DNA from: an uncultured Gammaproteobacteria bacterium | Lineage (GTDB): Bacteria > Pseudomonadota > Gammaproteobacteria > UBA4575 | DNA length: 64,000 bases | Reading direction: 5' to 3' | Assembly (NCBI GenBank): GCA_951812785.1 | Contig: OX638335.1 | Coordinates: 199,630-263,629, forward strand | Part shown: positions 1 to 64,000 of the stretch, piece after piece | How the letters are laid out: each line of letters begins with the position of its first letter | How positions within the stretch are numbered: the first letter of the stretch is position 1 | Notes under the pieces: model-generated | The model's input: the letters and a program-made list of their open reading frames with translations, nothing else | Databases searched by the model: none | Told to the model about the DNA's origin: nothing | Program-made: the position numbers and the translations under genes

Positions 1-613
1 AATCAATAACAATGCTGTCATCTATAGGTGAGCCAGTAGGGTGGAGTATGCCGGAAATTTTAAAAGGTAGATTGTCATGGCTGGTAAGGCTTACATTGCC
101 TATGCCATGAGCGAGAGTGATTTCATCGTTTATAGAGTAGTTTAATTTTTTAGCAACATTTGATCCAGCGACTGCATCGAAAAGATTTGAGAATTCAGTG
201 CCGGTATCGAATAATAGTTTATTATTTTTTTTGTATTGATAATGCTGGAAGAAATCCTGATTGGTGCCAACCACGCGAAAGCCTTTATGTGAGTCACCTA
301 AAGAAATTGGAATGCTCCAATGAATGCGGGGGTGTTTGGTTATTTTTTCATAGCTTTCCCATGATACGTTATTAGTCGCGTTCCCAATGTGAAATATTGA
401 ATATAAAAGAAGCTGGACTGAACCGCTACGCGAACCAACAATTAGGTCAATGCCTGAGACAGTATTGACAAAATTATCTTTGGCTTGAACTCGAATGGTA
501 TCTACACTTAGAAAAAGCATAATACTGATGGCTAATGAGAGAATAGTTAAGCCAACAGAAAATTTTCTGAACCTAAAACTTTTTACTGCAAGGTTTAAAA
601 TTGATAGATTCAT
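1..613 (-). CDS. FtsX/MacB-type ABC transporter permease, partial (runs off left edge)
   Basis: The first 204 residues lie in the window, and no stop is reached before the edge. The start ATG shares bases with the TGA of the ATPase gene upstream (ATGA), the usual mark of translational coupling. The protein opens MNLSILNLAVKSFRFRKF, then has one hydrophobic helix (about residues 19-37) and a long soluble part containing IDLIVGSRSG and GFRVVGTNQDFF. This is the layout of FtsX-type permeases with a periplasmic core after the first helix. It is the membrane partner of the adjacent LolD-like ATPase. The zinc-operon context suggests a metal-linked role, which is inference. No substrate can be read from the sequence. 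Confidence 0.85.
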   Translation of the reverse strand, partial: MNLSILNLAVKSFRFRKFSVGLTILSLAISIMLFLSVDTIRVQAKDNFVNTVSGIDLIVGSRSGSVQLLLYSIFHIGNATNNVSWESYEKITKHPRIHWSIPISLGDSHKGFRVVGTNQDFFQHYQYKKNNKLLFDTGTEFSNLFDAVAGSNVAKKLNYSINDEITLAHGIGNVSLTSHDNLPFKISGILHPTGSPIDDSIVID

Positions 614-1320
614 GAAGAATGAGCTGAAGTTAAGTTGTCCATGGGCAGCGTGCGGTCAAACATTGTTGCTAGCGTATGATCATGACTGGCAAAAATTAAT
701 GTGCTATTAGTCTTTTTTACCTCATTAAAAAGTAGATCAATAAACCCATGTTTAGCATCGGCATCTAATGCAGAAGTGGGTTCATCAGCGATAATTATTT
801 CAGGTGCTCCAATTAACGCACGCGCTGCGGCGATACGCTGCTGTTGGCCAGTGCTAAGTTCGGTGATATTGCGATTAGAAATATTATGTTCATCTAAACC
901 TAATGATTCTAATATCTCCATCGCTTGGTGGTGAATGTCACTTTTATATTCCTGAGCTTTGGATAATCTATGTTTAGAGAACGATAATGGAAGCATAATA
1001 TTTTCCATTACCGTTAAATACGGTATCAAATTAAATTGCTGAAAAATAATGCCAAAATGATTAGCTCGAAATGAATCAAGTTGAGCTTTTTTTGTATGGG
1101 ATATGCTTTGATCTAATATTGAGATGCTTCCTTGCGTAGGTGTTAATACGCCTGTTAATAAATTTAACAACGTTGATTTTCCACTGCCACTTGCACCATG
1201 AATAAAAATCTTTGCCCCTTGTTCTATGGTTAACTTAGGGATGCTTAACAAGTCATTATGCGAGCCTGGCCATCGAAATACCAGTTGAGAAATCTGAATG
1301 CATTGTTTTGGTTTATCCAT
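610..1320 (-). CDS. LolD/MacB-type ABC transporter ATP-binding protein
   Basis: A 236-residue ATPase with all the expected motifs: Walker A GASGSGKST near residue 42, Q-loop FQQFNLIPYLTV, signature LSTGQQQRIAAARAL and Walker B IIIADEPTSALD. Length and motifs fit the small LolD/FtsE/MacB class, which powers FtsX-type permeases. The start overlaps the zrgA stop by one base (TAATG) and its stop overlaps the permease start, so zrgA, ATPase and permease form a tightly coupled operon. Gene neighbours point to zinc handling rather than lipoprotein release. It could act on a protein or peptide in the periplasm; the substrate is unknown. Confidence 0.9.
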   Translation of the reverse strand: MDKPKQCIQISQLVFRWPGSHNDLLSIPKLTIEQGAKIFIHGASGSGKSTLLNLLTGVLTPTQGSISILDQSISHTKKAQLDSFRANHFGIIFQQFNLIPYLTVMENIMLPLSFSKHRLSKAQEYKSDIHHQAMEILESLGLDEHNISNRNITELSTGQQQRIAAARALIGAPEIIIADEPTSALDADAKHGFIDLLFNEVKKTNSTLIFASHDHTLATMFDRTLPMDNLTSAHSS

Positions 1321-1871
1321 TAATGGATAGTCATTTTGTGATTTTCAGCATTTAGAGTAGTGAGAATCTGCTTATTATTCGATATGAATTGAACTTCAAT
1401 TTCTTTAACGCTAGTAATATTTTTGAATAGAGAAAATGAGATAAAAATAGCATCTTTTGGCGGACATTTGAAAATATACTCAATCTCTATATCGAAGTGT
1501 TTTTCAGTCGAGGTTGATGCATTATTATTCTGCTTGATATTACTTGATGAAATATGAGTGCAATTAGGTCGAAATTCGATAATGTTAGACGCTTCTGACA
1601 AGGTCTTTAATGCATCGTTAAATGATTTTTGCTCTTGCTTATTCGCGGGTGCATGTTCGAACCCAAAGGCATTGATTGCAGGTATTGTAAGGTGAAGATG
1701 AATCTGATCGTGGCTATAAGAAATTAATGCAGAAGCTCTGTCATGTTCGTGGGCATGTTGCTGTGTGAATTCTAAACCATGATCCTGGTGATTATATTCG
1801 GCATATGTATTTGAGATGACTAAGTGCAGGAAGGCGAATACAAGTACGATGAATTTTATTAATAGCCTAAT
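1320..1871 (-). CDS. zrgA: ZrgA-like (DUF2796) periplasmic zinc-associated protein with a probable ATT start
   Basis: The open frame encodes about 183 residues. There is no ATG, GTG or TTG at the 5' end; the first TTG (1601) would discard half the protein. Starting at ATT (1869-1871) gives a clean signal peptide, MRLLIKFIVLVFAFLHL..SNTYA, then a His-rich mature start with HQDHG, HAHEHDR and IHLHLTIPA. Later parts include FEHAP, CTHISS and a C-terminal beta-rich region ending HKMTIH. These are traits of the DUF2796/ZrgA family, periplasmic proteins linked to zinc uptake in Vibrio. It lies 4 bases after the MerC-like gene and overlaps the ATPase start. The rare start may limit its translation or rely on coupling. 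Confidence 0.75.
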   Translation of the reverse strand: MRLLIKFIVLVFAFLHLVISNTYAEYNHQDHGLEFTQQHAHEHDRASALISYSHDQIHLHLTIPAINAFGFEHAPANKQEQKSFNDALKTLSEASNIIEFRPNCTHISSSNIKQNNNASTSTEKHFDIEIEYIFKCPPKDAIFISFSLFKNITSVKEIEVQFISNNKQILTTLNAENHKMTIH

Positions 1872-1875
1872 TAGA

Positions 1876-2286
1876 TCAGTGTATATGTTTCTTTCTGGTT
1901 TCTTGAAGATTTAGAATGTGTCCAACTGCGTGCACTAAACCGCCAGTGATAGTTAAAAGAGTTTCGCCTTCGTGAGGTATAACGTTGTCGATTAACAATC
2001 GTTCTGCGAATAAAGCGATAAAAGTTAAGATGGCTAAACCAAAGCTAGCAACCACTAGCGGTACAATTTTTTGATGTGAGCGATATCCAGTTATCAATGC
2101 AATTAAGCTTATAGGTAGAATAAATAATAAAATGAATTGATGAAACCAAAATTCATGTATTTCATTGCCATGATGGACTGTTGCTGTGAGTAGAGGAATT
2201 ATACTGGCAATGATGGGAAAGGCGATGCAGTGTATGGCACACAAACCCGATAGCAATATGGCAGATCGATCAAAGAGTTCCTGCAT
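1876..2286 (-). CDS. MerC-family inner membrane protein
   Basis: This 136-residue protein has about four hydrophobic segments. The first carries the hallmark LLSGLCAIHCIAFPII, where the Cys/His group resembles the metal-binding first helix of MerC mercury transporters. Many MerC-domain proteins sit next to zur and zinc genes rather than mer operons. Here it starts one base after the zur stop and ends 4 bases before zrgA, so it is the second gene of the Zur operon. A role in zinc or other soft-metal passage across the inner membrane is likely but inferred. The C-terminus, QETRKKHIH, is hydrophilic. Confidence 0.8.
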   Translation of the reverse strand: MQELFDRSAILLSGLCAIHCIAFPIIASIIPLLTATVHHGNEIHEFWFHQFILLFILPISLIALITGYRSHQKIVPLVVASFGLAILTFIALFAERLLIDNVIPHEGETLLTITGGLVHAVGHILNLQETRKKHIH

Positions 2287-2287
2287 G

Positions 2288-2746
2288 TTACTTTGTACAG
2301 CTTGTACAGGTTCCGTGAATTTCGATTGATGTTTGATTGGGTATGAATCCTTGTTTTTTACTTGTTTCTAATAGTGTTTTGTCGAGTTTTGGTTCATGCA
2401 TTTCTTTAACTTCATCGCATTCATCGCAAATAAAAAATTTACTGTCCAACTTGTTATGATCCACTTCGCAGCCAATGAAGGCGTTACTGCTCTCAATTTT
2501 GTGAATGAGATGATTTTCTAATAAAAAATCTAATGCGCGGTATACGGTAGGGGGGTTTTCAATATGGTTACCAGTACTCAATTTTGCGAGTAAGTCATAC
2601 GCTTTAATAGGTTTATGACTTTGCCAGATAAGCTCAAGAATTTTTCTTCGAGTAGGTGTGAGACGCAATGTTTTTTTAGCGCAGACTTGCTCGGCTCGCG
2701 TTAGAGCATCTTTAATGCATATATTGTGGTGATGATGCTCTCTCAT
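2288..2746 (-). CDS. zur: Zinc uptake regulator Zur (Fur family)
   Basis: A 152-residue Fur-family repressor. The winged-helix region has LRLTPTRRKILELIWQS and PPTVYRALDFLLE, and the metal/dimer domain has two CxxC motifs, CDEC and CTSC. The motifs RAEQVCAK near the N-terminus and AYDLL match Zur rather than Fur. The N-terminus is unusually His-rich (MREHHHHN). As first gene of an operon with MerC-like, zrgA and ABC genes, and with a Zur box just upstream, it likely autoregulates zinc acquisition, releasing DNA when zinc is scarce. Confidence 0.92.
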   Translation of the reverse strand: MREHHHHNICIKDALTRAEQVCAKKTLRLTPTRRKILELIWQSHKPIKAYDLLAKLSTGNHIENPPTVYRALDFLLENHLIHKIESSNAFIGCEVDHNKLDSKFFICDECDEVKEMHEPKLDKTLLETSKKQGFIPNQTSIEIHGTCTSCTK

Positions 2747-2789
2747 GAGGTTTTAGCGAATGTTCTTTATTGTAAGGCAATATTATATT

Positions 2790-2807
2790 GTAATGTTATA
2801 ACAATGC
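2790..2807. promoter_or_regulatory. Zur operator (Zur box)
   Basis: The 18-mer GTAATGTTATAACAATGC is an imperfect palindrome centred on TTATAA; its half-sites match at 7 of 9 positions. It resembles the gammaproteobacterial Zur consensus built around GTAATGTTATAACATTAC. It lies 44 bases upstream of the zur start in an AT-rich region, where it could cover a promoter. This predicts zinc-dependent autorepression of the whole operon. Confidence 0.75.
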
Positions 2808-2902
2808 AATGCCTATTTTCTAAAGATGAAACCCAGATAAATGGCGGAGTTGGTTTACTGGTTTAAGCCAAGAAGAATATAACCTTGTTCTGAAAAAGGC
2901 TG

Positions 2903-3675
2903 CTATAGCCAGTGTTCACATTTTTTAACTAGATCTATTTGATTTCTAGCATTCAAACGATTCCTAGCATTTCTAAACTGATTCTCAATAGTACGCGTAG
3001 ATTTGTTTAACTGATCAGCAATTTGTTTATAAGTTAGGCCTTTAGCTGCCAGGCGAATAGCGATTAGTTCTGATTCGGTTGGCTTTGAAAACATGCTGTG
3101 TAATTTTGGATTGAACCAATAATTACTTATGCCAGCAAGTGGGCCAAGGAATTTCGAACAAAATGTTTGCATGAAATTGATTTCATGTTCACTCCAAACA
3201 TGAGGTTTAAGCGTGTAATCTATACATGCAATACCAATTAACTTTTCTTCCCATAGCAGCCTCTGCAAAAGCATTGATTTGCAACCAGCATTTAAAAACA
3301 CATCTTTTAATTCCTTAAGCTCATCATGTGACGACACATTATTGATTGCCATAGGTGATGATGTTTGCCAAATCTTTTGCATGACTTCGTGCTGATTGGG
3401 TAATAGTAATCCAATAATTGAAGGTGGGTTGTTTTATTTCTGTATTCGGTAATAGGGGTGTAATGCTGGTGACTAGGTGTTGCAAAACCAGCATCAGCGC
3501 GACACACTGATAGTTCGGCAACCATAAATTCTAGGCCGATTTGCACCAGCTGTTTTGGATTATCTATGACAATGATCATATGAGCTGCACAGTTAAGCAT
3601 GCGATTATCGTGTGAGCGATTTGACTCAATGTATTCTTTTCTTAGAGACTGTACGGATGGTGGTTGATCATTCAA
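2903..3675 (-). pseudogene. LuxR-type (GAF plus HTH) regulator, frameshifted
   Basis: Two overlapping frames make one regulator. The N-terminal frame (3675 to about 3400) starts MNDQPPSVQSLRKEYIESN and continues to LQLLDYYYP. The C-terminal frame resumes NQHEVMQKIWQTSSPMAI and runs to the end. The join lies at a run of three Cs on the minus strand (plus 3398-3400), where one more C would restore the frame. The C-terminus has a LuxR HTH: TESELIAIRLAAKGLTYKQI and then TRTIENQFRNARNRLNA. The middle looks like a GAF-type sensor. It is divergent from the cupin gene, so it probably once controlled it. Sequencing error is possible because only one base is missing. Confidence 0.75.
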
Positions 3676-3786
3676 TGGTTTGATTTTGTTTATGGTTGGC
3701 TAGAATGTTTAGGGGTTATTTGCCATATACGAATTGTGATAACTATCTTAAGTATTGTCTCAAGTTTATACATGAAAGGAATAACA

Positions 3787-4137
3787 ATGGGAATGAAACA
3801 TTTCGATAAAGCTCAGTCGAAACAGATTAAATCGCTAGATATAGAGGGGATTAATGTTTATTTGCAAGATACAGTGTCTTCTAGTAATGACGATGCACCT
3901 ATAACTGGCGGATTTTTTAGAATGGAAGCAGGCAGCTCACTTGAATACACTTATTCGTATGATGAATGCAAGATAATGCTAGACGGCGAAATGACAATTG
4001 CCGAGAGCGGCGGGGAAACTGTAACCTTAAAGCCTGGAGATGTGGTTTATTTTGATAGTGGAACTACAGTGACATTTTCATCAAAATCATCTGGCACGGC
4101 ATTTTATGTTGGGCAAAGAAAGTTTGGCGTACTATAG
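3787..4137 (+). CDS. Small cupin-domain protein (EutQ-like)
   Basis: The chosen start is the ATG at 3787 (MGMKHFDKAQSKQ), with GAAAGGA 8 bases upstream; reading from further upstream adds residues unlike the family. The 116-residue product is a single beta-barrel cupin: SYDECKIMLDGEMTIAE, then LKPGDVVYFDSGTTVTF. The first cupin motif lacks the usual His pair (YDECK instead of HxH), as in EutQ-type cupins, so metal binding is uncertain. A divergent LuxR-type gene (now frameshifted) lies upstream. The function is not identifiable beyond the fold. Confidence 0.75.
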   Translation: MGMKHFDKAQSKQIKSLDIEGINVYLQDTVSSSNDDAPITGGFFRMEAGSSLEYTYSYDECKIMLDGEMTIAESGGETVTLKPGDVVYFDSGTTVTFSSKSSGTAFYVGQRKFGVL

Positions 4138-4151
4138 AAGGTAATTAATAT

Positions 4152-4286
4152 TTAATTGTAAATGTTTCCGCGGCAGTATTGTTCTTGCTTAGCCTTTTTA
4201 TGACTTGCATCTTGATCAATAACTTCGTCGATAGCACGGCCGCAGGAGACTAGCTTTTTGTTAATATTATTTAAGTTGGTTTCATA
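4152..4286 (-). other. Possible coding remnant in the 4138-4380 gap
   Basis: The gap between the cupin and MOSC genes holds a 44-codon open stretch on the minus strand with protein-like composition (for example VSCGRAIDEVIDQDASHKK and QEQYCRGN before the stop). It has no start codon and is closed by an in-frame TAA upstream. It may be the 3' end of a decayed gene. I do not recognise the family, and chance is possible. Confidence 0.25.
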
Positions 4287-4380
4287 TTATTGCAAATTAA
4301 CTTACTAGCATTAAGCAATCTTAATTTGCATTTTGTCGCTATGGTGACTGATGAATTTCTCAAGTTTCTAACAGTACTAG

Positions 4381-5046
4381 CTATTGTTGAGAAGATTCAT
4401 TCAATCGTTTTTCAAAAGTAGCTTTCCAACTATTAGATAATTGCTGACATTCTAGGATAGAAGCAATGTCTTTTTTGACTGGGTCAGGCGAGTACATTAG
4501 TTGACTGGCTCGTGTGATACTCCAAGATGGATTGTTGCTTTCAATTAGCTTGAGTGTGTCCGAACTTTTCACATAACCTTCCTGTAACACGCGCAAATAC
4601 CAACCTGTTTTGCCAGTTCTTTGTATCCAGCGTGGAAGTTCTGCTTGATTGAATTTGCGTGCTAACTTCCAACAGGGTTGGCGCGGCTGAGATACTTCAA
4701 CAATGCAAGAACCTACTTGATAAATGTCCCCAATGCATACGTTATTCTCAAGTAAGCCTGATACAGTAAAATTCTCTCCGAAAGAACCGTTATTGGGTGA
4801 TGGTAAGTTGAGGCGTTTGCGTAGTGGAAAGCGAGCGCGTTGATTCCAGTAGATATAATGCTCAATGGGATATATATGAACAGCTTTATCTAAACCGCCG
4901 TGTACAGTTAGATCTGCTTGTTTATCACCGTCTAGGTTGTTTTTATTTAGAAACACCTGGCCTTGAATGGGTGATTTATATATTGCTGTGATCCAGTCTG
5001 GAGTGATAGATTTTGGCTTTCCTACTTGAATGCTTTCGATGCGCAT
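4381..5046 (-). CDS. MOSC domain protein, YiiM type
   Basis: A 221-residue protein with the YiiM pattern: VHGGLDKAVHIYPIEHY near residue 50, GSFGENFTVSG, a CIGDIYQVG segment, and VSQPRQPCWKLARKF carrying the conserved Cys. MOSC proteins bind molybdenum cofactor, and YiiM-type members reduce N-hydroxylated purines such as 6-hydroxylaminopurine. The length fits the family. It stands alone between a gap and the divergently read djlA-like gene. The start at MRIESIQVGKPK is supported by the normal family N-terminus. Confidence 0.88.
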   Translation of the reverse strand: MRIESIQVGKPKSITPDWITAIYKSPIQGQVFLNKNNLDGDKQADLTVHGGLDKAVHIYPIEHYIYWNQRARFPLRKRLNLPSPNNGSFGENFTVSGLLENNVCIGDIYQVGSCIVEVSQPRQPCWKLARKFNQAELPRWIQRTGKTGWYLRVLQEGYVKSSDTLKLIESNNPSWSITRASQLMYSPDPVKKDIASILECQQLSNSWKATFEKRLNESSQQ

Positions 5047-5119
5047 GATGCAATCTTATATATGTGAAATCACATCTTAATGAAATTATGCAGCAATCAA
5101 AAGATAGGAGAGTAGTCTC

Positions 5120-5910
5120 ATGAGTTGGTGGGGGAAAATAGCTGGTGGTGGTATCGGTTTAGTACTTGGCGGACCATTAGGAGGTATGCTTGGTGCAGTA
5201 TTGGACCATCAAGTGGATAAGGCCAATAAGCTTAAGGAAGGTACTGCTCCCGGGTCACAAGCAACAGCGCAAGCGGGATTTTTACAGCCACTTTCTCCGT
5301 TATGGGCCATACAGCGAAGGCAGACGGACATGTGACTCTACAAGAAATTCAAGCGGCTGAGCAGATTTTTGACCATATGAATTTTCAGCCTGATCAGCGC
5401 AATGCTGCGATTGAGCTATTCAACAAGGGTAAGCAAAAAGACTTCAACCTAGATGAAGTGTTAGCACAATTCAAAAAAGAATGTGGTCGAAAAATTACTT
5501 TAATTCAAATGTTCATGCAGATTCAGTTACAAGCTGCGTATGCTGATGGAAGTAAACATCCCGCAGAGGATAAAATTCTAAAAGATATATGTAAGGTTCT
5601 AGGTTATCCGGTTTCAATGTTGAGTCAACTTGAAGCTATGTTGTATGCACAAAATAGAAATTATTCAGGGAGCCCCAATCAACCATCTAGCCGTTCACAA
5701 ATTGGTAACGCTTACTCGGTGTTAGGTGTTAAGCAAAATGCTGCCGATGCAGAGATTAAAAAAGCTTATCGTCGCTTAATGAACCAACATCATCCTGATA
5801 AACTAATATCAAAAGGATTGCCTGAGGCAATGATTCAAGTAGCAACAGACAAGTCGCGGCAAATTCAAAAGGCTTACGAAATGATTAAAAACTTTAAAAA
5901 GGCTAAGTAA
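5120..5910 (+). pseudogene. djlA: DjlA-like membrane co-chaperone, frameshifted
   Basis: Two frames together give a complete DjlA. Frame one encodes the Gly-rich membrane segment (WWGKIAGGGIGLVLGGPLGG) and a linker ending AQAGF. Frame two continues FTATFSVMGHTAKADGHVT, a TerB-like helical domain with AAYADGS, a Ser/Asn linker, and a C-terminal J domain with HHPDKL. The join is a run of five Ts (5279-5283); one more T restores the frame. DjlA anchors DnaK function at the inner membrane. The rest of the sequence looks well conserved, so this is either a very recent lesion or a base-calling error. Confidence 0.8.
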
Positions 5911-5955
5911 ATAGTTTTGTCAAATTAATGTAATCTGAAGTTGTCGTGAGCTAAG

Positions 5956-6226
5956 CTATGGAATCGGGTTTTGCTGAATATTCTCTAACGTTAGCTGTAG
6001 CACGAAATCTATTTGTTCTAAGTTCATACGATTAGCTTCTTGGCACTGCGCCAGAGATGCCTCTTGAAAATGTAATATGTGTAGCTCTAGCTAGGTTATT
6101 GGTTTGTGCTAGCTAGAACGCTATTTATTATAAATATCTAGATGTGTTTGAGCCTGCTTTATGTTGTTCGTTAGCAATATTTTTGGTGCTAGCAAACGTG
6201 GATGCTAAATAGTACATTGCTTTCAT
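5956..6226 (-). pseudogene. Unrecognised decayed gene, two out-of-frame pieces
   Basis: The 5911-6247 gap holds two protein-like minus-strand stretches. The upstream piece (6226 to 6128) reads MKAMYYLASTFASTKNIA and on to a TAA. The downstream piece (about 6090 to 5956) reads FQEASLAQCQEANRMNLEQ and IDFVLQLTLENIQQNPIP before a TAG. Both are predicted helical and rich in Ala, Gln and Asn, and together they could be a lost protein of 90-100 residues. I do not recognise the family, and the link between the pieces is inference. Confidence 0.3.
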
Positions 6227-6247
6227 TGCTGCTATCTTCAAAAAGGT

Positions 6248-6643
6248 TTATTCGGTAGCTTTTTCAGATTGCTTGGCTCGACTAGGTACTCTCCACAGTA
6301 ATGTGGTCAACATTATGCCGAGAAAGAAAATGACTATGCGTAGCCAAGATATTTTTAATAGAAATATTGAGATGCTAAGTGTAATCCAGATAAAAATTAT
6401 TGCCTTAACTTTTACATCTTGTGGAAGGTTTTTATCACCCTGGTAGCTATTAATGAGGGGCCCAAAAAAAGAATGTGCCAATAACCACTGATGGAATCGT
6501 GGTGATGATTTTGCAAAACACGTCGCTGCTAATAGCATAAATGGTGTAGTCGGGAGTAGCGGTAATACGATGCCTATTACCCCTAAGACGATAGAAACCC
6601 ATCCTGTACTAATCAGAAAATATTGTTTTGCCTTATTTTGCAT
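6248..6643 (-). CDS. ybaN: YbaN/DUF454 small inner membrane protein
   Basis: A 131-residue protein with the DUF454 signature: GWVSIVLGVIGIVLPLLPTT, then PFMLLAATCFAKSSPRFHQW. There are two to three further hydrophobic segments and a charged tail (RAKQSEKATE). Family members are small inner membrane proteins of unknown biochemical function. The start MQNKAKQYFL fits the family, and the length is normal. It stands as a single gene between two degenerate gaps. Confidence 0.88.
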   Translation of the reverse strand: MQNKAKQYFLISTGWVSIVLGVIGIVLPLLPTTPFMLLAATCFAKSSPRFHQWLLAHSFFGPLINSYQGDKNLPQDVKVKAIIFIWITLSISIFLLKISWLRIVIFFLGIMLTTLLWRVPSRAKQSEKATE

Positions 6644-7109
6644 GAGTGTTTCTAGGTAATAGTTAGACTAGATTCAAAAAAGTACTTATAGTTTTTTATT
6701 CAATGCTTATGGGCTAATCTAATTTTAGTCTTTAATTATTTCGTGTAAATCTTTCAGTTGGTTAAAGATATCATTGTCCAAGAGAATAAGGTTTAGCCCA
6801 CATAACATCGTCTAATTGATGATCTTAAACTGAATCTGACTGCTAACCATTAAGCAATATCTTTAAGTTTACTGTGCGGAGCCATACCTTGCGCATGAGA
6901 ATTAAATTAACCTGTTGAATTATAAGAAAATTAATGGGATAGGCTATTTTCTATCGCATGTTAGAGAAATGATTGTGTTGCTGAATGCCATGGTCAGAGA
7001 TAGCGCTTATTGGAATGAACATGCAGTAATTTTATAAAAGTATCGTTATAGCTATTTTAAACAAATAATCTTTACTGTTACAGTCTGGCTATTGTTCTGT
7101 AGAATAGTG
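6644..7109. other. Gene-poor gap of about 465 bases
   Basis: AT-rich sequence without a convincing gene. Short protein-like fragments exist on the minus strand (for example NDIFNQLKDLHEIIKD ending near 6732) but have no usable start and are interrupted. It should contain the promoter of ybaN (leftward) and of the GlsB-like gene (rightward); I see no clear consensus promoter or hairpin. Confidence 0.4.
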
Positions 7110-7355
7110 ATGGGATTTCTAACGTCAATAATTTTAGGTTTGCTAGTTGGCACGCTGGCTAAATGGATTATGCCTGGTAAAGGTCTAGGCGGGTTGTTCG
7201 TAATCATGGTGCTCGGCATTGCTGGTGCAATGATTGGCGGCTTTATTGGTACTCAATTAGGTATTGCTGATGTTACTGGGTTTAACCTCCTTAGTATTGG
7301 ATTAGCTACGCTTGGAGCAGTAATATTGCTAGTTATTTTTCGCTTACTTACTTGA
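7110..7355 (+). CDS. GlsB/YeaQ/YmgE family small membrane protein
   Basis: An 81-residue protein with three hydrophobic helices and the family's glycine-rich pattern: IILGLLVGTLAKWIMPGKG, then GIAGAMIGGFIGTQLG. I choose the ATG at 7110 (MGFLTSII) because the family begins just before the first helix; a GTG at 7107 and a TTG at 7092 are alternatives. Members are stress-induced in many bacteria and are called transglycosylase-associated, with no proven activity. The gene is followed after 5 bases by a small secreted-type frame. Confidence 0.85.
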   Translation: MGFLTSIILGLLVGTLAKWIMPGKGLGGLFVIMVLGIAGAMIGGFIGTQLGIADVTGFNLLSIGLATLGAVILLVIFRLLT

Positions 7356-7360
7356 TTAAC

Positions 7361-7507
7361 ATGACACTGAATCGAATCATTTTTTTGTTGCTTGTGTCTA
7401 GTTCTCTATTTTCACAATCTGTATTTGTAAATAGTTTGGGTAATCACAATAAAAAATTTACGTCAGTGTCTAAGATGAGCAAGTCTGATTTGGATGAGCT
7501 GGTTTAG
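7361..7507 (+). CDS. Small putative secreted peptide (48 residues)
   Basis: This frame starts 5 bases after the GlsB-like gene. The N-terminus, MTLNRIIFLLLVSSSLFSQS, looks like a signal peptide with a plausible cleavage near residue 20. The rest is short and polar (NKKFTSVSKMSKSDLDELV). No ribosome binding site stands out, and coupling to the upstream gene is possible. I recognise no family. It could be a real small envelope protein or the truncated start of a longer lost gene. Confidence 0.35.
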   Translation: MTLNRIIFLLLVSSSLFSQSVFVNSLGNHNKKFTSVSKMSKSDLDELV

Positions 7508-7515
7508 CAGCTCAT

Positions 7516-7821
7516 TTAAGCTTCAGCGTTAATAATAATGGTGTGTTGCTCTAATCCACCTTTTTTAGTGAACGCCTCTTCTGGCATTGGATTTTGATGA
7601 GCTAATTTAAAGTCATCGCTACCCACCCAGCTGTTAAAAGCAGCTTCGTCTTGCCATTCTGTGTACACCACATAAGGCGCATGTTTAGATTGAGATTTTA
7701 GAATTTGCATGCGCTTAAACCCTGATTGTTTATCTATTTGACCTGAGCGTTTTTGAAAGCGATTTTCGAATTCTTCATGCCAGTCAGGATGTACAAAAAC
7801 ACGATTAGTGACAACAAACAT
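7516..7821 (-). CDS. Antibiotic biosynthesis monooxygenase (ABM) domain protein
   Basis: A 101-residue dimeric ferredoxin-like fold protein. Recognisable are MFVVTNRVFVHPDWHEEFE, the Trp/Asp-rich YTEWQDEAAFNSWVGSDDF, and a C-terminal strand with EQHTIIINAEA. ABM/IsdG-like proteins include haem-degrading monooxygenases and quinone oxygenases. The pattern NRV..H....E.FE..F resembles HmoA/IsdG-type members, but the substrate cannot be fixed. It is divergent from the TetR gene and shares its promoter region, which holds a palindromic operator, so TetR control is plausible. Confidence 0.8.
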   Translation of the reverse strand: MFVVTNRVFVHPDWHEEFENRFQKRSGQIDKQSGFKRMQILKSQSKHAPYVVYTEWQDEAAFNSWVGSDDFKLAHQNPMPEEAFTKKGGLEQHTIIINAEA

Positions 7822-7904
7822 CTTATATTAATCCTTAATAAAACCAATGACTTACTTTATAGAATAGTGTGTCAGATTAAGAAGAAATTAACTAGCCCTT
7901 GGGC

Positions 7905-7920
7905 GTGAGTGAGCACTCAC
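7905..7920. promoter_or_regulatory. Palindromic operator, probably for the TetR regulator
   Basis: GTGAGTG-AG-CACTCAC is a perfect 7-base inverted repeat with a 2-base centre, 38 bases upstream of the tetR start and 84 bases from the ABM start. TetR-family proteins typically bind such short palindromes in the divergent promoter region. It could control both the tetR-aas operon and the ABM gene. Confidence 0.65.
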
Positions 7921-7957
7921 TTACAATATGATCATTGCTTTAGAGTGACATTTGAGA

Positions 7958-8530
7958 ATGAGCACACGAGACAGAATAATTAAATCAGCTGTTAACTTGT
8001 TTATGCAACAGGGTGTGGCAAAGACGACCACTAAGCAAATTGCCGCCTCAGCAGCTGTGGCAGAGGGCTCTATATATCGTTACTTCCCAAGTAAAGATGG
8101 ACTCGCTTGGCAAGTGTTTAAAGAGTATCACCAGCATATAGCTGTTCAGCTGCAACAATCTGTTTCACAAGATATTAATCTCGAAGAAAAAATTCATTCA
8201 CTGGTTAGCTGCTTTTTAAAAATGGCAGACGAAGACTGGTTAATGTTTAGCTACTACTTAACGTCGCAACATACTCATATGAAAAGTGTGACTGAAGATA
8301 TGTTGACACCATATCAAGTGCTAACTGAGGTGGTTGAGCAAGGTATAAGTACAGGAGGGATAAAAAATATTGAGGCAAATGTGATAACAGCAATGGTAAT
8401 GGGTGCTGTGCATCAAATTGTAATTAATAAGATCTATTCAAGAATTAAGGGTGATCTATATGTGCACCGTAAATTGATATCAAAAACGATAGCGGCCATG
8501 GTTAGAATTGAGGCTTGCCATTATGAATGA
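7958..8530 (+). CDS. TetR/AcrR family transcriptional regulator
   Basis: A 190-residue regulator. The N-terminal HTH is classic: STRDRIIKSAVNLFMQQG, TTTKQIAASAAVAEGSIYRY and FPSKDGLAWQVFKEY. The C-terminal all-helical ligand domain is divergent. I choose the ATG at 7958 over a TTG two codons earlier. Its last bases overlap the start of the aas-like gene by 8 bases, so both are co-translated. With the palindrome upstream it is likely autoregulated. A fatty-acyl effector is a reasonable guess from the neighbour, not shown. Confidence 0.9.
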   Translation: MSTRDRIIKSAVNLFMQQGVAKTTTKQIAASAAVAEGSIYRYFPSKDGLAWQVFKEYHQHIAVQLQQSVSQDINLEEKIHSLVSCFLKMADEDWLMFSYYLTSQHTHMKSVTEDMLTPYQVLTEVVEQGISTGGIKNIEANVITAMVMGAVHQIVINKIYSRIKGDLYVHRKLISKTIAAMVRIEACHYE

Positions 8531-11500
8531 ATTATTTGGTTTATTCGCAAGTAGGAGATTTTCGCCGCTATTTATAGTGCAGTTCTTGGGGGCATTCAGT
8601 GACAATATATTTAAGTCAGCACTACTAATTTTAATCACATATAAATTCTCTGAGAGTGTTGGTGTTGAAGCTTCAATTCTTAATATGCTTGCTGCCGGAA
8701 TATTTATATTGCCTTTTTTCTTATTCTCAGCATTTGGAGGGTTGCTAGCAGATAAATATAGAAAACATATATTAATACGCTATATCAAGGCGTTTGAATT
8801 GCTTATCTTATTAGTAGCATCGTGCGCATTAATATATGAACAAGTTTGGCTGTTGTTTGCATGTTTATGTATGACGGGTTTGCAGTCTGCATTGTTTGGG
8901 CCTGCAAAATACGGAATACTGCCTGAGCTTCTTAAAGAAAATGAATTGCTGTCGGGTAATGCATTGGTTGAGGCGGGGACATTTTTATCGATTTTGCTGG
9001 GTACCATAGTTGGCGGCTTGCTTATACTTGGTGAATATGGAGCAATTACTATATCAGTAGTGCTTTTGTTGTGTTCGGCAATAGGCTGGCTGGTTAGTTT
9101 TCTTGTTCCTAGTATACCAAGTGCAAATCCTACATTGTCTTTGGGTGCTAATATTTTTAAGCAAACATTTGAGGTTTATTCATTAGGCTTAAAGCATTGG
9201 GAAATAAGGCGCGTAATTTTCGCTATATCCTGGTTCTGGTTCTTGGGCTATGTGATTCAGTCTCAACTTAATCCATTAACAGCAACTGTATTGCTTGCTG
9301 ACGAACAGGTCGCTGTTTTGATGTTGGTTATGTTTACCATTGGCATTGGTGTCGGTTCGCTGTTATGCAGCTTGATAATGGCGGGAGAAATAAGTGCCAG
9401 GCTTGTACCATTTGCAGGTATTGCGATGTCGTTGTTTAGCTTTGATTTGTATATGTCGCTAAATAAAATTACGCAAAATTCTGGGGCAAGCGAGCTTTAT
9501 ACGGTATCTACTTTTCTAGTAAATAAGCAGCATTGGCGAATTTTGTTAGATATGCTTTTGTTGTCTGTAGCGGCCGGTTTTTATATTGTGCCTTTATATA
9601 CTTTGTTGCAAAAGCGAGTTGAAGATAAGTTGCGCTCACGAACCATCGCAGCAAATAACATTTCCAACGCGTTATTTATGGTACTGGCGTCAATCTTAGT
9701 GATAGCAGCATTGAGTACTCGTTTTGAGATAGCAGATTTATTTTGGATGTTAGCCGTTATTAATTTAATCGTATCGATATATATTATGAAAATAATACCT
9801 AAACAGTCATTAAAAACGCTAGGCAAAATTTTATTTAAACTCCTATATAGAGTGGAGCTGAAAGGACTAGATAATTATCCAAAAGATAATACTCCGTATG
9901 TGATTATTGCTAATCACACATCCTTTCTGGATGGGCCGCTATTGATGAGCTACATGCCTGAGCTTCCTGTATTTGCCATCAATACCGATGTGAATAAAAA
10001 ATGGTGGGCAAAAATATTTACACAGTTCTTCGAAATGTATCCGCTGGACCCTACTCAGCCAATGGCAGTCAAGGGGTTGGTTAGAATGCTTAAAAATGGC
10101 AGGAAGGTAGTTATTTTTCCAGAAGGAAGAATTACCAATAACGGTAGCTTAATGAAGATCTATGAAGGGCCTGGAAAAATTGCAGAATTAGGAGGAGCAA
10201 AGTTAATTCCAGTGCGTATTGATGGAGCTCAATATGCTAAGTTTGGGCGCTTGGAGGGCTTGGTTAAAATAAAGCTATTTCCAAAAATCACTATAACAAT
10301 TTGCCCGCCTGTAGCTATTGATATACCTAAAGAAGTGCGCGCTGGGGCAAGGAAATTGGCCTTGCGAAGAAAAATTTACGATGTCATGACAAGCATGATG
10401 TATAGAACGACTAATACAGATGAAACGCTTTATAACGCTTTAGCTAAGTCACTTGATAGATATGGTGCTGATTATGAAGTGCTTGAAGATATGGAGCGAA
10501 AACCAATTACGCTAGGGAAGGTCTTGCTGGGGAGCGTAGTGCTTGGTCGTATTTTATTTAAACATGTATCCAAAGGAGAGCACGTGGGAATGTTGCTGCC
10601 GAATGCAATTGCTACTGGCGTAACATTTTATGCGTTGCAAAGATTAGGTGCGATTCCTGCCATGCTAAATTTCACCGTAGGAAAGGAAAGCATAACGTCG
10701 GCTTTAGACACAGCTAAGATTGAAACAGTGATTACTTCGCGTAAGTTTGTCGAGCTAGGACAGCTTGAAGAGCTAGAGAGGGTATTAAAAGAAAAGGTCA
10801 ATATCGTTGATCTTGAAGACGTTAAGCAGGACATCAGTCTGCTAGATAAGTTGCTGGGGATGTTTGTGGCTAAAACTCGAATAGGATTGTATAAGTATCA
10901 ATCTAAATCAATAAATCCTGCGGTTATATTGTTTACATCTGGGTCTGAAGGTTTGCCGAAAGGTGTAGTGCTGAGTCATAAAAATTTATTGTCGAATCAA
11001 GCACAGGTGAAATCATGTCTAGATTTTTCATCGAAAGATCAATTTTTTAATGCATTGCCAGTATTCCACTCGTTTGGTTTGGGAGTTGGTCTAGTGTTGC
11101 CAATATCAAGCGGGATAAAGACCTTTCTTTATCCGTCGCCGCTACATTATAAAATTATTCCAGAACTTATTTATGACACTAAGTCTACTGTGGTGTTTGG
11201 CACTGACACCTTCTTAAATGGCTATGCTGTCCACGGTGATCCTGAGGATTTTCAATTTACACGCTACGTGATTGCCGGCGCTGAGAAACTTAAGACAGCA
11301 ACAAGAGAAATTTGGATGAAAAAATTTGGAGTGAGAATTTTTGAAGGATATGGAGTAACTGAAACATCTCCAGCGTTGAGTATTAATAACTATAGTTATT
11401 GTAAGCTTGGTACGGTAGGAAGAATGTTTCCTGGTATTGAATGTAAATTAGAGCCAATTCCTGGGATTGCAAAGGGAGGTCGGCTATGGGTGAGAGGCAA

Positions 11501-11948
11501 TAATATTATGTTGGGATATTTGCGAGCTGAAAATTCTGGCGTGTTGGAGGCTGTTGTCGATGGTTGGCATGATACTGGAGATATAGTTGATATTGATAAT
11601 GAGGGCTTCATTAGTATATTGGGGCGGGCAAAGCGTTTTGCTAAAATTGGAGGTGAAATGGTATCTCTTACTCAAGTAGAAGGATGGTTAGCAACACTAT
11701 GGCCCGAACAGTTGCATTGTGTATGTGCGGTCGCTGATGAGCGCAAGGGTGAGAAATTGATCTTAGTTACTACTCGTCAAGATGCCGACAGGAAAACTAT
11801 TCAGCAACATATTGTTTCTGTTGGCGGCGCAGAAATTATGGCACCTAGAGAAATTTTATATGTAAAACAAATTCCAGTTTTGGGAACAGGTAAATTAGAT
11901 TATCCTGTAATACAAAAATTGGCTGATGAGAGGAATTTAGCACATTGA
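8523..11948 (+). CDS. aas: Fused lysophospholipid transporter / acyltransferase / acyl-ACP synthetase (LplT-Aas)
   Basis: A 1141-residue three-part protein. Residues 1-430 are an MFS transporter (LplT-like, starting FIVQFLGAFSDNIFKSAL). Residues 440-640 are a PlsC acyltransferase with NHTSFLD near 463 and FPEGR. The rest is an AMP-forming ligase with FTSGSEGLPKG near 802, YGVTETSP and HDTGD near 1015. Together these flip lysophospholipids inward and re-acylate them at the inner membrane. In E. coli lplT and aas are separate genes; the fusion occurs in other proteobacteria. The ATG at 8523 overlaps the tetR end, giving coupling. All catalytic motifs are present, so it should be active. Confidence 0.93.
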   Translation: MNELFGLFASRRFSPLFIVQFLGAFSDNIFKSALLILITYKFSESVGVEASILNMLAAGIFILPFFLFSAFGGLLADKYRKHILIRYIKAFELLILLVASCALIYEQVWLLFACLCMTGLQSALFGPAKYGILPELLKENELLSGNALVEAGTFLSILLGTIVGGLLILGEYGAITISVVLLLCSAIGWLVSFLVPSIPSANPTLSLGANIFKQTFEVYSLGLKHWEIRRVIFAISWFWFLGYVIQSQLNPLTATVLLADEQVAVLMLVMFTIGIGVGSLLCSLIMAGEISARLVPFAGIAMSLFSFDLYMSLNKITQNSGASELYTVSTFLVNKQHWRILLDMLLLSVAAGFYIVPLYTLLQKRVEDKLRSRTIAANNISNALFMVLASILVIAALSTRFEIADLFWMLAVINLIVSIYIMKIIPKQSLKTLGKILFKLLYRVELKGLDNYPKDNTPYVIIANHTSFLDGPLLMSYMPELPVFAINTDVNKKWWAKIFTQFFEMYPLDPTQPMAVKGLVRMLKNGRKVVIFPEGRITNNGSLMKIYEGPGKIAELGGAKLIPVRIDGAQYAKFGRLEGLVKIKLFPKITITICPPVAIDIPKEVRAGARKLALRRKIYDVMTSMMYRTTNTDETLYNALAKSLDRYGADYEVLEDMERKPITLGKVLLGSVVLGRILFKHVSKGEHVGMLLPNAIATGVTFYALQRLGAIPAMLNFTVGKESITSALDTAKIETVITSRKFVELGQLEELERVLKEKVNIVDLEDVKQDISLLDKLLGMFVAKTRIGLYKYQSKSINPAVILFTSGSEGLPKGVVLSHKNLLSNQAQVKSCLDFSSKDQFFNALPVFHSFGLGVGLVLPISSGIKTFLYPSPLHYKIIPELIYDTKSTVVFGTDTFLNGYAVHGDPEDFQFTRYVIAGAEKLKTATREIWMKKFGVRIFEGYGVTETSPALSINNYSYCKLGTVGRMFPGIECKLEPIPGIAKGGRLWVRGNNIMLGYLRAENSGVLEAVVDGWHDTGDIVDIDNEGFISILGRAKRFAKIGGEMVSLTQVEGWLATLWPEQLHCVCAVADERKGEKLILVTTRQDADRKTIQQHIVSVGGAEIMAPREILYVKQIPVLGTGKLDYPVIQKLADERNLAH

Positions 11949-11987
11949 TAGTGTTAGTGTAACGAACTCGAATCTATAGGTGCTTTT

Positions 11988-12400
11988 ATGAAGAACAAAT
12001 TATTAATGCTGCTGGCCTTGGTAATGTCAGTATCAATTTTAGCTGGATGTAATGCTAATGCTACAAAAGATGCGGAAATGTTAAGGTCTAAAGCTAAGGC
12101 TTATGGCAAGCTGATTCGCTGGAAAGCTTATGATGATGCTAGTAGCTATATCAAGCTACGTGATGGGGGAGTGTGCAAGTGAACGCTGAGCTGCTTGATG
12201 AAATAAGAGTCACTAAGTATGAGATTACCTCAATGGTGATGAATGAGAAGCGAGATGAAGCTAGTGTTATTGCTGAAATTGCTTACTACCACGAGAGAGT
12301 AAATAACGTGCATGATATTAGAGATAAGCAAATTTGGTGGAAAGAACAAAGTTCGGGTGTTTGGTATCTGGATGGACAGTTACCGCCATTTTCTAGGTGA
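11988..12400 (+). pseudogene. Conserved small lipoprotein, frameshifted
   Basis: Frame one has a lipoprotein signal (MKNKLLMLLALVMSVSILAGC, lipobox LAGC with Cys21), then KAYGKLIRWKAYDDASSYI, and stops soon after RDGG. Frame two continues SVQVNAELLDEIRVTKYEI to a C-terminus with WWKEQSSGVWYLDGQLPPF. The lesion is a run of five Gs (12165-12169); six Gs would restore a protein of about 137 residues. The pattern recalls a family of uncharacterised Pseudomonas lipoproteins, compared from memory. The function is unknown. It could be a real slippage mutation or a base-calling error. Confidence 0.7.
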
Positions 12401-13235
12401 TAGAGTGTTTCCATCTTTTGTGTGTCCATAGCCATGAGGGTGGGTTATTTGAAATCAGTTCTTCTACGCTGTTAGCATATTTTTCAGTAAGTACATTTGA
12501 GTCTAAACTTTTTGGATTAAGAGTTAACCTTAATGCGCTGGCTTGATAATGGCCCCTGGAAGTTTTCTTTATCGCTATAAAAAATGTAGGGAAGCCAGCT
12601 AACTTTATTATCTTTTCACTGCCCAAGAAAAATCGTGTTGACTGATTTAGAAATTCTATATCAAGAGATTGGTCTCTTGATCGAGGCTCTAGGTCTGCAA
12701 GCATAGCGATTGATCTTTCAGCATTTTTTCTTAATATTACGTCTTTAGCAAGCTTCTTATATGGTATGGGAGTGCTTTGATGCCTTGAACGCATGGAAAA
12801 AATAAATCTATCCAGGCTCTTAGAGTGGATTGGCTTATAAACAGGATCTATCACGAAGTTATATTTCAAGTGAATTGCAAACGATATCCATTCTACTGGT
12901 GCTGTATGGGCGGTTAATATGAATACGGATTTACCATCTTGCACTAGATACTGAATCTCTTCAAAACCTATTAATGTTACTCTGGATTTTATTTCAGAGT
13001 CTGAGATAGTTTTAGCTTTAATTGTTTCTAGAAGTGTGTCGGTCATATGCCGATATGCAGATTTCTGGATGTACCCAATTTGCTGCTCTGTTTTTTCTGG
13101 AAATGAGTTGCGGATGTTTTGGTAGCTGATACTTCGCCTATATCGGATAATGTGGAATAAAATAAATGATGATATTCTCGATAAAAAATATAGTGCGCCG
13201 AGGGGAAGCTTTGAGAGTGCTCTATATAGAATCAT
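12393..13235 (-). CDS. LpxL/HtrB-type lipid A lauroyl acyltransferase
   Basis: I place the start at ATG 13235 (MILYRALSKLPLGALYF), which follows the cysQ stop by 7 bases; longer readings overlap cysQ. The 280-residue product has an N-terminal hydrophobic anchor, RRSISYQNIRNSFPEK (the usual NL..FPE pattern), and the HxxxxE catalytic motif in AHTAPVEW. It lacks the usual strong basic patch after the active site, so it is a divergent member. Such enzymes add a secondary acyl chain to lipid A at the inner membrane. Its 3' end overlaps the convergent lipoprotein gene by 8 bases. Confidence 0.8.
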   Translation of the reverse strand: MILYRALSKLPLGALYFLSRISSFILFHIIRYRRSISYQNIRNSFPEKTEQQIGYIQKSAYRHMTDTLLETIKAKTISDSEIKSRVTLIGFEEIQYLVQDGKSVFILTAHTAPVEWISFAIHLKYNFVIDPVYKPIHSKSLDRFIFSMRSRHQSTPIPYKKLAKDVILRKNAERSIAMLADLEPRSRDQSLDIEFLNQSTRFFLGSEKIIKLAGFPTFFIAIKKTSRGHYQASALRLTLNPKSLDSNVLTEKYANSVEELISNNPPSWLWTHKRWKHSIT

Positions 13236-13242
13236 ATAATAT

Positions 13243-14052
13243 TTATACCGTGATATGACTTTTCCAGTCGGCGTTGCTGTTTGCAAATGCAAGAAATGAT
13301 GGGTTCAGCAAAGATTCCTTGTTGTAGGTTAGAGCATGCATATCTAGGTCTGTCAGATGGCCACCCGCTTGTTCGATAATGCACTGTGAGGCAGCTGTAT
13401 CCCATTCCCAGGTGGGGCCAAATCTTGGGTAGATATCTGCACTACCATCAGCCACAAGGCAAGACTTGATGGAGCTGCCTCTTGCAAGTAGTTCGTGTTC
13501 TCCTACATTAGATAAGAATTTCTGCATCAATTTACTAGGATGAGAGCGGCTGCCGCAGATGCGAGGTTTCAAATTCGTTCTAGGCACGACATTAATAACG
13601 ATCGGTGTGTTTTCTTGATCGCGTCGGTGGGCATGGTCTCCAGCTGTCGCGTAATAAAGCTGATCTCTAATAGGTAAATAAATGGAGCCAAGTACAGATT
13701 GATTGTGATGAATTAATGCGATGTTCACCGTAAAGTCAGGTCTATTTTTAATAAATTCTCTAGTGCCGTCAAGAGGGTCAATCAGCCAGAAAGTATCCCA
13801 GTGCTTGCGTATCTCAAAACTTGTACTATCAGACTCTTCGGATATGCGCGGAACATCTGGTGCGAGAATACTTAATTGTTGTTCAATAAACTCATTTGCG
13901 GCTAAGTCTGCTGTGGTTACTGGAGACTTGTCATTCTTAATATCCACGTCGTAGGGTGTTGTGTGGAAGTATTTACGAATAATGCTTCCTGATGTACGTG
14001 CCACTTCGTTGATTTCCTGGAGTAGATTTTTTAGCTCATTATTAGCAAACAT
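13243..14052 (-). CDS. cysQ: 3'(2'),5'-bisphosphate nucleotidase CysQ
   Basis: A 269-residue inositol-monophosphatase-fold enzyme with the metal motifs EESD, WLIDPLDGTREFI and GPTWEWDTAASQCI. It hydrolyses 3'-phosphoadenosine 5'-phosphate left over from sulfate assimilation and carrier-protein charging. The start MFANNELKNLLQEI fits the family. In Pseudomonas and relatives cysQ-nudE-yrfG is a common cluster. Here yrfG lies divergently just 61 bases away and nudE is absent between them, suggesting local gene loss. Confidence 0.93.
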   Translation of the reverse strand: MFANNELKNLLQEINEVARTSGSIIRKYFHTTPYDVDIKNDKSPVTTADLAANEFIEQQLSILAPDVPRISEESDSTSFEIRKHWDTFWLIDPLDGTREFIKNRPDFTVNIALIHHNQSVLGSIYLPIRDQLYYATAGDHAHRRDQENTPIVINVVPRTNLKPRICGSRSHPSKLMQKFLSNVGEHELLARGSSIKSCLVADGSADIYPRFGPTWEWDTAASQCIIEQAGGHLTDLDMHALTYNKESLLNPSFLAFANSNADWKSHITV

Positions 14053-14113
14053 TGCTACACTTTAATATCAGTTATAGATTTGTTGTAAGTTAATTAATAA
14101 TAAGTAAAACGTG

Positions 14114-14794
14114 ATGAATAATAGTCGCTCTTTAGATTGGGCTCAAATTAAAACGGTGTTCCTAGATATGGATGGAACGCTGATGGACCTAGCATTCGAT
14201 AATTATTTTTGGCACGAGTACGTACCTCTAATATACAGTAAAAATAAAGGTATTGATGATGTAGAGGCAAAACAACTTTTGCTCGGCATGTATCAGCGCC
14301 AGCGAGGAAATCTAACTTGGTATTGTACGGATTACTGGTCAAGTCAATTAGACCTGGGCATTAAACAGTTAAAGCAACAAGTCGCTACTAAAGTGAGCCT
14401 ATTTCCATTGGTGAATGAATTTCTTACTTGGCTACAAGATAACGGCAAAAGATCAGTGTTATTGACCAATGCACACATGGATAGTGTTGATATCAAAATG
14501 GAGCAAACTGGTATACGTGCTAAGTTCGATCGAATTATTACATCACATAGTTATGGTTATGCAAAAGAACAGGATGAATTTTGGCCGTTGTTAGCCGATG
14601 ATGAAATTTATCAGTGTGAGGCAACTTTGCTGATCGATGATAATGTGTCTGTTTTACAAGCTGCAGATAGGCACGGGATTAAACATTTGCGAAGTGTGTT
14701 GAGGCCAGATACTACTTTGCCGATTCAGGAGACGCAGGGATATCTAGGAATTAATAACTTCCATGATATTGTTGATGGGCTAATAGAGTTTTAA
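14114..14794 (+). CDS. yrfG: HAD-family GMP/IMP nucleotidase YrfG
   Basis: A 226-residue HAD hydrolase. Motif I is VFLDMDGTLMD, and motif II is SVLLTNAH. A Lys lies in the YGYAKEQDEFW region and motif IV is LLIDDN. The segment LAFDNYFWHEYVP after motif I is typical of YrfG, which dephosphorylates GMP and IMP. I choose ATG 14114; a GTG lies one codon earlier. It is divergent from cysQ. The length is normal for the family. Confidence 0.88.
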   Translation: MNNSRSLDWAQIKTVFLDMDGTLMDLAFDNYFWHEYVPLIYSKNKGIDDVEAKQLLLGMYQRQRGNLTWYCTDYWSSQLDLGIKQLKQQVATKVSLFPLVNEFLTWLQDNGKRSVLLTNAHMDSVDIKMEQTGIRAKFDRIITSHSYGYAKEQDEFWPLLADDEIYQCEATLLIDDNVSVLQAADRHGIKHLRSVLRPDTTLPIQETQGYLGINNFHDIVDGLIEF

Positions 14795-14816
14795 GTTCTT
14801 GTTAGAGAATAATCAA

Positions 14817-15233
14817 TTAGCCTCGTTTCCAATGCTTAAATTTTTTCTTGCAGTATTTGAGTAATTCGTCGTAATTACGGAAATATAATTCAAAGCCCTC
14901 TTCTGAAGGCGAGTCAAACTCACAATAGTCATTGGTGTGATCGCGACATAGCTGTGGGCGCGCATCATAAATGCCACAACCACCGCCCGGTAGAATATGC
15001 GTACATTTACCAGTAATTAATAGACACCATCCCTCATCATCTCGATACACTTCAATATGATCGTGAGAAACCTGCCAAAGTAAATATTCGTATTCTTGTT
15101 TGCTTCTAGGAGTGTCAATTGGTTGAGTCACGTAAGTGCAGCAGATTGAATTAGTGCAGAAACCACATTTATTTTCAGGGGTAATCTTAATATTAGGGTC
15201 TAAGGTTACTTTAATATCGTCGAGTCTTAACAT
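14817..15233 (-). CDS. YkgJ-type Cys-cluster (putative zinc or iron-chelating) protein
   Basis: A 138-residue protein with many conserved Cys residues: CGFCTNSICCTYVTQP near the N-terminus, then GKCTHILPGGGCGIYDARP and QLCRDH. This is the CxxCxxxCC...C...C pattern of the YkgJ/UPF0153 family, thought to bind zinc or an iron-sulfur cluster, with unknown function. The start MLRLDDIKVTLD is reasonable. It is convergent with yrfG. Confidence 0.85.
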   Translation of the reverse strand: MLRLDDIKVTLDPNIKITPENKCGFCTNSICCTYVTQPIDTPRSKQEYEYLLWQVSHDHIEVYRDDEGWCLLITGKCTHILPGGGCGIYDARPQLCRDHTNDYCEFDSPSEEGFELYFRNYDELLKYCKKKFKHWKRG

Positions 15234-15311
15234 GGTGTGTTACATAAACAGAGTTAATCGAATAGTTGTTCATTAGGAACCAGATCGATCCCAAGCATAT
15301 GCGCAGTCAAG

Positions 15312-15659
15312 TTATAAGCGCACTAATAATAATCCTTTATCACTACTCAACATAGTATCAATTGGGGTATTATTTCTGAATCGTCTATGTGGGGTGTTTA
15401 ACCAACGAGAACCCATTTGTATATTGCGTGGGTAAGCAGTTCTCAGTGCGTCGGCGATCCCTGCAATGTGTTCAATACGTGTAATGGTTTCTTTACTCAT
15501 GGGGAATATGTCACCATTTCTGAATTTCTCTAAATGACGCGTACGTGTATTCTCAGGCAATGCTAATAACTGAATGATTTGTTTGCCTTCAAGTCCCCAA
15601 TCATCCACAAGCTGCATCGTCATTTGAGTGATAATGGTATTATCTGCATCAGTCTTCAT
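15312..15659 (-). CDS. MbcA/ParS/Xre antitoxin-like (DUF2384) protein
   Basis: A 115-residue protein. The N-terminal half resembles an Xre-type helical domain (LVDDWGLEGKQIIQLLALP). The C-terminal half has RIEHIAGIADALRTAYP and GSRWLNTPHRRFRNNTPID, which match the MbcA/ParS C-terminal module of RES-type toxin-antitoxin systems. No RES toxin gene is next to it; instead it follows 14 bases after a conserved gene of unknown function. It could be a solitary chromosomal regulator or an orphan antitoxin. The family call is by pattern from memory. Confidence 0.7.
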   Translation of the reverse strand: MKTDADNTIITQMTMQLVDDWGLEGKQIIQLLALPENTRTRHLEKFRNGDIFPMSKETITRIEHIAGIADALRTAYPRNIQMGSRWLNTPHRRFRNNTPIDTMLSSDKGLLLVRL

Positions 15660-15673
15660 GGATTCTAAAAAGG

Positions 15674-16021
15674 TTACTCTGACTTGGAAGGCTTACTAGG
15701 TTTGTTTAATGCATCAATAGAAATGACAGAAGATTGCTTGGGTTGATCTGTGTATCTAGGCCTTTCTTTTACTTCTAAACCTGATTGTTCGGCTAGTTCA
15801 TGTTCTCTAGCAGTGATAAGGCCAAAACACATGCGTATATCTTCTCGTGTACTATCACTTAGCACATGTTTCATGCCTGGGTTAGGAGTGGTTTCACGGA
15901 TGATGGAAGATAGCACTTTTCTCATTACTAATAGAGTGCGTTGTTCTTTGCCGGGTTTGTTGCCTGATTGCATGTGCTTAATTATATTGTATATTATGCT
16001 AATACTTAATGATTGAAGCAT
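15674..16021 (-). CDS. Conserved hypothetical protein upstream of the MbcA-like gene
   Basis: A 115-residue soluble protein I cannot assign. The likely conserved core is VMRKVLSSIIRETTPNPGMK, then REDIRMCFGLITAREHELAE; the tail is polar, with RPRYTDQP. The first 15 residues (MLQSLSISIIYNIIK) may be upstream of the true start; Met17 and Met32 are alternatives. No membrane segment or known catalytic motif is seen. It is co-directional with the MbcA-like gene, so the two may act together, but it does not look like a RES toxin. Similar proteins seem to exist in Pseudomonas, from memory. Confidence 0.6.
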   Translation of the reverse strand: MLQSLSISIIYNIIKHMQSGNKPGKEQRTLLVMRKVLSSIIRETTPNPGMKHVLSDSTREDIRMCFGLITAREHELAEQSGLEVKERPRYTDQPKQSSVISIDALNKPSKPSKSE

Positions 16022-16086
16022 ACCACGATCAATGTAATGCCGCTTGCCGCTGGCTGGTCGCTATATGCTTCCATTGAAACGACAAG

Positions 16087-16551
16087 ATGTTTAATAAATT
16101 AAATAAATGGTTGGAAACAACCTTAAATATTCGCCCCCAAGATGATAATGAACAGCACACTACTCAATTAGCTGCTGCTATTCTGCTTGTAGAAGTAAGT
16201 CGAGCTGACTTTGAAATATCCAGTGACGAGCAGCAAGTGATTGCCAATGTGCTGACAAAGCAATTCTCTTTGTCAGAGGACGAAGCTGGTAAAGTTTTGC
16301 AGTATGCATTGGATGAACATGATGGATATACATCTTCTCATGCGTTCATACGTCTGCTTAATGAAGAGTTAGATGCGAAATCCAAGCTGGGCTTGTTGAA
16401 AGGATTGTGGAGCGTTGCTTATGCTGATGGTGTGTTGGATAAATATGAGGAGTATCACGTCCGAAAAATTGCGGATTGGTTATATCTTTCTCACTCAGAC
16501 TTTATTCGAGTCAAGCACCAAGTGTTGGCTGAGCTAAATATTGAAGGATAA
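16087..16551 (+). CDS. TerB-like tellurite resistance domain protein
   Basis: A 154-residue all-helical protein with the TerB pattern: AAAILLVEVSRADFEISSDE, then LLKGLWSVAYADGVLDKYEE and YHVRKIADWLYLSHSDFI. Acidic residues at these positions form the TerB metal-binding site. Solitary TerB proteins are common in gammaproteobacteria, and their role (stress or membrane sensing) is unknown. The start MFNKLNKWLETTL is typical. Confidence 0.85.
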   Translation: MFNKLNKWLETTLNIRPQDDNEQHTTQLAAAILLVEVSRADFEISSDEQQVIANVLTKQFSLSEDEAGKVLQYALDEHDGYTSSHAFIRLLNEELDAKSKLGLLKGLWSVAYADGVLDKYEEYHVRKIADWLYLSHSDFIRVKHQVLAELNIEG

Positions 16552-16634
16552 AGGATTTTTTTGCTTAGCAAATACGTAAGCAGTGTAAAAAAGCTGCTTG
16601 CGGTATACGCTAAATAGGTTGAAAAAAGTGGTGG

Positions 16635-16946
16635 TTACACCATATCCTTTAAGCCTTTAAGAGGTAGTACTTTGACTCCCTTGCGAGCAGGTTTTGCCTT
16701 AAATACAGTCTCTTCTCCAGTGAATGGGTTGATGCCTTTACGAGCTTTTGTGGCAGGTTTCTTAACGACCTTAATCTTACATAGGCCAACCATGTTAAAT
16801 AAACCAGAGCCTCTAGGCCTTAATTCTTTAGAAATAAGACCATCTAATGCAACAAATACTGAAGCAACTTGTTTTCTAGTAAGCTCTGTTTCTTCTGCGA
16901 TAGAGTTTAAGATTTCAGACTTGGTGGGTGGTTTTTTAACGGCCAT
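16635..16946 (-). CDS. HU-family DNA-binding protein (MAVKK type)
   Basis: A 103-residue HU/IHF-fold protein. It begins MAVKKPPTKSEILNSIAE and contains KPATKARKGINPFTGEE in the DNA-clasping arm region, then VFKAKPARKGVKVLPLKGLK. This longer variant differs from HupA/HupB and is found next to many proteobacterial genomes' classical HU. It likely bends and compacts DNA. A short inverted repeat (TGCCAT...ATGGCA, 16993-17012) lies in its upstream region. The ribosome binding site is GAGGAACA just before the start. Confidence 0.9.
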   Translation of the reverse strand: MAVKKPPTKSEILNSIAEETELTRKQVASVFVALDGLISKELRPRGSGLFNMVGLCKIKVVKKPATKARKGINPFTGEETVFKAKPARKGVKVLPLKGLKDMV

Positions 16947-17274
16947 TCAATGTTCCTCTAAATGTGAATTTATTAAGTGCGTAAAGTTGGATTGCCATGA
17001 CGTTAAATGGCATCAATCGTAATTATCTCTTAACGACTAATTTTATACTTACTTATGCGTTGATGGATTGTACACAAGGAATTGAATAATGCCAATTTTA
17101 TCCTGCTATTTAAGTATTTCCTGAAATTGGTGATAAATTCAATAGAGTAAAAGATATTTTTTATACGAAACGTATAAGGGGAAAACGTAAAGAATATTTT
17201 AGAATATTGAGATACTTAACGTGTTCTATGAAGATATATGCAAGCCTGCTGATTTATTGGCTGTTAGATCTTGT
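16947..17274. other. Gap of about 330 bases with two small inverted repeats
   Basis: No gene is supported. It holds the promoter region of the leftward HU gene. TGCCAT-8-ATGGCA spans 16993-17012, 47 bases upstream of the HU start. TATACG-AAA-CGTATA spans 17162-17176. Either could be an operator, but neither matches a regulator I know. Confidence 0.35.
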
Positions 17275-17823
17275 TTATATAGAATGTAATGCAATCAGAA
17301 TAGAATATAAGATTAAAATAACTACCATTGCGGATAGGTCAAACATGCCTATTGGAGGGATCATTTTGCGTGCAGGCACTAATACTGGTTCTGTAATTGA
17401 ATTTAGTAGCGATAATATGGGGCTGTGGCCCACACTCATGCCTGCAAACCAACTTAGAATTGCTCTAATAATCACCGCATATAAAAATATAGACACGATC
17501 ATAATAAGTACTTGAAGAACTGTGTTGATAATTAAAGCATTAATGCTTGGTTGCACTCCTCGCATATGTAGAAGTAGAAATACCTCTAAAGTTTTCAAAC
17601 CAAAAACGAGCACCCAGCTGGCAGTATCGATTGATCTTATGCTAGGTAGTATTTTCCTCAGTGGCAGCAGTAGCGGATTAGTAATAGTAACTAAAAATTG
17701 CGATATTGGGTTATAAAAATTAGCACGTGTGGCGGAAAGGATTATGCGTAGTAATATGGCACCTATATATAGTGTGAATAAGGTATGAATCAAGAATGTA
17801 AGTACATTATTTGCTGCGTGCAT
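17275..17823 (-). CDS. yggT: YggT family inner membrane protein
   Basis: A 182-residue protein made of two YGGT repeats. Each has a pair of hydrophobic helices and a conserved segment: NPISQFLVTITNPLLLPLRK in the first and SLLNSITEPVLVPARKMIP in the second. It is a conserved inner membrane protein, linked to osmotic or cation stress in E. coli. It lies 3 bases after proC in the same operon, as in Pseudomonas (yggS-proC-yggT). Confidence 0.93.
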   Translation of the reverse strand: MHAANNVLTFLIHTLFTLYIGAILLRIILSATRANFYNPISQFLVTITNPLLLPLRKILPSIRSIDTASWVLVFGLKTLEVFLLLHMRGVQPSINALIINTVLQVLIMIVSIFLYAVIIRAILSWFAGMSVGHSPILSLLNSITEPVLVPARKMIPPIGMFDLSAMVVILILYSILIALHSI

Positions 17824-17826
17824 TGA

Positions 17827-18666
17827 TTATTCCCTATTAAATGATCGACTGATTTCGTTAGCTCTTTGTGCGGCGGCTTTAAGTGCGCTATCTACAGTTT
17901 TCTTCATGTCGTTGTGGACGAAACAATTAATTGCTTGCTCTGTGGTGCCGCCTTTGGAGGTGATGTTGGCGCGCAAAGTTACAAAATCAATATTCTGATG
18001 TTGGGCTAGTTGTGCTGCACCAAGCATGGTTTGTAACGTCAGCGTATAACTGTCTTGCGAATTTAATCCTAGAGCCTCGCCACTTTCTTGCAAGCACTCC
18101 ATTAGATAAAAAAGATAAGCGGGACCGCTGCCTGATAAGGCGGTAACGGCATCCAGCATGGTTTCTTTATCTACCCAGATGGTTTTGCCTGTCGAGCTTA
18201 ATATTAGATCGGCTAATTGTTTGTCGGCGTCGTTGGTGTCTGTATGACTGTATAAACCAGTCATGCCTAAGCCGATCGCCGCAGGTGTATTGGGCATGCA
18301 GCGCACTATTATAGCTTGACTACCAAGCCAGGTTTGAAAAGCATTTATCGGCACCCCGGCAGCAAGAGAAATAAATAGAGTGTTTGTGGGTAAATCTATA
18401 GCAGAAAGTTTTTGGCAAACAGATTCTATGTCGTAAGGCTTAACTGCTAATAGAATAATTTTTGCTGGGGATGCCATTTCACTTGGGTCCGTAATAATGG
18501 TGCTGCCAGGGAAAGCATTCTTTAGCGCCTTATGCCTAGAAGATTTATGGTCACAGAAGGTGATCTGATCTGCCGGCCATCGTTTAGCCAATAAGCCTGT
18601 AGCGATGCTAGCACCCATATTGCCAGCACCGATAATTAAAATAGATGGACGGTTAAGATCATTCAT
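17827..18666 (-). CDS. proC: Pyrroline-5-carboxylate reductase
   Basis: A 279-residue NAD(P)H-dependent enzyme of proline synthesis. The nucleotide fold starts ILIIGAGNMGASIATGLLAK. Other motifs are RCMPNTPAAIGLGMTGLY, ALSGSGPAYLFYLME and TSKGGTTEQAI near the C-terminus, which form the substrate and dimer regions. Length is normal. It follows yggS by 12 bases and precedes yggT by 3, in one operon. Confidence 0.96.
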   Translation of the reverse strand: MNDLNRPSILIIGAGNMGASIATGLLAKRWPADQITFCDHKSSRHKALKNAFPGSTIITDPSEMASPAKIILLAVKPYDIESVCQKLSAIDLPTNTLFISLAAGVPINAFQTWLGSQAIIVRCMPNTPAAIGLGMTGLYSHTDTNDADKQLADLILSSTGKTIWVDKETMLDAVTALSGSGPAYLFYLMECLQESGEALGLNSQDSYTLTLQTMLGAAQLAQHQNIDFVTLRANITSKGGTTEQAINCFVHNDMKKTVDSALKAAAQRANEISRSFNRE

Positions 18667-18678
18667 GAGGGTATTGTT

Positions 18679-19374
18679 TCATGAGTAGTCACGTGGGCCA
18701 AATATTGCTGTACCAATACGTACCATGGTTGAACCAAAAGCAATGGCAGCCTCAAAATCGTTACTCATACCCATGGATAGAGTGTCTACATCCAAGTCAT
18801 TTTGTTGAAGCTCGCTAAGTAAGTCAGCCATTTTTTGGAATGCAACAGATTGCTGCTCAAATTCTTGGGTTACACTGGGGATAGCCATCAATCCGCGTAA
18901 TTTTAGGTTGGGTAGTTGTTGAATTGTTTTGGCTAAGGGGAGTAGTTCTCCCGGTGTTATTCCTGATTTACTATCTTCGTTATCGATATTTATTTGCAAG
19001 CATATATTCAAAGCTGGTAAGACAGGTGGACGTTGGTTGTTAAGACGAATGGCGACTAATTCTCTCTCTACACAATGTACCCAACTAAAATTCTCAGCAA
19101 TTAACTTGGTTTTATTCTTTTGGATGGGGCCAATGAAATGCCAAATAAGTTGTATATCGGTAAACTCAGCCATCTTATCGATCGACTCTTGGACGTAATT
19201 TTCACCAAAATGTATTTGACCTTGTTCTGCCAGAATACGGATTTCTTGTACACTACGCGTCTTACTCACAGCAATTAAACACACCTCGCCACTATTACGC
19301 TGGTGTTGTTGTTCAATGTTTGCAATATGCAGTTTTACTGCGGCGAGATTACTGGCTAGATTTTGTGTTGTCAT
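18679..19374 (-). CDS. yggS: PLP homeostasis protein YggS (PROSC family)
   Basis: A 231-residue PLP-binding barrel protein. The PLP lysine is in CLIAVSKTRSVQEIR, and further motifs are FGENYVQESIDKM, WHFIGPIQKNK and LSMGMSNDFEAAIAFGSTMV. It controls the free PLP pool rather than acting as an enzyme. It is the first gene of yggS-proC-yggT and is divergent from pilT, as in Pseudomonas. Confidence 0.95.
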   Translation of the reverse strand: MTTQNLASNLAAVKLHIANIEQQHQRNSGEVCLIAVSKTRSVQEIRILAEQGQIHFGENYVQESIDKMAEFTDIQLIWHFIGPIQKNKTKLIAENFSWVHCVERELVAIRLNNQRPPVLPALNICLQINIDNEDSKSGITPGELLPLAKTIQQLPNLKLRGLMAIPSVTQEFEQQSVAFQKMADLLSELQQNDLDVDTLSMGMSNDFEAAIAFGSTMVRIGTAIFGPRDYS

Positions 19375-19430
19375 AGTCTAGTTATTAATAGATCAGAGAT
19401 ATCCGTCTAAAATTTCAGAAAAGGAGCAGG

Positions 19431-19526
19431 ATGCGTACTGTCGTGGCTCTGTTTATCGTTACAATGTGTTTGCTTGTCAAATACTCACTGCCTAATTGCG
19501 CGAATCGTGCGAGTGACGTTATATAA
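19431..19526 (+). CDS. Possible 31-residue membrane peptide
   Basis: An ATG at 19431 is preceded by a strong ribosome binding site, AAAAGGAGCAGG. The frame encodes MRTVVALFIVTMCLLVKYSL and 11 more residues to a TAA. It looks like a single-pass or signal-like helix. It lies in the 260-base gap between yggS and pilT. I know of no family, and it could also be a chance frame or part of the pilT leader. Confidence 0.3.
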   Translation: MRTVVALFIVTMCLLVKYSLPNCANRASDVI

Positions 19527-19635
19527 TAGCTAGTAGCTGCCTACGGACTGATTGCACCCATATTTCAAGCCTTGGGTCATTTTCTAAAATCAAAATGTAC
19601 ATCGGATTGTATAGCGTAATCTTAAAGGAGTCTAA

Positions 19636-20676
19636 GTGGATATATCACAGCTGTTGGCTTTCTCTGTTAAGAATGGAGCCTCAGATTTACATCTTTCCGC
19701 TGGTGTTTCGCCGATGATCCGAGTCGACGGAGATTTGCGAAGAATTAATGTTCCGGTGATGGCTCATAAGCAAGTTCATTCCATGGTTTATGACATCATG
19801 AATGACAAGCAACGTAAAGATTATGAAGAGTTCTTGGAGGCGGACTTCTCGTTTGAAATTCCTGGTTTAGCGCGATTCCGTGTTAATGCGTTTAATCAAA
19901 GTCGTGGTGCTGGAGCAGTTTTTAGAACTATTCCAACAAATATTCTCACGCTTGAAGAATTAGATTGCCCAAGAATATTTGCTGATATTTCAACTTATCC
20001 CCGTGGGTTAGTGTTGGTGACCGGTCCAACGGGATCTGGTAAGTCAACCACTTTGGCTGCCATGATTAATCATAAAAATGAAAATGAATATGGGCATATT
20101 CTTACTATTGAAGATCCGATCGAATTTATACACGCGAGCAAGAAAAGTTTGCTTAACCAGCGTGAAGTGTATCGCGATACATTAGGGTTTAATGAAGCGC
20201 TTAGATCAGCATTGCGTGAAGATCCAGATACTATATTGGTCGGTGAATTGCGAGACCTGGAAACTATTCGGTTAGCATTGACTGCAGCGGAAACAGGGCA
20301 CTTGGTTTTTGGTACTTTGCACACTAGTTCTGCAGCAAAAACCATCGACAGAATAGTTGATGTATTTCCTGCGGCTGAAAAAGATATGGTGCGTTCTATA
20401 TTGTCAGAATCACTGCAAGCCGTCATCTCACAGACATTGTGTAGGAAAATTGGTGGTGGCCGAATTGCTGCACACGAAATCATGTTGAGTTCTCCTACGA
20501 TTCGAAATTTGATTCGTGAGGATAAAGTGGCGCAAATGTATTCCTCAATACAGACTAGTCAAAATATGGGTATGCAAACACTTGACCAATGTCTAAAGGA
20601 AGTGTACTCAAAAGGCTTAATTAGCAAAGACGAGGCACGTCGCCGTGCGGCTAATAAAGACTTTTTAATTAAATAA
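19636..20676 (+). CDS. pilT: Type IV pilus retraction ATPase PilT
   Basis: A 346-residue secretion-type ATPase with intact motifs: ASDLHLSAG at the N-terminus, Walker A GPTGSGKST (130-138), Asp box ILTIEDPIEFIH, LREDPDTILVGELRDLETI (Walker B) and TLHTSSAAKTIDR (His box). The start is GTG 19636, with AAAGGAG five bases upstream. It powers pilus retraction. Its usual neighbour pilU survives only as a stub right after it, and pilG further on is also a relic. So either pili are still retracted by PilT alone, or this gene is a late survivor of a dying system. Confidence 0.95.
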   Translation: MDISQLLAFSVKNGASDLHLSAGVSPMIRVDGDLRRINVPVMAHKQVHSMVYDIMNDKQRKDYEEFLEADFSFEIPGLARFRVNAFNQSRGAGAVFRTIPTNILTLEELDCPRIFADISTYPRGLVLVTGPTGSGKSTTLAAMINHKNENEYGHILTIEDPIEFIHASKKSLLNQREVYRDTLGFNEALRSALREDPDTILVGELRDLETIRLALTAAETGHLVFGTLHTSSAAKTIDRIVDVFPAAEKDMVRSILSESLQAVISQTLCRKIGGGRIAAHEIMLSSPTIRNLIREDKVAQMYSSIQTSQNMGMQTLDQCLKEVYSKGLISKDEARRRAANKDFLIK

Positions 20677-20719
20677 GAGATAGTGCAGAAAGGTGGATCT
20701 TATTTGTTTTTCATTATAG

Positions 20720-20830
20720 GTGCGCTTGGCTTCATTGGTATCAATGATTGAACATCGTAGCAGCAATGTGCAAAGTGGATATATTCTCACCATTGAATAT
20801 CCTATCGAAGATGAAGATTTTTTGATTCGG
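20720..20830 (+). pseudogene. pilU: pilU remnant
   Basis: About 35 codons directly after pilT read RLASLVSMIEHRSSNV, then QSGYILTIEYPIEDED. They align with the segment after Walker A and the Asp box of PilT/PilU ATPases (in PilT here: TLAAMINHKNENE and GHILTIEDPIEF). The Asp in the box is changed to Tyr (IEYPIE). No Walker A, Walker B or rest of the gene is present, and the pyrK end lies just 40 bases on. Position after pilT is where pilU lies in Pseudomonas. It is a deletion remnant. Confidence 0.75.
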
Positions 20831-20868
20831 TTAAATCTATATTTAGCGACGATCAGCTGTCTAAGAAA

Positions 20869-21741
20869 TTATAGAGGGAAAACTGTGTTAGCATCAAATA
20901 TAGGACCATCCACGCATACGCGCTTCATCTGACGTTGGCCAGTATTATTAATAGTTTCAACTGTGCAGCCTGCACACCCTCCAACTGCACAAGCCATATA
21001 TTCTTCTAGAGATAATTGGCAAGCTAATGAGAATTGTTGGCTAACTTTGGCCACTGCTTTTAGCATTGCTGTCGGACCGCATGCAAAAATCTCAATGTCT
21101 GAACGTTCTTGGTTGTTTAGGCTTTCTAGCCATATTGTCGCTAGCTCATGGATGTAACCATCAAAGCATCCAGGGTAATTTTGTTTGCTGGTTAATCTGG
21201 AAGGGATATTTAAATCTTCCAGTAACGTCATTGAAGCAATGGTATTGCTAGGCATTGAGTCTATTAAAATTTTTGAAGGTTGCGTTTTGAATGGAAAGGG
21301 GATTTCTGAACCCATGATTACCATGGGTGTTATGTTGTTTTTCTTTTTCAGTTGCTCTGCGAAAAACAATATAGGCGGAATGCCAACGCCACCACCGAGT
21401 AATAATGGCCGCTCAGTGTTTTCAGATGGAGTGAAAGCGTTGCCTATCGGGCCCATACAATGCAGTGCATCAGCTGGTTTTATTTTAGTAAGTTGCTCGG
21501 TTCCTGATCCCACTACCTTGTATAAGATTTCAATCCAGCCTCCCTCTCTTGAACTGCGTAAAACTGAAAAAGGGCGTTTCAAACTATATTTTTCATGGCT
21601 ACAACTTAAGTGGATAAGGTTGCCTGGCTGAACGGTTTTGGCGCATTCAGGAGTGTGTAAGCGTAGTAAATACTGTGCTGCAGGTAACGCATCATGTGCG
21701 AGTACGCGCGCATTTTCAGCAAATATTGAAGCGTTTGTCAT
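20869..21741 (-). CDS. pyrK: PyrK-like dihydroorotate dehydrogenase electron transfer subunit
   Basis: A 290-residue ferredoxin-reductase-type flavoprotein. The FAD-binding motif is KRPFSVLRSS. The NAD-binding region has LLGGGVGIPPILFFAEQLKK and FACGPTAMLKAVAK. The C-terminal Cys cluster, ACAVGGCAGCTVE with a later Cys in KRVCVDG, would hold a [2Fe-2S] centre. In class 1B systems PyrK passes electrons from dihydroorotate to NAD. No pyrD lies nearby. Its start overlaps the pyrC' stop (ATGA), so it is the last gene of the pyrimidine operon. It could serve a distant pyrD or another redox partner. Confidence 0.8.
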   Translation of the reverse strand: MTNASIFAENARVLAHDALPAAQYLLRLHTPECAKTVQPGNLIHLSCSHEKYSLKRPFSVLRSSREGGWIEILYKVVGSGTEQLTKIKPADALHCMGPIGNAFTPSENTERPLLLGGGVGIPPILFFAEQLKKKNNITPMVIMGSEIPFPFKTQPSKILIDSMPSNTIASMTLLEDLNIPSRLTSKQNYPGCFDGYIHELATIWLESLNNQERSDIEIFACGPTAMLKAVAKVSQQFSLACQLSLEEYMACAVGGCAGCTVETINNTGQRQMKRVCVDGPIFDANTVFPL

Positions 21742-23018
21742 GAGTTATTTTGAAAAACAAGCTTTCCGTTAACAAAAGTATCAGTGACTTTGCCTTTAAA
21801 CGTTTTGTGTAAGAAAGGGGTATTTTTGCCACTGCTATGCATCGATTCTGTTGTTAACTGCCATTCAATAGTTGGGTCGTAAATACACAAGTCTGCGGCT
21901 TGGCCTGGAGATAAACTGCCTGCGTTAATGCTAAGTAATTGGGCAGGTTTGTATGTTAATAATGAAATAATGTCCACTAAGCTAGCAACTTCATCTTTGA
22001 CTAATTGTAGTGCCAGCGGCAGCAGGGTCTCTAATGCTGAGATGCCAGGTTCGGTCGATGCGAATGGTGCTAGCTTCGCATCACGCTCATGTGGTTGATG
22101 GTCCGAGCATAGGCTAACGATAATTTCGCTGGCTAGTTTTAACCTCAAGCCGGCGACATCTGAACGATCTCTTAATGGGGGTAAGACATGATAGTTGCCA
22201 TCAAAGTCAGCAATATCCATATCACTCAAAAATAATTGATGGGTGCTTACATCCGCGCTGATTGGTGCGCCATCAAACCTAGCCCGCTCTAACATTTGTA
22301 TGGCGCGCTGTGTTGATAAGCGACAGAAATGTACACGTACACCAGTTTGTTCTATTAATGCTAAACATGAACCTACGGCTGCCGTTTCTGCCGCGGTAGG
22401 TATACCTGTAAGCCCCATGCGCGTTGCAGACAGGCCTTCATGGATACATCCGTTTGCAGCGAGGCTGTGATCTATAGGATAATAAAATAGTGTGAGGTCC
22501 TGGCTAGATGCGTATTCCATGGTACGTCTTAGTACTAAATTGTTAGCTACGGGATGTAACACATTGCTAACACCGACGACGCCCGCCTCTTTTAGCGCAG
22601 CCATTTCGCTGAGCATAGAGCCTTTTAATTGCGAGGTAAGTGCGCCAATGACATAGACATGACAATGACCGGTAGCATTGGTACGTTGTTGTATTAGTTC
22701 AACTTCGGCAGGCGAGTTGATTACAGGTTCTGTATCCGGCAAACAAACGACTGAGGTAATGCCACCACTGACTGCTGCATAAGTTTCGCTGGCAATGGTG
22801 GCTTTATGTTCTTGCCCTGGTTCTCTTAGCCGTGTTGCAATATCCACCAAGCCTGGAAATACATAACTGCCTTTAGCATCAATTACCGTATCTGCTTGCC
22901 AATCAGTTGGTTTGTCACCGACAGCTGCAATTAATTTGTTATGTATATATAAATTGGCGATTTTATTAACATTATTTGCAGGGTCCACAATGTGGGCGTT
23001 ATTGATCTCTATTCTCAT
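21738..23018 (-). CDS. pyrC': Dihydroorotase-like PyrC', probably non-catalytic
   Basis: A 426-residue amidohydrolase-fold protein with [19 protein letters not shown] at the usual position. Active dihydroorotases have HxH just before LREPG; here those His are replaced ([10 protein letters not shown]). A second metal-binding His is also lost, in VHFCRLST where HxCHxS is usual. The later SDHQPH is kept. Such inactive PyrC' proteins are known in Pseudomonas, where they hold aspartate transcarbamoylase in its dodecameric complex. It overlaps pyrB by ATGA, which fits a structural partner. An active pyrC should lie elsewhere. Confidence 0.88.
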
Positions 23019-23935
23019 GATTGATTTCCTGCCAACATCGCCATGATTGCCATGCGTACCGCAATACTATAAGAAACCTGTTTTAAGATAACTGATTGTG
23101 AGCTGTCAGCGACTTCTGAACTTATTTCGACGCCTCGATTGATTGGCCCAGGATGCATTACAATAGCGCCTTTGGCCGCTAATGCGACACGCTCTTTAGT
23201 TAAACCAAATAAATGAAAATATTCATGCTCGCTCGGCAGTAAAGCCCCTTGCATACGTTCTTTTTGTAAGCGCAACATAACAATCACATCGACATTTTTT
23301 AAGCCAGTTTCAATGTTGTGGAATGCCTTTACACCTAGACTTTCGATGCGTGCAGGAAGCAGCGTACGAGGAGCAATAACGCGGATCTCTTTTGCGCCTA
23401 ATGTGCGTAATGCGTGTATTTGTGAACGTGCGACTCGTGAATGAAGTAAATCACCTACGATGGCTACTTTAAGATTTTTAAATTCTCCTTTGATTTTGCG
23501 GATTGTGTACATGTCTAACATTGCCTGGGTGGGATGGGCATGACGTCCATCACCGGCATTGATTACACTAATGTGTGGAGAGATATGTCTAGATAGAAAT
23601 TCAGCGGCGCCACTATCTTGATGGCGAATAATGAACATGTCTACGTGCATCGCTTCTAGATTGCGCAGTGTATCCAGTAAGCTTTCACCTTTGACAGTTG
23701 CTGACGAGCTGATGTTCATGTTTAAAACATCAGCAGATAATCTTTTGGCTGCCAGTTCGAAGGTAGTGCGTGTTCGTGTGCTGGCTTCAAAGAATAAATT
23801 GATAATGGTTTTCCCTCTTAACAGAGGTACTTTCTTAACAGTTCCACCATCTACATTGGTAAATGATTCAGCGGTATCTAAAATATTAGTCAACTGATCT
23901 TTGCTTAGTGACTCAGTTGTTAGAAAGTGTTGCAT
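23015..23935 (-). CDS. pyrB: Aspartate carbamoyltransferase catalytic subunit
   Basis: A 306-residue transcarbamoylase with carbamoyl phosphate motif [13 protein letters not shown] near residue 50, [18 protein letters not shown] in the middle, and [12 protein letters not shown] near the C-terminus. It makes carbamoyl aspartate, the committed step of pyrimidine synthesis. There is no pyrI. The coupled pyrC' suggests the PyrB-PyrC' class. Pseudomonas-type PyrB is longer at the N-terminus and binds nucleotides there; this one starts near the catalytic domain ([15 protein letters not shown]), so regulation may differ. Confidence 0.95.
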
Positions 23936-23963
23936 CCGTTATTAATCGTTATTCTATGTATGT

Positions 23964-24464
23964 TCAGATAGCTGTTATGACTTCAAGCTTAAGTGGCTTG
24001 GGGCCGGTTAGTTTTACATGTTGGTGAGGGGGTAGGTCAATTCTTTTGCCTGCTACTTGCGCGTCTATAGGCAATTCACGTTCACCTCTGTCGATCAGGA
24101 CAGCTAGATGGACACTGGCCGGGCGCCCATAGTCAAATAATTCGTTGAGTGCCGCGCGGACTGTACGCCCTGTGTGCAGAACGTCATCTACTAGAATGAT
24201 GTGTTCATCGGTAATGTCTAAAGGGATCTTTGACGGTTTGACTTGTGGGTTAAGGCCTATCTGGCTGAAGTCATCACGATAAAATGAGATATCTAAGATG
24301 CCCATGGGTTTTTCTAGTTTTAGAGAAGCGTGTAAGTGCTCGGCAATCCAGATACCGCCAGTATAGATGCCTATCATTAGGGGCTGATCTGTACCCAGAG
24401 TATTAATTAATTCTTGGGTTTGACTGGTGAGGTTGCTAATTAATTCATCAACATTAATGTTCAT
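23964..24464 (-). CDS. pyrR: PyrR bifunctional regulator / uracil phosphoribosyltransferase
   Basis: A 166-residue type I phosphoribosyltransferase. It has MIGIYTGGIWIAEHL near the N-terminus, the PRPP loop HIILVDDVLHTGRTVRAAL, and VLIDRGERELPI after it. In Gram-positives PyrR attenuates pyr mRNA; in Pseudomonas its regulatory role is less clear. I saw no obvious PyrR-binding leader before this operon. The start overlaps the ruvX stop (ATGA), and pyrB follows 28 bases later. Confidence 0.92.
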   Translation of the reverse strand: MNINVDELISNLTSQTQELINTLGTDQPLMIGIYTGGIWIAEHLHASLKLEKPMGILDISFYRDDFSQIGLNPQVKPSKIPLDITDEHIILVDDVLHTGRTVRAALNELFDYGRPASVHLAVLIDRGERELPIDAQVAGKRIDLPPHQHVKLTGPKPLKLEVITAI

Positions 24465-24904
24465 ACAGGTAGATTAACACTCATCCATGATTCCAACAAA
24501 ATTGCTGCGGCAATTTGATCGATATCTTGTTTATCTATTTTGCCTTTTGCTTTGCGTCTCTTGTTTTTCAGGTACATATAAGCTTCGTCAGAGGTCAGGG
24601 TCTCATCATGCGTGACTACAGACAAACCTGACTTGTTAGCGAGCTCAGAACAAAATCGGGTTATTTTTTTACGCAATACTTTATTTTCTTCAACATCACT
24701 CGGGATTCCAACAATTAATTGTGTGGGCCGCCATTGTTTCAATAAGTCCTCAATTTGCGGCCAATTGGGTTGTTTGTTTACGCTAGTGATAGTGGTTAAT
24801 GGTCTTGCGCTAACGGTAATACTCTGGCCTATGGCGACGCCAGTACGGCGTTCACCAAAATCAAAGGCTAAATAAACATGATTATGTATGGGTGTATCAG
24901 GCAT
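24461..24904 (-). CDS. ruvX: YqgF/RuvX pre-16S rRNA nuclease
   Basis: A 147-residue RNase H-like protein. It opens with the metal-binding motif LAFDFGERRTGVAIG and has LIVGIPSD, DETLTSDEAYMYL and DQIAAAILLESWM at its C-terminus. It matures the 5' end of 16S rRNA and may also act on Holliday junctions. It overlaps algH by 8 bases and pyrR by ATGA, the conserved algH-ruvX-pyrR order. Confidence 0.95.
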   Translation of the reverse strand: MPDTPIHNHVYLAFDFGERRTGVAIGQSITVSARPLTTITSVNKQPNWPQIEDLLKQWRPTQLIVGIPSDVEENKVLRKKITRFCSELANKSGLSVVTHDETLTSDEAYMYLKNKRRKAKGKIDKQDIDQIAAAILLESWMSVNLPV

Positions 24905-25466
24905 GTCCGGGCTGACTGTTTAATAAATTTAAGTCGATGCCTAGTCGTTTGCCGGCCTCAAGCCATTGCAATTCTGCAGACGTATCAAATACTAGCTGAT
25001 GCTGGTATTCAGTGGTTAGCCAGGAATTGTCGGAAATTTCAGCTTCAAGCTGCCCAGGAAGCCAGCCGGCGTAGCCTAATGCAATTAATTTATTGCTGGG
25101 CCCTTGGCCTTGCGCGATCTCATCTAAAATGTCAGCGGATGAGGTGAGGAATAATGTAGGTGCTACTTGAATAGTCGACTCACGTTCAATATTACAGTCA
25201 TGCAAGATGAAACCATGGTCGCTATTGACAGGGCCGCCAGAGTGAATTCGTATCGATAATAGAGAGTCATCTTTATCTTGTTTAGGTTTGTCGGCTGTAA
25301 TTAAATCGTAGATATCCAGTGAAGTAGGCTGATTAAGCACTATGCCCATCGCTCCTTGGGCATTATGTTCGCACATGATAGTGATGGTTTTAGAAAAGCT
25401 GGGATCATATAGCGTTGGCATCGCTATCAGAATTTGGGAGCGTAAAGATGTGTTTGTTTCTGTCAC
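24897..25466 (-). CDS. algH: YqgE/AlgH family protein
   Basis: A 189-residue protein with family motifs SQILIAMPTLYDPSFSKTI, CEHNAQGAMGIVLNQPT and ALGYAGWLPGQLEAEI. In Pseudomonas AlgH affects alginate and other traits; the biochemical function is unknown. It lies 10 bases after the broken tonB-like gene and overlaps ruvX, in one operon. The start MTETNTSLRSQ is typical. Confidence 0.95.
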   Translation of the reverse strand: MTETNTSLRSQILIAMPTLYDPSFSKTITIMCEHNAQGAMGIVLNQPTSLDIYDLITADKPKQDKDDSLLSIRIHSGGPVNSDHGFILHDCNIERESTIQVAPTLFLTSSADILDEIAQGQGPSNKLIALGYAGWLPGQLEAEISDNSWLTTEYQHQLVFDTSAELQWLEAGKRLGIDLNLLNSQPGHA

Positions 25467-25476
25467 GTGTATTTGA

Positions 25477-26350
25477 TTATTTGGTACTTAATTTGCTATC
25501 ACTGTGATAAATCCAGGCGCGAGTTATCATTAATTGATCGTATTGCCCACGCATTCCCGCTGGGAACTGTTTATAAGGTGCTGCCAGACGTACAACTTTA
25601 ATGGCAGCGGCATCTAATAATCTTTCTCCAGATTTCTGCTGAATTATAGAAGAAATTACTGAGCCGTCATGATTGATGAGCACACTTAATATTTAAGGTG
25701 CCAGAAAGTTTCTGCTGTTTAGCCTGGTGGGGATAATTGATATTACCGATGATTTCAACTTTCTGTATCCAGTCTTTAATATATTTAGCTTCAATTGCAG
25801 ATTTAGCACTTAAAGTATCAATGTAATTAATGCGCGGGCGTTTTGCGTAAAGTTGTTTTTCTCGGCTTAGTTCAGAAACTAGCTGTGCGATATTATGCTG
25901 ATTTTTGCGTAGTTCTGTTTGATCAAGCTTAGAACTTTCTTCACTGGTGGCGCGGCGAGAAAACTTTTTATCATCGGGATCATTTTGATGAATAATCATT
26001 TCGTTTTCGGCGACATAAGAAGTATTTTCTGTGATTTCAACGCTACTAGTTTGATTGTTACCTTGAAATACTTTTTTAGCTACTGCAGGTGAAGTGGGGC
26101 GAGCATCAAAATCGACACTGCCGCTTTGTGCCTGATTATGCTCTGCAATCACCTTTGCATCTTCAGGGGCATTTTCGTTTTGAGTTTTTGTTAGAATAAC
26201 TTCAATCGTGGATGGGGGTGCCGAGTGGTTTTTTATCAACTCAAATCCAAGCCCTAAAATTAGCAGTGCATGAAAAGCAATAGCTAACAACAGAGTAAAA
26301 CTTATTCTGTCGTTTGAAGATACTTTTGGTGTGGCAATGGCTGGAGTCAT
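25477..26350 (-). pseudogene. tonB3: TonB3-like energy transducer, frameshifted
   Basis: Frame one begins with a TM anchor (ISFTLLLAIAFHALLILGLG) and a long periplasmic linker, and reaches KQQKLSGTL, where the TonB C-terminal domain starts. It then stops after NIKCAHQS. Frame two resumes LSVLINHDGSVISSIIQ and has LLDAAAIKVVRLAAPYKQFP to the end, the matching C-terminal half. The shift of one base lies near 25686-25696. Genes at this spot (algH-tonB-gshB) in Pseudomonas are TonB3-like and linked to twitching motility. The linker has few Pro repeats, as in that subgroup. Sequencing error is not excluded. Confidence 0.8.
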
Positions 26351-26386
26351 CTAGGGGATAAATCGAATCACAAAGTTGAACGATGG

Positions 26387-27334
26387 TTAATTTAACATTG
26401 TCTCAATATGATCGAATAATATGCCACTAATATTTAGATTGTATTGCTTATCAAGCTCTCGAATGCAAGTAGGGCTGGTGATGTTTATTTCTGTTAAATA
26501 TGACCCAATTACATCGACACCGGCAAATAGTATTCCATTATTCACCAAAGAAGTTTTGATTTCTGTGCAAATCTGTCGGTCTCTGTCACTTAGTGGTATC
26601 CCATGCCCCGAACCACCTGCAGCGAGGTTGCCGCGAAGCTCCCCTGAGGCAGGAACACGTGCAAGTGCGTAAGGAACTGGTTCTCCATTAATTAATAAAA
26701 TACGTTTATCGCCCTGGCTGATTTCCGGGATGAAACATTGCACCATGATAGTGGTAGTGCCTTTGTCAGTAATCTGATCAATTATTGAGTTTTTGTTTGT
26801 GTCATTGGGAGAAACTCTAAAAATGGATTCCCCTCCCATAGCATCCATTGGTTTCACAACCACATCGTCGTGCTGACTAATAAAGTTATTAATCCTATTT
26901 CTATCACGCGTTACTAGCGTGGGTGTGCAACAGCTTGGGAAGTTAACAATAGAAAATTTTTCATTCATATTGCGCAAAGAGGTGGGGTCATTGACTATGC
27001 ATGTGCCTGACTGCTGAGCTAATTCCAATATATAAGTCACATAAATGTACTCCATATTAAATGGAGGGTCTTTACGCATAAGGATGATATTAAAGTCAGA
27101 TAAGCTTACATCTGAATAATCTTCTCGTTGAAACCAGTTTTGTGACTGATCTTGAACGGAGAGTGAAGCAGCTTGCGCAAACGGTCTTCCATCCAGAACG
27201 TATAAGCTGTTGAGTCGTATGTAGTAGATATTCCAAGACCTGCGTTGAGCTTCTAATAGCATCGCAAATGTGCTGTCTTTGTAGGTATGGATTGACTCAA
27301 TCGGATCCATGATTACTGCAAGTTCTATGGTCAT
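26387..27334 (-). CDS. gshB: Glutathione synthetase
   Basis: I choose the ATG at 27334 (MTIELAVIMDPIESIHTYKD), preceded by AGGATCAGGG; a longer reading adds seven unlikely residues. The 315-residue ATP-grasp enzyme has LMRKDPPFNMEYIYVTYIL, VVVKPMDAMGGESIFRV and GDKRILLINGEPVPYALAR, with INITSPTCIRELD near the C-terminus. It joins glycine to gamma-glutamylcysteine. It sits after the tonB-like gene and is divergent from a pilG relic, the Pseudomonas order. Confidence 0.95.
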   Translation of the reverse strand: MTIELAVIMDPIESIHTYKDSTFAMLLEAQRRSWNIYYIRLNSLYVLDGRPFAQAASLSVQDQSQNWFQREDYSDVSLSDFNIILMRKDPPFNMEYIYVTYILELAQQSGTCIVNDPTSLRNMNEKFSIVNFPSCCTPTLVTRDRNRINNFISQHDDVVVKPMDAMGGESIFRVSPNDTNKNSIIDQITDKGTTTIMVQCFIPEISQGDKRILLINGEPVPYALARVPASGELRGNLAAGGSGHGIPLSDRDRQICTEIKTSLVNNGILFAGVDVIGSYLTEINITSPTCIRELDKQYNLNISGILFDHIETMLN

Positions 27335-27588
27335 ACCCTGATCCTCTATTAGCATATTTGCTGTTATCGGCTTAGTTTGTTCTAGGACTACCTTGTGTCT
27401 GCTTCAGTACCGCGTGCATATAAACAGATAAAACCTATCTTTGTTTGCATCGTGGCTAGTTTGTTGGCTGATTAAATATAAACGATTTAAGCATAACAGC
27501 TCTGAAGAAAGAAATTGGGAGCACAAAATGTAGGAAACAGTTCATTATACGAACTCGAACAGTCAAATTCTGTAGATTTGTCATCTCT

Positions 27589-27826
27589 GTAATAGCGATG
27601 ATTATCGATGAAGACAAGGCAATTAGAAAATCTGTAGAAAGATTGTTGAGTAAAGACGAGTGTGAAGTATTGACCGCTGAAGATGGTTTCGAGGTATTAG
27701 CGATTATTGCTGTTAATAAGCCAGACATTATTTTTGTAGACATCATGATGCCTAAATTGGATATTTTATCAAATGTGCACCTTGATTAAAAATAATCGCC
27801 AGACACGGCTGACATTCCGACGTTGA
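27589..27826 (+). pseudogene. pilG: pilG remnant (CheY-like response regulator)
   Basis: The first frame reads VIAMIIDEDKAIRKSVERLL and then KPDIIFVDIMMPKLD, the acidic pocket and phospho-Asp of a PilG-type receiver. After ILSNVHLD it stops; a shifted frame resumes CTLIKNNRQTRLTF (PilG has CALIKNN there) and then ends. The N-terminal start is lost, and nothing matches the Lys-containing C-terminal third. PilG lies divergent from gshB in Pseudomonas, exactly as here. The following pilH-pilI-pilJ-chpA genes are missing and replaced by rsmE-ahcY. The flanks (27356-27588 and 27827-27880) hold nothing I can assign. Confidence 0.8.
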
Positions 27827-27880
27827 GTGTTCCAGATTTTGCAGCGCGTAGCCTATAGATGAATCGATCAGTCGTAACGC

Positions 27881-28573
27881 CTAATTAAAATCACCCCAGC
27901 GAGATTGGCACAACGTCAATGCTGAAATTACAGCAGTTTCTAAACGTAAAATTCTTGGTCCGATTTTAATCGGTGCAAACCCCTCATTTTGAGCTTGGAG
28001 TATTTCGTTCTGGTCAAATCCTCCCTCAGGCCCAATGGCGCATATGCAGTTAGAGGTTGATGTGTCGGTGTAAGAAAATGTATTTTCATTGGCCATGGGC
28101 GAGGCGATTAATTTAATCGCTTTGCTGGGTGAATTGTTTATAGCCACATTGCATACAATGGGTTGCTTGATGCTAGGAATCATTGCTCTTCCCGATTGCT
28201 CGCAAGCGCTTTCAATGACTGAACGCCAATGATCCATTTTCTTATCTAAGCGATTCGCGGCAACATTGATGTTAACTTGAGAACTAATAAATGGAGTGAT
28301 TGCGTTAACGCCCAACTCGGTCGCTTTTTGTAAACACCAATCCATTTTATCTGCGCGGCACAAAGGTTGAAGTAAATGAATAGATAATAAAGATTCGTTA
28401 TGGATAGATTGTTGACTTTCAATATCTACAGAAACATTTTTCTTGGAAAGTTCGCTAATAATTGAGTAGTAGTCGTTTCCATCTCCGTTGAATATGCTTA
28501 CTGCTTTGGCCTCTAGGCCGATGCTGGTGGAGGCCTGTAATCTGTGTTGTGTATAAATTCTTGGAATGCGCAA
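27881..28573 (-). CDS. rsmE: 16S rRNA m3U1498 methyltransferase RsmE, with a short PUA domain
   Basis: A 230-residue SPOUT enzyme. The catalytic part is complete: CRADKMDWCLQKATELGV, SACEQSGRA, CAIGPEGGFDQNEI and the knot end IGPRILRLETAVISALTL. The N-terminal PUA-like part is shortened: MRIPRIYTQHRL and IGLEAKAVSIFNGDG are joined directly, while relatives have about 15 more residues (HLxRVLRLxxGD) between them. The frame is kept, so this is an in-frame deletion that may weaken rRNA binding. It is separated from ahcY by a terminator. Confidence 0.85.
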   Translation of the reverse strand: MRIPRIYTQHRLQASTSIGLEAKAVSIFNGDGNDYYSIISELSKKNVSVDIESQQSIHNESLLSIHLLQPLCRADKMDWCLQKATELGVNAITPFISSQVNINVAANRLDKKMDHWRSVIESACEQSGRAMIPSIKQPIVCNVAINNSPSKAIKLIASPMANENTFSYTDTSTSNCICAIGPEGGFDQNEILQAQNEGFAPIKIGPRILRLETAVISALTLCQSRWGDFN

Positions 28574-28581
28574 GTGTATTA

Positions 28582-28622
28582 CTCAAATAAAAAACGCCGG
28601 TATAAAACATTATACCGGCGTT
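28582..28622 (-). terminator. Rho-independent terminator after ahcY
   Basis: A perfect 13-base stem (28593-28605 with 28610-28622, arm AACGCCGGTATAA) and a 4-base loop. Read on the minus strand it is followed by TTTTTTATTTGAG. It ends the leftward metK-ahcY transcript and separates it from rsmE. Confidence 0.9.
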
Positions 28623-28645
28623 GAGTGTTGCTGCGTGCTAACTTT

Positions 28646-29941
28646 TTAGTAGCGGTAATGCTCTGCTTTGTAAGGACCATTGACAGGCACGCCAATGTAA
28701 GCCGCTTGCTTGTCTGTCAGAGTTGTCAACTTTACGCCAATTTGCTCTAAGTGTAAGCGTGCTACTTCTTCATCTAGGTGCTTAGGCAAGATGAATACAT
28801 TGTTGTCGTAGCGACCATTGGCATTCCACAGTTCAAGCTGAGCAAGTACTTGGTTGGTGAAAGAATTGGACATTACGAAACTAGGGTGGCCAGTACCACA
28901 ACCAAGATTCACTAAACGCCCTTTAGCTAGCATGATGATGCGCTTGCCGTCGGGGAAAATGACATGATCGACCTGAGGTTTGATTTCTTCCCATTGATAA
29001 TTCTCAAGGCTAGCAATATCAATTTCATTGTCAAAGTGACCAATGTTGCAGACAATTGCTTGGTTTTTCATGGCGAGCATATGATCATGGGTAATGATGT
29101 TGTAGTTACCAGTAGTGGTGACAAAGATATCAGCCTGGCCACAAACATCATCTAGTGTTACAACACGATAACCTTCCATCGCGGCTTGCAATGCACAGAT
29201 TGGATCAATTTCGGTAATCCATACTGTGGCGCCTAGTCCACGCAAAGATTGTGCTGAGCCTTTACCAACGTCACCATAACCACATACGATGGCTACTTTG
29301 CCGGCTATCATAACGTCAGTTGCGCGTTTTATTCCATCAACTAATGATTCGCGACAACCATATAGATTATCGAATTTAGACTTAGTTACCGAGTCATTCA
29401 CGTTAATTGCGGGAATTAACAACTCACCAGCTGCAACCATATCGTAAAGACGTTTTACACCGGTAGTGGTCTCTTCGGAAACACCTTTAACGTCTTTCAA
29501 CATTTCAGGATATTTCTCATGCATTATTTTAGTTAGGTCGCCCCCATCGTCTAAAAGCATGTTAGGTACCCAATTGTTTGGGCCGGTAATGGTTTGTTCA
29601 ATACACCATTCGTATTCTTCTTCAGTTTCACCTTTCCAGGCAAATACAGGGACGCCGCTAGCCGCAATCGCCGAGGCAGCATGATCTTGAGTTGAAAAAA
29701 TATTGCATGATGACCAGCGAACTTCTGCACCCAGGTCGACCAATGTTTCAATGAGTACGGCAGTTTGAATGGTCATGTGTAAGCAGCCAACAATACGAGC
29801 GCCTTTTAAAGGATTCTGTCCTGCATACTTTTTGCGTAAAGACATCAGCCCCGGCATTTCTGTTTCTGCAATGGCAATTTCTTTGCGACCCCAGTCGGCT
29901 AAAGAAATGTCAGCAACTTTGTAATCTTGTTCAGTATTCAT
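28646..29941 (-). CDS. ahcY: S-adenosylhomocysteine hydrolase
   Basis: A 431-residue enzyme that splits S-adenosylhomocysteine to adenosine and homocysteine. Seen are [40 protein letters not shown] with the active Lys/Asp region, the NAD fold [19 protein letters not shown], and the C-terminal [10 protein letters not shown]. It follows metK after 29 bases and shares the downstream terminator. No SAH riboswitch fits in the short metK-ahcY gap. Confidence 0.97.
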
Positions 29942-29970
29942 GGTTGTGCTCCTAGCATATATAAAAATGT

Positions 29971-31122
29971 TTATGACTGACGTAATGCGTCAGCTTTATC
30001 TGTTCTTTCCCAACTAAATTCGGTTTCTTCGCGACCAAAGTGACCATAGCTGGCTGAGCGCTTATAAATAGGCCGTCTAAGGTCAAGCATGCCTAGAATT
30101 CCGTAAGGACGTAAATCGAAGTGTTGTCTAACTAAGCTTTCAATATCACGGTCATTTATTTTTCCAGTACCAAAGGTATCTATTGAAATAGAGGTAGGTT
30201 CTGCTACGCCAATAGCATATGAGATTTGAATTTCGCAACGTTCAGCCAAGCCAGCAGCGACAATATTTTTAGCGACGTAACGTCCTGCATAAGCAGCAGA
30301 GCGGTCAACTTTCGATGGATCTTTGCCAGAAAATGCACCGCCACCATGGCGTGCCATGCCGCCATAGGTGTCAACGATAATTTTTCGTCCGGTGAGTCCG
30401 CAGTCACCTACCGGGCCACCAATAACGAAGTTGCCCGTAGGATTGATGTGATATTTGGTATCGGCAGCCAACCATTTTTCTGGAAGCACAGGTTTGATAA
30501 TGTGTTCCATGACGGCTTCTTGTAAATCTTTTTGTGAAATATCAGGATCGTGCTGAGTGGAAAGTACAACCGCTTCCACCGCGCTAGGTATGCCATTCTC
30601 ATAACGAAATGTCACCTGGCTTTTAGCGTCTGGGCGTAACCAAGGGAGTTGTTTGTTTTTGCGAACTTCAGATTGTTTTTTTACCAGTCGGTGTGAATAA
30701 GTAATGGGGGCAGGCATTAACACGTCAGTCTCATTACTGGCATAACCAAACATTAAGCCTTGGTCACCTGCTCCCTGGTCTTCTGGTTTGGAACGATCTA
30801 CGCCTTGAGCAATATCTGGGGATTGAGCGCCTAATGCATTAATCACAGCACAAGTATTGCCGTCAAAGCCTTTATCGGAGTGGTCATAGCCAATCTCGTT
30901 AACGGTATCTCGAACTAATTGTTCGTATTCAATATTGGCGGTGGTGGTAATTTCTCCAGCCAGTACTACCATGCCTGTTTTGACTAACGTTTCGCAGGCA
31001 ACGCGGGCATCTGGATCTTGTGCCAGTGCGGCATCTAATACGGCGTCAGAAATTTGATCTGACATTTTATCTGGGTGGCCTTCAGAAACAGATTCTGAAG
31101 TAAATACATAACTGTTACTCAT
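29971..31122 (-). CDS. metK: S-adenosylmethionine synthase
   Basis: A 383-residue enzyme with [54 protein letters not shown] and [19 protein letters not shown], all conserved. It makes SAM from methionine and ATP. It is the first gene of metK-ahcY. In the upstream region the minus strand has TATAAT (plus 31137-31142) close to the start and an AAAGGG ribosome site. Confidence 0.97.
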
Positions 31123-31347
31123 TTTTTAGCCCTTTGATTATAATTTAAAGGTAGAAATCATATGGTCTGTAGAGGTATTGATATGGGTATATCGGCGTAT
31201 TTGATATGTTCTGAATGACCATTGAATGGCGAACAAGCTAGCAGAATTCTAACCAATTAATATCGTTGCTTATTAATAAAGCGCGTGATTGTACATTGTG
31301 TAGTAAGTTTAAGCTATAAAGTTTTTAATTAAAGAGGTAAACAAAAC

Positions 31348-31908
31348 ATGGTGAAGACCCTATCTAGTATGATCCCGCTAGGGACAGTTGCTCCTGACTT
31401 CAAATTGTTGGACCCTACAAGTGGTGAAAATAGAGGTCTGAAAGAATTGCGCGGTTCGGTGGCAACGGTGATTATGTTTATCTGTAATCACTGTCCCTTT
31501 GTAAAGCACATCACGTCTGAACTCGCTTTGCTGGCAAGTGACTATCGGGCCCAGGGTATTTCCTTTATCGCAATCAATTCTAATGACGTTGAAACTTATC
31601 CGGAGGATTCGCCCGAGCATATGGTTCAGGAGGTCATCGCCAATGGATATTCTTTCCCATACCTATTTGATGAAACTCAGCAAGTGGCTAAAAATTACCA
31701 TGCAGTGTGTACTCCAGACTTCTTTGTATTTGATGGCAACCTTGCGTGCGTCTACCGGGGTCAGTTAGATGATTCACGACCTGGCAATCACATTGCTGTC
31801 TCTGGTAGCGATGTACGTGCAGCATTGAACGCACAGATATCAGGTAATCCTGTATCAGACATACAAAAACCCAGTGTAGGATGCAATATCAAATGGAAAA
31901 ACAGCTAA
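31348..31908 (+). CDS. Thioredoxin-like (AhpC/TSA-type) protein with a CNHCP motif
   Basis: A 186-residue cytoplasmic thioredoxin-fold protein: APDFKLLDPTSGENRGLKEL, then VATVIMFICNHCPFVKHIT, FIAINSNDVETYPEDSPEHM and a cis-Pro region AVCTPDFFVFD. The CxxC in CNHC is the redox pair. It is a common stand-alone family of putative thiol peroxidases or reductases. It is divergent from metK; GAGGTAA precedes the ATG. The 31123-31347 gap holds both promoters. Confidence 0.85.
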   Translation: MVKTLSSMIPLGTVAPDFKLLDPTSGENRGLKELRGSVATVIMFICNHCPFVKHITSELALLASDYRAQGISFIAINSNDVETYPEDSPEHMVQEVIANGYSFPYLFDETQQVAKNYHAVCTPDFFVFDGNLACVYRGQLDDSRPGNHIAVSGSDVRAALNAQISGNPVSDIQKPSVGCNIKWKNS

Positions 31909-32105
31909 TTTTCTTCGCTATTCCCCATTTAACATCAGAATTCCGCATAGTGAGCTTGCGAGTGATTGATAACTCGTGGAAAATGTCGGCGCTTTATGCA
32001 GATCGCCTATATAGATAAGGATCAATTTATCCATTTGCTGAACCTAGATAGAGGTCAGCTTGGCGCATCGTACAACTTTACATTAACGATAATCACTAAA
32101 ATCAC

Positions 32106-34097
32106 GTGGATAATCATAAAGAATTAGCAAATGCCATCCGTGCTCTGAGTATGGACGCCGTTCAACAAGCCAATTCAGGTCACCCAGGCGCACCCATGGG
32201 AATGGCTGATATAGCTGAAGTGCTTTGGCGTAAGTACTTGAAGCATAACCCTAAAGATCCGCAGTGGATGAATCGAGACCGTTTCGTGCTTTCCAATGGG
32301 CATGGATCAATGTTGATTTACTCTTTATTGCATCTGACTGGTTATGACCTGTCGATGCAAGATATTAAAGATTTTCGCCAGTTACATTCAAAAACACCTG
32401 GTCATCCTGAAGTGGGTGAAGCGCCCGGAATAGAAACTACCACAGGCCCGCTGGGCCAAGGGTTAGCCAATGCAGTGGGTATGGCGTTAGCAGAAAGAAT
32501 GTTAGCTACGCAATTTAATCAAAAAGATAGCGACATAATTGACCATAATACCTATGTTTTCGCCGGAGATGGTTGCTTGATGGAGGGTATCTCTCACGAG
32601 GCATGCTCTTTAGCAGGAACTTTGAAGCTAGGTAAATTGATCGTTTTCTACGATAACAATGGCATCTCTATTGATGGTGAAGTACAAGATTGGTTCACAG
32701 AAGATATTTCGAAGCGGTTTGAATCATACGGCTGGCAAGTCATTCGTGATATTGACGGTCATGATTCTGAAGCCATTGATCAAGCTATCCAGCAAGCACA
32801 AGCAAACAGCTCGCAACCGACGCTAATTGACTGTAAAACAATTATTGGTTTTGGTTCGCCCAATAAAGAAGGGACGTCAGGTGTTCACGGTGCGCCATTG
32901 GGTGATGAGGAAATTCAACTAGTACGAGATCGCATTGGTTGGAAGTACGGTCCATTTGAAATCCCCGCTAATGTATACGATGCATGGAATTGCGTCGATG
33001 CAGGCAAACAAAAGCAACAAGCGTGGGAAGAACAATATGCGACTTATCAAAAAGCGCATCCTGAGCTAGCGAAAGAGTTAGCGCGACGTTACAACGCAGA
33101 GCTTCCTGAAAATTGGGCAGCAGATTCTGAAAAAGCGTTACAGGCAATTAATGACAAAGCAGAAAGTGTCGCGACTCGAAAAGCGTCAGAGTTAGCGTTA
33201 GAGGCTGTAGGGCCATTGCTACCAGAATTAATTGGTGGTTCGGCTGACTTAACCGGTTCAAACAATACTTGGTGGTCCGGCTCAAAAGGTGTGGTTGCGG
33301 ATGATGTTAGTGGGAACTACATATATTATGGCGTGCGCGAGTTCGGCATGTCAGCCATGATGAATGGTATGGCCTTGCACGGAGGTTTTATTCCCTACAG
33401 CGGGACTTTCTTAACTTTCTCTGACTATGCGCGAAATGCAGTTCGCATGGCGGCGTTAATGAATACACCAAGCTTATTTGTTTATACGCACGATTCAATT
33501 GGTTTGGGCGAAGATGGGCCAACTCACCAGTCTATTGAACATATTTCTAGCTTGCGCAGCATTCCAAACCTAATGGTTTGGCGTCCTTGCGATACCGTAG
33601 AATCCATGGTGGCCTGGAAAACCAGCATCGAACTTAAACATCCTGCCGCTTTGGCATTTTCACGCCAAGGTGTGCCATTCATGGCGCGCAGCAAAGAGCA
33701 ATTAGCACAGGTACAAAAAGGTGCGTATGTATTGTTTGAGAATAATGCTGAGCCAGAGCTAATTATTTTAGCCACGGGTACCGAAGTGGGTATTTCGATG
33801 GATGCAGCGAAACAACTGGGTGCTAATGGTGTCAAAGTTCGACTAGTGTCGATGCCAAGTGCTGATGTATTTGAGCTACAAGATGATTCATATAAGCAGT
33901 CTGTCTTACCAAACAACATTCGTGCAAGAATTGCCGTCGAAGCGGGAGTGACTGACTTCTGGCGTAAATATGTCGGCTTAGATGGGGATGTCGTAGGAAT
34001 CGATCAATTTGGTGCGTCTGCGCCAGGTAAAGTTCTGATGGAGCATTTCGGTTTCACTACCAAAAACATCGTTAAGCGTGCACGCGCATTACTATAG
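32106..34097 (+). CDS. tkt: Transketolase
   Basis: A 663-residue TPP enzyme with GTG start ([20 protein letters not shown]). Motifs are [18 protein letters not shown], the TPP motif [15 protein letters not shown], and the second-domain [15 protein letters not shown] and [16 protein letters not shown]. It links glycolysis with the pentose phosphate or Calvin pathway. It heads the tkt-gap-pgk-pyk-fba block, which in many sulfur-oxidising and related gammaproteobacteria is one transcription unit. The 31909-32105 leader shows nothing I can assign. Confidence 0.97.
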
Positions 34098-34127
34098 TTA
34101 CTGTTAATACAAGAGGAAGCAAAGAGA

Positions 34128-35141
34128 ATGGCAATCAAAGTTGCAATTAATGGGTATGGAAGAATCGGCCGCAATATTATGCGTGCTTTATATGAATCAG
34201 ATCGTACTAGCGAAATCCAAATTGTCGCGATCAATGATTTAGGCGACACAAATACCAATGCGCACTTAACTCAATATGATTCTGCTCATGGAAAATTTAA
34301 TGGTACCGTAGATGTTGATGGTGACTATATTGTTGTTAATGGCGACCGAATTCGTGTGTGTTCTGAGCGTGATCCATCTAAGTTGCCGTGGAAAGAATTA
34401 GATGTGGATGTCGTGCATGAATCAACCGGATTTTTTGCTAGCAAAGAAAAGGCATCTGCACATCTAGCGGCGGGTGCTAAGAAAGTCATCATTTCAGCAC
34501 CTGGAGGGAATGATGTTGATGCCACCATAGTGTATGGCGTCAACCATGGGCTGTTGAAAGTTTCAGATACCGTCATCTCAAATGCGTCATGTACAACTAA
34601 CTGTCTTGCGCCGTTGGTAAAACCATTGCACGACAAAATTGGTCTGTCACAGGGGGTGATGACAACCATACATGCATACACGAATGATCAAGTGCTAACA
34701 GATGTTTTCCATTCTGATTTGCGTCGAGCACGTTCAGCCACGCAATCTATGATTCCAACAAAAACGGGGGCTGCGGCTGCGGTTGGTTTAGTGCTTCCAG
34801 AACTAAATGGCAAGCTGGATGGGTTTTCAATGCGAGTGCCAACCATTAACGTGTCCGTCGTTGATTTAACATTTACGGCAGCACGCGATACGAATATCGA
34901 AGAAATAAACAGCATCATGAAAGACGCATCCGATGGCGAACTTAAAGGAGTGCTTGAATACAATGACGCGCCATTAGTGTCATGCGACTTTAATCATAAT
35001 CCTGCATCATCCGTGTTTGATGCTGGTTTAACTAAAGTGATGGGCGGTAACCTTGTTAAAGTACTTTCTTGGTATGACAACGAGTGGGGCTTCTCGAACC
35101 GCATGCTGGATACGACCATTGCATTGGTTAACGCTAAATAA
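34128..35141 (+). CDS. gap: Glyceraldehyde-3-phosphate dehydrogenase, type I
   Basis: A 337-residue enzyme. The NAD fold starts [19 protein letters not shown], the active Cys is in [17 protein letters not shown], and the C-terminal part has [18 protein letters not shown]. Variants such as [17 protein letters not shown] resemble proteobacterial Calvin-type Gap, which may use NAD or NADP. It follows tkt by 30 bases with the ribosome site AGAGGAAG. Confidence 0.97.
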
Positions 35142-35197
35142 TTATTAGTTGTTTATAAAAAAGAACGTTAATAAAAGCGCTAACAAAATAAAGCAGT

Positions 35198-36382
35198 ATG
35201 TCAAAAGTATTAACAATGGCAGAGATGGAGTTAGCTAATCGCCAACTCCTGATCCGCCAAGATCTCAATGTGCCTATCAAAGATGGTGTTATCAGTAACG
35301 ATGCACGTATACGAGCGTCAATACCTACATTAAAGCTAGCGCTACCCAACGGTGCGGCCATTATGGTGATGTCTCACTTGGGTCGTCCTACAGAGGGGAC
35401 TCCAGAAGAAAAATACAGTCTGCAACCTGTTGCTGATGCGTTGGCTGCAGCATTAGGACAAGAAGTTCCTCTAGTTGGCAATTGGATTGATGGTTGCGAA
35501 GTGGCACCGGGGAAAATTGTGCTATGTGAAAATGTACGTTTTTTAGCGGGCGAGAAAAAATGCGAAGACGTATTAGCTAAGAAAATGGCGGCATTATGTG
35601 ACATTTACGTGATGGACGCCTTTGGCACGGCACATCGTGCTCAAGCGTCTACTTATGGTGTCGCCAAGTTTGCAACGGCTGCATGTGCAGGCCCACTGCT
35701 GGCCGCAGAATTAGATGCTTTGGCGAAAGGCTTGGAAAACCCACAACGTCCTATGGTCGCCATTGTTGGTGGCTCAAAGGTGTCAACCAAACTAACTTTG
35801 CTGGAGCAATTGATTGATAAGGTTGATCAGTTAGTGGTTGGTGGCGGTATTGCTAATACCTTTATTGCCGCGGTAGGATTTTCTGTAGGCAAGTCGTTAT
35901 ACGAAGTTGACTTAGTAGATGTGGCGAAAAAGCTAATCGAAAAGGCTAAACAACGTGGTGCAGACATCCCTATTCCAACCGATGTGGTATGCGCTAAAGA
36001 ATTCTCAGAAAGCGCACCTGCTGAAACAAAGCTAGTACAAGATATTGCTGATGATGACATGATTTTAGATATTGGCCCACAAAGTGCGGCACATCTAGGT
36101 AGTGTCATGCAAGCGGCAGGAACAATTGTCTGGAACGGACCGTTAGGGGTGTTTGAATTTCCACAATTTGCGGGAGCAACAAAAACATTGTCCAACGCTA
36201 TTGCAGCGAGTGATGCATTTTCAATTGCCGGAGGCGGTGACACAGTAGCAGCGATTGATACATTTGAAGTGGCTGACGATATTTCATATATCTCTACAGG
36301 GGGTGGTGCATTTCTTGAGTTTCTCGAAGGAAAAGTTTTGCCAGCCGTAGATATTCTTCAGCAGCGCGCACAAGGAAAGTAA
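35198..36382 (+). CDS. pgk: Phosphoglycerate kinase
   Basis: A 394-residue kinase with [59 protein letters not shown] and the nucleotide loop [14 protein letters not shown]. Standard length. It lies between gap (56 bases) and pyk (4 bases), so pgk and pyk are almost surely co-transcribed. Confidence 0.97.
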
Positions 36383-36386
36383 CAAC

Positions 36387-37853
36387 ATGATGCATCGACG
36401 CACAAAAATTATTATCACTTTAGGTCCAGCGACTGATGATGAACAAGTGATGTCAAAGCTGATTGATGCGGGAATTGACCTTGTCAGAGTAAATTTTTCA
36501 CATGGCAGCATGGAAGAACATAAGTGCCGTGTAGAAATGGTTAGACGTATCAGCGAAGAAAAGAATTATAACGTTGGCATACTAGGCGACTTACAAGGTG
36601 CAAAATTGCGTATTGGCCGATTCGTTAATAATAAAGTTGTATTGAAGGTCGGAGATAAATTTAATTTAGATGCTGAATTAGATTTAGAATCAGGCACGCA
36701 ACAAGTCGTAGGTTTTACATATAAGGGTCTTATCAATGATGTTTTATCTGGAGATGTGTTATTACTTGATGATGGTCGTATTGCATTAGAGATCAATGCA
36801 ATAGATGGGCAAGTTATTAAAACTACAGTATTAGCTGGCGGCGAATTGTCTAGCAATAAAGGTATGAATCGTAAAGGTGGTGGATTGTCTGCGGAATGTA
36901 TCACTGAGAAAGATATGAAAGACATTGCCTATGTTAATGAGCTTGACTTGGACTACATAGCAGCGTCTTTCATAAAGAGTGTTGACGATATTCATCAAGT
37001 AAGGGAATTACTTAAGCAACATAATAGTGATATTTCGATTGTTGCAAAGATTGAAACTATTGAGGCGCTAGAAAATATTGATGATATTTTAGGGTGTACA
37101 GAGGCCATCATGATTGCACGTGGCGATTTAGGTGTTGAAATTGGCGATGCGGAAGTGCCTGCTGTGCAAAAGATGCTAATCACTAAAGCGCATAAAACAA
37201 ACTGCCTTGCCATTACTGCTACACAGATGATGGAATCCATGGTTCATAGTCCAATTTCAACACGTGCTGAAGTATCAGATGTGGCAAACGCGGTGCTTGA
37301 TGGAACCGATGCGGTCATGCTTTCGGGTGAAACCGCAGTAGGCGAATTCCCCATTGAAGTAGTAAAAGCTATGAGTAGAATCTGTCGTGCCTCAGAAAAA
37401 CAAGAAGGACAACGCCATATGCACCGTAACCATATTGCTTGTGATCGTGTTGATGAGGGCATCGCTATGGCCGCAATGTATTTGGCTAACCATTTAAATG
37501 TGGCTGCTATCGCCGCGCTGACAGAATCTGGATCGACCGCATTATGGATGTCCAGGATAACTTCATCTATCCCTATTTATGCGTTAACGCGCCATGTAAA
37601 AACATTGCGTCGTGTTACCTTATATAAAGGTGTATTTCCTGCACCAATGAATTTTCTTGGCAAAACCCATGCCCAAGTGAACCATGCGGCAGTCACTGTA
37701 CTCAAAAATTGTCATGAGGTTGAAGATGATGATTTGGTGATTTTAACTAAAGGTGATCTGATGGGGGTTGATGGCGGGACTAACGCCATGAAAGTGCTTA
37801 GAGTGGGGCACATGGTTGAAGAAGATGACCCTGAGCATACTAAGCAGAACTAG
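36387..37853 (+). CDS. pyk: Pyruvate kinase
   Basis: A 488-residue kinase with TKIIITLGPATDDEQVMSKL, VNFSHGSMEEHK, GDLQGAKLRIGRF, the catalytic IVAKIETIEALENID, ARGDLGVEIGDAEVPAVQK and TATQMMESM. It makes pyruvate and ATP. It starts 4 bases after pgk. The two Met codons at the start are equivalent. GDLQGAKLRIG replaces the more usual DxxGPKIR, as in the PykA-type group. Confidence 0.96.
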   Translation: MMHRRTKIIITLGPATDDEQVMSKLIDAGIDLVRVNFSHGSMEEHKCRVEMVRRISEEKNYNVGILGDLQGAKLRIGRFVNNKVVLKVGDKFNLDAELDLESGTQQVVGFTYKGLINDVLSGDVLLLDDGRIALEINAIDGQVIKTTVLAGGELSSNKGMNRKGGGLSAECITEKDMKDIAYVNELDLDYIAASFIKSVDDIHQVRELLKQHNSDISIVAKIETIEALENIDDILGCTEAIMIARGDLGVEIGDAEVPAVQKMLITKAHKTNCLAITATQMMESMVHSPISTRAEVSDVANAVLDGTDAVMLSGETAVGEFPIEVVKAMSRICRASEKQEGQRHMHRNHIACDRVDEGIAMAAMYLANHLNVAAIAALTESGSTALWMSRITSSIPIYALTRHVKTLRRVTLYKGVFPAPMNFLGKTHAQVNHAAVTVLKNCHEVEDDDLVILTKGDLMGVDGGTNAMKVLRVGHMVEEDDPEHTKQN

Positions 37854-37954
37854 TACATATTTTATAAATATGCACTGATAAATGAGTTTTTAATCACGGC
37901 GTCATGGTGGTTGGGTAAGATAGAATATCGGCAAAATTTTTTAAGGAGTGCAAT

Positions 37955-38977
37955 GTGAGTGTTGAAGAGTTAAAACAAATAGCAAAAGCAATGGTAGCGC
38001 CTGGTAAAGGCATTTTGGCAATGGACGAGAGTCACCCAACCTGTGGCAAACGTTTTAAAGCATTAGGAATTCCAGAAACAGAAGAAATGCGTCAAGCATA
38101 CCGAGACATGCTTGTGACGACTGAAGGTTTATCCGATTATATTAGCGGCGCTATTTTATTTGATGAAACCATTCATCAAACATTACTAGACGGCACGCCT
38201 TTCCCTAAATACTTGAGTGAGAATGGAATTATTCCTGGTATTAAAGTTGATGCAGGCGCACATCCATTAGCCGGGCATGATGACGAAAAAGTTACCGAAG
38301 GATTAGATGGGCTTCGCACGCGTCTTAATGAGTACTACGACCTAGGTGCACGTTTTTCAAAATGGCGAGCAGTGATTACCATTGGTGATGATATTCCTAG
38401 CTGGGCATGCATTGAAGCAAATGCACATGCGTTAGCCCGCTACGCAAAACTCAGCCAAGAAGCAGGCATTGTGCCAATTGTTGAGCCAGAAGTATTAATG
38501 GACGGCACGCATTCCATTGAGCGCAGCTATGAAGTCACAGAATTAGCACAACGCATTACATTTCAGCACCTACGCAACCAAGGCGTATTAATGGAAGGTA
38601 TGATTCTTAAACCAAGTATGGTTATTTCTGGTGTAAGTGCGAGTAGTCGTGCTGATGTTGAAACAGTGGCAAGAGAAACCGTTCGCTGCTTAATGAATAC
38701 AGTCCCGGCCACCGTACCAGGTATCGCATTCCTATCAGGCGGCCAATCAGATGAAGAAGCAAGTTCACATCTAAATGCAATGCATAACTTAGGTATCGAT
38801 TTGCCTTGGGGGTTAACATTCTCATATGGTCGTGCATTGCAACATGCATCAATGACAGCATGGGGTGGTGACTCGGCAAACGTGAGTGCAGCACAAAAAG
38901 TATTACTACAACGTGCGCGCAGTAATGGGAAAGCAGCATTAGGGGATTACTCTGCAGATGCTGAAAAAGCAGCCTAG
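37955..38977 (+). CDS. fba: Fructose-bisphosphate aldolase, class I
   Basis: A 340-residue Schiff-base aldolase of the animal/plant-like class: GKGILAMDESHPTCGKRF, ILFDETIHQTLLDG, SKWRAVITIGDD, VEPEVLMDG, the Schiff-base Lys in GMILKPSMVI, and LPWGLTFSYGRALQ. Most gammaproteobacteria use class II, so this is notable but typical of certain autotroph-related lineages. The start is GTG, with TTAAGGAG upstream. A strong terminator follows, closing the block. Confidence 0.96.
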   Translation: MSVEELKQIAKAMVAPGKGILAMDESHPTCGKRFKALGIPETEEMRQAYRDMLVTTEGLSDYISGAILFDETIHQTLLDGTPFPKYLSENGIIPGIKVDAGAHPLAGHDDEKVTEGLDGLRTRLNEYYDLGARFSKWRAVITIGDDIPSWACIEANAHALARYAKLSQEAGIVPIVEPEVLMDGTHSIERSYEVTELAQRITFQHLRNQGVLMEGMILKPSMVISGVSASSRADVETVARETVRCLMNTVPATVPGIAFLSGGQSDEEASSHLNAMHNLGIDLPWGLTFSYGRALQHASMTAWGGDSANVSAAQKVLLQRARSNGKAALGDYSADAEKAA

Positions 38978-39000
38978 TTGCTTTACATAAGTTACAAACA

Positions 39001-39027
39001 AAAAAGCCCGCTTATGCGGGCTTTTTT
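39001..39027 (+). terminator. Rho-independent terminator after fba
   Basis: An 11-base stem (AAAAAGCCCGC) with loop TTAT and arm GCGGGCTTTTT, followed by a further T. It ends the tkt-fba transcript; the A/T flanks make it work on the minus strand as well, where bioD ends. Confidence 0.92.
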
Positions 39028-39099
39028 GTGGATAATATATTTTTATAGATTTAAGCATCTATGCTTTGGTGTTAACTGCCATCTCTTTTGAATAGTGGC

Positions 39100-39789
39100 T
39101 TAGTTGTCTTTAATAATATTTAGTAACTCATTGATTGAGTTGTATTGCATGTCTAGCATTTTCTGATTTGCATCGACCATGTTAGGGATAGCAATGACTG
39201 GCGCAGATAAACGTCTGCGTAAATCATCTAGGTTATCCATGGATGACTCTTCATGTTCACTTGTCTGGTTTAAAACGATTGCAAGAAGTTTTAATTTGCG
39301 ATTTTGTATTGCTTCAATGTTGAGTAGTGCTTGATTAATACAGCCGAGGCGATCTTTGACGACCAATATCACATCGGCTTTAAGTTTCTGTGCAAGATCT
39401 GCATTGAGTCCATCTGAGCATAGTGGCGAATAAAACCCACCAGCACCTTCCACGAATAAATAATTGGGATTATCGGTTGGAGTACAACTATTAATTAGAT
39501 CTGTAACAGTGACTACGTCATCGGCGAGACGTATTGCTCGTTCAGGTGATATTGGTGGCTCATAACGGTAAGGACAAATTTCTTTTAAAGGTATTTTGCC
39601 GCTAGCCGCATGAAAATATTTCAAAGCATCTTCGGGTATTAATTCACCGTTATTGATTTCGCAACCAGATTCAACAGGTTTTCTTGGTACGCATGAATGT
39701 CCGGCTTTAATCAACGCTTTTACAAGTATGCGACCAACGTATGTTTTGCCGATGCCGGTATTGATGCCGGTAATAAAAAGTGTCTTCAT
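39100..39789 (-). CDS. bioD: Dethiobiotin synthetase
   Basis: A 229-residue P-loop enzyme: FITGINTGIGKTYVGRILVK at the N-terminus, KPVESGCE, and LFVEGAGGFYSPL in the middle. It closes the ureido ring of dethiobiotin. Other bio genes are not in the window, so biotin synthesis depends on loci elsewhere. It is convergent with fba and divergent from yaiI. Confidence 0.92.
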   Translation of the reverse strand: MKTLFITGINTGIGKTYVGRILVKALIKAGHSCVPRKPVESGCEINNGELIPEDALKYFHAASGKIPLKEICPYRYEPPISPERAIRLADDVVTVTDLINSCTPTDNPNYLFVEGAGGFYSPLCSDGLNADLAQKLKADVILVVKDRLGCINQALLNIEAIQNRKLKLLAIVLNQTSEHEESSMDNLDDLRRRLSAPVIAIPNMVDANQKMLDMQYNSINELLNIIKDN

Positions 39790-39854
39790 TGTTTGAAAGT
39801 GTAAACTGACTAAACATAAGATTCCAATAATGAGAATTCAGTTAAAATAGTACG

Positions 39855-40311
39855 ATGAAAATTTGGGTAGACGCAGATGCGTGTCCGGTGCCAGCCAAAG
39901 AAATTTTATTTCGTGCGGCTGAGCGTACTGGAGTAGAAGTAATATTGGTGGCGAATCAAGCGATCCGTAAACCGCTGCTGCAAAACATCAAAATGCTACA
40001 AGTGTTGAGTGGGTTTGATGTGGCTGATAATGAAATTGTGAAAAGAGCTGAGGTAGGTGATTTGGTAATTACTAGCGATATTCCGTTGGCGGCTGAAGTG
40101 ATTGATAAACAAGCGCATGCTTTGAATCCACGAGGAGAAATGTATTCCGTAAACACCATCAAAGCTCAACTTAATATGCGAGACTTTATGGATACCACTG
40201 CGTGGCAGTGGAGTCCAATCCGGTGGGCAAGCCCCTTATGGTAAAAGTGACCGCCAATCTTTTGCTAATCAGCTTGATAAATTTCTCAGTAAGCACTTCT
40301 CTAAACTTTAA
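39855..40311 (+). pseudogene. yaiI: YaiI/YqxD (DUF188) protein, frameshifted
   Basis: The first frame has the PIN-like [20 protein letters not shown] and [20 protein letters not shown], and NMRDFMDT near the end. It then leaves the family and stops at 40244. The correct end is present one base over: [18 protein letters not shown] and then RQSFANQLDKFLSKHF to the TAA at 40311. One extra base (the A at 40197 in ACCACTG) explains the shift. The protein would be about 151 residues. A single-base change, so error or recent mutation. Confidence 0.82.
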
Positions 40312-40412
40312 TTACACACCTAATCCCAAAGTTTAGAAGCCTAATTCGCTAGAAATGGTACTTTGCTGTAAGGTACGGCGGGAATTCACTAGCAAATGTT
40401 GAGGTTTATGCC

Positions 40413-40740
40413 ATGAACAAATATGCAGCGGAATTGATAGGTACATTTTGGTTGGCCTTGGGTGGATGCGGTAGCGCAGTATTAGCGGCAGGATTCCCAG
40501 ATGTAGGTATCGGATTATTAGGGGTGTCTTTAGCATTTGGCTTGACAGTACTTACAATTGCCTATGCGATTGGCCATATTTCAGGCTGCCATTTGAATCC
40601 CGCAGTATCAATCGGTCTTTGGGCCGGCGGCGTGCTTTATGTCATCGCTAGTGGAACCGCTGGATTCGATGTTAGCGCCGGATTTGCTTCCAATGGCTTT
40701 GCTGAGCATTCGCCAAGTGGGTATTCAATTGCAAGTAGTG
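40413..40740 (+). pseudogene. aqpZ: aqpZ (aquaporin Z) remnant
   Basis: The N-terminal half matches aquaporin [31 protein letters not shown]-like helices, and the first pore motif [12 protein letters not shown]. An in-frame deletion of about 25 residues then joins it to [20 protein letters not shown] and [11 protein letters not shown], after which a TAA ends it. The second NPA half of the channel is gone. A slyD tail follows immediately in another frame. The remnant cannot form a water channel. Confidence 0.88.
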
Positions 40741-40968
40741 GATAAAGCTGCCTTTCAAGGTGTTGAGTCTTTAGAAGTAGGTATGGGGTTTGAGGCAGAA
40801 GGCCCGAATGGCGAAGTGCAGCGAGTGACTATCGCTAAAATTGAAGGGGACCAAGTCACAGTTGATGGCAACCACCCACTGGCGGGAGTTACTCTAACTT
40901 TTGATGTAAAAATTATCAGTGTGCGCGATGCGACAGAAGGAGAAATGTCACACGGACACGTTCATTAA
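40736..40968 (+). pseudogene. slyD: slyD C-terminal remnant (FKBP-type prolyl isomerase)
   Basis: The frame reads [20 protein letters not shown], then DGNHPLAGVTLTFDVKI and RDATEGEMSHGHVH. This is the second half of SlyD, including the end of the isomerase domain and the first His of the metal-binding tail. The N-terminal FKBP half is missing, and no start codon belongs to it. The junction with the aqpZ stub lies near 40727-40740. A single deletion between two neighbouring genes is the simplest explanation. Confidence 0.88.
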
Positions 40969-40986
40969 ATCTAGTTGCTAAGCTTA

Positions 40987-41025
40987 AAGAAAGCGCACTC
41001 TAAGGAGTGCGCTTTCTGTTTTTTG
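40987..41025 (+). terminator. Terminator after slyD remnant
   Basis: A 13-base stem, AGAAAGCGCACTC pairing with GAGTGCGCTTTCT around a TAAG loop, then GTTTTTT. Rightward orientation suits the former slyD transcript. It overlaps the last codons of the convergent deaD gene. Confidence 0.8.
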
Positions 41026-42781
41026 GCTTGCGCTTTTTAGGTTTGATATTGTCTATTTTGCGTTTTGCCCCACCAGGCTTAGCGCGCAAAGTTTTTCTTT
41101 CTGAGCGATCTTCGCTATATGCTGAAATATTAAGTTGCTGACCCGCGACCCGAGTTTTTTTCAAGTTTTTAAATACTTCTTTGGGCATGCCTTCGGGTAA
41201 GTCTACTAAACTGTGGTCATCGAATATTTTAATGTAGCCAATATATTTTCCGTCTAATCCTGCTTCACTAGCAATTGCGCCAACAATATTGCCAGGTTTA
41301 ACCTCATGATCGTGGCCGACTTCTATGCGATAACGTTGTTGACCTTCTTCCGGTTTATCCATTCTGCCAACTGATCTTTCATGTTGCTTGCGAGGCCGAT
41401 CGTTACGCTGATTATCCCTACTTTGATTACGCTCTTTACGATCATTTTTTCTTTGTGGCTTATGCTGTAGTAACAGTGGGGTATCGCCTTGTAATAACTT
41501 AGCAAGCGCGGCACCAATGTCTACGGCAGGCACATTGTGTTCTTGTTGGAACTGTTCTACTAACTGAGAGAAGAAAGTTAAATCTTCATTAGCTAATGTG
41601 TCGGTAATTTTTTGTTTGAAATTAGCTACACGCTTGTTATTAATGATCTCGGTAGAAGGCAGCTCCATGAGTTCTATTTTCTTGCGAGTTGCTTTTTCAA
41701 TTGCGCCCAATAAACGTTTTTCGCGCGGAGCTACAAATAAAATTGCATCACCTGTGCGGCCGGCTCTGCCGGTTCTGCCTATGCGATGAATGTAAGCTTC
41801 AGTGTCATATGGGATGTCGTAGTTAACTACATGACTAATGCGATTCACATCTAAGCCGCGTGCTGCCACATCCGTTGCAACAAGGATGTCTATTTTGCCG
41901 TTCTTTAATTGTTGAACAGTACGTTCGCGTTGATTTTGTGCAATATCACCATTTAACGCAGACGTTGAATAACCACGCGCTTCAAGTTTTTCTGCTAATT
42001 CAGTTGTGGCAGTTTTGGTGCGCACGAAAATAAGCATACCATCAAAACTTTCCGCTTCAAGAATTCTTGTGAGTGCATCAAGCTTATGTAAACCGCTAAC
42101 CAGCCAATAGCGTTGGCGAATATTTTCAGCAGTAGCAGTTTTGTCTTTAATGGTGACTTGTTCAGGTTCATTTAAATACTTTGTTGCAATATGCCGAATT
42201 TGTTGCGGCATAGTGGCAGAGAATAAGGCTATCTGTCTGTCAGGTGGGGTTTGTTCTAATATCCATTCGACATCGTCAATAAAGCCCATACGTAACATTT
42301 CATCGGCTTCATCCAACACTAACGCGCTAAGATTGGTGAGTTTTAATGTGCCGCGACGCATGTGATCCATGACGCGTCCTGGTGTACCGACAACAACATG
42401 TACGCCACGCTCAAGACCGCGAATCTGTCCACGATAGTCTTGTCCGCCGTAAATAGGTAACACATGGAAGCCTTTCAGGCCGGAAGCATATTTTTGGAAT
42501 GCCTCAGCCACTTGAATAGCTAACTCACGCGTTGGTGCGAGTACTAATACCTGAGGATCTTTTTGCTTTAAATCTATATTGGAAAGCAGTGGCAGTGCAA
42601 AAGCGGCAGTTTTACCTGTGCCCGTTTGTGCTTGGCCGAGTACATCTTTACCTTCTAGTAATAAAGGAATCGTTTGTGCTTGAATCGGCGATGGAGTTTC
42701 ATAACCAATATAATTCAATACTTTGACGATTGAATCTTTTAAATCAAGTTGCTTGAATTGGGTGACCGTTTCGGAAGTCAT
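41000..42781 (-). CDS. deaD: DEAD-box RNA helicase DeaD/CsdA
   Basis: A 593-residue helicase with Q motif PSPIQAQTIPLLL, motif I AQTGTGKTAAF, motif II LDEADEML, motif III SATM and motif VI HRIGRTGRAGRTG. A C-terminal DbpA-like RNA-binding part (YRIEVGHDHEVKPGNIVGA) and a basic tail (KPKKRKPKNRKRTP) follow. It helps ribosome assembly and mRNA turnover, especially in the cold. A 177-base leader (42782-42958) lies upstream, where cold-shock helicases often have long leaders; no structure was resolved. Confidence 0.95.
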   Translation of the reverse strand: MTSETVTQFKQLDLKDSIVKVLNYIGYETPSPIQAQTIPLLLEGKDVLGQAQTGTGKTAAFALPLLSNIDLKQKDPQVLVLAPTRELAIQVAEAFQKYASGLKGFHVLPIYGGQDYRGQIRGLERGVHVVVGTPGRVMDHMRRGTLKLTNLSALVLDEADEMLRMGFIDDVEWILEQTPPDRQIALFSATMPQQIRHIATKYLNEPEQVTIKDKTATAENIRQRYWLVSGLHKLDALTRILEAESFDGMLIFVRTKTATTELAEKLEARGYSTSALNGDIAQNQRERTVQQLKNGKIDILVATDVAARGLDVNRISHVVNYDIPYDTEAYIHRIGRTGRAGRTGDAILFVAPREKRLLGAIEKATRKKIELMELPSTEIINNKRVANFKQKITDTLANEDLTFFSQLVEQFQQEHNVPAVDIGAALAKLLQGDTPLLLQHKPQRKNDRKERNQSRDNQRNDRPRKQHERSVGRMDKPEEGQQRYRIEVGHDHEVKPGNIVGAIASEAGLDGKYIGYIKIFDDHSLVDLPEGMPKEVFKNLKKTRVAGQQLNISAYSEDRSERKTLRAKPGGAKRKIDNIKPKKRKPKNRKRTP

Positions 42782-42958
42782 GTGGTGTACCTATATAAAG
42801 TGGACTGCGCGAAATGCTGTGGCTTATCGAGGAATAAGCAGGTGGTCCAAAAATTTTAGGATCTGGCCAATATATTTAAAAGCTGTGCCATAATGGCATA
42901 AAGGAGGAGTAGTGTACCGGTTTGCACTTAGCGTTGCATGAATCATTTGGGGTGTGGC

Positions 42959-43432
42959 CTATAAAAGTAGATTATTTTCAATAGGATGAAATACGCTGGC
43001 CGCATTTATCAGAGAGTTAGCCGTAAGCGAAGCTACGCCATACACTTCGGTGCTGACAGAGTGGTTAGTGGAAACTCTTTCTAGCAACAGATCAAAATCA
43101 CCATCGCCCGACAGCAAAATGATTGTATCTACGTCTTTAGAACAATCCATAACATCAATAGCAATGCCAACATCCCAGTCGCCCTTGGCTGAGCCATCGC
43201 TGCGCTGAATAAATGGTTTGAGCTTTATTGTGAATCCGATTTGCTCAAGAGTGTTTTGGAATTTCTTTTGTTTGTTATTATTACGATCAATGGCGTAAGC
43301 ATATGCGCCAACAATATCTCCTTGCTCAGAGATGATTTTCCACAGAGCGTGATAATTGAATTGGCGTTTATAAGCTTCGCGAGTGGTATAGTAAATATTT
43401 TGAACGTCTGCAAAGACAGCAATTTTTTTCAC
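42959..43432 (-). CDS. NYN domain (LabA/DUF88-like) putative ribonuclease
   Basis: A 157-residue PIN-like protein with the acidic residues expected for a metal nuclease: IAVFADVQNIYY at the N-terminus, KGDWDVGIAIDVMD and IILLSGDGDFDLLLERV. LabA-like proteins are common in bacteria, and their targets are mostly unknown. It follows purC by 5 bases, so it is co-transcribed with a purine gene. Confidence 0.87.
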   Translation of the reverse strand: MKKIAVFADVQNIYYTTREAYKRQFNYHALWKIISEQGDIVGAYAYAIDRNNNKQKKFQNTLEQIGFTIKLKPFIQRSDGSAKGDWDVGIAIDVMDCSKDVDTIILLSGDGDFDLLLERVSTNHSVSTEVYGVASLTANSLINAASVFHPIENNLLL

Positions 43433-43437
43433 AGAGA

Positions 43438-44325
43438 TTATTTGGCTAATAACTTAGCTGCGGCTTCTTGGTACTTGGCCTGAGTGTTCTTGATGATTTC
43501 ATCTGGCAGAGCAGGGCCAGGTGCTTTCTTGTTCCAATCTAAAGATTCTAAATAATCACGAATGTATTGTTTGTCAAAGCTGCTTGGGTTTTTACCAGGG
43601 ACATATTCATCAGCCGGCCAAAAGCGCGAAGAATCTGGGGTAAGCACTTCGTCTATTAGTGTTAATGTCCCTTTTTCATCTAAACCAAATTCAAACTTTG
43701 TATCAGCAATGACAATGTCCTTGCTTAGTGCATATTCAGCCGCATTTTCATAAAGTAAAATACTTACATCGCGTACTTGAGTAGCAATGTCTTCACCGAC
43801 AAGCGAGATAGTTTTTGCAAAAGAAATGTTCTCATCATGTTCACCTGCCGCCGCTTTAGTAGAAGGGGTGAATAATGTTTCAGGTAATTTGCCTGCGAGT
43901 GGGATATTAGCCGGTAGTGGGATACCGCAAACAGACCGTTTGGATTGATACTCTTTCCAGCCCGAGCCAATTAAATACCCTCTAACAATGGCTTCAATGG
44001 GCAACGCATTTAAACGTTTCACTATTACTGAGCGACCAATAGCTTGTTCCATCTCGTCAGCGCTTAAATTCAAATCGCTTAATGTCATTGAGCTGACTTG
44101 ATTAGGTATTAAGTCGCTAAAGCGTTCAAACCAAAAATTAGATACTTGGGTGAGTAATGCGCCCTTATTAGGAATAGGTCCTGGCATGATCACGTCAAAC
44201 GCAGAAATTCTATCTGTGGCAATCACTAACATATGGTTCGCGTCGACTTGATAGATATCTCGCACTTTACCTTTGTGCAACAAGGGCAAAGAAGTGAATT
44301 TTGTTTCGAAAACGGGCTTAGCCAT
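43438..44325 (-). CDS. purC: SAICAR synthetase
   Basis: A 295-residue enzyme of the longer PurC class: HKGKVRDIYQVDANHMLVIA, TDRISAFDVIMPGPIPNKG, EAIVRGYLIGSGWKEYQ and DTKFEFGLDEKG. It joins aspartate to CAIR in purine synthesis. It is divergent from purE-purK; the 145-base gap holds both promoters. Confidence 0.96.
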   Translation of the reverse strand: MAKPVFETKFTSLPLLHKGKVRDIYQVDANHMLVIATDRISAFDVIMPGPIPNKGALLTQVSNFWFERFSDLIPNQVSSMTLSDLNLSADEMEQAIGRSVIVKRLNALPIEAIVRGYLIGSGWKEYQSKRSVCGIPLPANIPLAGKLPETLFTPSTKAAAGEHDENISFAKTISLVGEDIATQVRDVSILLYENAAEYALSKDIVIADTKFEFGLDEKGTLTLIDEVLTPDSSRFWPADEYVPGKNPSSFDKQYIRDYLESLDWNKKAPGPALPDEIIKNTQAKYQEAAAKLLAK

Positions 44326-44470
44326 GGTTTATCCCAGAAAAAGACGCGAATTGTAGTGTGAAAGGCGCTAAATGCCTACTTTTGATTTACAGTTTACTGG
44401 TTATTTTACTGGCGTTCACTGGTCAAAAAGAGGAAAATGCGCGTTTTTTCTCAGCGAGACGGCATAATAG

Positions 44471-44956
44471 ATGGCTAAAATTGGAATCATCATGGGTAGC
44501 GATAGTGACTGGGGAGTCATGGGAAATGCTGCCAATGTTTTAAAAGAATTTGGTGTGGACCATGAATGCAAAGTGGTTTCTGCCCATAGAACTCCAGAGT
44601 ACTTATATGAGTACGCAGCGAGTGCTAAAGAGCGCGGATTAGAATGCATTATTGCCGGTGCTGGCGGTGCAGCCCATTTGCCTGGAATGGCGGCGGCAAT
44701 CAGTACTGTTCCAGTATTAGGAGTGCCTGTTCAGAGCAAATATATGCAAGGGCAAGATTCCTTATTTTCGATTGTGCAAATGCCTAAGGGTGTGCCGGTT
44801 GCGACGTTTGCAATTGGTGAAGCTGGTGCAACAAATGCGGCTTTATTTGCTATCGCAATGTTGGCCAATAACAACCAAGAACTAGCAGCAAAGCTGATGG
44901 CTTTCCGTGACAATCAGCGCGAACAAGTACTTGCGAAAGTTCTTCCCCCAAAGTAA
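44471..44956 (+). CDS. purE: N5-CAIR mutase
   Basis: A 161-residue class I Pur[54 protein letters not shown] and [20 protein letters not shown]. It rearranges N5-CAIR to CAIR and works with PurK, whose gene follows after 10 bases. Confidence 0.97.
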
Positions 44957-44966
44957 TTCATTAAAA

Positions 44967-46097
44967 ATGATTGAACCAGATTCTATTCTCGGCATGCTGG
45001 GTGGCGGTCAGCTGGGCAGAATGTTTGCTTTAGCTGCGGCGCAGATGGGTTATAAAGTTTGGGTATTTGATCCCAACAAACACAGTCCTGCAGGTGAGGT
45101 TGCCTGCCGTCATATCCAAGCTAAATATGACAATTACGATGCGCTAGCCGAGTTTGGTAAAGGTTGTTCAGTTGTCACTACAGAATTTGAAAACATTCCT
45201 GCCAGTATGCTTAAGTATCTTCAAGATTATTGTCGCGTGTGCCCCCATCCAGAGGCAGTGTATGTCGCACAAAACCGCATTCGTGAAAAAACCTTTGTCA
45301 ATGATCTGGGTATTCCTACTTCTAAATTTATTGAAATAAAAGTTGCGACAGATTTAAATAATTCTCAGCATATGCATTGGCCATGCATCATTAAAACCGC
45401 TGAGTTTGGTTACGATGGTAAAGGCCAACAAGTCGTCGCAGATGTACAAGAAGCAACTCAAGCATTCAACTTGTTTGGAGAAGTGCCTTGTATCCTTGAA
45501 GAGCAAATCAACTTGCAGTTAGAAGTATCCGTAGTGATCGGGCGTAATCAGCAAGGTGAAGTGTGTTTTTTCCCGATTGCGAGGAATGAACATAAAAATG
45601 GTATTCTACACATCAGTAGCGTGCCTGCTAAAATCCCACTAGAATTGCAAACTTATGCTTGTGAAATATCACAACGTGTTGCTGAGCAACTTGATTATGT
45701 GGGAATAATGACGTTGGAATTTTTTATTGATGAGGAGCAGCGGTTGCTAGTCAATGAGATAGCCCCGCGTGTTCATAACAGCGGACACTATTCTATGGAT
45801 GCTTGTCATATCTCTCAGTTCGAGCAGCAAGTCAGAATGATTTGCGGTTGGGCGCCAGCAGATACCCAAAATCACTGTGCAGTTACGATGGTCAATATTC
45901 TAGGTGATGCATGGAAAGAGAATGTTTTCCCATCAAACACATTATTTGACGATGTGAATGTTAAAGTGCATCTATATGGCAAGCAGGGAGCTAAGCCCGG
46001 CCGTAAGATGGGGCACTTTAATGTGTTGGCTGAAAATGTGACGGTTGCTAAGCAACATGCCCAACTTGTATATAAAAGGATGATGGGCGAAAAGTAA
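44967..46097 (+). CDS. purK: N5-CAIR synthetase
   Basis: I take ATG 44967 (MIEPDSILGMLGGGQLGRMF); an upstream in-frame ATG would overlap purE. The 376-residue ATP-grasp enzyme has LGMLGGGQLGRMFALAAAQM, KTAEFGYDGKGQQVV, and NEIAPRVHNSGHYSMDAC. It makes N5-CAIR from AIR, bicarbonate and ATP. The acuI-like gene begins 3 bases after it. Confidence 0.96.
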   Translation: MIEPDSILGMLGGGQLGRMFALAAAQMGYKVWVFDPNKHSPAGEVACRHIQAKYDNYDALAEFGKGCSVVTTEFENIPASMLKYLQDYCRVCPHPEAVYVAQNRIREKTFVNDLGIPTSKFIEIKVATDLNNSQHMHWPCIIKTAEFGYDGKGQQVVADVQEATQAFNLFGEVPCILEEQINLQLEVSVVIGRNQQGEVCFFPIARNEHKNGILHISSVPAKIPLELQTYACEISQRVAEQLDYVGIMTLEFFIDEEQRLLVNEIAPRVHNSGHYSMDACHISQFEQQVRMICGWAPADTQNHCAVTMVNILGDAWKENVFPSNTLFDDVNVKVHLYGKQGAKPGRKMGHFNVLAENVTVAKQHAQLVYKRMMGEK

Positions 46098-46100
46098 ATT

Positions 46101-47090
46101 ATGCAAGAATATTTTAAGGCTTTTCGCATTCATGCAGACAAAGAATTTAAACGTGCAGGAATAGAATCATTGACGATAAATGATTTATCTCCCGGCGAAG
46201 TGGTTATCAAAGTTGAATACTCCAGTGTGAATTATAAGGATGCGCTGGCAGGTAGTGGGCAAGGAAGAATATTACGTGCATCTCCTCTCAATGGCGGCAT
46301 CGATCTAGCCGGTATTGTTGTCTCATCTGATAGTGATCAATTCAAAGCAGGTCAATCTGTTCTAGTTAATGGTAGTGGCTTAAGCGAAGTGCATGATGGA
46401 GGTTACAGTCAATATGCACGTGTGCCCGCTGACTGGATTGTGCCTATGCCAGCAGGCTTAACCGCAAAAACATCTATGGTTATTGGTACTGCTGGATTTA
46501 CTGCAGCACTAGCCATCCAGCGGCTGCAAGATAATCATCAAACCTCTGATCAGGGTCCTATGTTAGTTACTGGTGCAACAGGCGGGGTAGGAAGTTTCGC
46601 GCTGCAATTATTAAGTCAGCTGGGCTACGAAGTGGTTGCTATGACGCGTAAGAAAGATCAGCATGATTATTTATATTCATTAGGCGCTAACGAGATAGTT
46701 AATAGTGATGAAGTGAAAATTGATGATGTTAGTATGCATAAAGGGCGTTGGGGTGGAGCGATTGATAATTTGGGTGGAGAAACGCTTGCATGGCTAACAA
46801 AAAGCGTAAAACCCTGGGGTAATATTATCAGTATCGGAATGGCAGGCGGAGTGAATGTAAATACTACGGCGATGCCATTTATACTTCGAGGTGTTGCTCT
46901 ATTAGGAGTGACATCGGCCGCTTGTCCGCAAACCTTGCGTGAGCAAGTATGGCGCAAGTTAGGCGATGAACTTCTACCTGAGAAGCTTGACCAGGTATGT
47001 ACTGCTGAAGTGAATTTAGAAAAATTACCTGAGGCATTTAGCAATTTATTAAATGGCAAGATTCATGGGAGGCAAATAGTATGTTTGTAA
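46101..47090 (+). CDS. acuI: Acryloyl-CoA reductase AcuI/YhdH
   Basis: A 329-residue MDR-family oxidoreductase with YSSVNYKDALAGSGQGRI, GIDLAGIVVSSD, VTGATGGVGSFALQLLSQLG and AIDNLGGETLAWL. YhdH/AcuI reduces acryloyl-CoA to propionyl-CoA with NADPH, detoxifying acrylate, for example from DMSP. No DMSP genes are nearby, so the role may be general. It overlaps the broken redoxin gene by 10 bases. Confidence 0.9.
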   Translation: MQEYFKAFRIHADKEFKRAGIESLTINDLSPGEVVIKVEYSSVNYKDALAGSGQGRILRASPLNGGIDLAGIVVSSDSDQFKAGQSVLVNGSGLSEVHDGGYSQYARVPADWIVPMPAGLTAKTSMVIGTAGFTAALAIQRLQDNHQTSDQGPMLVTGATGGVGSFALQLLSQLGYEVVAMTRKKDQHDYLYSLGANEIVNSDEVKIDDVSMHKGRWGGAIDNLGGETLAWLTKSVKPWGNIISIGMAGGVNVNTTAMPFILRGVALLGVTSAACPQTLREQVWRKLGDELLPEKLDQVCTAEVNLEKLPEAFSNLLNGKIHGRQIVCL

Positions 47091-47625
47091 ATAAAACAAA
47101 AGGTTTAGCTTTAACTGTATTGATTTTGGTTGTAGTGTTTTATTTTGCAAATACTCAAGCTAAATCGGCATCGTTTAATCTGCCCCAATTCACTCAGCAA
47201 AATACCCAACGCTGGATTAATTCTAATCCATTAAAAACAAATAACCTAAAAGGCAAAGTTGTGCTGATTGATGTTTGGACTTATGGGTGCTGGAATTGTT
47301 CCCGGTCTATCCCGTGGTTAAATTCTTTAGAAGAAAAATTTGGTCGAGATAAATTTATTATAGTTGGAATCCATACACCTGAATTTGATCATGAAACTGA
47401 GCGCGAAAAAGTCGTTAACAAATGTGAAAGTTTAAAGTTACTCACCCGGTAATGATGGACAATGACTTTGCTTATTGGAAAGCATTAAGGAACTAGTATT
47501 GGCTAACTTTTTATGTGGCAGATAAAAACGGTGTAGTTCAAGGAGTGTTTATTGGTGAAACCCATGAAGGTGATAAGCGCGCTAAAGATGTAGAAAAGTT
47601 AATTGCTAAATTAATTGCTGAGTAA
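47081..47625 (+). pseudogene. Thioredoxin-like (redoxin) protein, two lesions
   Basis: The first frame has a signal anchor (KTKGLALTVLILVVVFYFA) and the redox motif LIDVWTYGCWNCSRSIPWLN, and reaches KVVNKCESLK. A one-base loss at AAA (47434-47436) shifts it to a stop. The correct frame resumes VTHPVMMDNDFAYWKALRN and hits a TAG (47494-47496) where the family has a coding residue, then continues YWLTFYVADKNGVVQGVFIG to the final TAA. Two separate lesions make this a true pseudogene. The intact version would be a periplasmic thiol-disulfide protein of about 180 residues. Confidence 0.9.
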
Positions 47626-47629
47626 ACAC

Positions 47630-48154
47630 TTAGTTAGCAAAGAATGCATAAGATATAAATATTGTGGTGGTTATTCCCGCGGCATCGGCGAGTAAACTGC
47701 AAGTCATAGCGTAGCGTATTTTTGTAATACCTACCGCACCACAATAAACGGCTAACACATAAAACGTTGTTTCAGTGCTGCCTTGCATGACAGCAGCTAC
47801 TTTGGCTGGGAACGAGTCTGCCCCCCGTGTTTGCATTACTTCTAACATTGCTGCACGTGCGCCGCTTCCGCTGAAAGGCTTCATTAGTGCGGTAGGTAGC
47901 GCTTCTATGAATCCAGTATCTATATGTAATGCGTGTAATCCCGAGCTGATAACAGCTAGAAAACCAGTCAGTATTCCACTTGCGCGCAATAAAGCGATTG
48001 CTAGTAACATAGCGATTAAATAAGGGATTAACTTGATCGCAGTATCAAAACCTTGTTTGGCGCCGTCAATGAAAGCGTCATAAACAGCTACTTTTTTTAG
48101 CCATCCTGCAATTAAAAATAAACTAATGGTGGCGAACAAAATAAAGTTACGCAA
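47630..48154 (-). CDS. spmB: SpmB-like nucleoside recognition (Gate) domain protein
   Basis: A 174-residue membrane protein with about five hydrophobic helices: GAKQGFDTAIKLIPYLIAML, ALPTALMKPFSGSGARAAML and MQGSTETTFYVLAVYCGAVG. It is the SpmB half of the SpmA/SpmB pair known from spore maturation but widespread in non-spore formers, where the role is unknown. It overlaps the end of spmA by 8 bases. With spmA frameshifted, its partner may be absent. Confidence 0.88.
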   Translation of the reverse strand: MRNFILFATISLFLIAGWLKKVAVYDAFIDGAKQGFDTAIKLIPYLIAMLLAIALLRASGILTGFLAVISSGLHALHIDTGFIEALPTALMKPFSGSGARAAMLEVMQTRGADSFPAKVAAVMQGSTETTFYVLAVYCGAVGITKIRYAMTCSLLADAAGITTTIFISYAFFAN

Positions 48155-48859
48155 GTAATTGTGCTTGTTCGCTCATTTCATGCTTGGGCAATGATAAAAA
48201 ATATGCTGTCAATAAAATTGGAATTACACTGAAAGCAAATAAATAGCTAAGAACAGTCTTGTTCAGTAAAGGTAGTTTTTGTATATAAGCTACGCTGAGC
48301 AGACCGACAAGGGTGGATGCAAATGTTGATATTAATATTGGAATGAATACTTCAGTGGGATGAGATGCGCCTTGCTGAGCACGAAATAAAAATACCGTAA
48401 TAGGCAATACAGTGATAGACGAAGTGTTGAGTACTAGAAAAAGAATTTGTGCGTTTGATAATGTATCGGTCTTATTGTTTAAGCCTTGTCAGTCATAGCT
48501 TTAATGCCTAGAGGAGTGGCCGCATTGTCTAAGCCAAGTACATTCGCTCCCATGTTCATAGTCATTGAAGCAATGCTTGGATGATTAGCGGGTATCTCTG
48601 GCATTAATTTGCGAAACAAAGGCATGAGTAGCCTAGCAATAAATTTTGCTAGACCGGCTTGCTCGGCAATTCTAAAAAAACCTAACCAAACAGCCATTAA
48701 ACCAATTAAGCTAATAGCAATTTCTACGCTTAACTTTGCGGTATTAAATACTGCCTCAATTGTTTGCGAGAAAATATCCGCATTGTTGAAAAAGATTAGT
48801 TGTATCAGGCAAGCAAAAAAAGAAAAGACAATACATCCTGACCAAAACCAGCCCAGCAT
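48147..48859 (-). pseudogene. spmA: SpmA-like nucleoside recognition protein, frameshifted
   Basis: The first frame reads MLGWFWSGCIVFSFFACLI to MNMGANVLGLDNAATPLGIK and stops after AMTDKA. The correct frame resumes LNNKTDTLSNAQILFLVL, then SSITVLPITVFLFRAQQGAS and on to the end. One missing base near 48481 (GCTTAAAC where GCTTTAAAC would read through) explains the shift. The rest is well conserved, so a recent mutation or sequencing error are both possible. The protein would have about 237 residues. Confidence 0.82.
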
Positions 48860-49177
48860 TTATTTTCCAATTGCCAGGTAGTAAGGCAGCCAAGCCATTA
48901 CCATAAATGCGACCACGCCTAACTCTACCCACATAATAGATCTGAATTTTTTACTTTCATCGCCAGTAGAGTCACTTGCACGAATTTTAGACATCAGTGC
49001 GTCAAATAATATCACCATGATAATAATTGGTGCAGCGGCAGGGGCGACCAAGGTGGGAATAACTTCTATTCCACTGTGACTAATAGGTGTGCCGGGTTCA
49101 GGGCTCAAGAAAGCGTTAAAAATGCCTAATGATAATAATGAAATGCGTAAGAAACCTAAAGACTGAAAAATGGCCAT
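48860..49177 (-). CDS. Small membrane protein upstream of spmA
   Basis: A 105-residue protein with three hydrophobic segments: FLRISLLSLGIFNAFLSPEP, IPTLVAPAAAPIIIMVILFD and LGVVAFMVMAWLPYYLAIG. A polar stretch (RASDSTGDESKKFRSI) lies between the last two. It ends directly before the spmA start, so it is in that operon. I recognise no named family, but its arrangement looks conserved with spmAB in gammaproteobacteria. Confidence 0.7.
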   Translation of the reverse strand: MAIFQSLGFLRISLLSLGIFNAFLSPEPGTPISHSGIEVIPTLVAPAAAPIIIMVILFDALMSKIRASDSTGDESKKFRSIMWVELGVVAFMVMAWLPYYLAIGK

Positions 49178-49270
49178 ATATGTGGTGAACTAATTAATTA
49201 AGAGGCAGCATTGTAACAGAGCTTAGTTGGCGCTTGATTGTGAAACTTGTTTGGTTAAATTGCAGATGAG

Positions 49271-49302
49271 ATATGACGTATGTCATATAAACACGCTATA
49301 TT
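49271..49302 (+). promoter_or_regulatory. Promoter with overlapping inverted repeat for cytochrome c gene
   Basis: ATATGAC-GTAT-GTCATAT (49271-49288) is a perfect 7-base inverted repeat. It overlaps a likely -35 (TGACGT, 49274) and lies 17 bases before a TATATT -10 box (49297-49302). This is about 77 bases before the cytochrome c start. A regulator binding here would block or control the promoter. I do not know which. Confidence 0.5.
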
Positions 49303-49378
49303 ATTTGTCCATTATGCCGATAATTGTACAATGCCCGTGCTTTTCAATGGGAATCAGTTTTAATTACAGGAGTTTTAT

Positions 49379-49690
49379 ATGATGAAGTCAGTTTTATTAG
49401 GGTTGGTTGTTAGTGTTGCGTTATTTGCTGCCACAGCAAATGCAGGTGATGCAGCAGCAGGGAAAGCTAAATCAGTTGCATGTGCTGCTTGTCACGGCAG
49501 TGCCGGAATTAGCCCTACACCAATTTGGCCGAATTTAGCTGGACAGAAAGAGCAATATATCGTCGCGCAACTAAAAGCATTTAAGGATGGCACTCGTCAA
49601 AATGCTCAGATGGCACCCATGGTCGCTGGTTTAAGCGATGAAGATATGGCTAACCTAGCAGCCTATTACTCAAGCCTAGCTTGCCAGTAA
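49379..49690 (+). CDS. Monohaem cytochrome c (c553/c4-like), periplasmic
   Basis: A 103-residue protein with a signal peptide ([20 protein letters not shown], cleaved after ANA) and one haem site CAACHG in the mature protein. [20 protein letters not shown] and the Met ligand in [15 protein letters not shown] are typical of cytochrome c4 halves and c553. It shuttles electrons in the periplasm. Two adjacent ATGs serve equally; CAGGAG lies before them. The upstream gap carries an inverted repeat at the promoter. Confidence 0.92.
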
Positions 49691-49703
49691 TTGTAGCGGA
49701 GTA

Positions 49704-49721
49704 AAAAAGGCCGCCCTTTTT
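49704..49721 (+). terminator. Weak terminator after cytochrome c gene
   Basis: AAAAAGG, loop CCGC, CCTTTTT: a 7-base stem with a T-rich end, 14 bases after the cytochrome stop. Symmetric, so it may also end the convergent CopD-like transcript. Confidence 0.6.
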
Positions 49722-49749
49722 ATGTTGCTGTAGATTAGACAGGGTTTAA

Positions 49750-50232
49750 TTACAGTGGCACATGTTCAAGGCCGATGGCTGTTATTACTGTGAGCAACCC
49801 AATCAATACATTTAGCCCGACGAGTCTGCGTATCTGGACTAGGCTTTTGCCACCTTCTTGATAGTTTTCTTCGTTGACTGCACGTCGTAAACGCATAAAA
49901 GGTGCAAAAAACACGTGCAGGAAAATTAAAATCATCACAAGCCCCAGCGCTTGCATGATATGAACATACCAAGCGACTCCTGCAAAACCGTTAAATGCTG
50001 AAAAGATCATCCAGTAGCCAGTGATAGGAATGAGGATGACCGCAAGCCATACCCAGAAAAAGAATCGAGTCAATGTTCGTGACCATAGAGCTAATCTAAC
50101 GGCGGGCTCTAATATTTTAGCGGCGACGGGTCGCAGTGCCATATAGGCGAAAAACATTCCGCCAACCCAAACCACGGCAGCAAGCACATGCAAGCTTATG
50201 GCAATCGAAAAATAATAAGGTTCTAAGTTCAT
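49750..50232 (-). CDS. CopD-family membrane protein
   Basis: A 160-residue protein with four hydrophobic helices. The first has SLHVLAAVVWVGGMFFAYMA, the His/Trp pattern of CopD. Later parts include YVHIMQALGLVMILIFLHVF and RLVGLNVLIGLLTVITAIG. Such proteins occur near copper or haem genes, and some bind haem. Convergent with the cytochrome c gene. The exact role is unknown. Confidence 0.82.
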   Translation of the reverse strand: MNLEPYYFSIAISLHVLAAVVWVGGMFFAYMALRPVAAKILEPAVRLALWSRTLTRFFFWVWLAVILIPITGYWMIFSAFNGFAGVAWYVHIMQALGLVMILIFLHVFFAPFMRLRRAVNEENYQEGGKSLVQIRRLVGLNVLIGLLTVITAIGLEHVPL

Positions 50233-50372
50233 AATGTTTGGACTTTATATTTATTGTTAGCAGTAGAAATTATAATTCAGATTAGATATTAGTTTCATAG
50301 AAATTTACTGTGATTATTGAATGCAAAACTAAATTGGCTACGTTAAAGTGGTTCTTTTTTTGGTGAACGTGC

Positions 50373-51041
50373 ATGGAAAATTGGATTGCCCCTTCGATAC
50401 TCTCAGCAGATTTCGCGCGCTTAGGCGAAGAAGTTGATAATGTGTTAGCTGCTGGTGCAGATACAGTTCACGTTGATGTGATGGATAATCACTATGTGCC
50501 CAATCTCACTATCGGACCATTAGTATGTAAGGCATTGAGAAAGCATGGAGTGACGGCGCCGATTGATGTGCATTTAATGGTGTCTCCAGTGGATCGGTTA
50601 ATTACCGATTTTGCTAAAGCGGGTGCGAGTATCATTACCTTTCACCCAGAAGCAAGCGAACATATTGACCGCAGCTTACAACTAATAAGAAATGAGGGAT
50701 GCATGAGTGGGTTGGTATTTAATCCTGCCACACCACTGCATTATCTAGATTATGTGCTAGACAAAGTTGATATGGTGTTGCTGATGTCAGTTAACCCGGG
50801 ATTTGGTGGTCAAGCTTTTATCGAGTCTAGCCTGGATAAACTCAAGGTAGCACGCAAAATTATTGATCAATCCGGTTTGCCCATTCGTTTGGAAATCGAT
50901 GGTGGTGTAAAAGTCGATAACATCGGCAAAATTAAAGCTGCAGGTGCTGATACATTCGTTGCTGGTTCGGCAATTTTTAATTCTGATGATTATCAAAAAA
51001 CAATTTTGTCGATGCGTGCTGAAATTGCCAAAGCTGGTTGA
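50373..51041 (+). CDS. rpe: Ribulose-phosphate 3-epimerase
   Basis: A 222-residue TIM barrel with [65 protein letters not shown] and [12 protein letters not shown]. It interconverts ribulose- and xylulose-5-phosphate. Followed by gph after 30 bases. rpe-gph-trpE is a conserved order in Pseudomonas. Confidence 0.97.
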
Positions 51042-51071
51042 TCCACGCTAGATAATTGTCCGAGCTAAATA

Positions 51072-51737
51072 ATGACACTAGCGTTGCCGCAATGGCTTTG
51101 CTTTGATCTGGATGGAACATTAGTTGATAGCGTTCCAGATATCACCTTCAGTGTGAATGAAATGCTTACACAGCTAAAATTAGATACTGTTGATGAAATA
51201 GCTGCGCGCACTTGGGTCGGTAACGGCGCAGCTAAATTAATTGAGAGTGCACTGACGCGTGTGTTGGAAGATAAGCCGGATAGCGAATTATTCGAAAAAG
51301 CCAAGGCATTGTTTTTTGTTGCTTACGAAAAAAATATTGCAATGAAAACGGTGGTTTATCCAGACTGTATTGAGGTGTTAGAGCATTTCGTTAATATGGG
51401 CATCCCTTTAGCTTGTGTCACTAATAAGCCAAGAAAATTTACTCCATCCTTACTGGATAAGCTAGCAATGGCAGATTATTTCAGAGTAGTGGTGTGTGGT
51501 GGTGATTTACTCACGCAAAAGCCTGAGCCTGAAATGTTGCTAGAAGCCATTCGGCAATTGGGTGGGGAGCCGCATGCTGGAAATATGATTGGTGATTCAG
51601 AAACCGATATTGCTACGGCAAATAGCGCTGGGACGGGTGCAATTTATGTTTCCTATGGCTATAATCGCGGCGTTTCTGTAGAAAAGTATCAACCAATCTG
51701 CGTAAATGGTTTGAAAGAAATTCCTGATTTATTTTAA
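51072..51737 (+). CDS. gph: Phosphoglycolate phosphatase
   Basis: A 221-residue HAD enzyme: CFDLDGTLVDSVPDI, CVTNKPRKFTPSLLDKL, KPEPEMLLEAIRQLG and MIGDSETDIATANSAG. It removes 2-phosphoglycolate, which arises from DNA repair or oxygenase activity. The order with rpe upstream and trp genes downstream is typical. The next gap (51738-51869) shows no trp leader peptide. Confidence 0.95.
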   Translation: MTLALPQWLCFDLDGTLVDSVPDITFSVNEMLTQLKLDTVDEIAARTWVGNGAAKLIESALTRVLEDKPDSELFEKAKALFFVAYEKNIAMKTVVYPDCIEVLEHFVNMGIPLACVTNKPRKFTPSLLDKLAMADYFRVVVCGGDLLTQKPEPEMLLEAIRQLGGEPHAGNMIGDSETDIATANSAGTGAIYVSYGYNRGVSVEKYQPICVNGLKEIPDLF

Positions 51738-51869
51738 CCTGGTTTATTCCAAAAAGAGTTTGATGAATGTTTAAATTTTGTAGTCAGTGTTGGCGATTTG
51801 ATATCAATTGGCGTTGGTCTGCCAAGTGAGCTCTGTGCCTACACTATATAACTATGAAATTAAACTTAC

Positions 51870-53348
51870 ATGAACAAACAACAATTTTTTAATTTAGCTA
51901 AACAAGGCTATACCCATATTCCTGTATTTAGAGAAGTTGCGGCTGATCTAGATACTCCCTTAAGCGCGTATCTAAAACTAGCTAATTCAGCTAACAGTTT
52001 CTTATTCGAATCAGTGCAAGGCGGAGAGCGTTGGGGTCGTTATTCTATTATTGGTTTGCAATGCAATGAGAGCTTGCAAGTGCGCGGCGAACAAATAGAA
52101 GTGCTTAAAAATGGCGAGTGCGTTGAGCAAACTCAGCAAGCTGATCCTTTGCAGTGGATTGATCAATACCGTGATCGCTTTAAAGTTCCAGATTTGGAAG
52201 GACTGCCTCGTTTTGTCGGTGGTTTAGTCGGTTATTTTGGTTATGACACTATTCGTTATGTGGAGCCTAAGTTAGGCAAATGCTTAAACCCAGATGAGTT
52301 TGGTACAGCAGATATTGTGTTGATGTTAGCCACCGAAATCTTAGTGTTTGATAATCTAAAAGGTTCTGTTTACATCGTAGTGTTAGCGTCTGCTGAAAGT
52401 AAGGGGTTTTCTGATGCTCAAGTACGTATAGATGAGCTTTCGTTGGGGTTGCAGAATAATGTGCCTTCTACACCACTGTCTGTTTACGACGGGGAAGTGT
52501 CTGAGCTGGATTTTGTATCAGGGTTTAGTGAAGCTGGTTTTAAACAAGCCGTGGTCAAAGCCAAGCAATACATTGCTGCCGGTGATGTCATGCAAGTAGT
52601 GCTGTCACAGCGATTGAATGCACAATTTAAAGGCAGTGCAATTGATGTGTATCGCCATTTACGTCGCCTAAATCCATCTCCATATATGTACTACTTGAAT
52701 ATGGGTGACTTTGAGATTGTTGGCTCATCACCAGAAATTCTTGTGCGACAAGAAGGCGAAGAAGCGACGCTGCGACCAATCGCAGGGACGCGTCCACGTG
52801 GGGAAAATGAGCAACAGGATGATGAGTTAGAACAAGAGCTATTAGCTGATCCGAAAGAATTGGCTGAGCATTTAATGCTAATTGATTTGGGGCGTAATGA
52901 TATTGGCCGTATTGCTGAAGTAGGTACGGTTGAGCTGACTGATCAAATGATTGTTGAACGTTATTCACATGTTATGCACATTGTTTCTAATGTAAAAGGC
53001 AAGTTAGCGCCAGGCTTATCATGTATAGATGTGCTGCGTGCTACGTTCCCAGCAGGGACAGTTTCAGGGGCACCAAAAATTCGTGCAATGGAAATTATTG
53101 ATCAGCTAGAACCAGTTAAACGTGGCGTATACTCAGGTGCGATTGGTTATATTTCATGGAAGGGTGATATGGATACTGCGATTGCGATTCGTACTGCTGT
53201 GATTAAAGATGGCACTATCTCAGTTCAAGCGGGTGCAGGTATTGTGTATGACTCTGTGCCTGATAATGAATGGGTTGAAACATTGAATAAAGCGAAGGCA
53301 GTATTACGCGCTGCAGCACTTGCAGAGAAAGCAGGGCCACGACAATGA
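51870..53348 (+). CDS. trpE: Anthranilate synthase component I
   Basis: A 492-residue chorismate-using enzyme. N-terminal [20 protein letters not shown] covers the tryptophan-binding region. Catalytic parts are [52 protein letters not shown] and [20 protein letters not shown]. It makes anthranilate with TrpG. Stop and trpG start overlap (ATGA). In Pseudomonas trpE is separate from trpGDC; here all four are contiguous. Confidence 0.97.
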
Positions 53349-53926
53349 TATTAATGATAGATAACTATGATTCTTTTACTTACAACTTAGTACAGTATTT
53401 TGGTGAGCTAGAGCAGCAAGTAAAAGTTGTGCGCAATGATCATATAGGCATACGAGAAATCGTCGAGTTAAAGCCGGACTATATTGTATTGTCGCCAGGG
53501 CCATGCACACCCAACGAAGCGGGCGTGTCTTTAGAAGTCGTGGATAAACTTGCAGGTGAGTTCCCAATCCTAGGTGTGTGTTTGGGCCATCAAACGATTG
53601 GGCAAGCTTTTGGTGGCAATATTGTCAGAGCTAATGACATCATGCATGGCAAAACATCTCCAGTACATCATCACAATAAACATGTGTTTAAAGGCTGTGA
53701 TATGCCTTTTACGGCTACACGTTACCACTCGCTAGTGATTAAAAAGCAATCCTTGCCTGACTGCTTGGAAGTGACTGCATGGACACAAAATGATAATGGC
53801 GACATCGATGAGATTATGGGTGTGCGGCATAAAGAACTTGCCATTGAAGGTGTGCAATTTCATCCTGAATCAATTCTAACTGAGTTTGGCCATCATCTTT
53901 TACACAACTTTATTAAACAAAACTAA
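53345..53926 (+). CDS. trpG: Anthranilate synthase component II (glutamine amidotransferase)
   Basis: A 193-residue class I amidotransferase with [29 protein letters not shown], the catalytic Cys in [15 protein letters not shown] and His-Glu in [10 protein letters not shown]. It may also serve p-aminobenzoate synthesis. It overlaps trpE and trpD (TAATG). Confidence 0.97.
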
Positions 53927-54948
53927 TGAGTACCTCTATTCAACAAGCACTTGAGAAAGTGTTAGCTGGGCGTGATTTGACCTCAGAGCAGATGGAATCT
54001 GTAATGAATATTATTATGCGAGGCGAAGCCACTGCTGCACAGATCGCAGGATTCATTATTGCTCTTCGCATGAAAGGTGAATGTGTAGATGAATTGGCCG
54101 CAGCAGCACGTGTAATGCGAAGTCTTTCTAGCAAAGTAGAAATTAATGCGCAACCACTAGTGGATACCTGTGGTACTGGTGGCGATGGCCAAAAAACATT
54201 TAACATATCTACCGCATCATCAATCGTCGCAGCTAGTGCAGGTGTTAAAATTGCTAAGCATGGTAATCGATCGGTGTCTAGCAAATCGGGGAGTGCCGAT
54301 GTGCTGGAGGTGTTAGGTGTGAAGTTAGACATTACACCAGAACGCATAGCTGCTTGCGTTGAAGAGGTCGGTATCGGTTTTATGTTTGCGCCCATGCATC
54401 ATAGCTGTATGAAACACGCAATAGGTCCGCGAAAAGAATTAGGTGTACGCACTTTATTTAATTTGCTTGGTCCTTTGACTAATCCTGCTAATGCGCAACG
54501 ACAAGTATTAGGCGTGTTTGATGATCAATGGCTGGAGCCATTCGCGTATGTGCTTAAGTCGCTAGGGACTGAACATGCTTTAGTTGTACATGCTGAAGAT
54601 GGCCTAGATGAGATTAGTATTGCAGCAGCAACCAATGTATGCGAGCTGTGCGATGGCAAAATTAAAACCTATCAAGTTACTCCAGAGGATTGCGCTTTAG
54701 AGCGCTTTCCATTGGACGACATTAAAGTCAAAGATGTTGCTGATAGTGCAGATATGATTACTTCTGTTTTAAATGGTGACGCTGGTGCAGCAGCTAATAT
54801 CGTATGTTTGAATGCGGGCGCTGCAATTTATGTGGCAGGACAAGCTGAATCATTAAAAGAAGGTGTTCAATTAGCCGAGAAGCAATTGGCAACAAAAGCA
54901 GCGCAGCAGACTTTAGCGCAGCTAATAGAATTTACCAACAATACCTAG
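53926..54948 (+). CDS. trpD: Anthranilate phosphoribosyltransferase
   Basis: A 340-residue enzyme with the PRPP loop VDTCGTGGDGQKTFNIST, KHGNRSVSSKSGSADVLE, and GIGFMFAPMHHSCMKHA. It transfers phosphoribosyl to anthranilate. Start overlaps the trpG stop by one base, and trpC follows after 25 bases. Confidence 0.97.
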   Translation: MSTSIQQALEKVLAGRDLTSEQMESVMNIIMRGEATAAQIAGFIIALRMKGECVDELAAAARVMRSLSSKVEINAQPLVDTCGTGGDGQKTFNISTASSIVAASAGVKIAKHGNRSVSSKSGSADVLEVLGVKLDITPERIAACVEEVGIGFMFAPMHHSCMKHAIGPRKELGVRTLFNLLGPLTNPANAQRQVLGVFDDQWLEPFAYVLKSLGTEHALVVHAEDGLDEISIAAATNVCELCDGKIKTYQVTPEDCALERFPLDDIKVKDVADSADMITSVLNGDAGAAANIVCLNAGAAIYVAGQAESLKEGVQLAEKQLATKAAQQTLAQLIEFTNNT

Positions 54949-54973
54949 AACTACGTTAAAAAGAAATTTAACC

Positions 54974-55789
54974 ATGGCTGAAGAAAAACCAGAAATACTT
55001 GCCAAGATACTTGCGCATAAAGTGGAAGAGATTGCTGAGAAACAAACTCGTGTGACATTCGATCAAATGAAAGAGTGGGCAAAGGAGGGTGACGGCAAGC
55101 GTCCTTTTGAAATGATGTTGCGTGGAGCTGCGAGCTCAAATAAAGCGGGTGTGATTGCAGAGATTAAGCGTGCTTCACCGAGCCAGGGTATTATCTGCGA
55201 AGATTTTGATCCCATGGCCATTGCGCGAAGTTATCAGTTTGGGGGTGCCACTTGTATGTCGGTGCTTACTGATAATGAATTCTTTAAAGGTGGTGGCCCG
55301 ATTCTAGAGCTGGCACGTAAGGCATGCTCACTTCCTGCATTACGTAAAGATTTTATTATCGATCCATTTCAGATTTATGAATCACGTGTATTAGGTGCTG
55401 ACTGCATACTATTAATTGTTGCCGCGTTGGATGATAAGACGCTAAATTCCTTGTACGAGTTATCTAAAGAACAAAATATGGATGTACTCATTGAAGTGCA
55501 TAATAAAGATGAGCTCAAGCGAGCACTGACGCTTAGTCCGACTATGCTTGGAATTAATAACAGAAATTTACATACTTTTGATGTGGACCTGAAAACAACT
55601 TTGCATTTGAAAGAAATGATTCCTGAGGAATGTTTGATAGTGACTGAAAGCGGTATCCATACCGAAGAAGACATTAAGATGATGCAAGATAGTGGAATTA
55701 ATTCATTCTTGGTTGGAGAGGCGTTTATGCGTGCTCCGGATCCAGGAGCTAAGCTTAAGGAATTATTTTTTTCAAATAGAATTTACTAG
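54974..55789 (+). CDS. trpC: Indole-3-glycerol phosphate synthase
   Basis: A 271-residue TIM barrel: ILAKILAHKVEEIAEK, AEIKRASPSQGIICEDFDP, SVLTDNEFFKGG, LRKDFIIDPFQIYESRVLGA and GINNRNLHTFDVDL with VTESGIH. It closes the indole ring. It is not fused to trpF, which must lie elsewhere. The crp relic begins 24 bases after it, convergent. Confidence 0.96.
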   Translation: MAEEKPEILAKILAHKVEEIAEKQTRVTFDQMKEWAKEGDGKRPFEMMLRGAASSNKAGVIAEIKRASPSQGIICEDFDPMAIARSYQFGGATCMSVLTDNEFFKGGGPILELARKACSLPALRKDFIIDPFQIYESRVLGADCILLIVAALDDKTLNSLYELSKEQNMDVLIEVHNKDELKRALTLSPTMLGINNRNLHTFDVDLKTTLHLKEMIPEECLIVTESGIHTEEDIKMMQDSGINSFLVGEAFMRAPDPGAKLKELFFSNRIY

Positions 55790-55813
55790 CAAGCTCTATT
55801 TAAAACTTTCTTA

Positions 55814-56110
55814 TTAGTGAGTACCGAATACGACGATAGTCTTGCTATGTGCAGTAATTAAACTTTGTCCTTCAAGTTCTTTTAATATACGCCTCGCCAT
55901 TTTACACGAACAAACAACAACCTTAGCGGTCTCTTGACGAGTACGCAGATTTGCATGCTATTCGGATGTGTCATCGTGTCAGTCTTTCCGTGGGCTGTTT
56001 CTTCTTCAATCATTACATTGACAGAGCTGCCAGTTATATAATAAAGCGTTGTAAACTCGCTCGAATGGATAATGCGGCTAGCCATTGGTTGTACGCTTGG
56101 TGTGACAGTA
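55814..56110 (-). pseudogene. crp: crp/vfr remnant (cAMP receptor protein) with internal deletion
   Basis: The first frame gives RIIHSSEFTTLYYITGSSVN and VMIEEET, matching the start of the cAMP-binding barrel of CRP (TLYYIVKGSVAVLI). It jumps directly to [13 protein letters not shown], the segment just before the CRP HTH; about 100 codons with most of the cAMP pocket are missing. After MQI the frame shifts by one; the other frame continues [39 protein letters not shown] and GTH to a TAA. The HTH core GCSRE has become VCSCK. The site between trpC and yhfA is that of vfr in Pseudomonas. The 56111-56248 part holds only scraps of its 5' end and the yhfA promoter. Confidence 0.9.
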
Positions 56111-56248
56111 AGCGCGCAATTGTGGGGGGTTACTGTAGGTATTTTAATTTGTAGGTTAGACGCAAAGAATTTCTGACTTCTTGTTTATTATGAGGGTCTA
56201 GAGTAGGAAGCTCCCTCTGTTGATTTGAGCAATAATGAAAGGTAACAA

Positions 56249-56680
56249 ATGAATGTACGAATAAAGTGGTTGGATCATATGAGCTTCGTAGGCGAGACCT
56301 CAAGCGGTCATTCTGTGGTCATGGATGGTTCTCCAGAGCACGGTGGACGTAACTTCGGTGCTCGGCCAATGGAGATGATTTTGCTCGGATTAGGAGGCTG
56401 TTCATCCTTCGATATTGTCAGCATATTGCAAAAATCTCGAGTTGCTATTGATGATTGTACTATTGAAATTAGCGCTGAACGAGCTGATGAAATTCCGGCT
56501 GTTTTCACTAAAATTCACCTCCACTATATTGTTAAAGGTGCGGGGCTTCAAGACAAGCAAGTTAAACGTGCCGTTGAATTGACTTCGGAGAAATATTGTT
56601 CCGTCGCGAAGATGCTGAAGCACAGCGTTGAGCTTAGCTATGATTATGAAATTCAGGACAGTACTACTAGCTCAAAATAG
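56249..56680 (+). CDS. yhfA: OsmC-family protein YhfA
   Basis: A 143-residue OsmC-fold protein: GETSSGHSVVMDGSPEHGG, PMEMILLGLGGCSSFDIVSI with the conserved Cys, and EKYCSVAKMLKHSVELSYDY with the second Cys. OsmC proteins reduce organic peroxides; the YhfA branch is less studied. It lies next to crp in many gammaproteobacteria. GAAAGG precedes the ATG, and speD follows after 18 bases. Confidence 0.92.
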   Translation: MNVRIKWLDHMSFVGETSSGHSVVMDGSPEHGGRNFGARPMEMILLGLGGCSSFDIVSILQKSRVAIDDCTIEISAERADEIPAVFTKIHLHYIVKGAGLQDKQVKRAVELTSEKYCSVAKMLKHSVELSYDYEIQDSTTSSK

Positions 56681-56698
56681 TCAGGGAATACAGATAAT

Positions 56699-57502
56699 AT
56701 GAAGGATAATGACTCTAAAATTAGTCTGTATGGGTTTAATAACTTAACCAAGACATTAAGTTTTAATTTTTATGATATCTGCTATGCCAAAACTAAAAAG
56801 CAAAGAGATGAGTACATTGAGTATATTGATGAGAATTATAACGCAGCGAGATTGACAGAAGTATTAACTGAGGTTGCCAATATTATTGGAGCAACTATTT
56901 TAAATGTGGCGACTCAGGACTACGACCCCAGTGGTGCAAGTGTCACTATGCTAATTTCTGAAGAAAATGCCCATACACATGAAGCTGAGGGTGAATGCGC
57001 ATCAATTGAATCGCCAACGGTAGTCGCACATTTAGATAAAAGCCATCTAACGGCACATACCTATCCAGAGTCCCACCCTGATGGTGGTATCAGTACTTTC
57101 CGTGCTGATTTAGATATTTCTACATGCGGGAAAATTTCTCCATTAAAAGCGCTTAACTATTTAATTGATAGCTTCGAAGAGGATATCGTAATTATGGATT
57201 ATCGGATTCGAGGGTTTACGCGAGATATTAATGGGCAGAAATTTTATAAGGATCATTCAATTAATTCTATTCAGGAGTACATGTTAGAAAAAACGCGCAA
57301 TCAATATCAAATGATTGATGTGAATGTATATCCAGAAAATATATTTCACACCAAGATGATGTTGAAGCAGTTTGACCTAAGTGATTACCTTTTTGGAAAA
57401 GATGCTCAGAGCTATAGTGAAGAAAATCGTGAGTCGATTGAATCTCAGCTACGCAATGAGATGACTGAAATTTTCTATGGCATGAATCTGAATCAGTCGT
57501 AG
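56699..57502 (+). CDS. speD: S-adenosylmethionine decarboxylase proenzyme (E. coli type)
   Basis: A 267-residue class 1A SpeD. It self-cleaves at Lys114-Ser115 in [20 protein letters not shown] to form the pyruvoyl group. [20 protein letters not shown] holds the active Cys, and [20 protein letters not shown] follows. It provides decarboxylated SAM for spermidine. No speE is in the window. It sits in the conserved crp-yhfA-speD-coq7 neighbourhood and uses SAM from the metK product. Confidence 0.96.
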
Positions 57503-57513
57503 GCTAGGTATTA

Positions 57514-58152
57514 TTAAATCCAATAAGCCCCAGTGGTCATTACTTTAGAGACTAATTGCATTGTCTTTTGCACCGGTGCAGGTAATTGTTTACCACCTAA
57601 ATCTCTGGCTGCTTGACCATGGTGTTGTTCGTCTTGTTTCATTTTCTCGATAATTGCACGACTCTTCTGGTCCTGGCTAGGGAACTTTGTTAAGTGGCTG
57701 TCTAAATGTTTCTCAACTTGATCTTCTGTTGCTGCAACAAAGCCTAAGCTCCAGTGATCACCAAACAAACCCGCGGTGGCACCGATGGCATAAGAGCCTA
57801 AATACCAAAGAGGGCTAATTAAACTGCGTGGTGTCTGGAGTTCGTTAAGTCGTTGTTCACACCAAGCGAGATGGTCTTCCTCTTCTTTTGCGGAGATGCG
57901 CATTTGCTTGAGTGTGGTGTCGTTTTTAGCGGTTAGTGCTTGTCCATGGTAAAGGCCCTGAGCCGCAATTTCGCCAGCATGATTAATACGCATAAGTCGG
58001 CCGCTAAGTTCAATTTCTTTTTCTGAAAGAGCCTGTTCTTCAAGCATTTCAGCAGGATTGTTGCGTAGAGTGTCTCTTGAAGCCTTGGTTAAGGTGCGTA
58101 AGCCGCGGTCAAATTCTTCAATTAAGCAATCAGAGAAACATTGCTTACTCAT
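57514..58152 (-). CDS. coq7: Coq7-type demethoxyubiquinone hydroxylase
   Basis: A 212-residue di-iron enzyme. Ligands sit in RINHAGEIAAQGLYHGQAL, SAKEEEDHLAWCEQRL, ATEDQVEKHLDSHL and KQDEQHHGQAARDLGG. It adds the last hydroxyl of ubiquinone and replaces UbiF of enteric bacteria. It requires oxygen, so an aerobic respiratory chain is implied. It is convergent with speD and follows the glcF-like gene by 7 bases. Confidence 0.95.
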   Translation of the reverse strand: MSKQCFSDCLIEEFDRGLRTLTKASRDTLRNNPAEMLEEQALSEKEIELSGRLMRINHAGEIAAQGLYHGQALTAKNDTTLKQMRISAKEEEDHLAWCEQRLNELQTPRSLISPLWYLGSYAIGATAGLFGDHWSLGFVAATEDQVEKHLDSHLTKFPSQDQKSRAIIEKMKQDEQHHGQAARDLGGKQLPAPVQKTMQLVSKVMTTGAYWI

Positions 58153-58159
58153 CGTGTGT

Positions 58160-59320
58160 CTAGTGCTTTAGTTGTCGTGCGAGTAATGTTACCGGATGAA
58201 TCACGTTAATGTCCAAGCCGGCATTTTGTAAACCTAGTTGTAGGTTTAGCGAGCAACCAATGTTTGACGATACAATCACATCCGGTTGTATTGTACCTAT
58301 AGAGTTGATTTTAGAGTTAAGTAAGGAGCGGTTGCTGTCTTCTGGTGATATCAATTGCATGCCGCCGGCACCACAGCAAGATAGTCCATCATTGAATTCT
58401 AATAGTTTAATGCTGGGGATTAAGTTTAATAGCTTGGTAACATTTTCACGTGCGTAGTCTTCAAGCGTGCATGGCAGGTGTACAAGAACTCGTTGTGCGC
58501 ATGATTCAAAGTTAGCTGAGTTGACACTTGTTGAGTCGGCTAGCCAGCTAATAATATCTTTGTGCTGGAATTGTTCGTTGGCAACTTGCTCATTAAATTG
58601 ACGCCCGCAGCCACTAGCAAATGACACAAATTCATTTGCGTTCTGTTGAGACAAATAATTATTAATTGCAGTGATTTGTTTGTGCGCTTGCTGAGGGTAC
58701 CCGCTATGCTGAGACAGTGCGCCACAACACATTACTTTGTTGGGAATGTTTGCGCGTATGTTGAGCAGATTTAATATTTTTATAATGCTACTTAATGTTC
58801 GCTGATCAAATAAAGAGCCAGTGCAACCGGGTAGAATGGTGATTGATTGCTGATTTTTAGCTGCAGTGCTACCGATGTTACGTTTGTTGAGCAATTTTAG
58901 TAGGCGCGCAAATTGGTTGTCCATAGAGATGCGCTTTGTGGCGACACTTATTATGGAAAGTAGTTGATGCCCCCATTGATGGGTTAATACTGCGATCGAC
59001 ATCTTTTGTAACAGTCGAGAAGACAGCTTTAACTTGCCTCGGTATAGATGACGTCCGCTATCAATAATATCCTGATACGGAACATTAGCAGGGCATACCT
59101 GTTGGCACTTCATACAACTTGTGCAGCTTTGTAAGTGTGTTTCTAAGGATGCGCTAGCACTTAGTTGGCCCTCGGAGAATGCTTTTATCAGAGAAATACG
59201 TCCACGCGGAGATTCAGCTTCATTTTGACTGACTTGGTAAGTCGGACAGTGAGGTATGCACATACCACACATGACACACTGGTCGGCCGCTTTGGTCAGA
59301 TTGAATGTGGTGGACATCAT
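58160..59320 (-). CDS. glcF: GlcF-like iron-sulfur subunit (glycolate oxidase type)
   Basis: A 386-residue protein with two 4Fe-4S motifs, CVMCGMCIPHCPTY and CTSCMKCQQVCPANV, and two CCG domains, MCCGALSQHSGYP and LSCCGAGGMQLISPE. This is GlcF architecture, the electron-carrying subunit for glycolate or another 2-hydroxy acid dehydrogenase. No glcD or glcE is adjacent, so the flavin partner lies elsewhere or the protein serves another dehydrogenase. gph could supply glycolate. Likely at the inner membrane. Confidence 0.87.
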   Translation of the reverse strand: MMSTTFNLTKAADQCVMCGMCIPHCPTYQVSQNEAESPRGRISLIKAFSEGQLSASASLETHLQSCTSCMKCQQVCPANVPYQDIIDSGRHLYRGKLKLSSRLLQKMSIAVLTHQWGHQLLSIISVATKRISMDNQFARLLKLLNKRNIGSTAAKNQQSITILPGCTGSLFDQRTLSSIIKILNLLNIRANIPNKVMCCGALSQHSGYPQQAHKQITAINNYLSQQNANEFVSFASGCGRQFNEQVANEQFQHKDIISWLADSTSVNSANFESCAQRVLVHLPCTLEDYARENVTKLLNLIPSIKLLEFNDGLSCCGAGGMQLISPEDSNRSLLNSKINSIGTIQPDVIVSSNIGCSLNLQLGLQNAGLDINVIHPVTLLARQLKH

Positions 59321-59423
59321 ATATAGTTAAAGAATGTAGTGGGTGCACACGATTAAATAATTATAATAGCGGTAATACATGCAGGAGTCTCTATTAAACA
59401 AAAATCATTGTGGAAACCTTCAA

Positions 59424-59729
59424 ATGAGCTACTACAAACGTCATTTATTCATCTGTACAAATGCGCGTGAAGATGGTGTGTGTTGCCAACAACATGGAGC
59501 ATTAGAAAAACGTAAGGAAGTTAAAGATTATGCCAAGCAACTTGGTCTTACCGGCCAAGGCAAGATGAGAGTCAATAGTGCGGGATGTTTGGATCGTTGC
59601 GATGAAGGACCTGTCGCGGTGGTGTATCCCGATGAAATTTGGTACCGCTATGAATCAGTTGATGATCTAAAAGAGATTGTACATAACCATTTAGAATTTG
59701 GGAAAATAGTGGAGAGATTGAAAATATAA
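59424..59729 (+). CDS. Thioredoxin-like [2Fe-2S] ferredoxin
   Basis: I choose ATG 59424 (MSYYKRHLFICTNAREDG) with GGAAACC upstream; an earlier ATG adds 15 atypical residues. The 101-residue protein has the spaced Cys set of thioredoxin-like ferredoxins: CTNAREDGVCCQQHG, then SAGCLDRCDEGPVAVVYPDE. Its electron partner is unknown. It is divergent from glcF and precedes rplM. Confidence 0.87.
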   Translation: MSYYKRHLFICTNAREDGVCCQQHGALEKRKEVKDYAKQLGLTGQGKMRVNSAGCLDRCDEGPVAVVYPDEIWYRYESVDDLKEIVHNHLEFGKIVERLKI

Positions 59730-59843
59730 TATCTAGATAGTCAAAGCTATTGACAAAAGGCAATCTATATTAGAAAATGAGCATATTCAAATATTAACGT
59801 ATATTTGTTCTTGCTCCTTCATCTACCCTTGGTAGTATGTTTG

Positions 59844-59877
59844 ACGCGGTCTTAGCAATAAGATCGCGTTTTTTTTT
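59844..59877 (+). terminator. Terminator between ferredoxin and rplM
   Basis: An 11-base stem (ACGCGGTCTTA with TAAGATCGCGT, one G-T pair) and loop GCAA, then eight Ts. It ends the ferredoxin transcript. It lies 92 bases before rplM, so a role as an rplM leader attenuator cannot be excluded. Confidence 0.82.
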
Positions 59878-59968
59878 GCATACCATATTAGAGATAGGCG
59901 CATGACGCTTGTCTGGACTAGCTGTCTCTAGTACTATTGTGCGCCTTTGATACATTCTTGAATTTAAA

Positions 59969-60397
59969 ATGAAAACGTTTAGTGTAAAACCCGCAGAAGT
60001 GATCCGTCAGTGGTTTCTAATAGATGCCTCAGATAAAACCCTGGGCCGTCTATCCACAGAAATTGCGCATAGATTGCGTGGCAAACATAAGCCTACATAT
60101 ACTCCTCATATCGATACAGGAGACTATATTGTTGTGATCAATGCCGAGAAGATCCGCGTTACCGGCAATAAGATGCAAGATAAGATGTATTATCATCATA
60201 CGGGTCATATTGGTAATATGAAAAAGACCAATCTTAGCGGCCTGATGGAAAAACACCCTGAGCGAGTGATTGAAACCTCTGTAAAGGGAATGTTGCCTAA
60301 GAATCCTTTAGGTAGAGCGATGTTCAAAAAATTAAAGGTATTTGCAGGTCCAGACCATATTCACCAATCACAACAGCCTGAACCGCTAGAAATCTAG
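59969..60397 (+). CDS. rplM: 50S ribosomal protein L13
   Basis: A 142-residue protein: [58 protein letters not shown] and [20 protein letters not shown]. Standard length. First gene of rplM-rpsI, with rpsI 13 bases on. Confidence 0.98.
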
Positions 60398-60410
60398 GTT
60401 AAAAATAATA

Positions 60411-60803
60411 ATGGCAATCACACAATATTACGGCACTGGCCGTAGGAAAAGTTCATCAGCACGCGTTTATCTTAAGCCGGGCAAAGGTGACATCTTGATT
60501 AATTCTCGTTCTGATGAGCAATATTTTGGTCGTGAAACTTCACGCAGAATTATTCGTCAGCCACTTCAGGCGACTGATCTAGACGCTAAATTTGACCTTA
60601 ACATTGTGGTTAAAGGTGGTGGTATGAATGGACAAGCAGGTGCTATTCAACTAGGTATTGCTAGGGCGTTACTAGAATATGACCAAGAATTACGGCCTTC
60701 TTTGAGAAAAGGTGGATTTCTGACTCGCGATGCTCGTGAAGTGGAGCGTAAAAAAGTTGGTTTACGTAAAGCGCGTAAGAAAGAACAGTTCTCAAAACGT
60801 TAA
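60411..60803 (+). CDS. rpsI: 30S ribosomal protein S9
   Basis: A 130-residue protein: [40 protein letters not shown] and the C-terminal tail [18 protein letters not shown], which reaches the P-site tRNA. A strong terminator follows. In many proteobacteria petABC and sspA come next; they are absent here. Confidence 0.98.
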
Positions 60804-60826
60804 TAATTCTGAGAATTATATGTTTG

Positions 60827-60857
60827 AAAATGGGCTGCATTTGTAGCCCATTTTTTT
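60827..60857 (+). terminator. Terminator after rpsI
   Basis: A 10-base stem, AAAATGGGCT with AGCCCATTTT, loop GCATTTGT, then more Ts. It closes the ribosomal protein operon. Confidence 0.92.
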
Positions 60858-60956
60858 GACACCCACTTTTTATTTTTGTTATTACAATACTGTCGGTAAT
60901 ATCACTGAATATTCGTAGCTATACATCCTCCATGAGATAATGAAGGTAATCGCAAC

Positions 60957-61502
60957 ATGAAGAAAATCATTAATTATACCTTGATAATTTTTTTGCTCAG
61001 CTTTGCATTGCTGTCATCAACATATGCGGCTAGTGCAAAAGAGATTGATATTAGAGTGGATGCCACTATCGAGATATTCAATGAGCGTGTTAAACAAGGA
61101 CGAGAGTTTTTAGCCAACGCAAAAGGCGTGTTGGTATTCCCAAATATTGTCAAAGCCGGTTTTTTTATAGGTGGTGAATTTGGTGAGGGCGCATTGCGCA
61201 TCAATAGTAAAAATGTAAATTACTATCGAACCACTGGCGCTTCATTTGGATTTCAATTTGGTGCACAAACAAAGTCGGTAATTATTGTATTTCTAGATGA
61301 TGAAGCGTTACGAAAATTTAGAAATAGTTCGGGTTGGGAAGTAGGTGTTGATGGCTCAATTGCTATTGCGGATGCAGGCGCAGGTGGTTCAATTGATTCT
61401 ACCAATATATCTGCTCCAATTGTTGCTTTTGTATTTGGTAATAAAGGTTTGATGATTGATGTATCGTTAGCTGGGACTAAATATTCAAAAATTAATAAGT
61501 AA
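60957..61502 (+). CDS. SYLF/YSC84-domain secreted lipid-binding protein
   Basis: A 181-residue protein with signal peptide (IIFLLSFALLSSTYA cleaved before ASAKEID). The SYLF domain shows KGVLVFPNIVKAGFFIGGEF, YYRTTGASFGFQFGAQTKS and the acidic EVGVDGSIAIADAGAGGSID. SYLF domains bind phosphoinositides in eukaryotes; bacterial members are periplasmic with unclear roles. Complete and single. Confidence 0.88.
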   Translation: MKKIINYTLIIFLLSFALLSSTYAASAKEIDIRVDATIEIFNERVKQGREFLANAKGVLVFPNIVKAGFFIGGEFGEGALRINSKNVNYYRTTGASFGFQFGAQTKSVIIVFLDDEALRKFRNSSGWEVGVDGSIAIADAGAGGSIDSTNISAPIVAFVFGNKGLMIDVSLAGTKYSKINK

Positions 61503-61632
61503 ATTTAGTTATACCAATCGAGCAGTACAGTATCTTAGGAGTGTGCGTCAAATAGATTGAGTATATTACTTCAGTATCTGCCCAGATGTTAGTTGCTGCA
61601 GCTAACCTAGATGAAAAGATAATTTTGCTAAG

Positions 61633-62375
61633 TTAAGCATCACGCAGGGCTTGCAGTTCGGCAGTTGCAGCGGATTGAACAAAGAGTGTATCTACACCAA
61701 CAGTAGGTAGTGTGAAGCCCATGGCTTTATATGGTGCAACATTGTCTGCGCATACACCAAAGATACCTAATTGGGTGTTATGACTAGAACATGCTTGTTT
61801 AACGCCCTCAAATGCGTTCTGCACAGAAGGATTGCAATTGTGCCCCAAGCTGGCAGAAAGGTCGTAAGGGCCAATTAAGATCGCGTCAATAGCATCTATG
61901 GCTGATATATCTTCTATGTGGTCTAACACTGCTTCAGTTTCAGCTTGTAAAACAATAACAGTTTGTTGATTGGCATTTTCTAAATAACTGGAGAATTCTT
62001 TACCATAGCCATGCGCACGACCCAGACCGACACCTCTTTTGCCTATCGGTGGATACTTAGAGTGGTTTACGACGGCATAGGCTTCTTCTAAGGTATTTAT
62101 TTGAGGCACGATAATACCTGTTGCACCAGCATCTAGAACTTTTTTGATCCAAGCTTCATCTGGCCCCGGAATTCTTACTAAGCAAAGGCAGTCATGAGCT
62201 GCCTGCAGTAAAGAAACTACTTGTGCGAGCCCAAATGCACCGTGTTCGGCATCGATAAATAGCCAATCAAATTCTAATGAAGCAAGTAACTCGACAATTC
62301 CGGGCTAGGTGTGGAAACTAGTGTCCCTATTAATGTCTCGTTTGCTAAAAGTCGTTGTCGAAATGAAGTAGTCAT
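61633..62375 (-). pseudogene. HpcH/HpaI-type aldolase, frameshifted
   Basis: The first frame starts MTTSFRQRLLANETLIGTLV and reaches STPSPE. The correct frame resumes IVELLASLEFDWLFIDAEH, GAFGLAQVVSLLQAAHDCL and runs to the end with SKYPPIGKRGVGLGRA and AILIGPYDLSASLG. One base is missing at an A-run (plus TT at 62298-62299). Family members are metal-dependent class II aldolases for 2-keto-3-deoxy sugar acids or related substrates. The rest is well conserved, so the lesion is recent or an error. The downstream gap 61503-61632 is empty. Confidence 0.82.
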
Positions 62376-62379
62376 TGGT

Positions 62380-63033
62380 TTAAATAATTTTTAATCCATT
62401 ATCAGTACCAAGCAATAAGACGTCTGCGGGTCGAATTGCAAATATCCCAACAGTAACAATGCCAGCTATGGCGCTTATGTCTAATTCCATTTTAATCGGC
62501 TGCAGAATTTCAAGATTGTGTACATCGATAACAATGTTTCCATTATCTGTAATGAATCCTTCACGCAATTCAGGTGTGCCACCTAGTTTTACTAATTCTC
62601 GAGCTGCTGAGCTTCGTGCCATAGGAATGACTTCAACTGGCAGAGGGAATTTGCCTAAACTGTCGACTAGTTTAGTGTCGTCAGCAATACAAACGAATTT
62701 TGTACTTGTGTTAGCAATAATTTTCTCTCTGGTATGTGCACCACCCCCACCTTTGATGAGTGCGCGCTGGTGTGTAGCTTCATCCGCGCCATCAACATAA
62801 AGTGGTAATTGGCCAGTGGCATTTAGTTCTAATACGCGTATACCATGTGATTTGAGACGCTCAGCACTGGCTTCAGAACTAGCCACAGCACCGTCAATTT
62901 TTCCTTTAATAGGTGTTAAGGCATCGATAAAGTAATTTGCAGTTGAACCAGTGCCAACACCGATTACATCACCAATTTGTATATAATCAATAGCTGCTTC
63001 GGCGGCTAATTTCTTTTTGTCATTAATGTCCAT
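62380..63033 (-). CDS. rpiA: Ribose-5-phosphate isomerase A
   Basis: A 217-residue enzyme: [51 protein letters not shown] and [18 protein letters not shown]. It interconverts ribulose- and ribose-5-phosphate. It is divergent from ilvA, a conserved arrangement in Pseudomonas. The aldolase gene follows after 4 bases. Confidence 0.97.
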
Positions 63034-63093
63034 TAAAGTATGCTCGTTGATAAAGTAACAATAAATACAATACTGTAAAGGCTTGATTAAATC

Positions 63094-64000
63094 GTGAAAA
63101 ATTCAAAGGTGCCTAATTATATCACCGAATATAGTCTAACTCAGGTCAATGAGATGATTTCCAATGCATCTGTCTACGATGTGGCAGATGTATCTGCATT
63201 ACACCTGGCAAAGCTATTGTCGAATCGCTTAGATAATAATATATGGCTGAAAAGAGAAGATCAGCAAAGTGTCTTCTCATTCAAATTACGTGGCGCATAT
63301 AACAAGATTAGTCATCTTGACGATACGCAGAAAGCTGCGGGAATTATTGCAGCGTCCGCAGGCAATCATGCACAAGGTGTGGCGCTAGCGGCACAGCGGT
63401 TGAAGATTGACGCAGAAATTATCATGCCTGTGACTACGCCAAGAATTAAAGTTGATTCTGTCATAGCAATGGGTGCGAAAGTGGTATTGTCTGGTGATAA
63501 TTATGATGAAGCTTGTAGTCATGCATATCAGGTAGCTGAACAATCAGGCAGAGTATTTATTCATCCATATGATGATATCGAAGTGATAGCTGGGCAAGGC
63601 ACTATAGGTAAAGAATTGCTTGAGCAGTTTCAAGGAGGAATTGATGCCGTATTTATTCCGGTCGGTGGTGGTGGATTAATTGCTGGTGTCGCTGCGTGGA
63701 TAAAACAACATTCACCTGATACTAAAATAATCGGTGTGGAGCCAGAAGATGCTTCTACATTGTATTCTGCTATGCAAGCTGGTGAACGAGTTGTGTTGCC
63801 GCAAGTGGGAATATTTGCAGATGGGGTGGCCGTGAAGCAGATCGGATTAAATACATTTGAGCTTGCTAAAAATCATGTTGATGAAGTGATTTTAGTTTCT
63901 ATAGATGAATTATGTGCAGCCATTAAAGATATTTTTGATGATACACGTGTGGTTTCAGAGCCAGCAGGTGCATTGGCAGTTGCGGGCGTCAAGAAGTACA
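63094..64000 (+). CDS. ilvA: Threonine ammonia-lyase, partial (runs off right edge)
   Basis: The first 302 residues are present, starting at GTG 63094 ([17 protein letters not shown]). PLP Lys64 is in [10 protein letters not shown], the PLP phosphate loop is [14 protein letters not shown], and [17 protein letters not shown] follows the family. It deaminates threonine to 2-oxobutyrate for isoleucine synthesis. The regulatory ACT-like domain, if any, lies beyond the window. Confidence 0.95.

Follow-up and report, generated by a model that had tools for sequence, protein, structure and literature searches.

A probable pseudogene relic of a tandem PilT-family ATPase array behind pilT in an uncultured gammaproteobacterium

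The stretch of 64,000 nucleotides analysed here (the window, which lies in a single contig of 2,158,385 bases, or 2.16 Mb) carries a pilT gene followed directly by a short gene remnant, which raises the question of which gene left this piece behind and whether it still encodes anything. We regard it, with high confidence, as a pseudogene relic of a pilT-pilU-pilU2 array (pilU2 being our own label for the third gene of the array) within a wider decay of the type IV pilus, most likely functionless now.

A gene remnant directly behind pilT

The original prediction of a pilU stub directly after an intact pilT pointed to the right place: pilT is open, and an Asp-box stub at the locus of pilU starts 55 bases past its stop codon (20674-20676). 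About 30 residues had been likened to the Asp-box region of PilT-type ATPases, and a whole-genome protein search with the PilU2 of a relative recovers this similarity, 20729-20809 aligning over 26 residues with 77% identity (E 0.003) to the part of a PilT-family ATPase that starts just past Walker A and ends at the Asp box. Taken alone, this E value would be modest, and position adds support; the same search gives a weak hit at 1,109,225 (E 0.0185). At the DNA level, the stub scores 47 against the third array gene of the relative G003, the best of 200 shuffles reaching 17, and blastn against the loci of ten relatives yields E 8e-16 over 77 bases. The proposed replacement of the key Asp by Tyr is also confirmed, since 20732-20809 reads SLVSMIEHRSSNVQSGYILTIEYPIE in the forward frame, with Tyr in place of the Asp-box Asp. 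Related scraps extend from approximately 20684-20689 to 20874, about 190 bases, and the remnant is larger than first described. The features from pilT to its neighbour, and one remnant further downstream, are as follows.

19636..20676, + strand: pilT, open, 346 aa, GTG start, TIGR01420 at 489 bits
20677..20688, + strand: pilT-pilU spacer remnant, possibly pilU from 20684 on
20689..20728, + strand: scrap 1, pilU2 codons ~12-26 (SDLFFTTGAP region); bases to 20696-20701 may be pilU codons ~18-23
20729..20805, + strand: scrap 2 (Asp-box stub), codons ~138-162 of pilU2, starting just past Walker A and reaching the Asp box, which has Tyr for Asp
20806..20874, + strand: scrap 3, C-terminal tail of pilU2 (~codon 424 onwards), FFDSVKSIFSDDQLSKKL followed by the stop
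20869..21741, - strand: convergent neighbour, open, 290 aa
27512..27814, + strand: pilG-like response-regulator remnant, three pieces in changing frames covering residues ~2-101 of 149, without the 3' end

A functional PilT/PilU ATPase has Walker A, Asp box, Walker B and His box in one open frame. In the remnant, the Walker A core, Walker B and the His box fall within deleted stretches, the Asp box is changed and the frame is broken, which looks like ordinary gene decay; the remnant is most likely a relic, and a truncated but working ATPase is less likely. Scrap 3 alone reaches E 4.5 in the whole-genome protein search with PilU2. A reading of 20700-20729 as a broken Walker A was rejected, as the alignments show the N-terminal SDLFFTTGAP region there. 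An open frame of 70 aa with a GTG start (20720-20932) could instead be a new gene of small size, or the stub could have a regulatory role, but the 70-aa sequence is accounted for by the scraps plus the antisense of the neighbour's 3' end, and we find this extremely improbable. Profile scans of this frame returned no Pfam or NCBIfam match because it is too short and partly out of frame. The convergent neighbour itself is presumably a dihydroorotate dehydrogenase electron-transfer-subunit-like (pyrK-like) gene, and the corresponding gene also lies behind pilU2 in the loci L033-L036 of four relatives.

The third array gene as source of the scraps

The window's PilT has matches at E 0.001 in 33 of 38 genomes, its own included, and we compared 90 loci: those of ten relatives and the best 80 of at least 588. 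Three tandem PilT-family genes (pilT, pilU and a third) are present in nine of the ten relatives' loci and two in the tenth (G001, on a 7.7-kb contig). Over all 90 loci, some on contigs that end early, there are exactly three PilT-family frames of at least 250 aa in 47, two in 39, one in 3 and four in a single locus (three in tandem plus one distant), so that a third gene behind pilU is frequent among these gammaproteobacterial loci. In a tree of 101 proteins from 40 of these loci, array gene 2 falls into one clade of 40 members (support 0.974) together with the genes at the PilU position in Pseudomonas, Halopseudomonas and Marinobacter. The 21 third genes included make up a clade of their own (support 0.813), the sister group of the PilU clade. 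Genes 2 and 3 of G003 both pass TIGR01420 and both match solved PilU and PilT structures. In this family, the third gene (for instance L034:6335-7669, behind pilU) encodes 440-450 aa; at other loci, its length is mostly near 350-390 aa. We know of no role for a PilT-family gene in this position.

We scored the remnant block by block at the DNA level against pilU and pilU2 of L033, L034, L035 and L036, together with shuffles. For the Asp-box block, pilU2 scores 36, 47, 37 and 31, respectively, and pilU 16, 19, 19 and 16, with shuffles up to 17. For the tail block, the values are 38, 37, 22 and 15 for pilU2 and 11, 11, 10 and 11 for pilU; shuffles against pilU2 reach 16, 18, 15 and 15, the L036 score of 15 thus not exceeding its own. 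PilU is not the best paralogue for 20729-20874, pilU2 being ahead for the Asp-box block in all four relatives and clearly for the tail in three of them. Scraps 2 and 3 belong to pilU2: gene 3 is their best match, its own C-terminal tail included. In the whole-genome protein searches, the PilU query misses the stub and finds only pilT and pilB, and the PilU2 query finds the stub, its other matches being pilT, pilB (32%) and the weak hit mentioned above; with these queries, the rest of the 2.16 Mb contig yielded neither pilU nor pilU2.

The predicted identity of the stub as pilU therefore needs amendment. A degraded retraction-ATPase gene does lie at the pilU locus, but the reported piece is pilU2 (31-47 versus 16-19), and the suggested protein match to PilU did not materialize. 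Synteny with relatives that keep pilU likewise answers in two parts, pilU being indeed behind pilT but the third array gene supplying most of the remnant. An annotation as 'pilU fragment' would be wrong for the reported piece; from these comparisons, the remnant derives mostly from the second of two deleted neighbours, pilU2, and not from pilU. A complete pilU elsewhere, with the stub explained as a pilT duplication, had been named as one case against the prediction, and neither part of it was found. The duplication was rejected, as pilT of the window itself reaches 8, 23 and 12 for blocks one to three, below pilU2 of three relatives on each (18-23, 36-47 and 22-38); on the Asp-box block it scores above pilU (16-19).

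A gapped DNA alignment that did not permit long jumps yielded scattered small blocks; in its place we used the block-wise scores above and a gap-jump alignment at several jump penalties (three tried). With the stiffest one, against L034 (the locus of G003), 20650-20688 corresponds to the end of pilT and the spacer (36/39), 20689-20728 to pilU2 codons 12-26 (33/40), 20729-20805 to codons 138-162 (63/74) and 20806-20937 to codon 424, the stop and on into the downstream gene (109/132); L033 gives an identical layout. The path is collinear, and 1234, 335 and 786 bases are missing relative to L034, about 2.36 kb in all, with only about 190 bases left from the approximately 1.33 kb of pilU2. The last junction falls where seven bases are common to CCTATTGA, the Asp-box codons of L034, and GCTATTGA, its C-terminal codons, a trace expected from a deletion between short repeats.

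Whether any base of pilU persists varies with the relative used for comparison. In the first block (20677-20731), pilU2 scores 23, 23, 18 and 16 and pilU 20, 20, 22 and 16 in L033-L036, and the two genes are not separated. In the three-penalty run (the right-hand end of which was anchored at a fixed distance, giving a last segment that was poor for L035, 63/109, and shorter for L034, and of which the left part alone was used), pilU received 18 bases (20684-20701) with L035 at every penalty, 14 bases with L034 at two of the three and 7 bases with L033 at one. L035 also puts the 8 bases 20676-20683 at another place in pilU, which we take as spurious. A switch from pilU to pilU2 within this block fits eight of nine informative sites (permutation p 0.07). 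Judging from these alignments, pilU may be gone or may be left as about 7-18 bases (20684-20701), with roughly even chances. That the stub as a whole is a remnant of pilU proper would agree with its position directly behind pilT, with these 7-18 bases and with the first block in L035 (22 versus 18) and, as a tie, in L036 (16 versus 16). Nevertheless, pilU2 is ahead for that same block in L033 and L034 (23 versus 20) and for 20729-20809 and the tail in L033, L034 and L035 (the L036 tail, 15 versus 11, not exceeding its shuffles), and the PilU query misses the stub, which largely refutes this origin for 20729-20874 and makes it highly unlikely overall.

The same alignments bear on a possible assembly or sequencing artefact, in which the ATPase array was collapsed or misread. 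Tandem paralogues can collapse in assembly, and several of the broken genes carry single frame changes, but the scraps differ by 15-22% from L033 and L034, like diverged DNA, the two or three deletions are separate with their flanks in place, and of 20 relatives' genes compared over 16-31 kb of the window (frames of at least 140 aa plus pilG and the CheW-like gene), 14 have full-length counterparts there. Such an artefact is exceedingly doubtful as the source of the remnant; sequencing errors may account for some of the pilus-gene frameshifts but hardly for the long deletions.

State of pilT and of the other pilus genes

The window's pilT is a member of its family by both profile (TIGR01420, 489 bits against a cut-off of 319) and core motifs, found at 130, 157, 201 and 226, with motif names partly presumed by us and partly after PMC6762196. 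It is 93-95% identical to that of G002-G004, and its GTG start is also used in four relatives checked. Read by eye, its end shows an apparent 2-base deletion that turns DDF-stop into DFLIK-stop. In three-point comparisons, the window lineage has a branch dN of 0.026 for pilT, compared with 0.009 in G003 or 0.006 in G002, ratios of 2.7 and 4.7; we used branch dN and give no omega because dS approaches or reaches saturation and leaves many NG86 and YN00 values undefined. The corresponding ratios are 0.9 for aroK, 1.0 for aroB and 1.1 for dgt as housekeeping genes, 0.6-1.4 for six neighbours (proC, yggS, the pyrK-like gene, pyrC, pyrB and pyrR), 1.8-3.4 for pilM (based on 187 of 353 codons), pilN, pilO, pilP, pilB and pilC, and 1.0 for pilQ and pilD. 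Acceleration thus affects most, not all, of the pilus genes tested. As its absolute dN is low, pilT was constrained for most of the branch.

In an alignment of 91 PilT proteins, up to two gaps allowed, the window's PilT departs at three (H179Y, M255I and A288T) of the 139 columns invariant in the other 90. L033-L036 have no such departures, one sequence has 4 and two others 3, and the median is 0. A288T changes the opening residue of the AIRNLIRE motif, which reads TIRNLIRE at 288 here and has Ala in the 90 other PilTs. PMC6762196 describes this motif as a conserved feature of PilT that PilU lacks and that may help to couple PilT to PilU, and PilU as acting only through PilT. Since PilU acts in this way, loss of PilU with PilT kept is in principle functionally compatible.

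The rest of the type IV pilus is broken in several places. Families of the relatives' proteins used in this comparison were assigned by profile (PilM, PilN, PilO, PilP, A24 peptidase, T2SSF, Response_reg, TonB_C, PilW and GspH) or by genome search (PilQ, T2SSF and PilB), and the names pilG, fimU, pilV, pilX, pilE, aroK, aroB and dgt and those of the window neighbours are presumed from gene order and sequence. pilM is in three pieces with two frame changes, pilN retains 162 of 189 residues, and pilC misses about 50 residues and has a frame change. In pilQ, residues 1-103 are unmatched and the frame changes near residue 240; its secretin core remains in one 486-aa frame (523 bits, cut-off 284), and the G001 frame is comparably short (473 aa). 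pilO, pilP, pilD and one pilin gene are open, as is pilB, with in-frame losses near its N-terminus (823 bits, cut-off 676); pilD, pilO and pilP of the window genome gave no NCBIfam match at E 1e-5. In the minor-pilin operon (L150:3217-10983), pilW and pilY1 are split, pilV and pilX are open, and fimU and pilE are shorter than in G002, a weak verdict given the 28-56% identity to the G002 proteins used as yardstick. A second pilY1-like copy (contig 49.4-50.5 kb) consists of two frames, one with a stop; the PilY1 pieces pass the Pfam cut-off. The remnant at 27512-27814, presumably of pilG by position and sequence, is a single frame in G002 and G003, where the protein of a relative is a Response_reg member; the CheW-like gene beside pilG in G003 has no match among those listed in the window. 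A chemoreceptor is represented by one 65-aa scrap with a stop, below the cut-off; of three congeners searched, G002 and G003 have matches over it and G001 none. Relatives differ too: the G003 draft gave no PilQ match.

Because pilC and pilM are broken and pilQ is damaged, there is probably no pilus left to retract, and an open pilT is not evidence of a working pilus in this organism. As several pilus genes are open, pilB and the pilQ core score above their cut-offs and pilT dN is low, a residual or altered pilus is also possible on the sequence evidence.

A proposed course of decay

Appendage systems in reducing genomes undergo multi-gene decay with scattered frameshifts and deletions, and the locus follows this general pattern. 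Loss of selection followed by deletion would explain it. Deletions would have taken out pilU entirely or almost so, along with the beginning of pilU2, and afterwards codons ~27-137 and ~163-423 of pilU2; the remaining scraps would have gathered point changes and frameshifts, and pilT, still open, would be less constrained amid a wider breakdown of the pilus in this lineage. The comparisons above show which gene scraps 2 and 3 come from, the stretches absent against relatives and the broken pilus genes; we infer the number and order of these deletions, loss of selection as their cause and a pilT without a pilus to retract. Alternatively, PilT may have been kept for a pilus-independent job in a pilus-less cell, the loss of PilU and PilU2 having freed the AIRNLIRE motif; we consider this very unlikely, and one genome cannot separate it from slow undirected decay.

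PilU, a PilT-dependent retraction ATPase (PMC6762196), occupies the same locus behind pilT and belongs to the same PilT/PilU family (TIGR01420), but pilU is all but absent here and the reported piece comes from the next paralogue. It is to the third PilT-family gene of many Gammaproteobacteria that the scraps match, at codons ~12-26, 138-162 and the tail. A third PilT-type retraction paralogue is already known elsewhere, namely Neisseria PilT2 (PMC10790696). The literature searched yielded no description of a retained pilT with a decayed pilus, nor of 'PilU2'; PMC4943182 describes a pilus that is present.

Several other genes of the window also look altered. A TonB-like gene at 25477-26350 is divided by a frameshift into 25667-26350 and 25477-25683, and is a single 290-aa frame in G002 and G003. 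The gene at 27881-28573, presumably RsmE-like, seems by visual comparison with G003 to lack some 15 codons close to its N-terminus, the frame being kept. The two short neighbouring open frames at 47630-48859 resemble fragments of what we take to be a nucleoside-recognition-domain gene, possibly a pseudogene, and 40413-40745 looks like a shortened aquaporin, another possible pseudogene.
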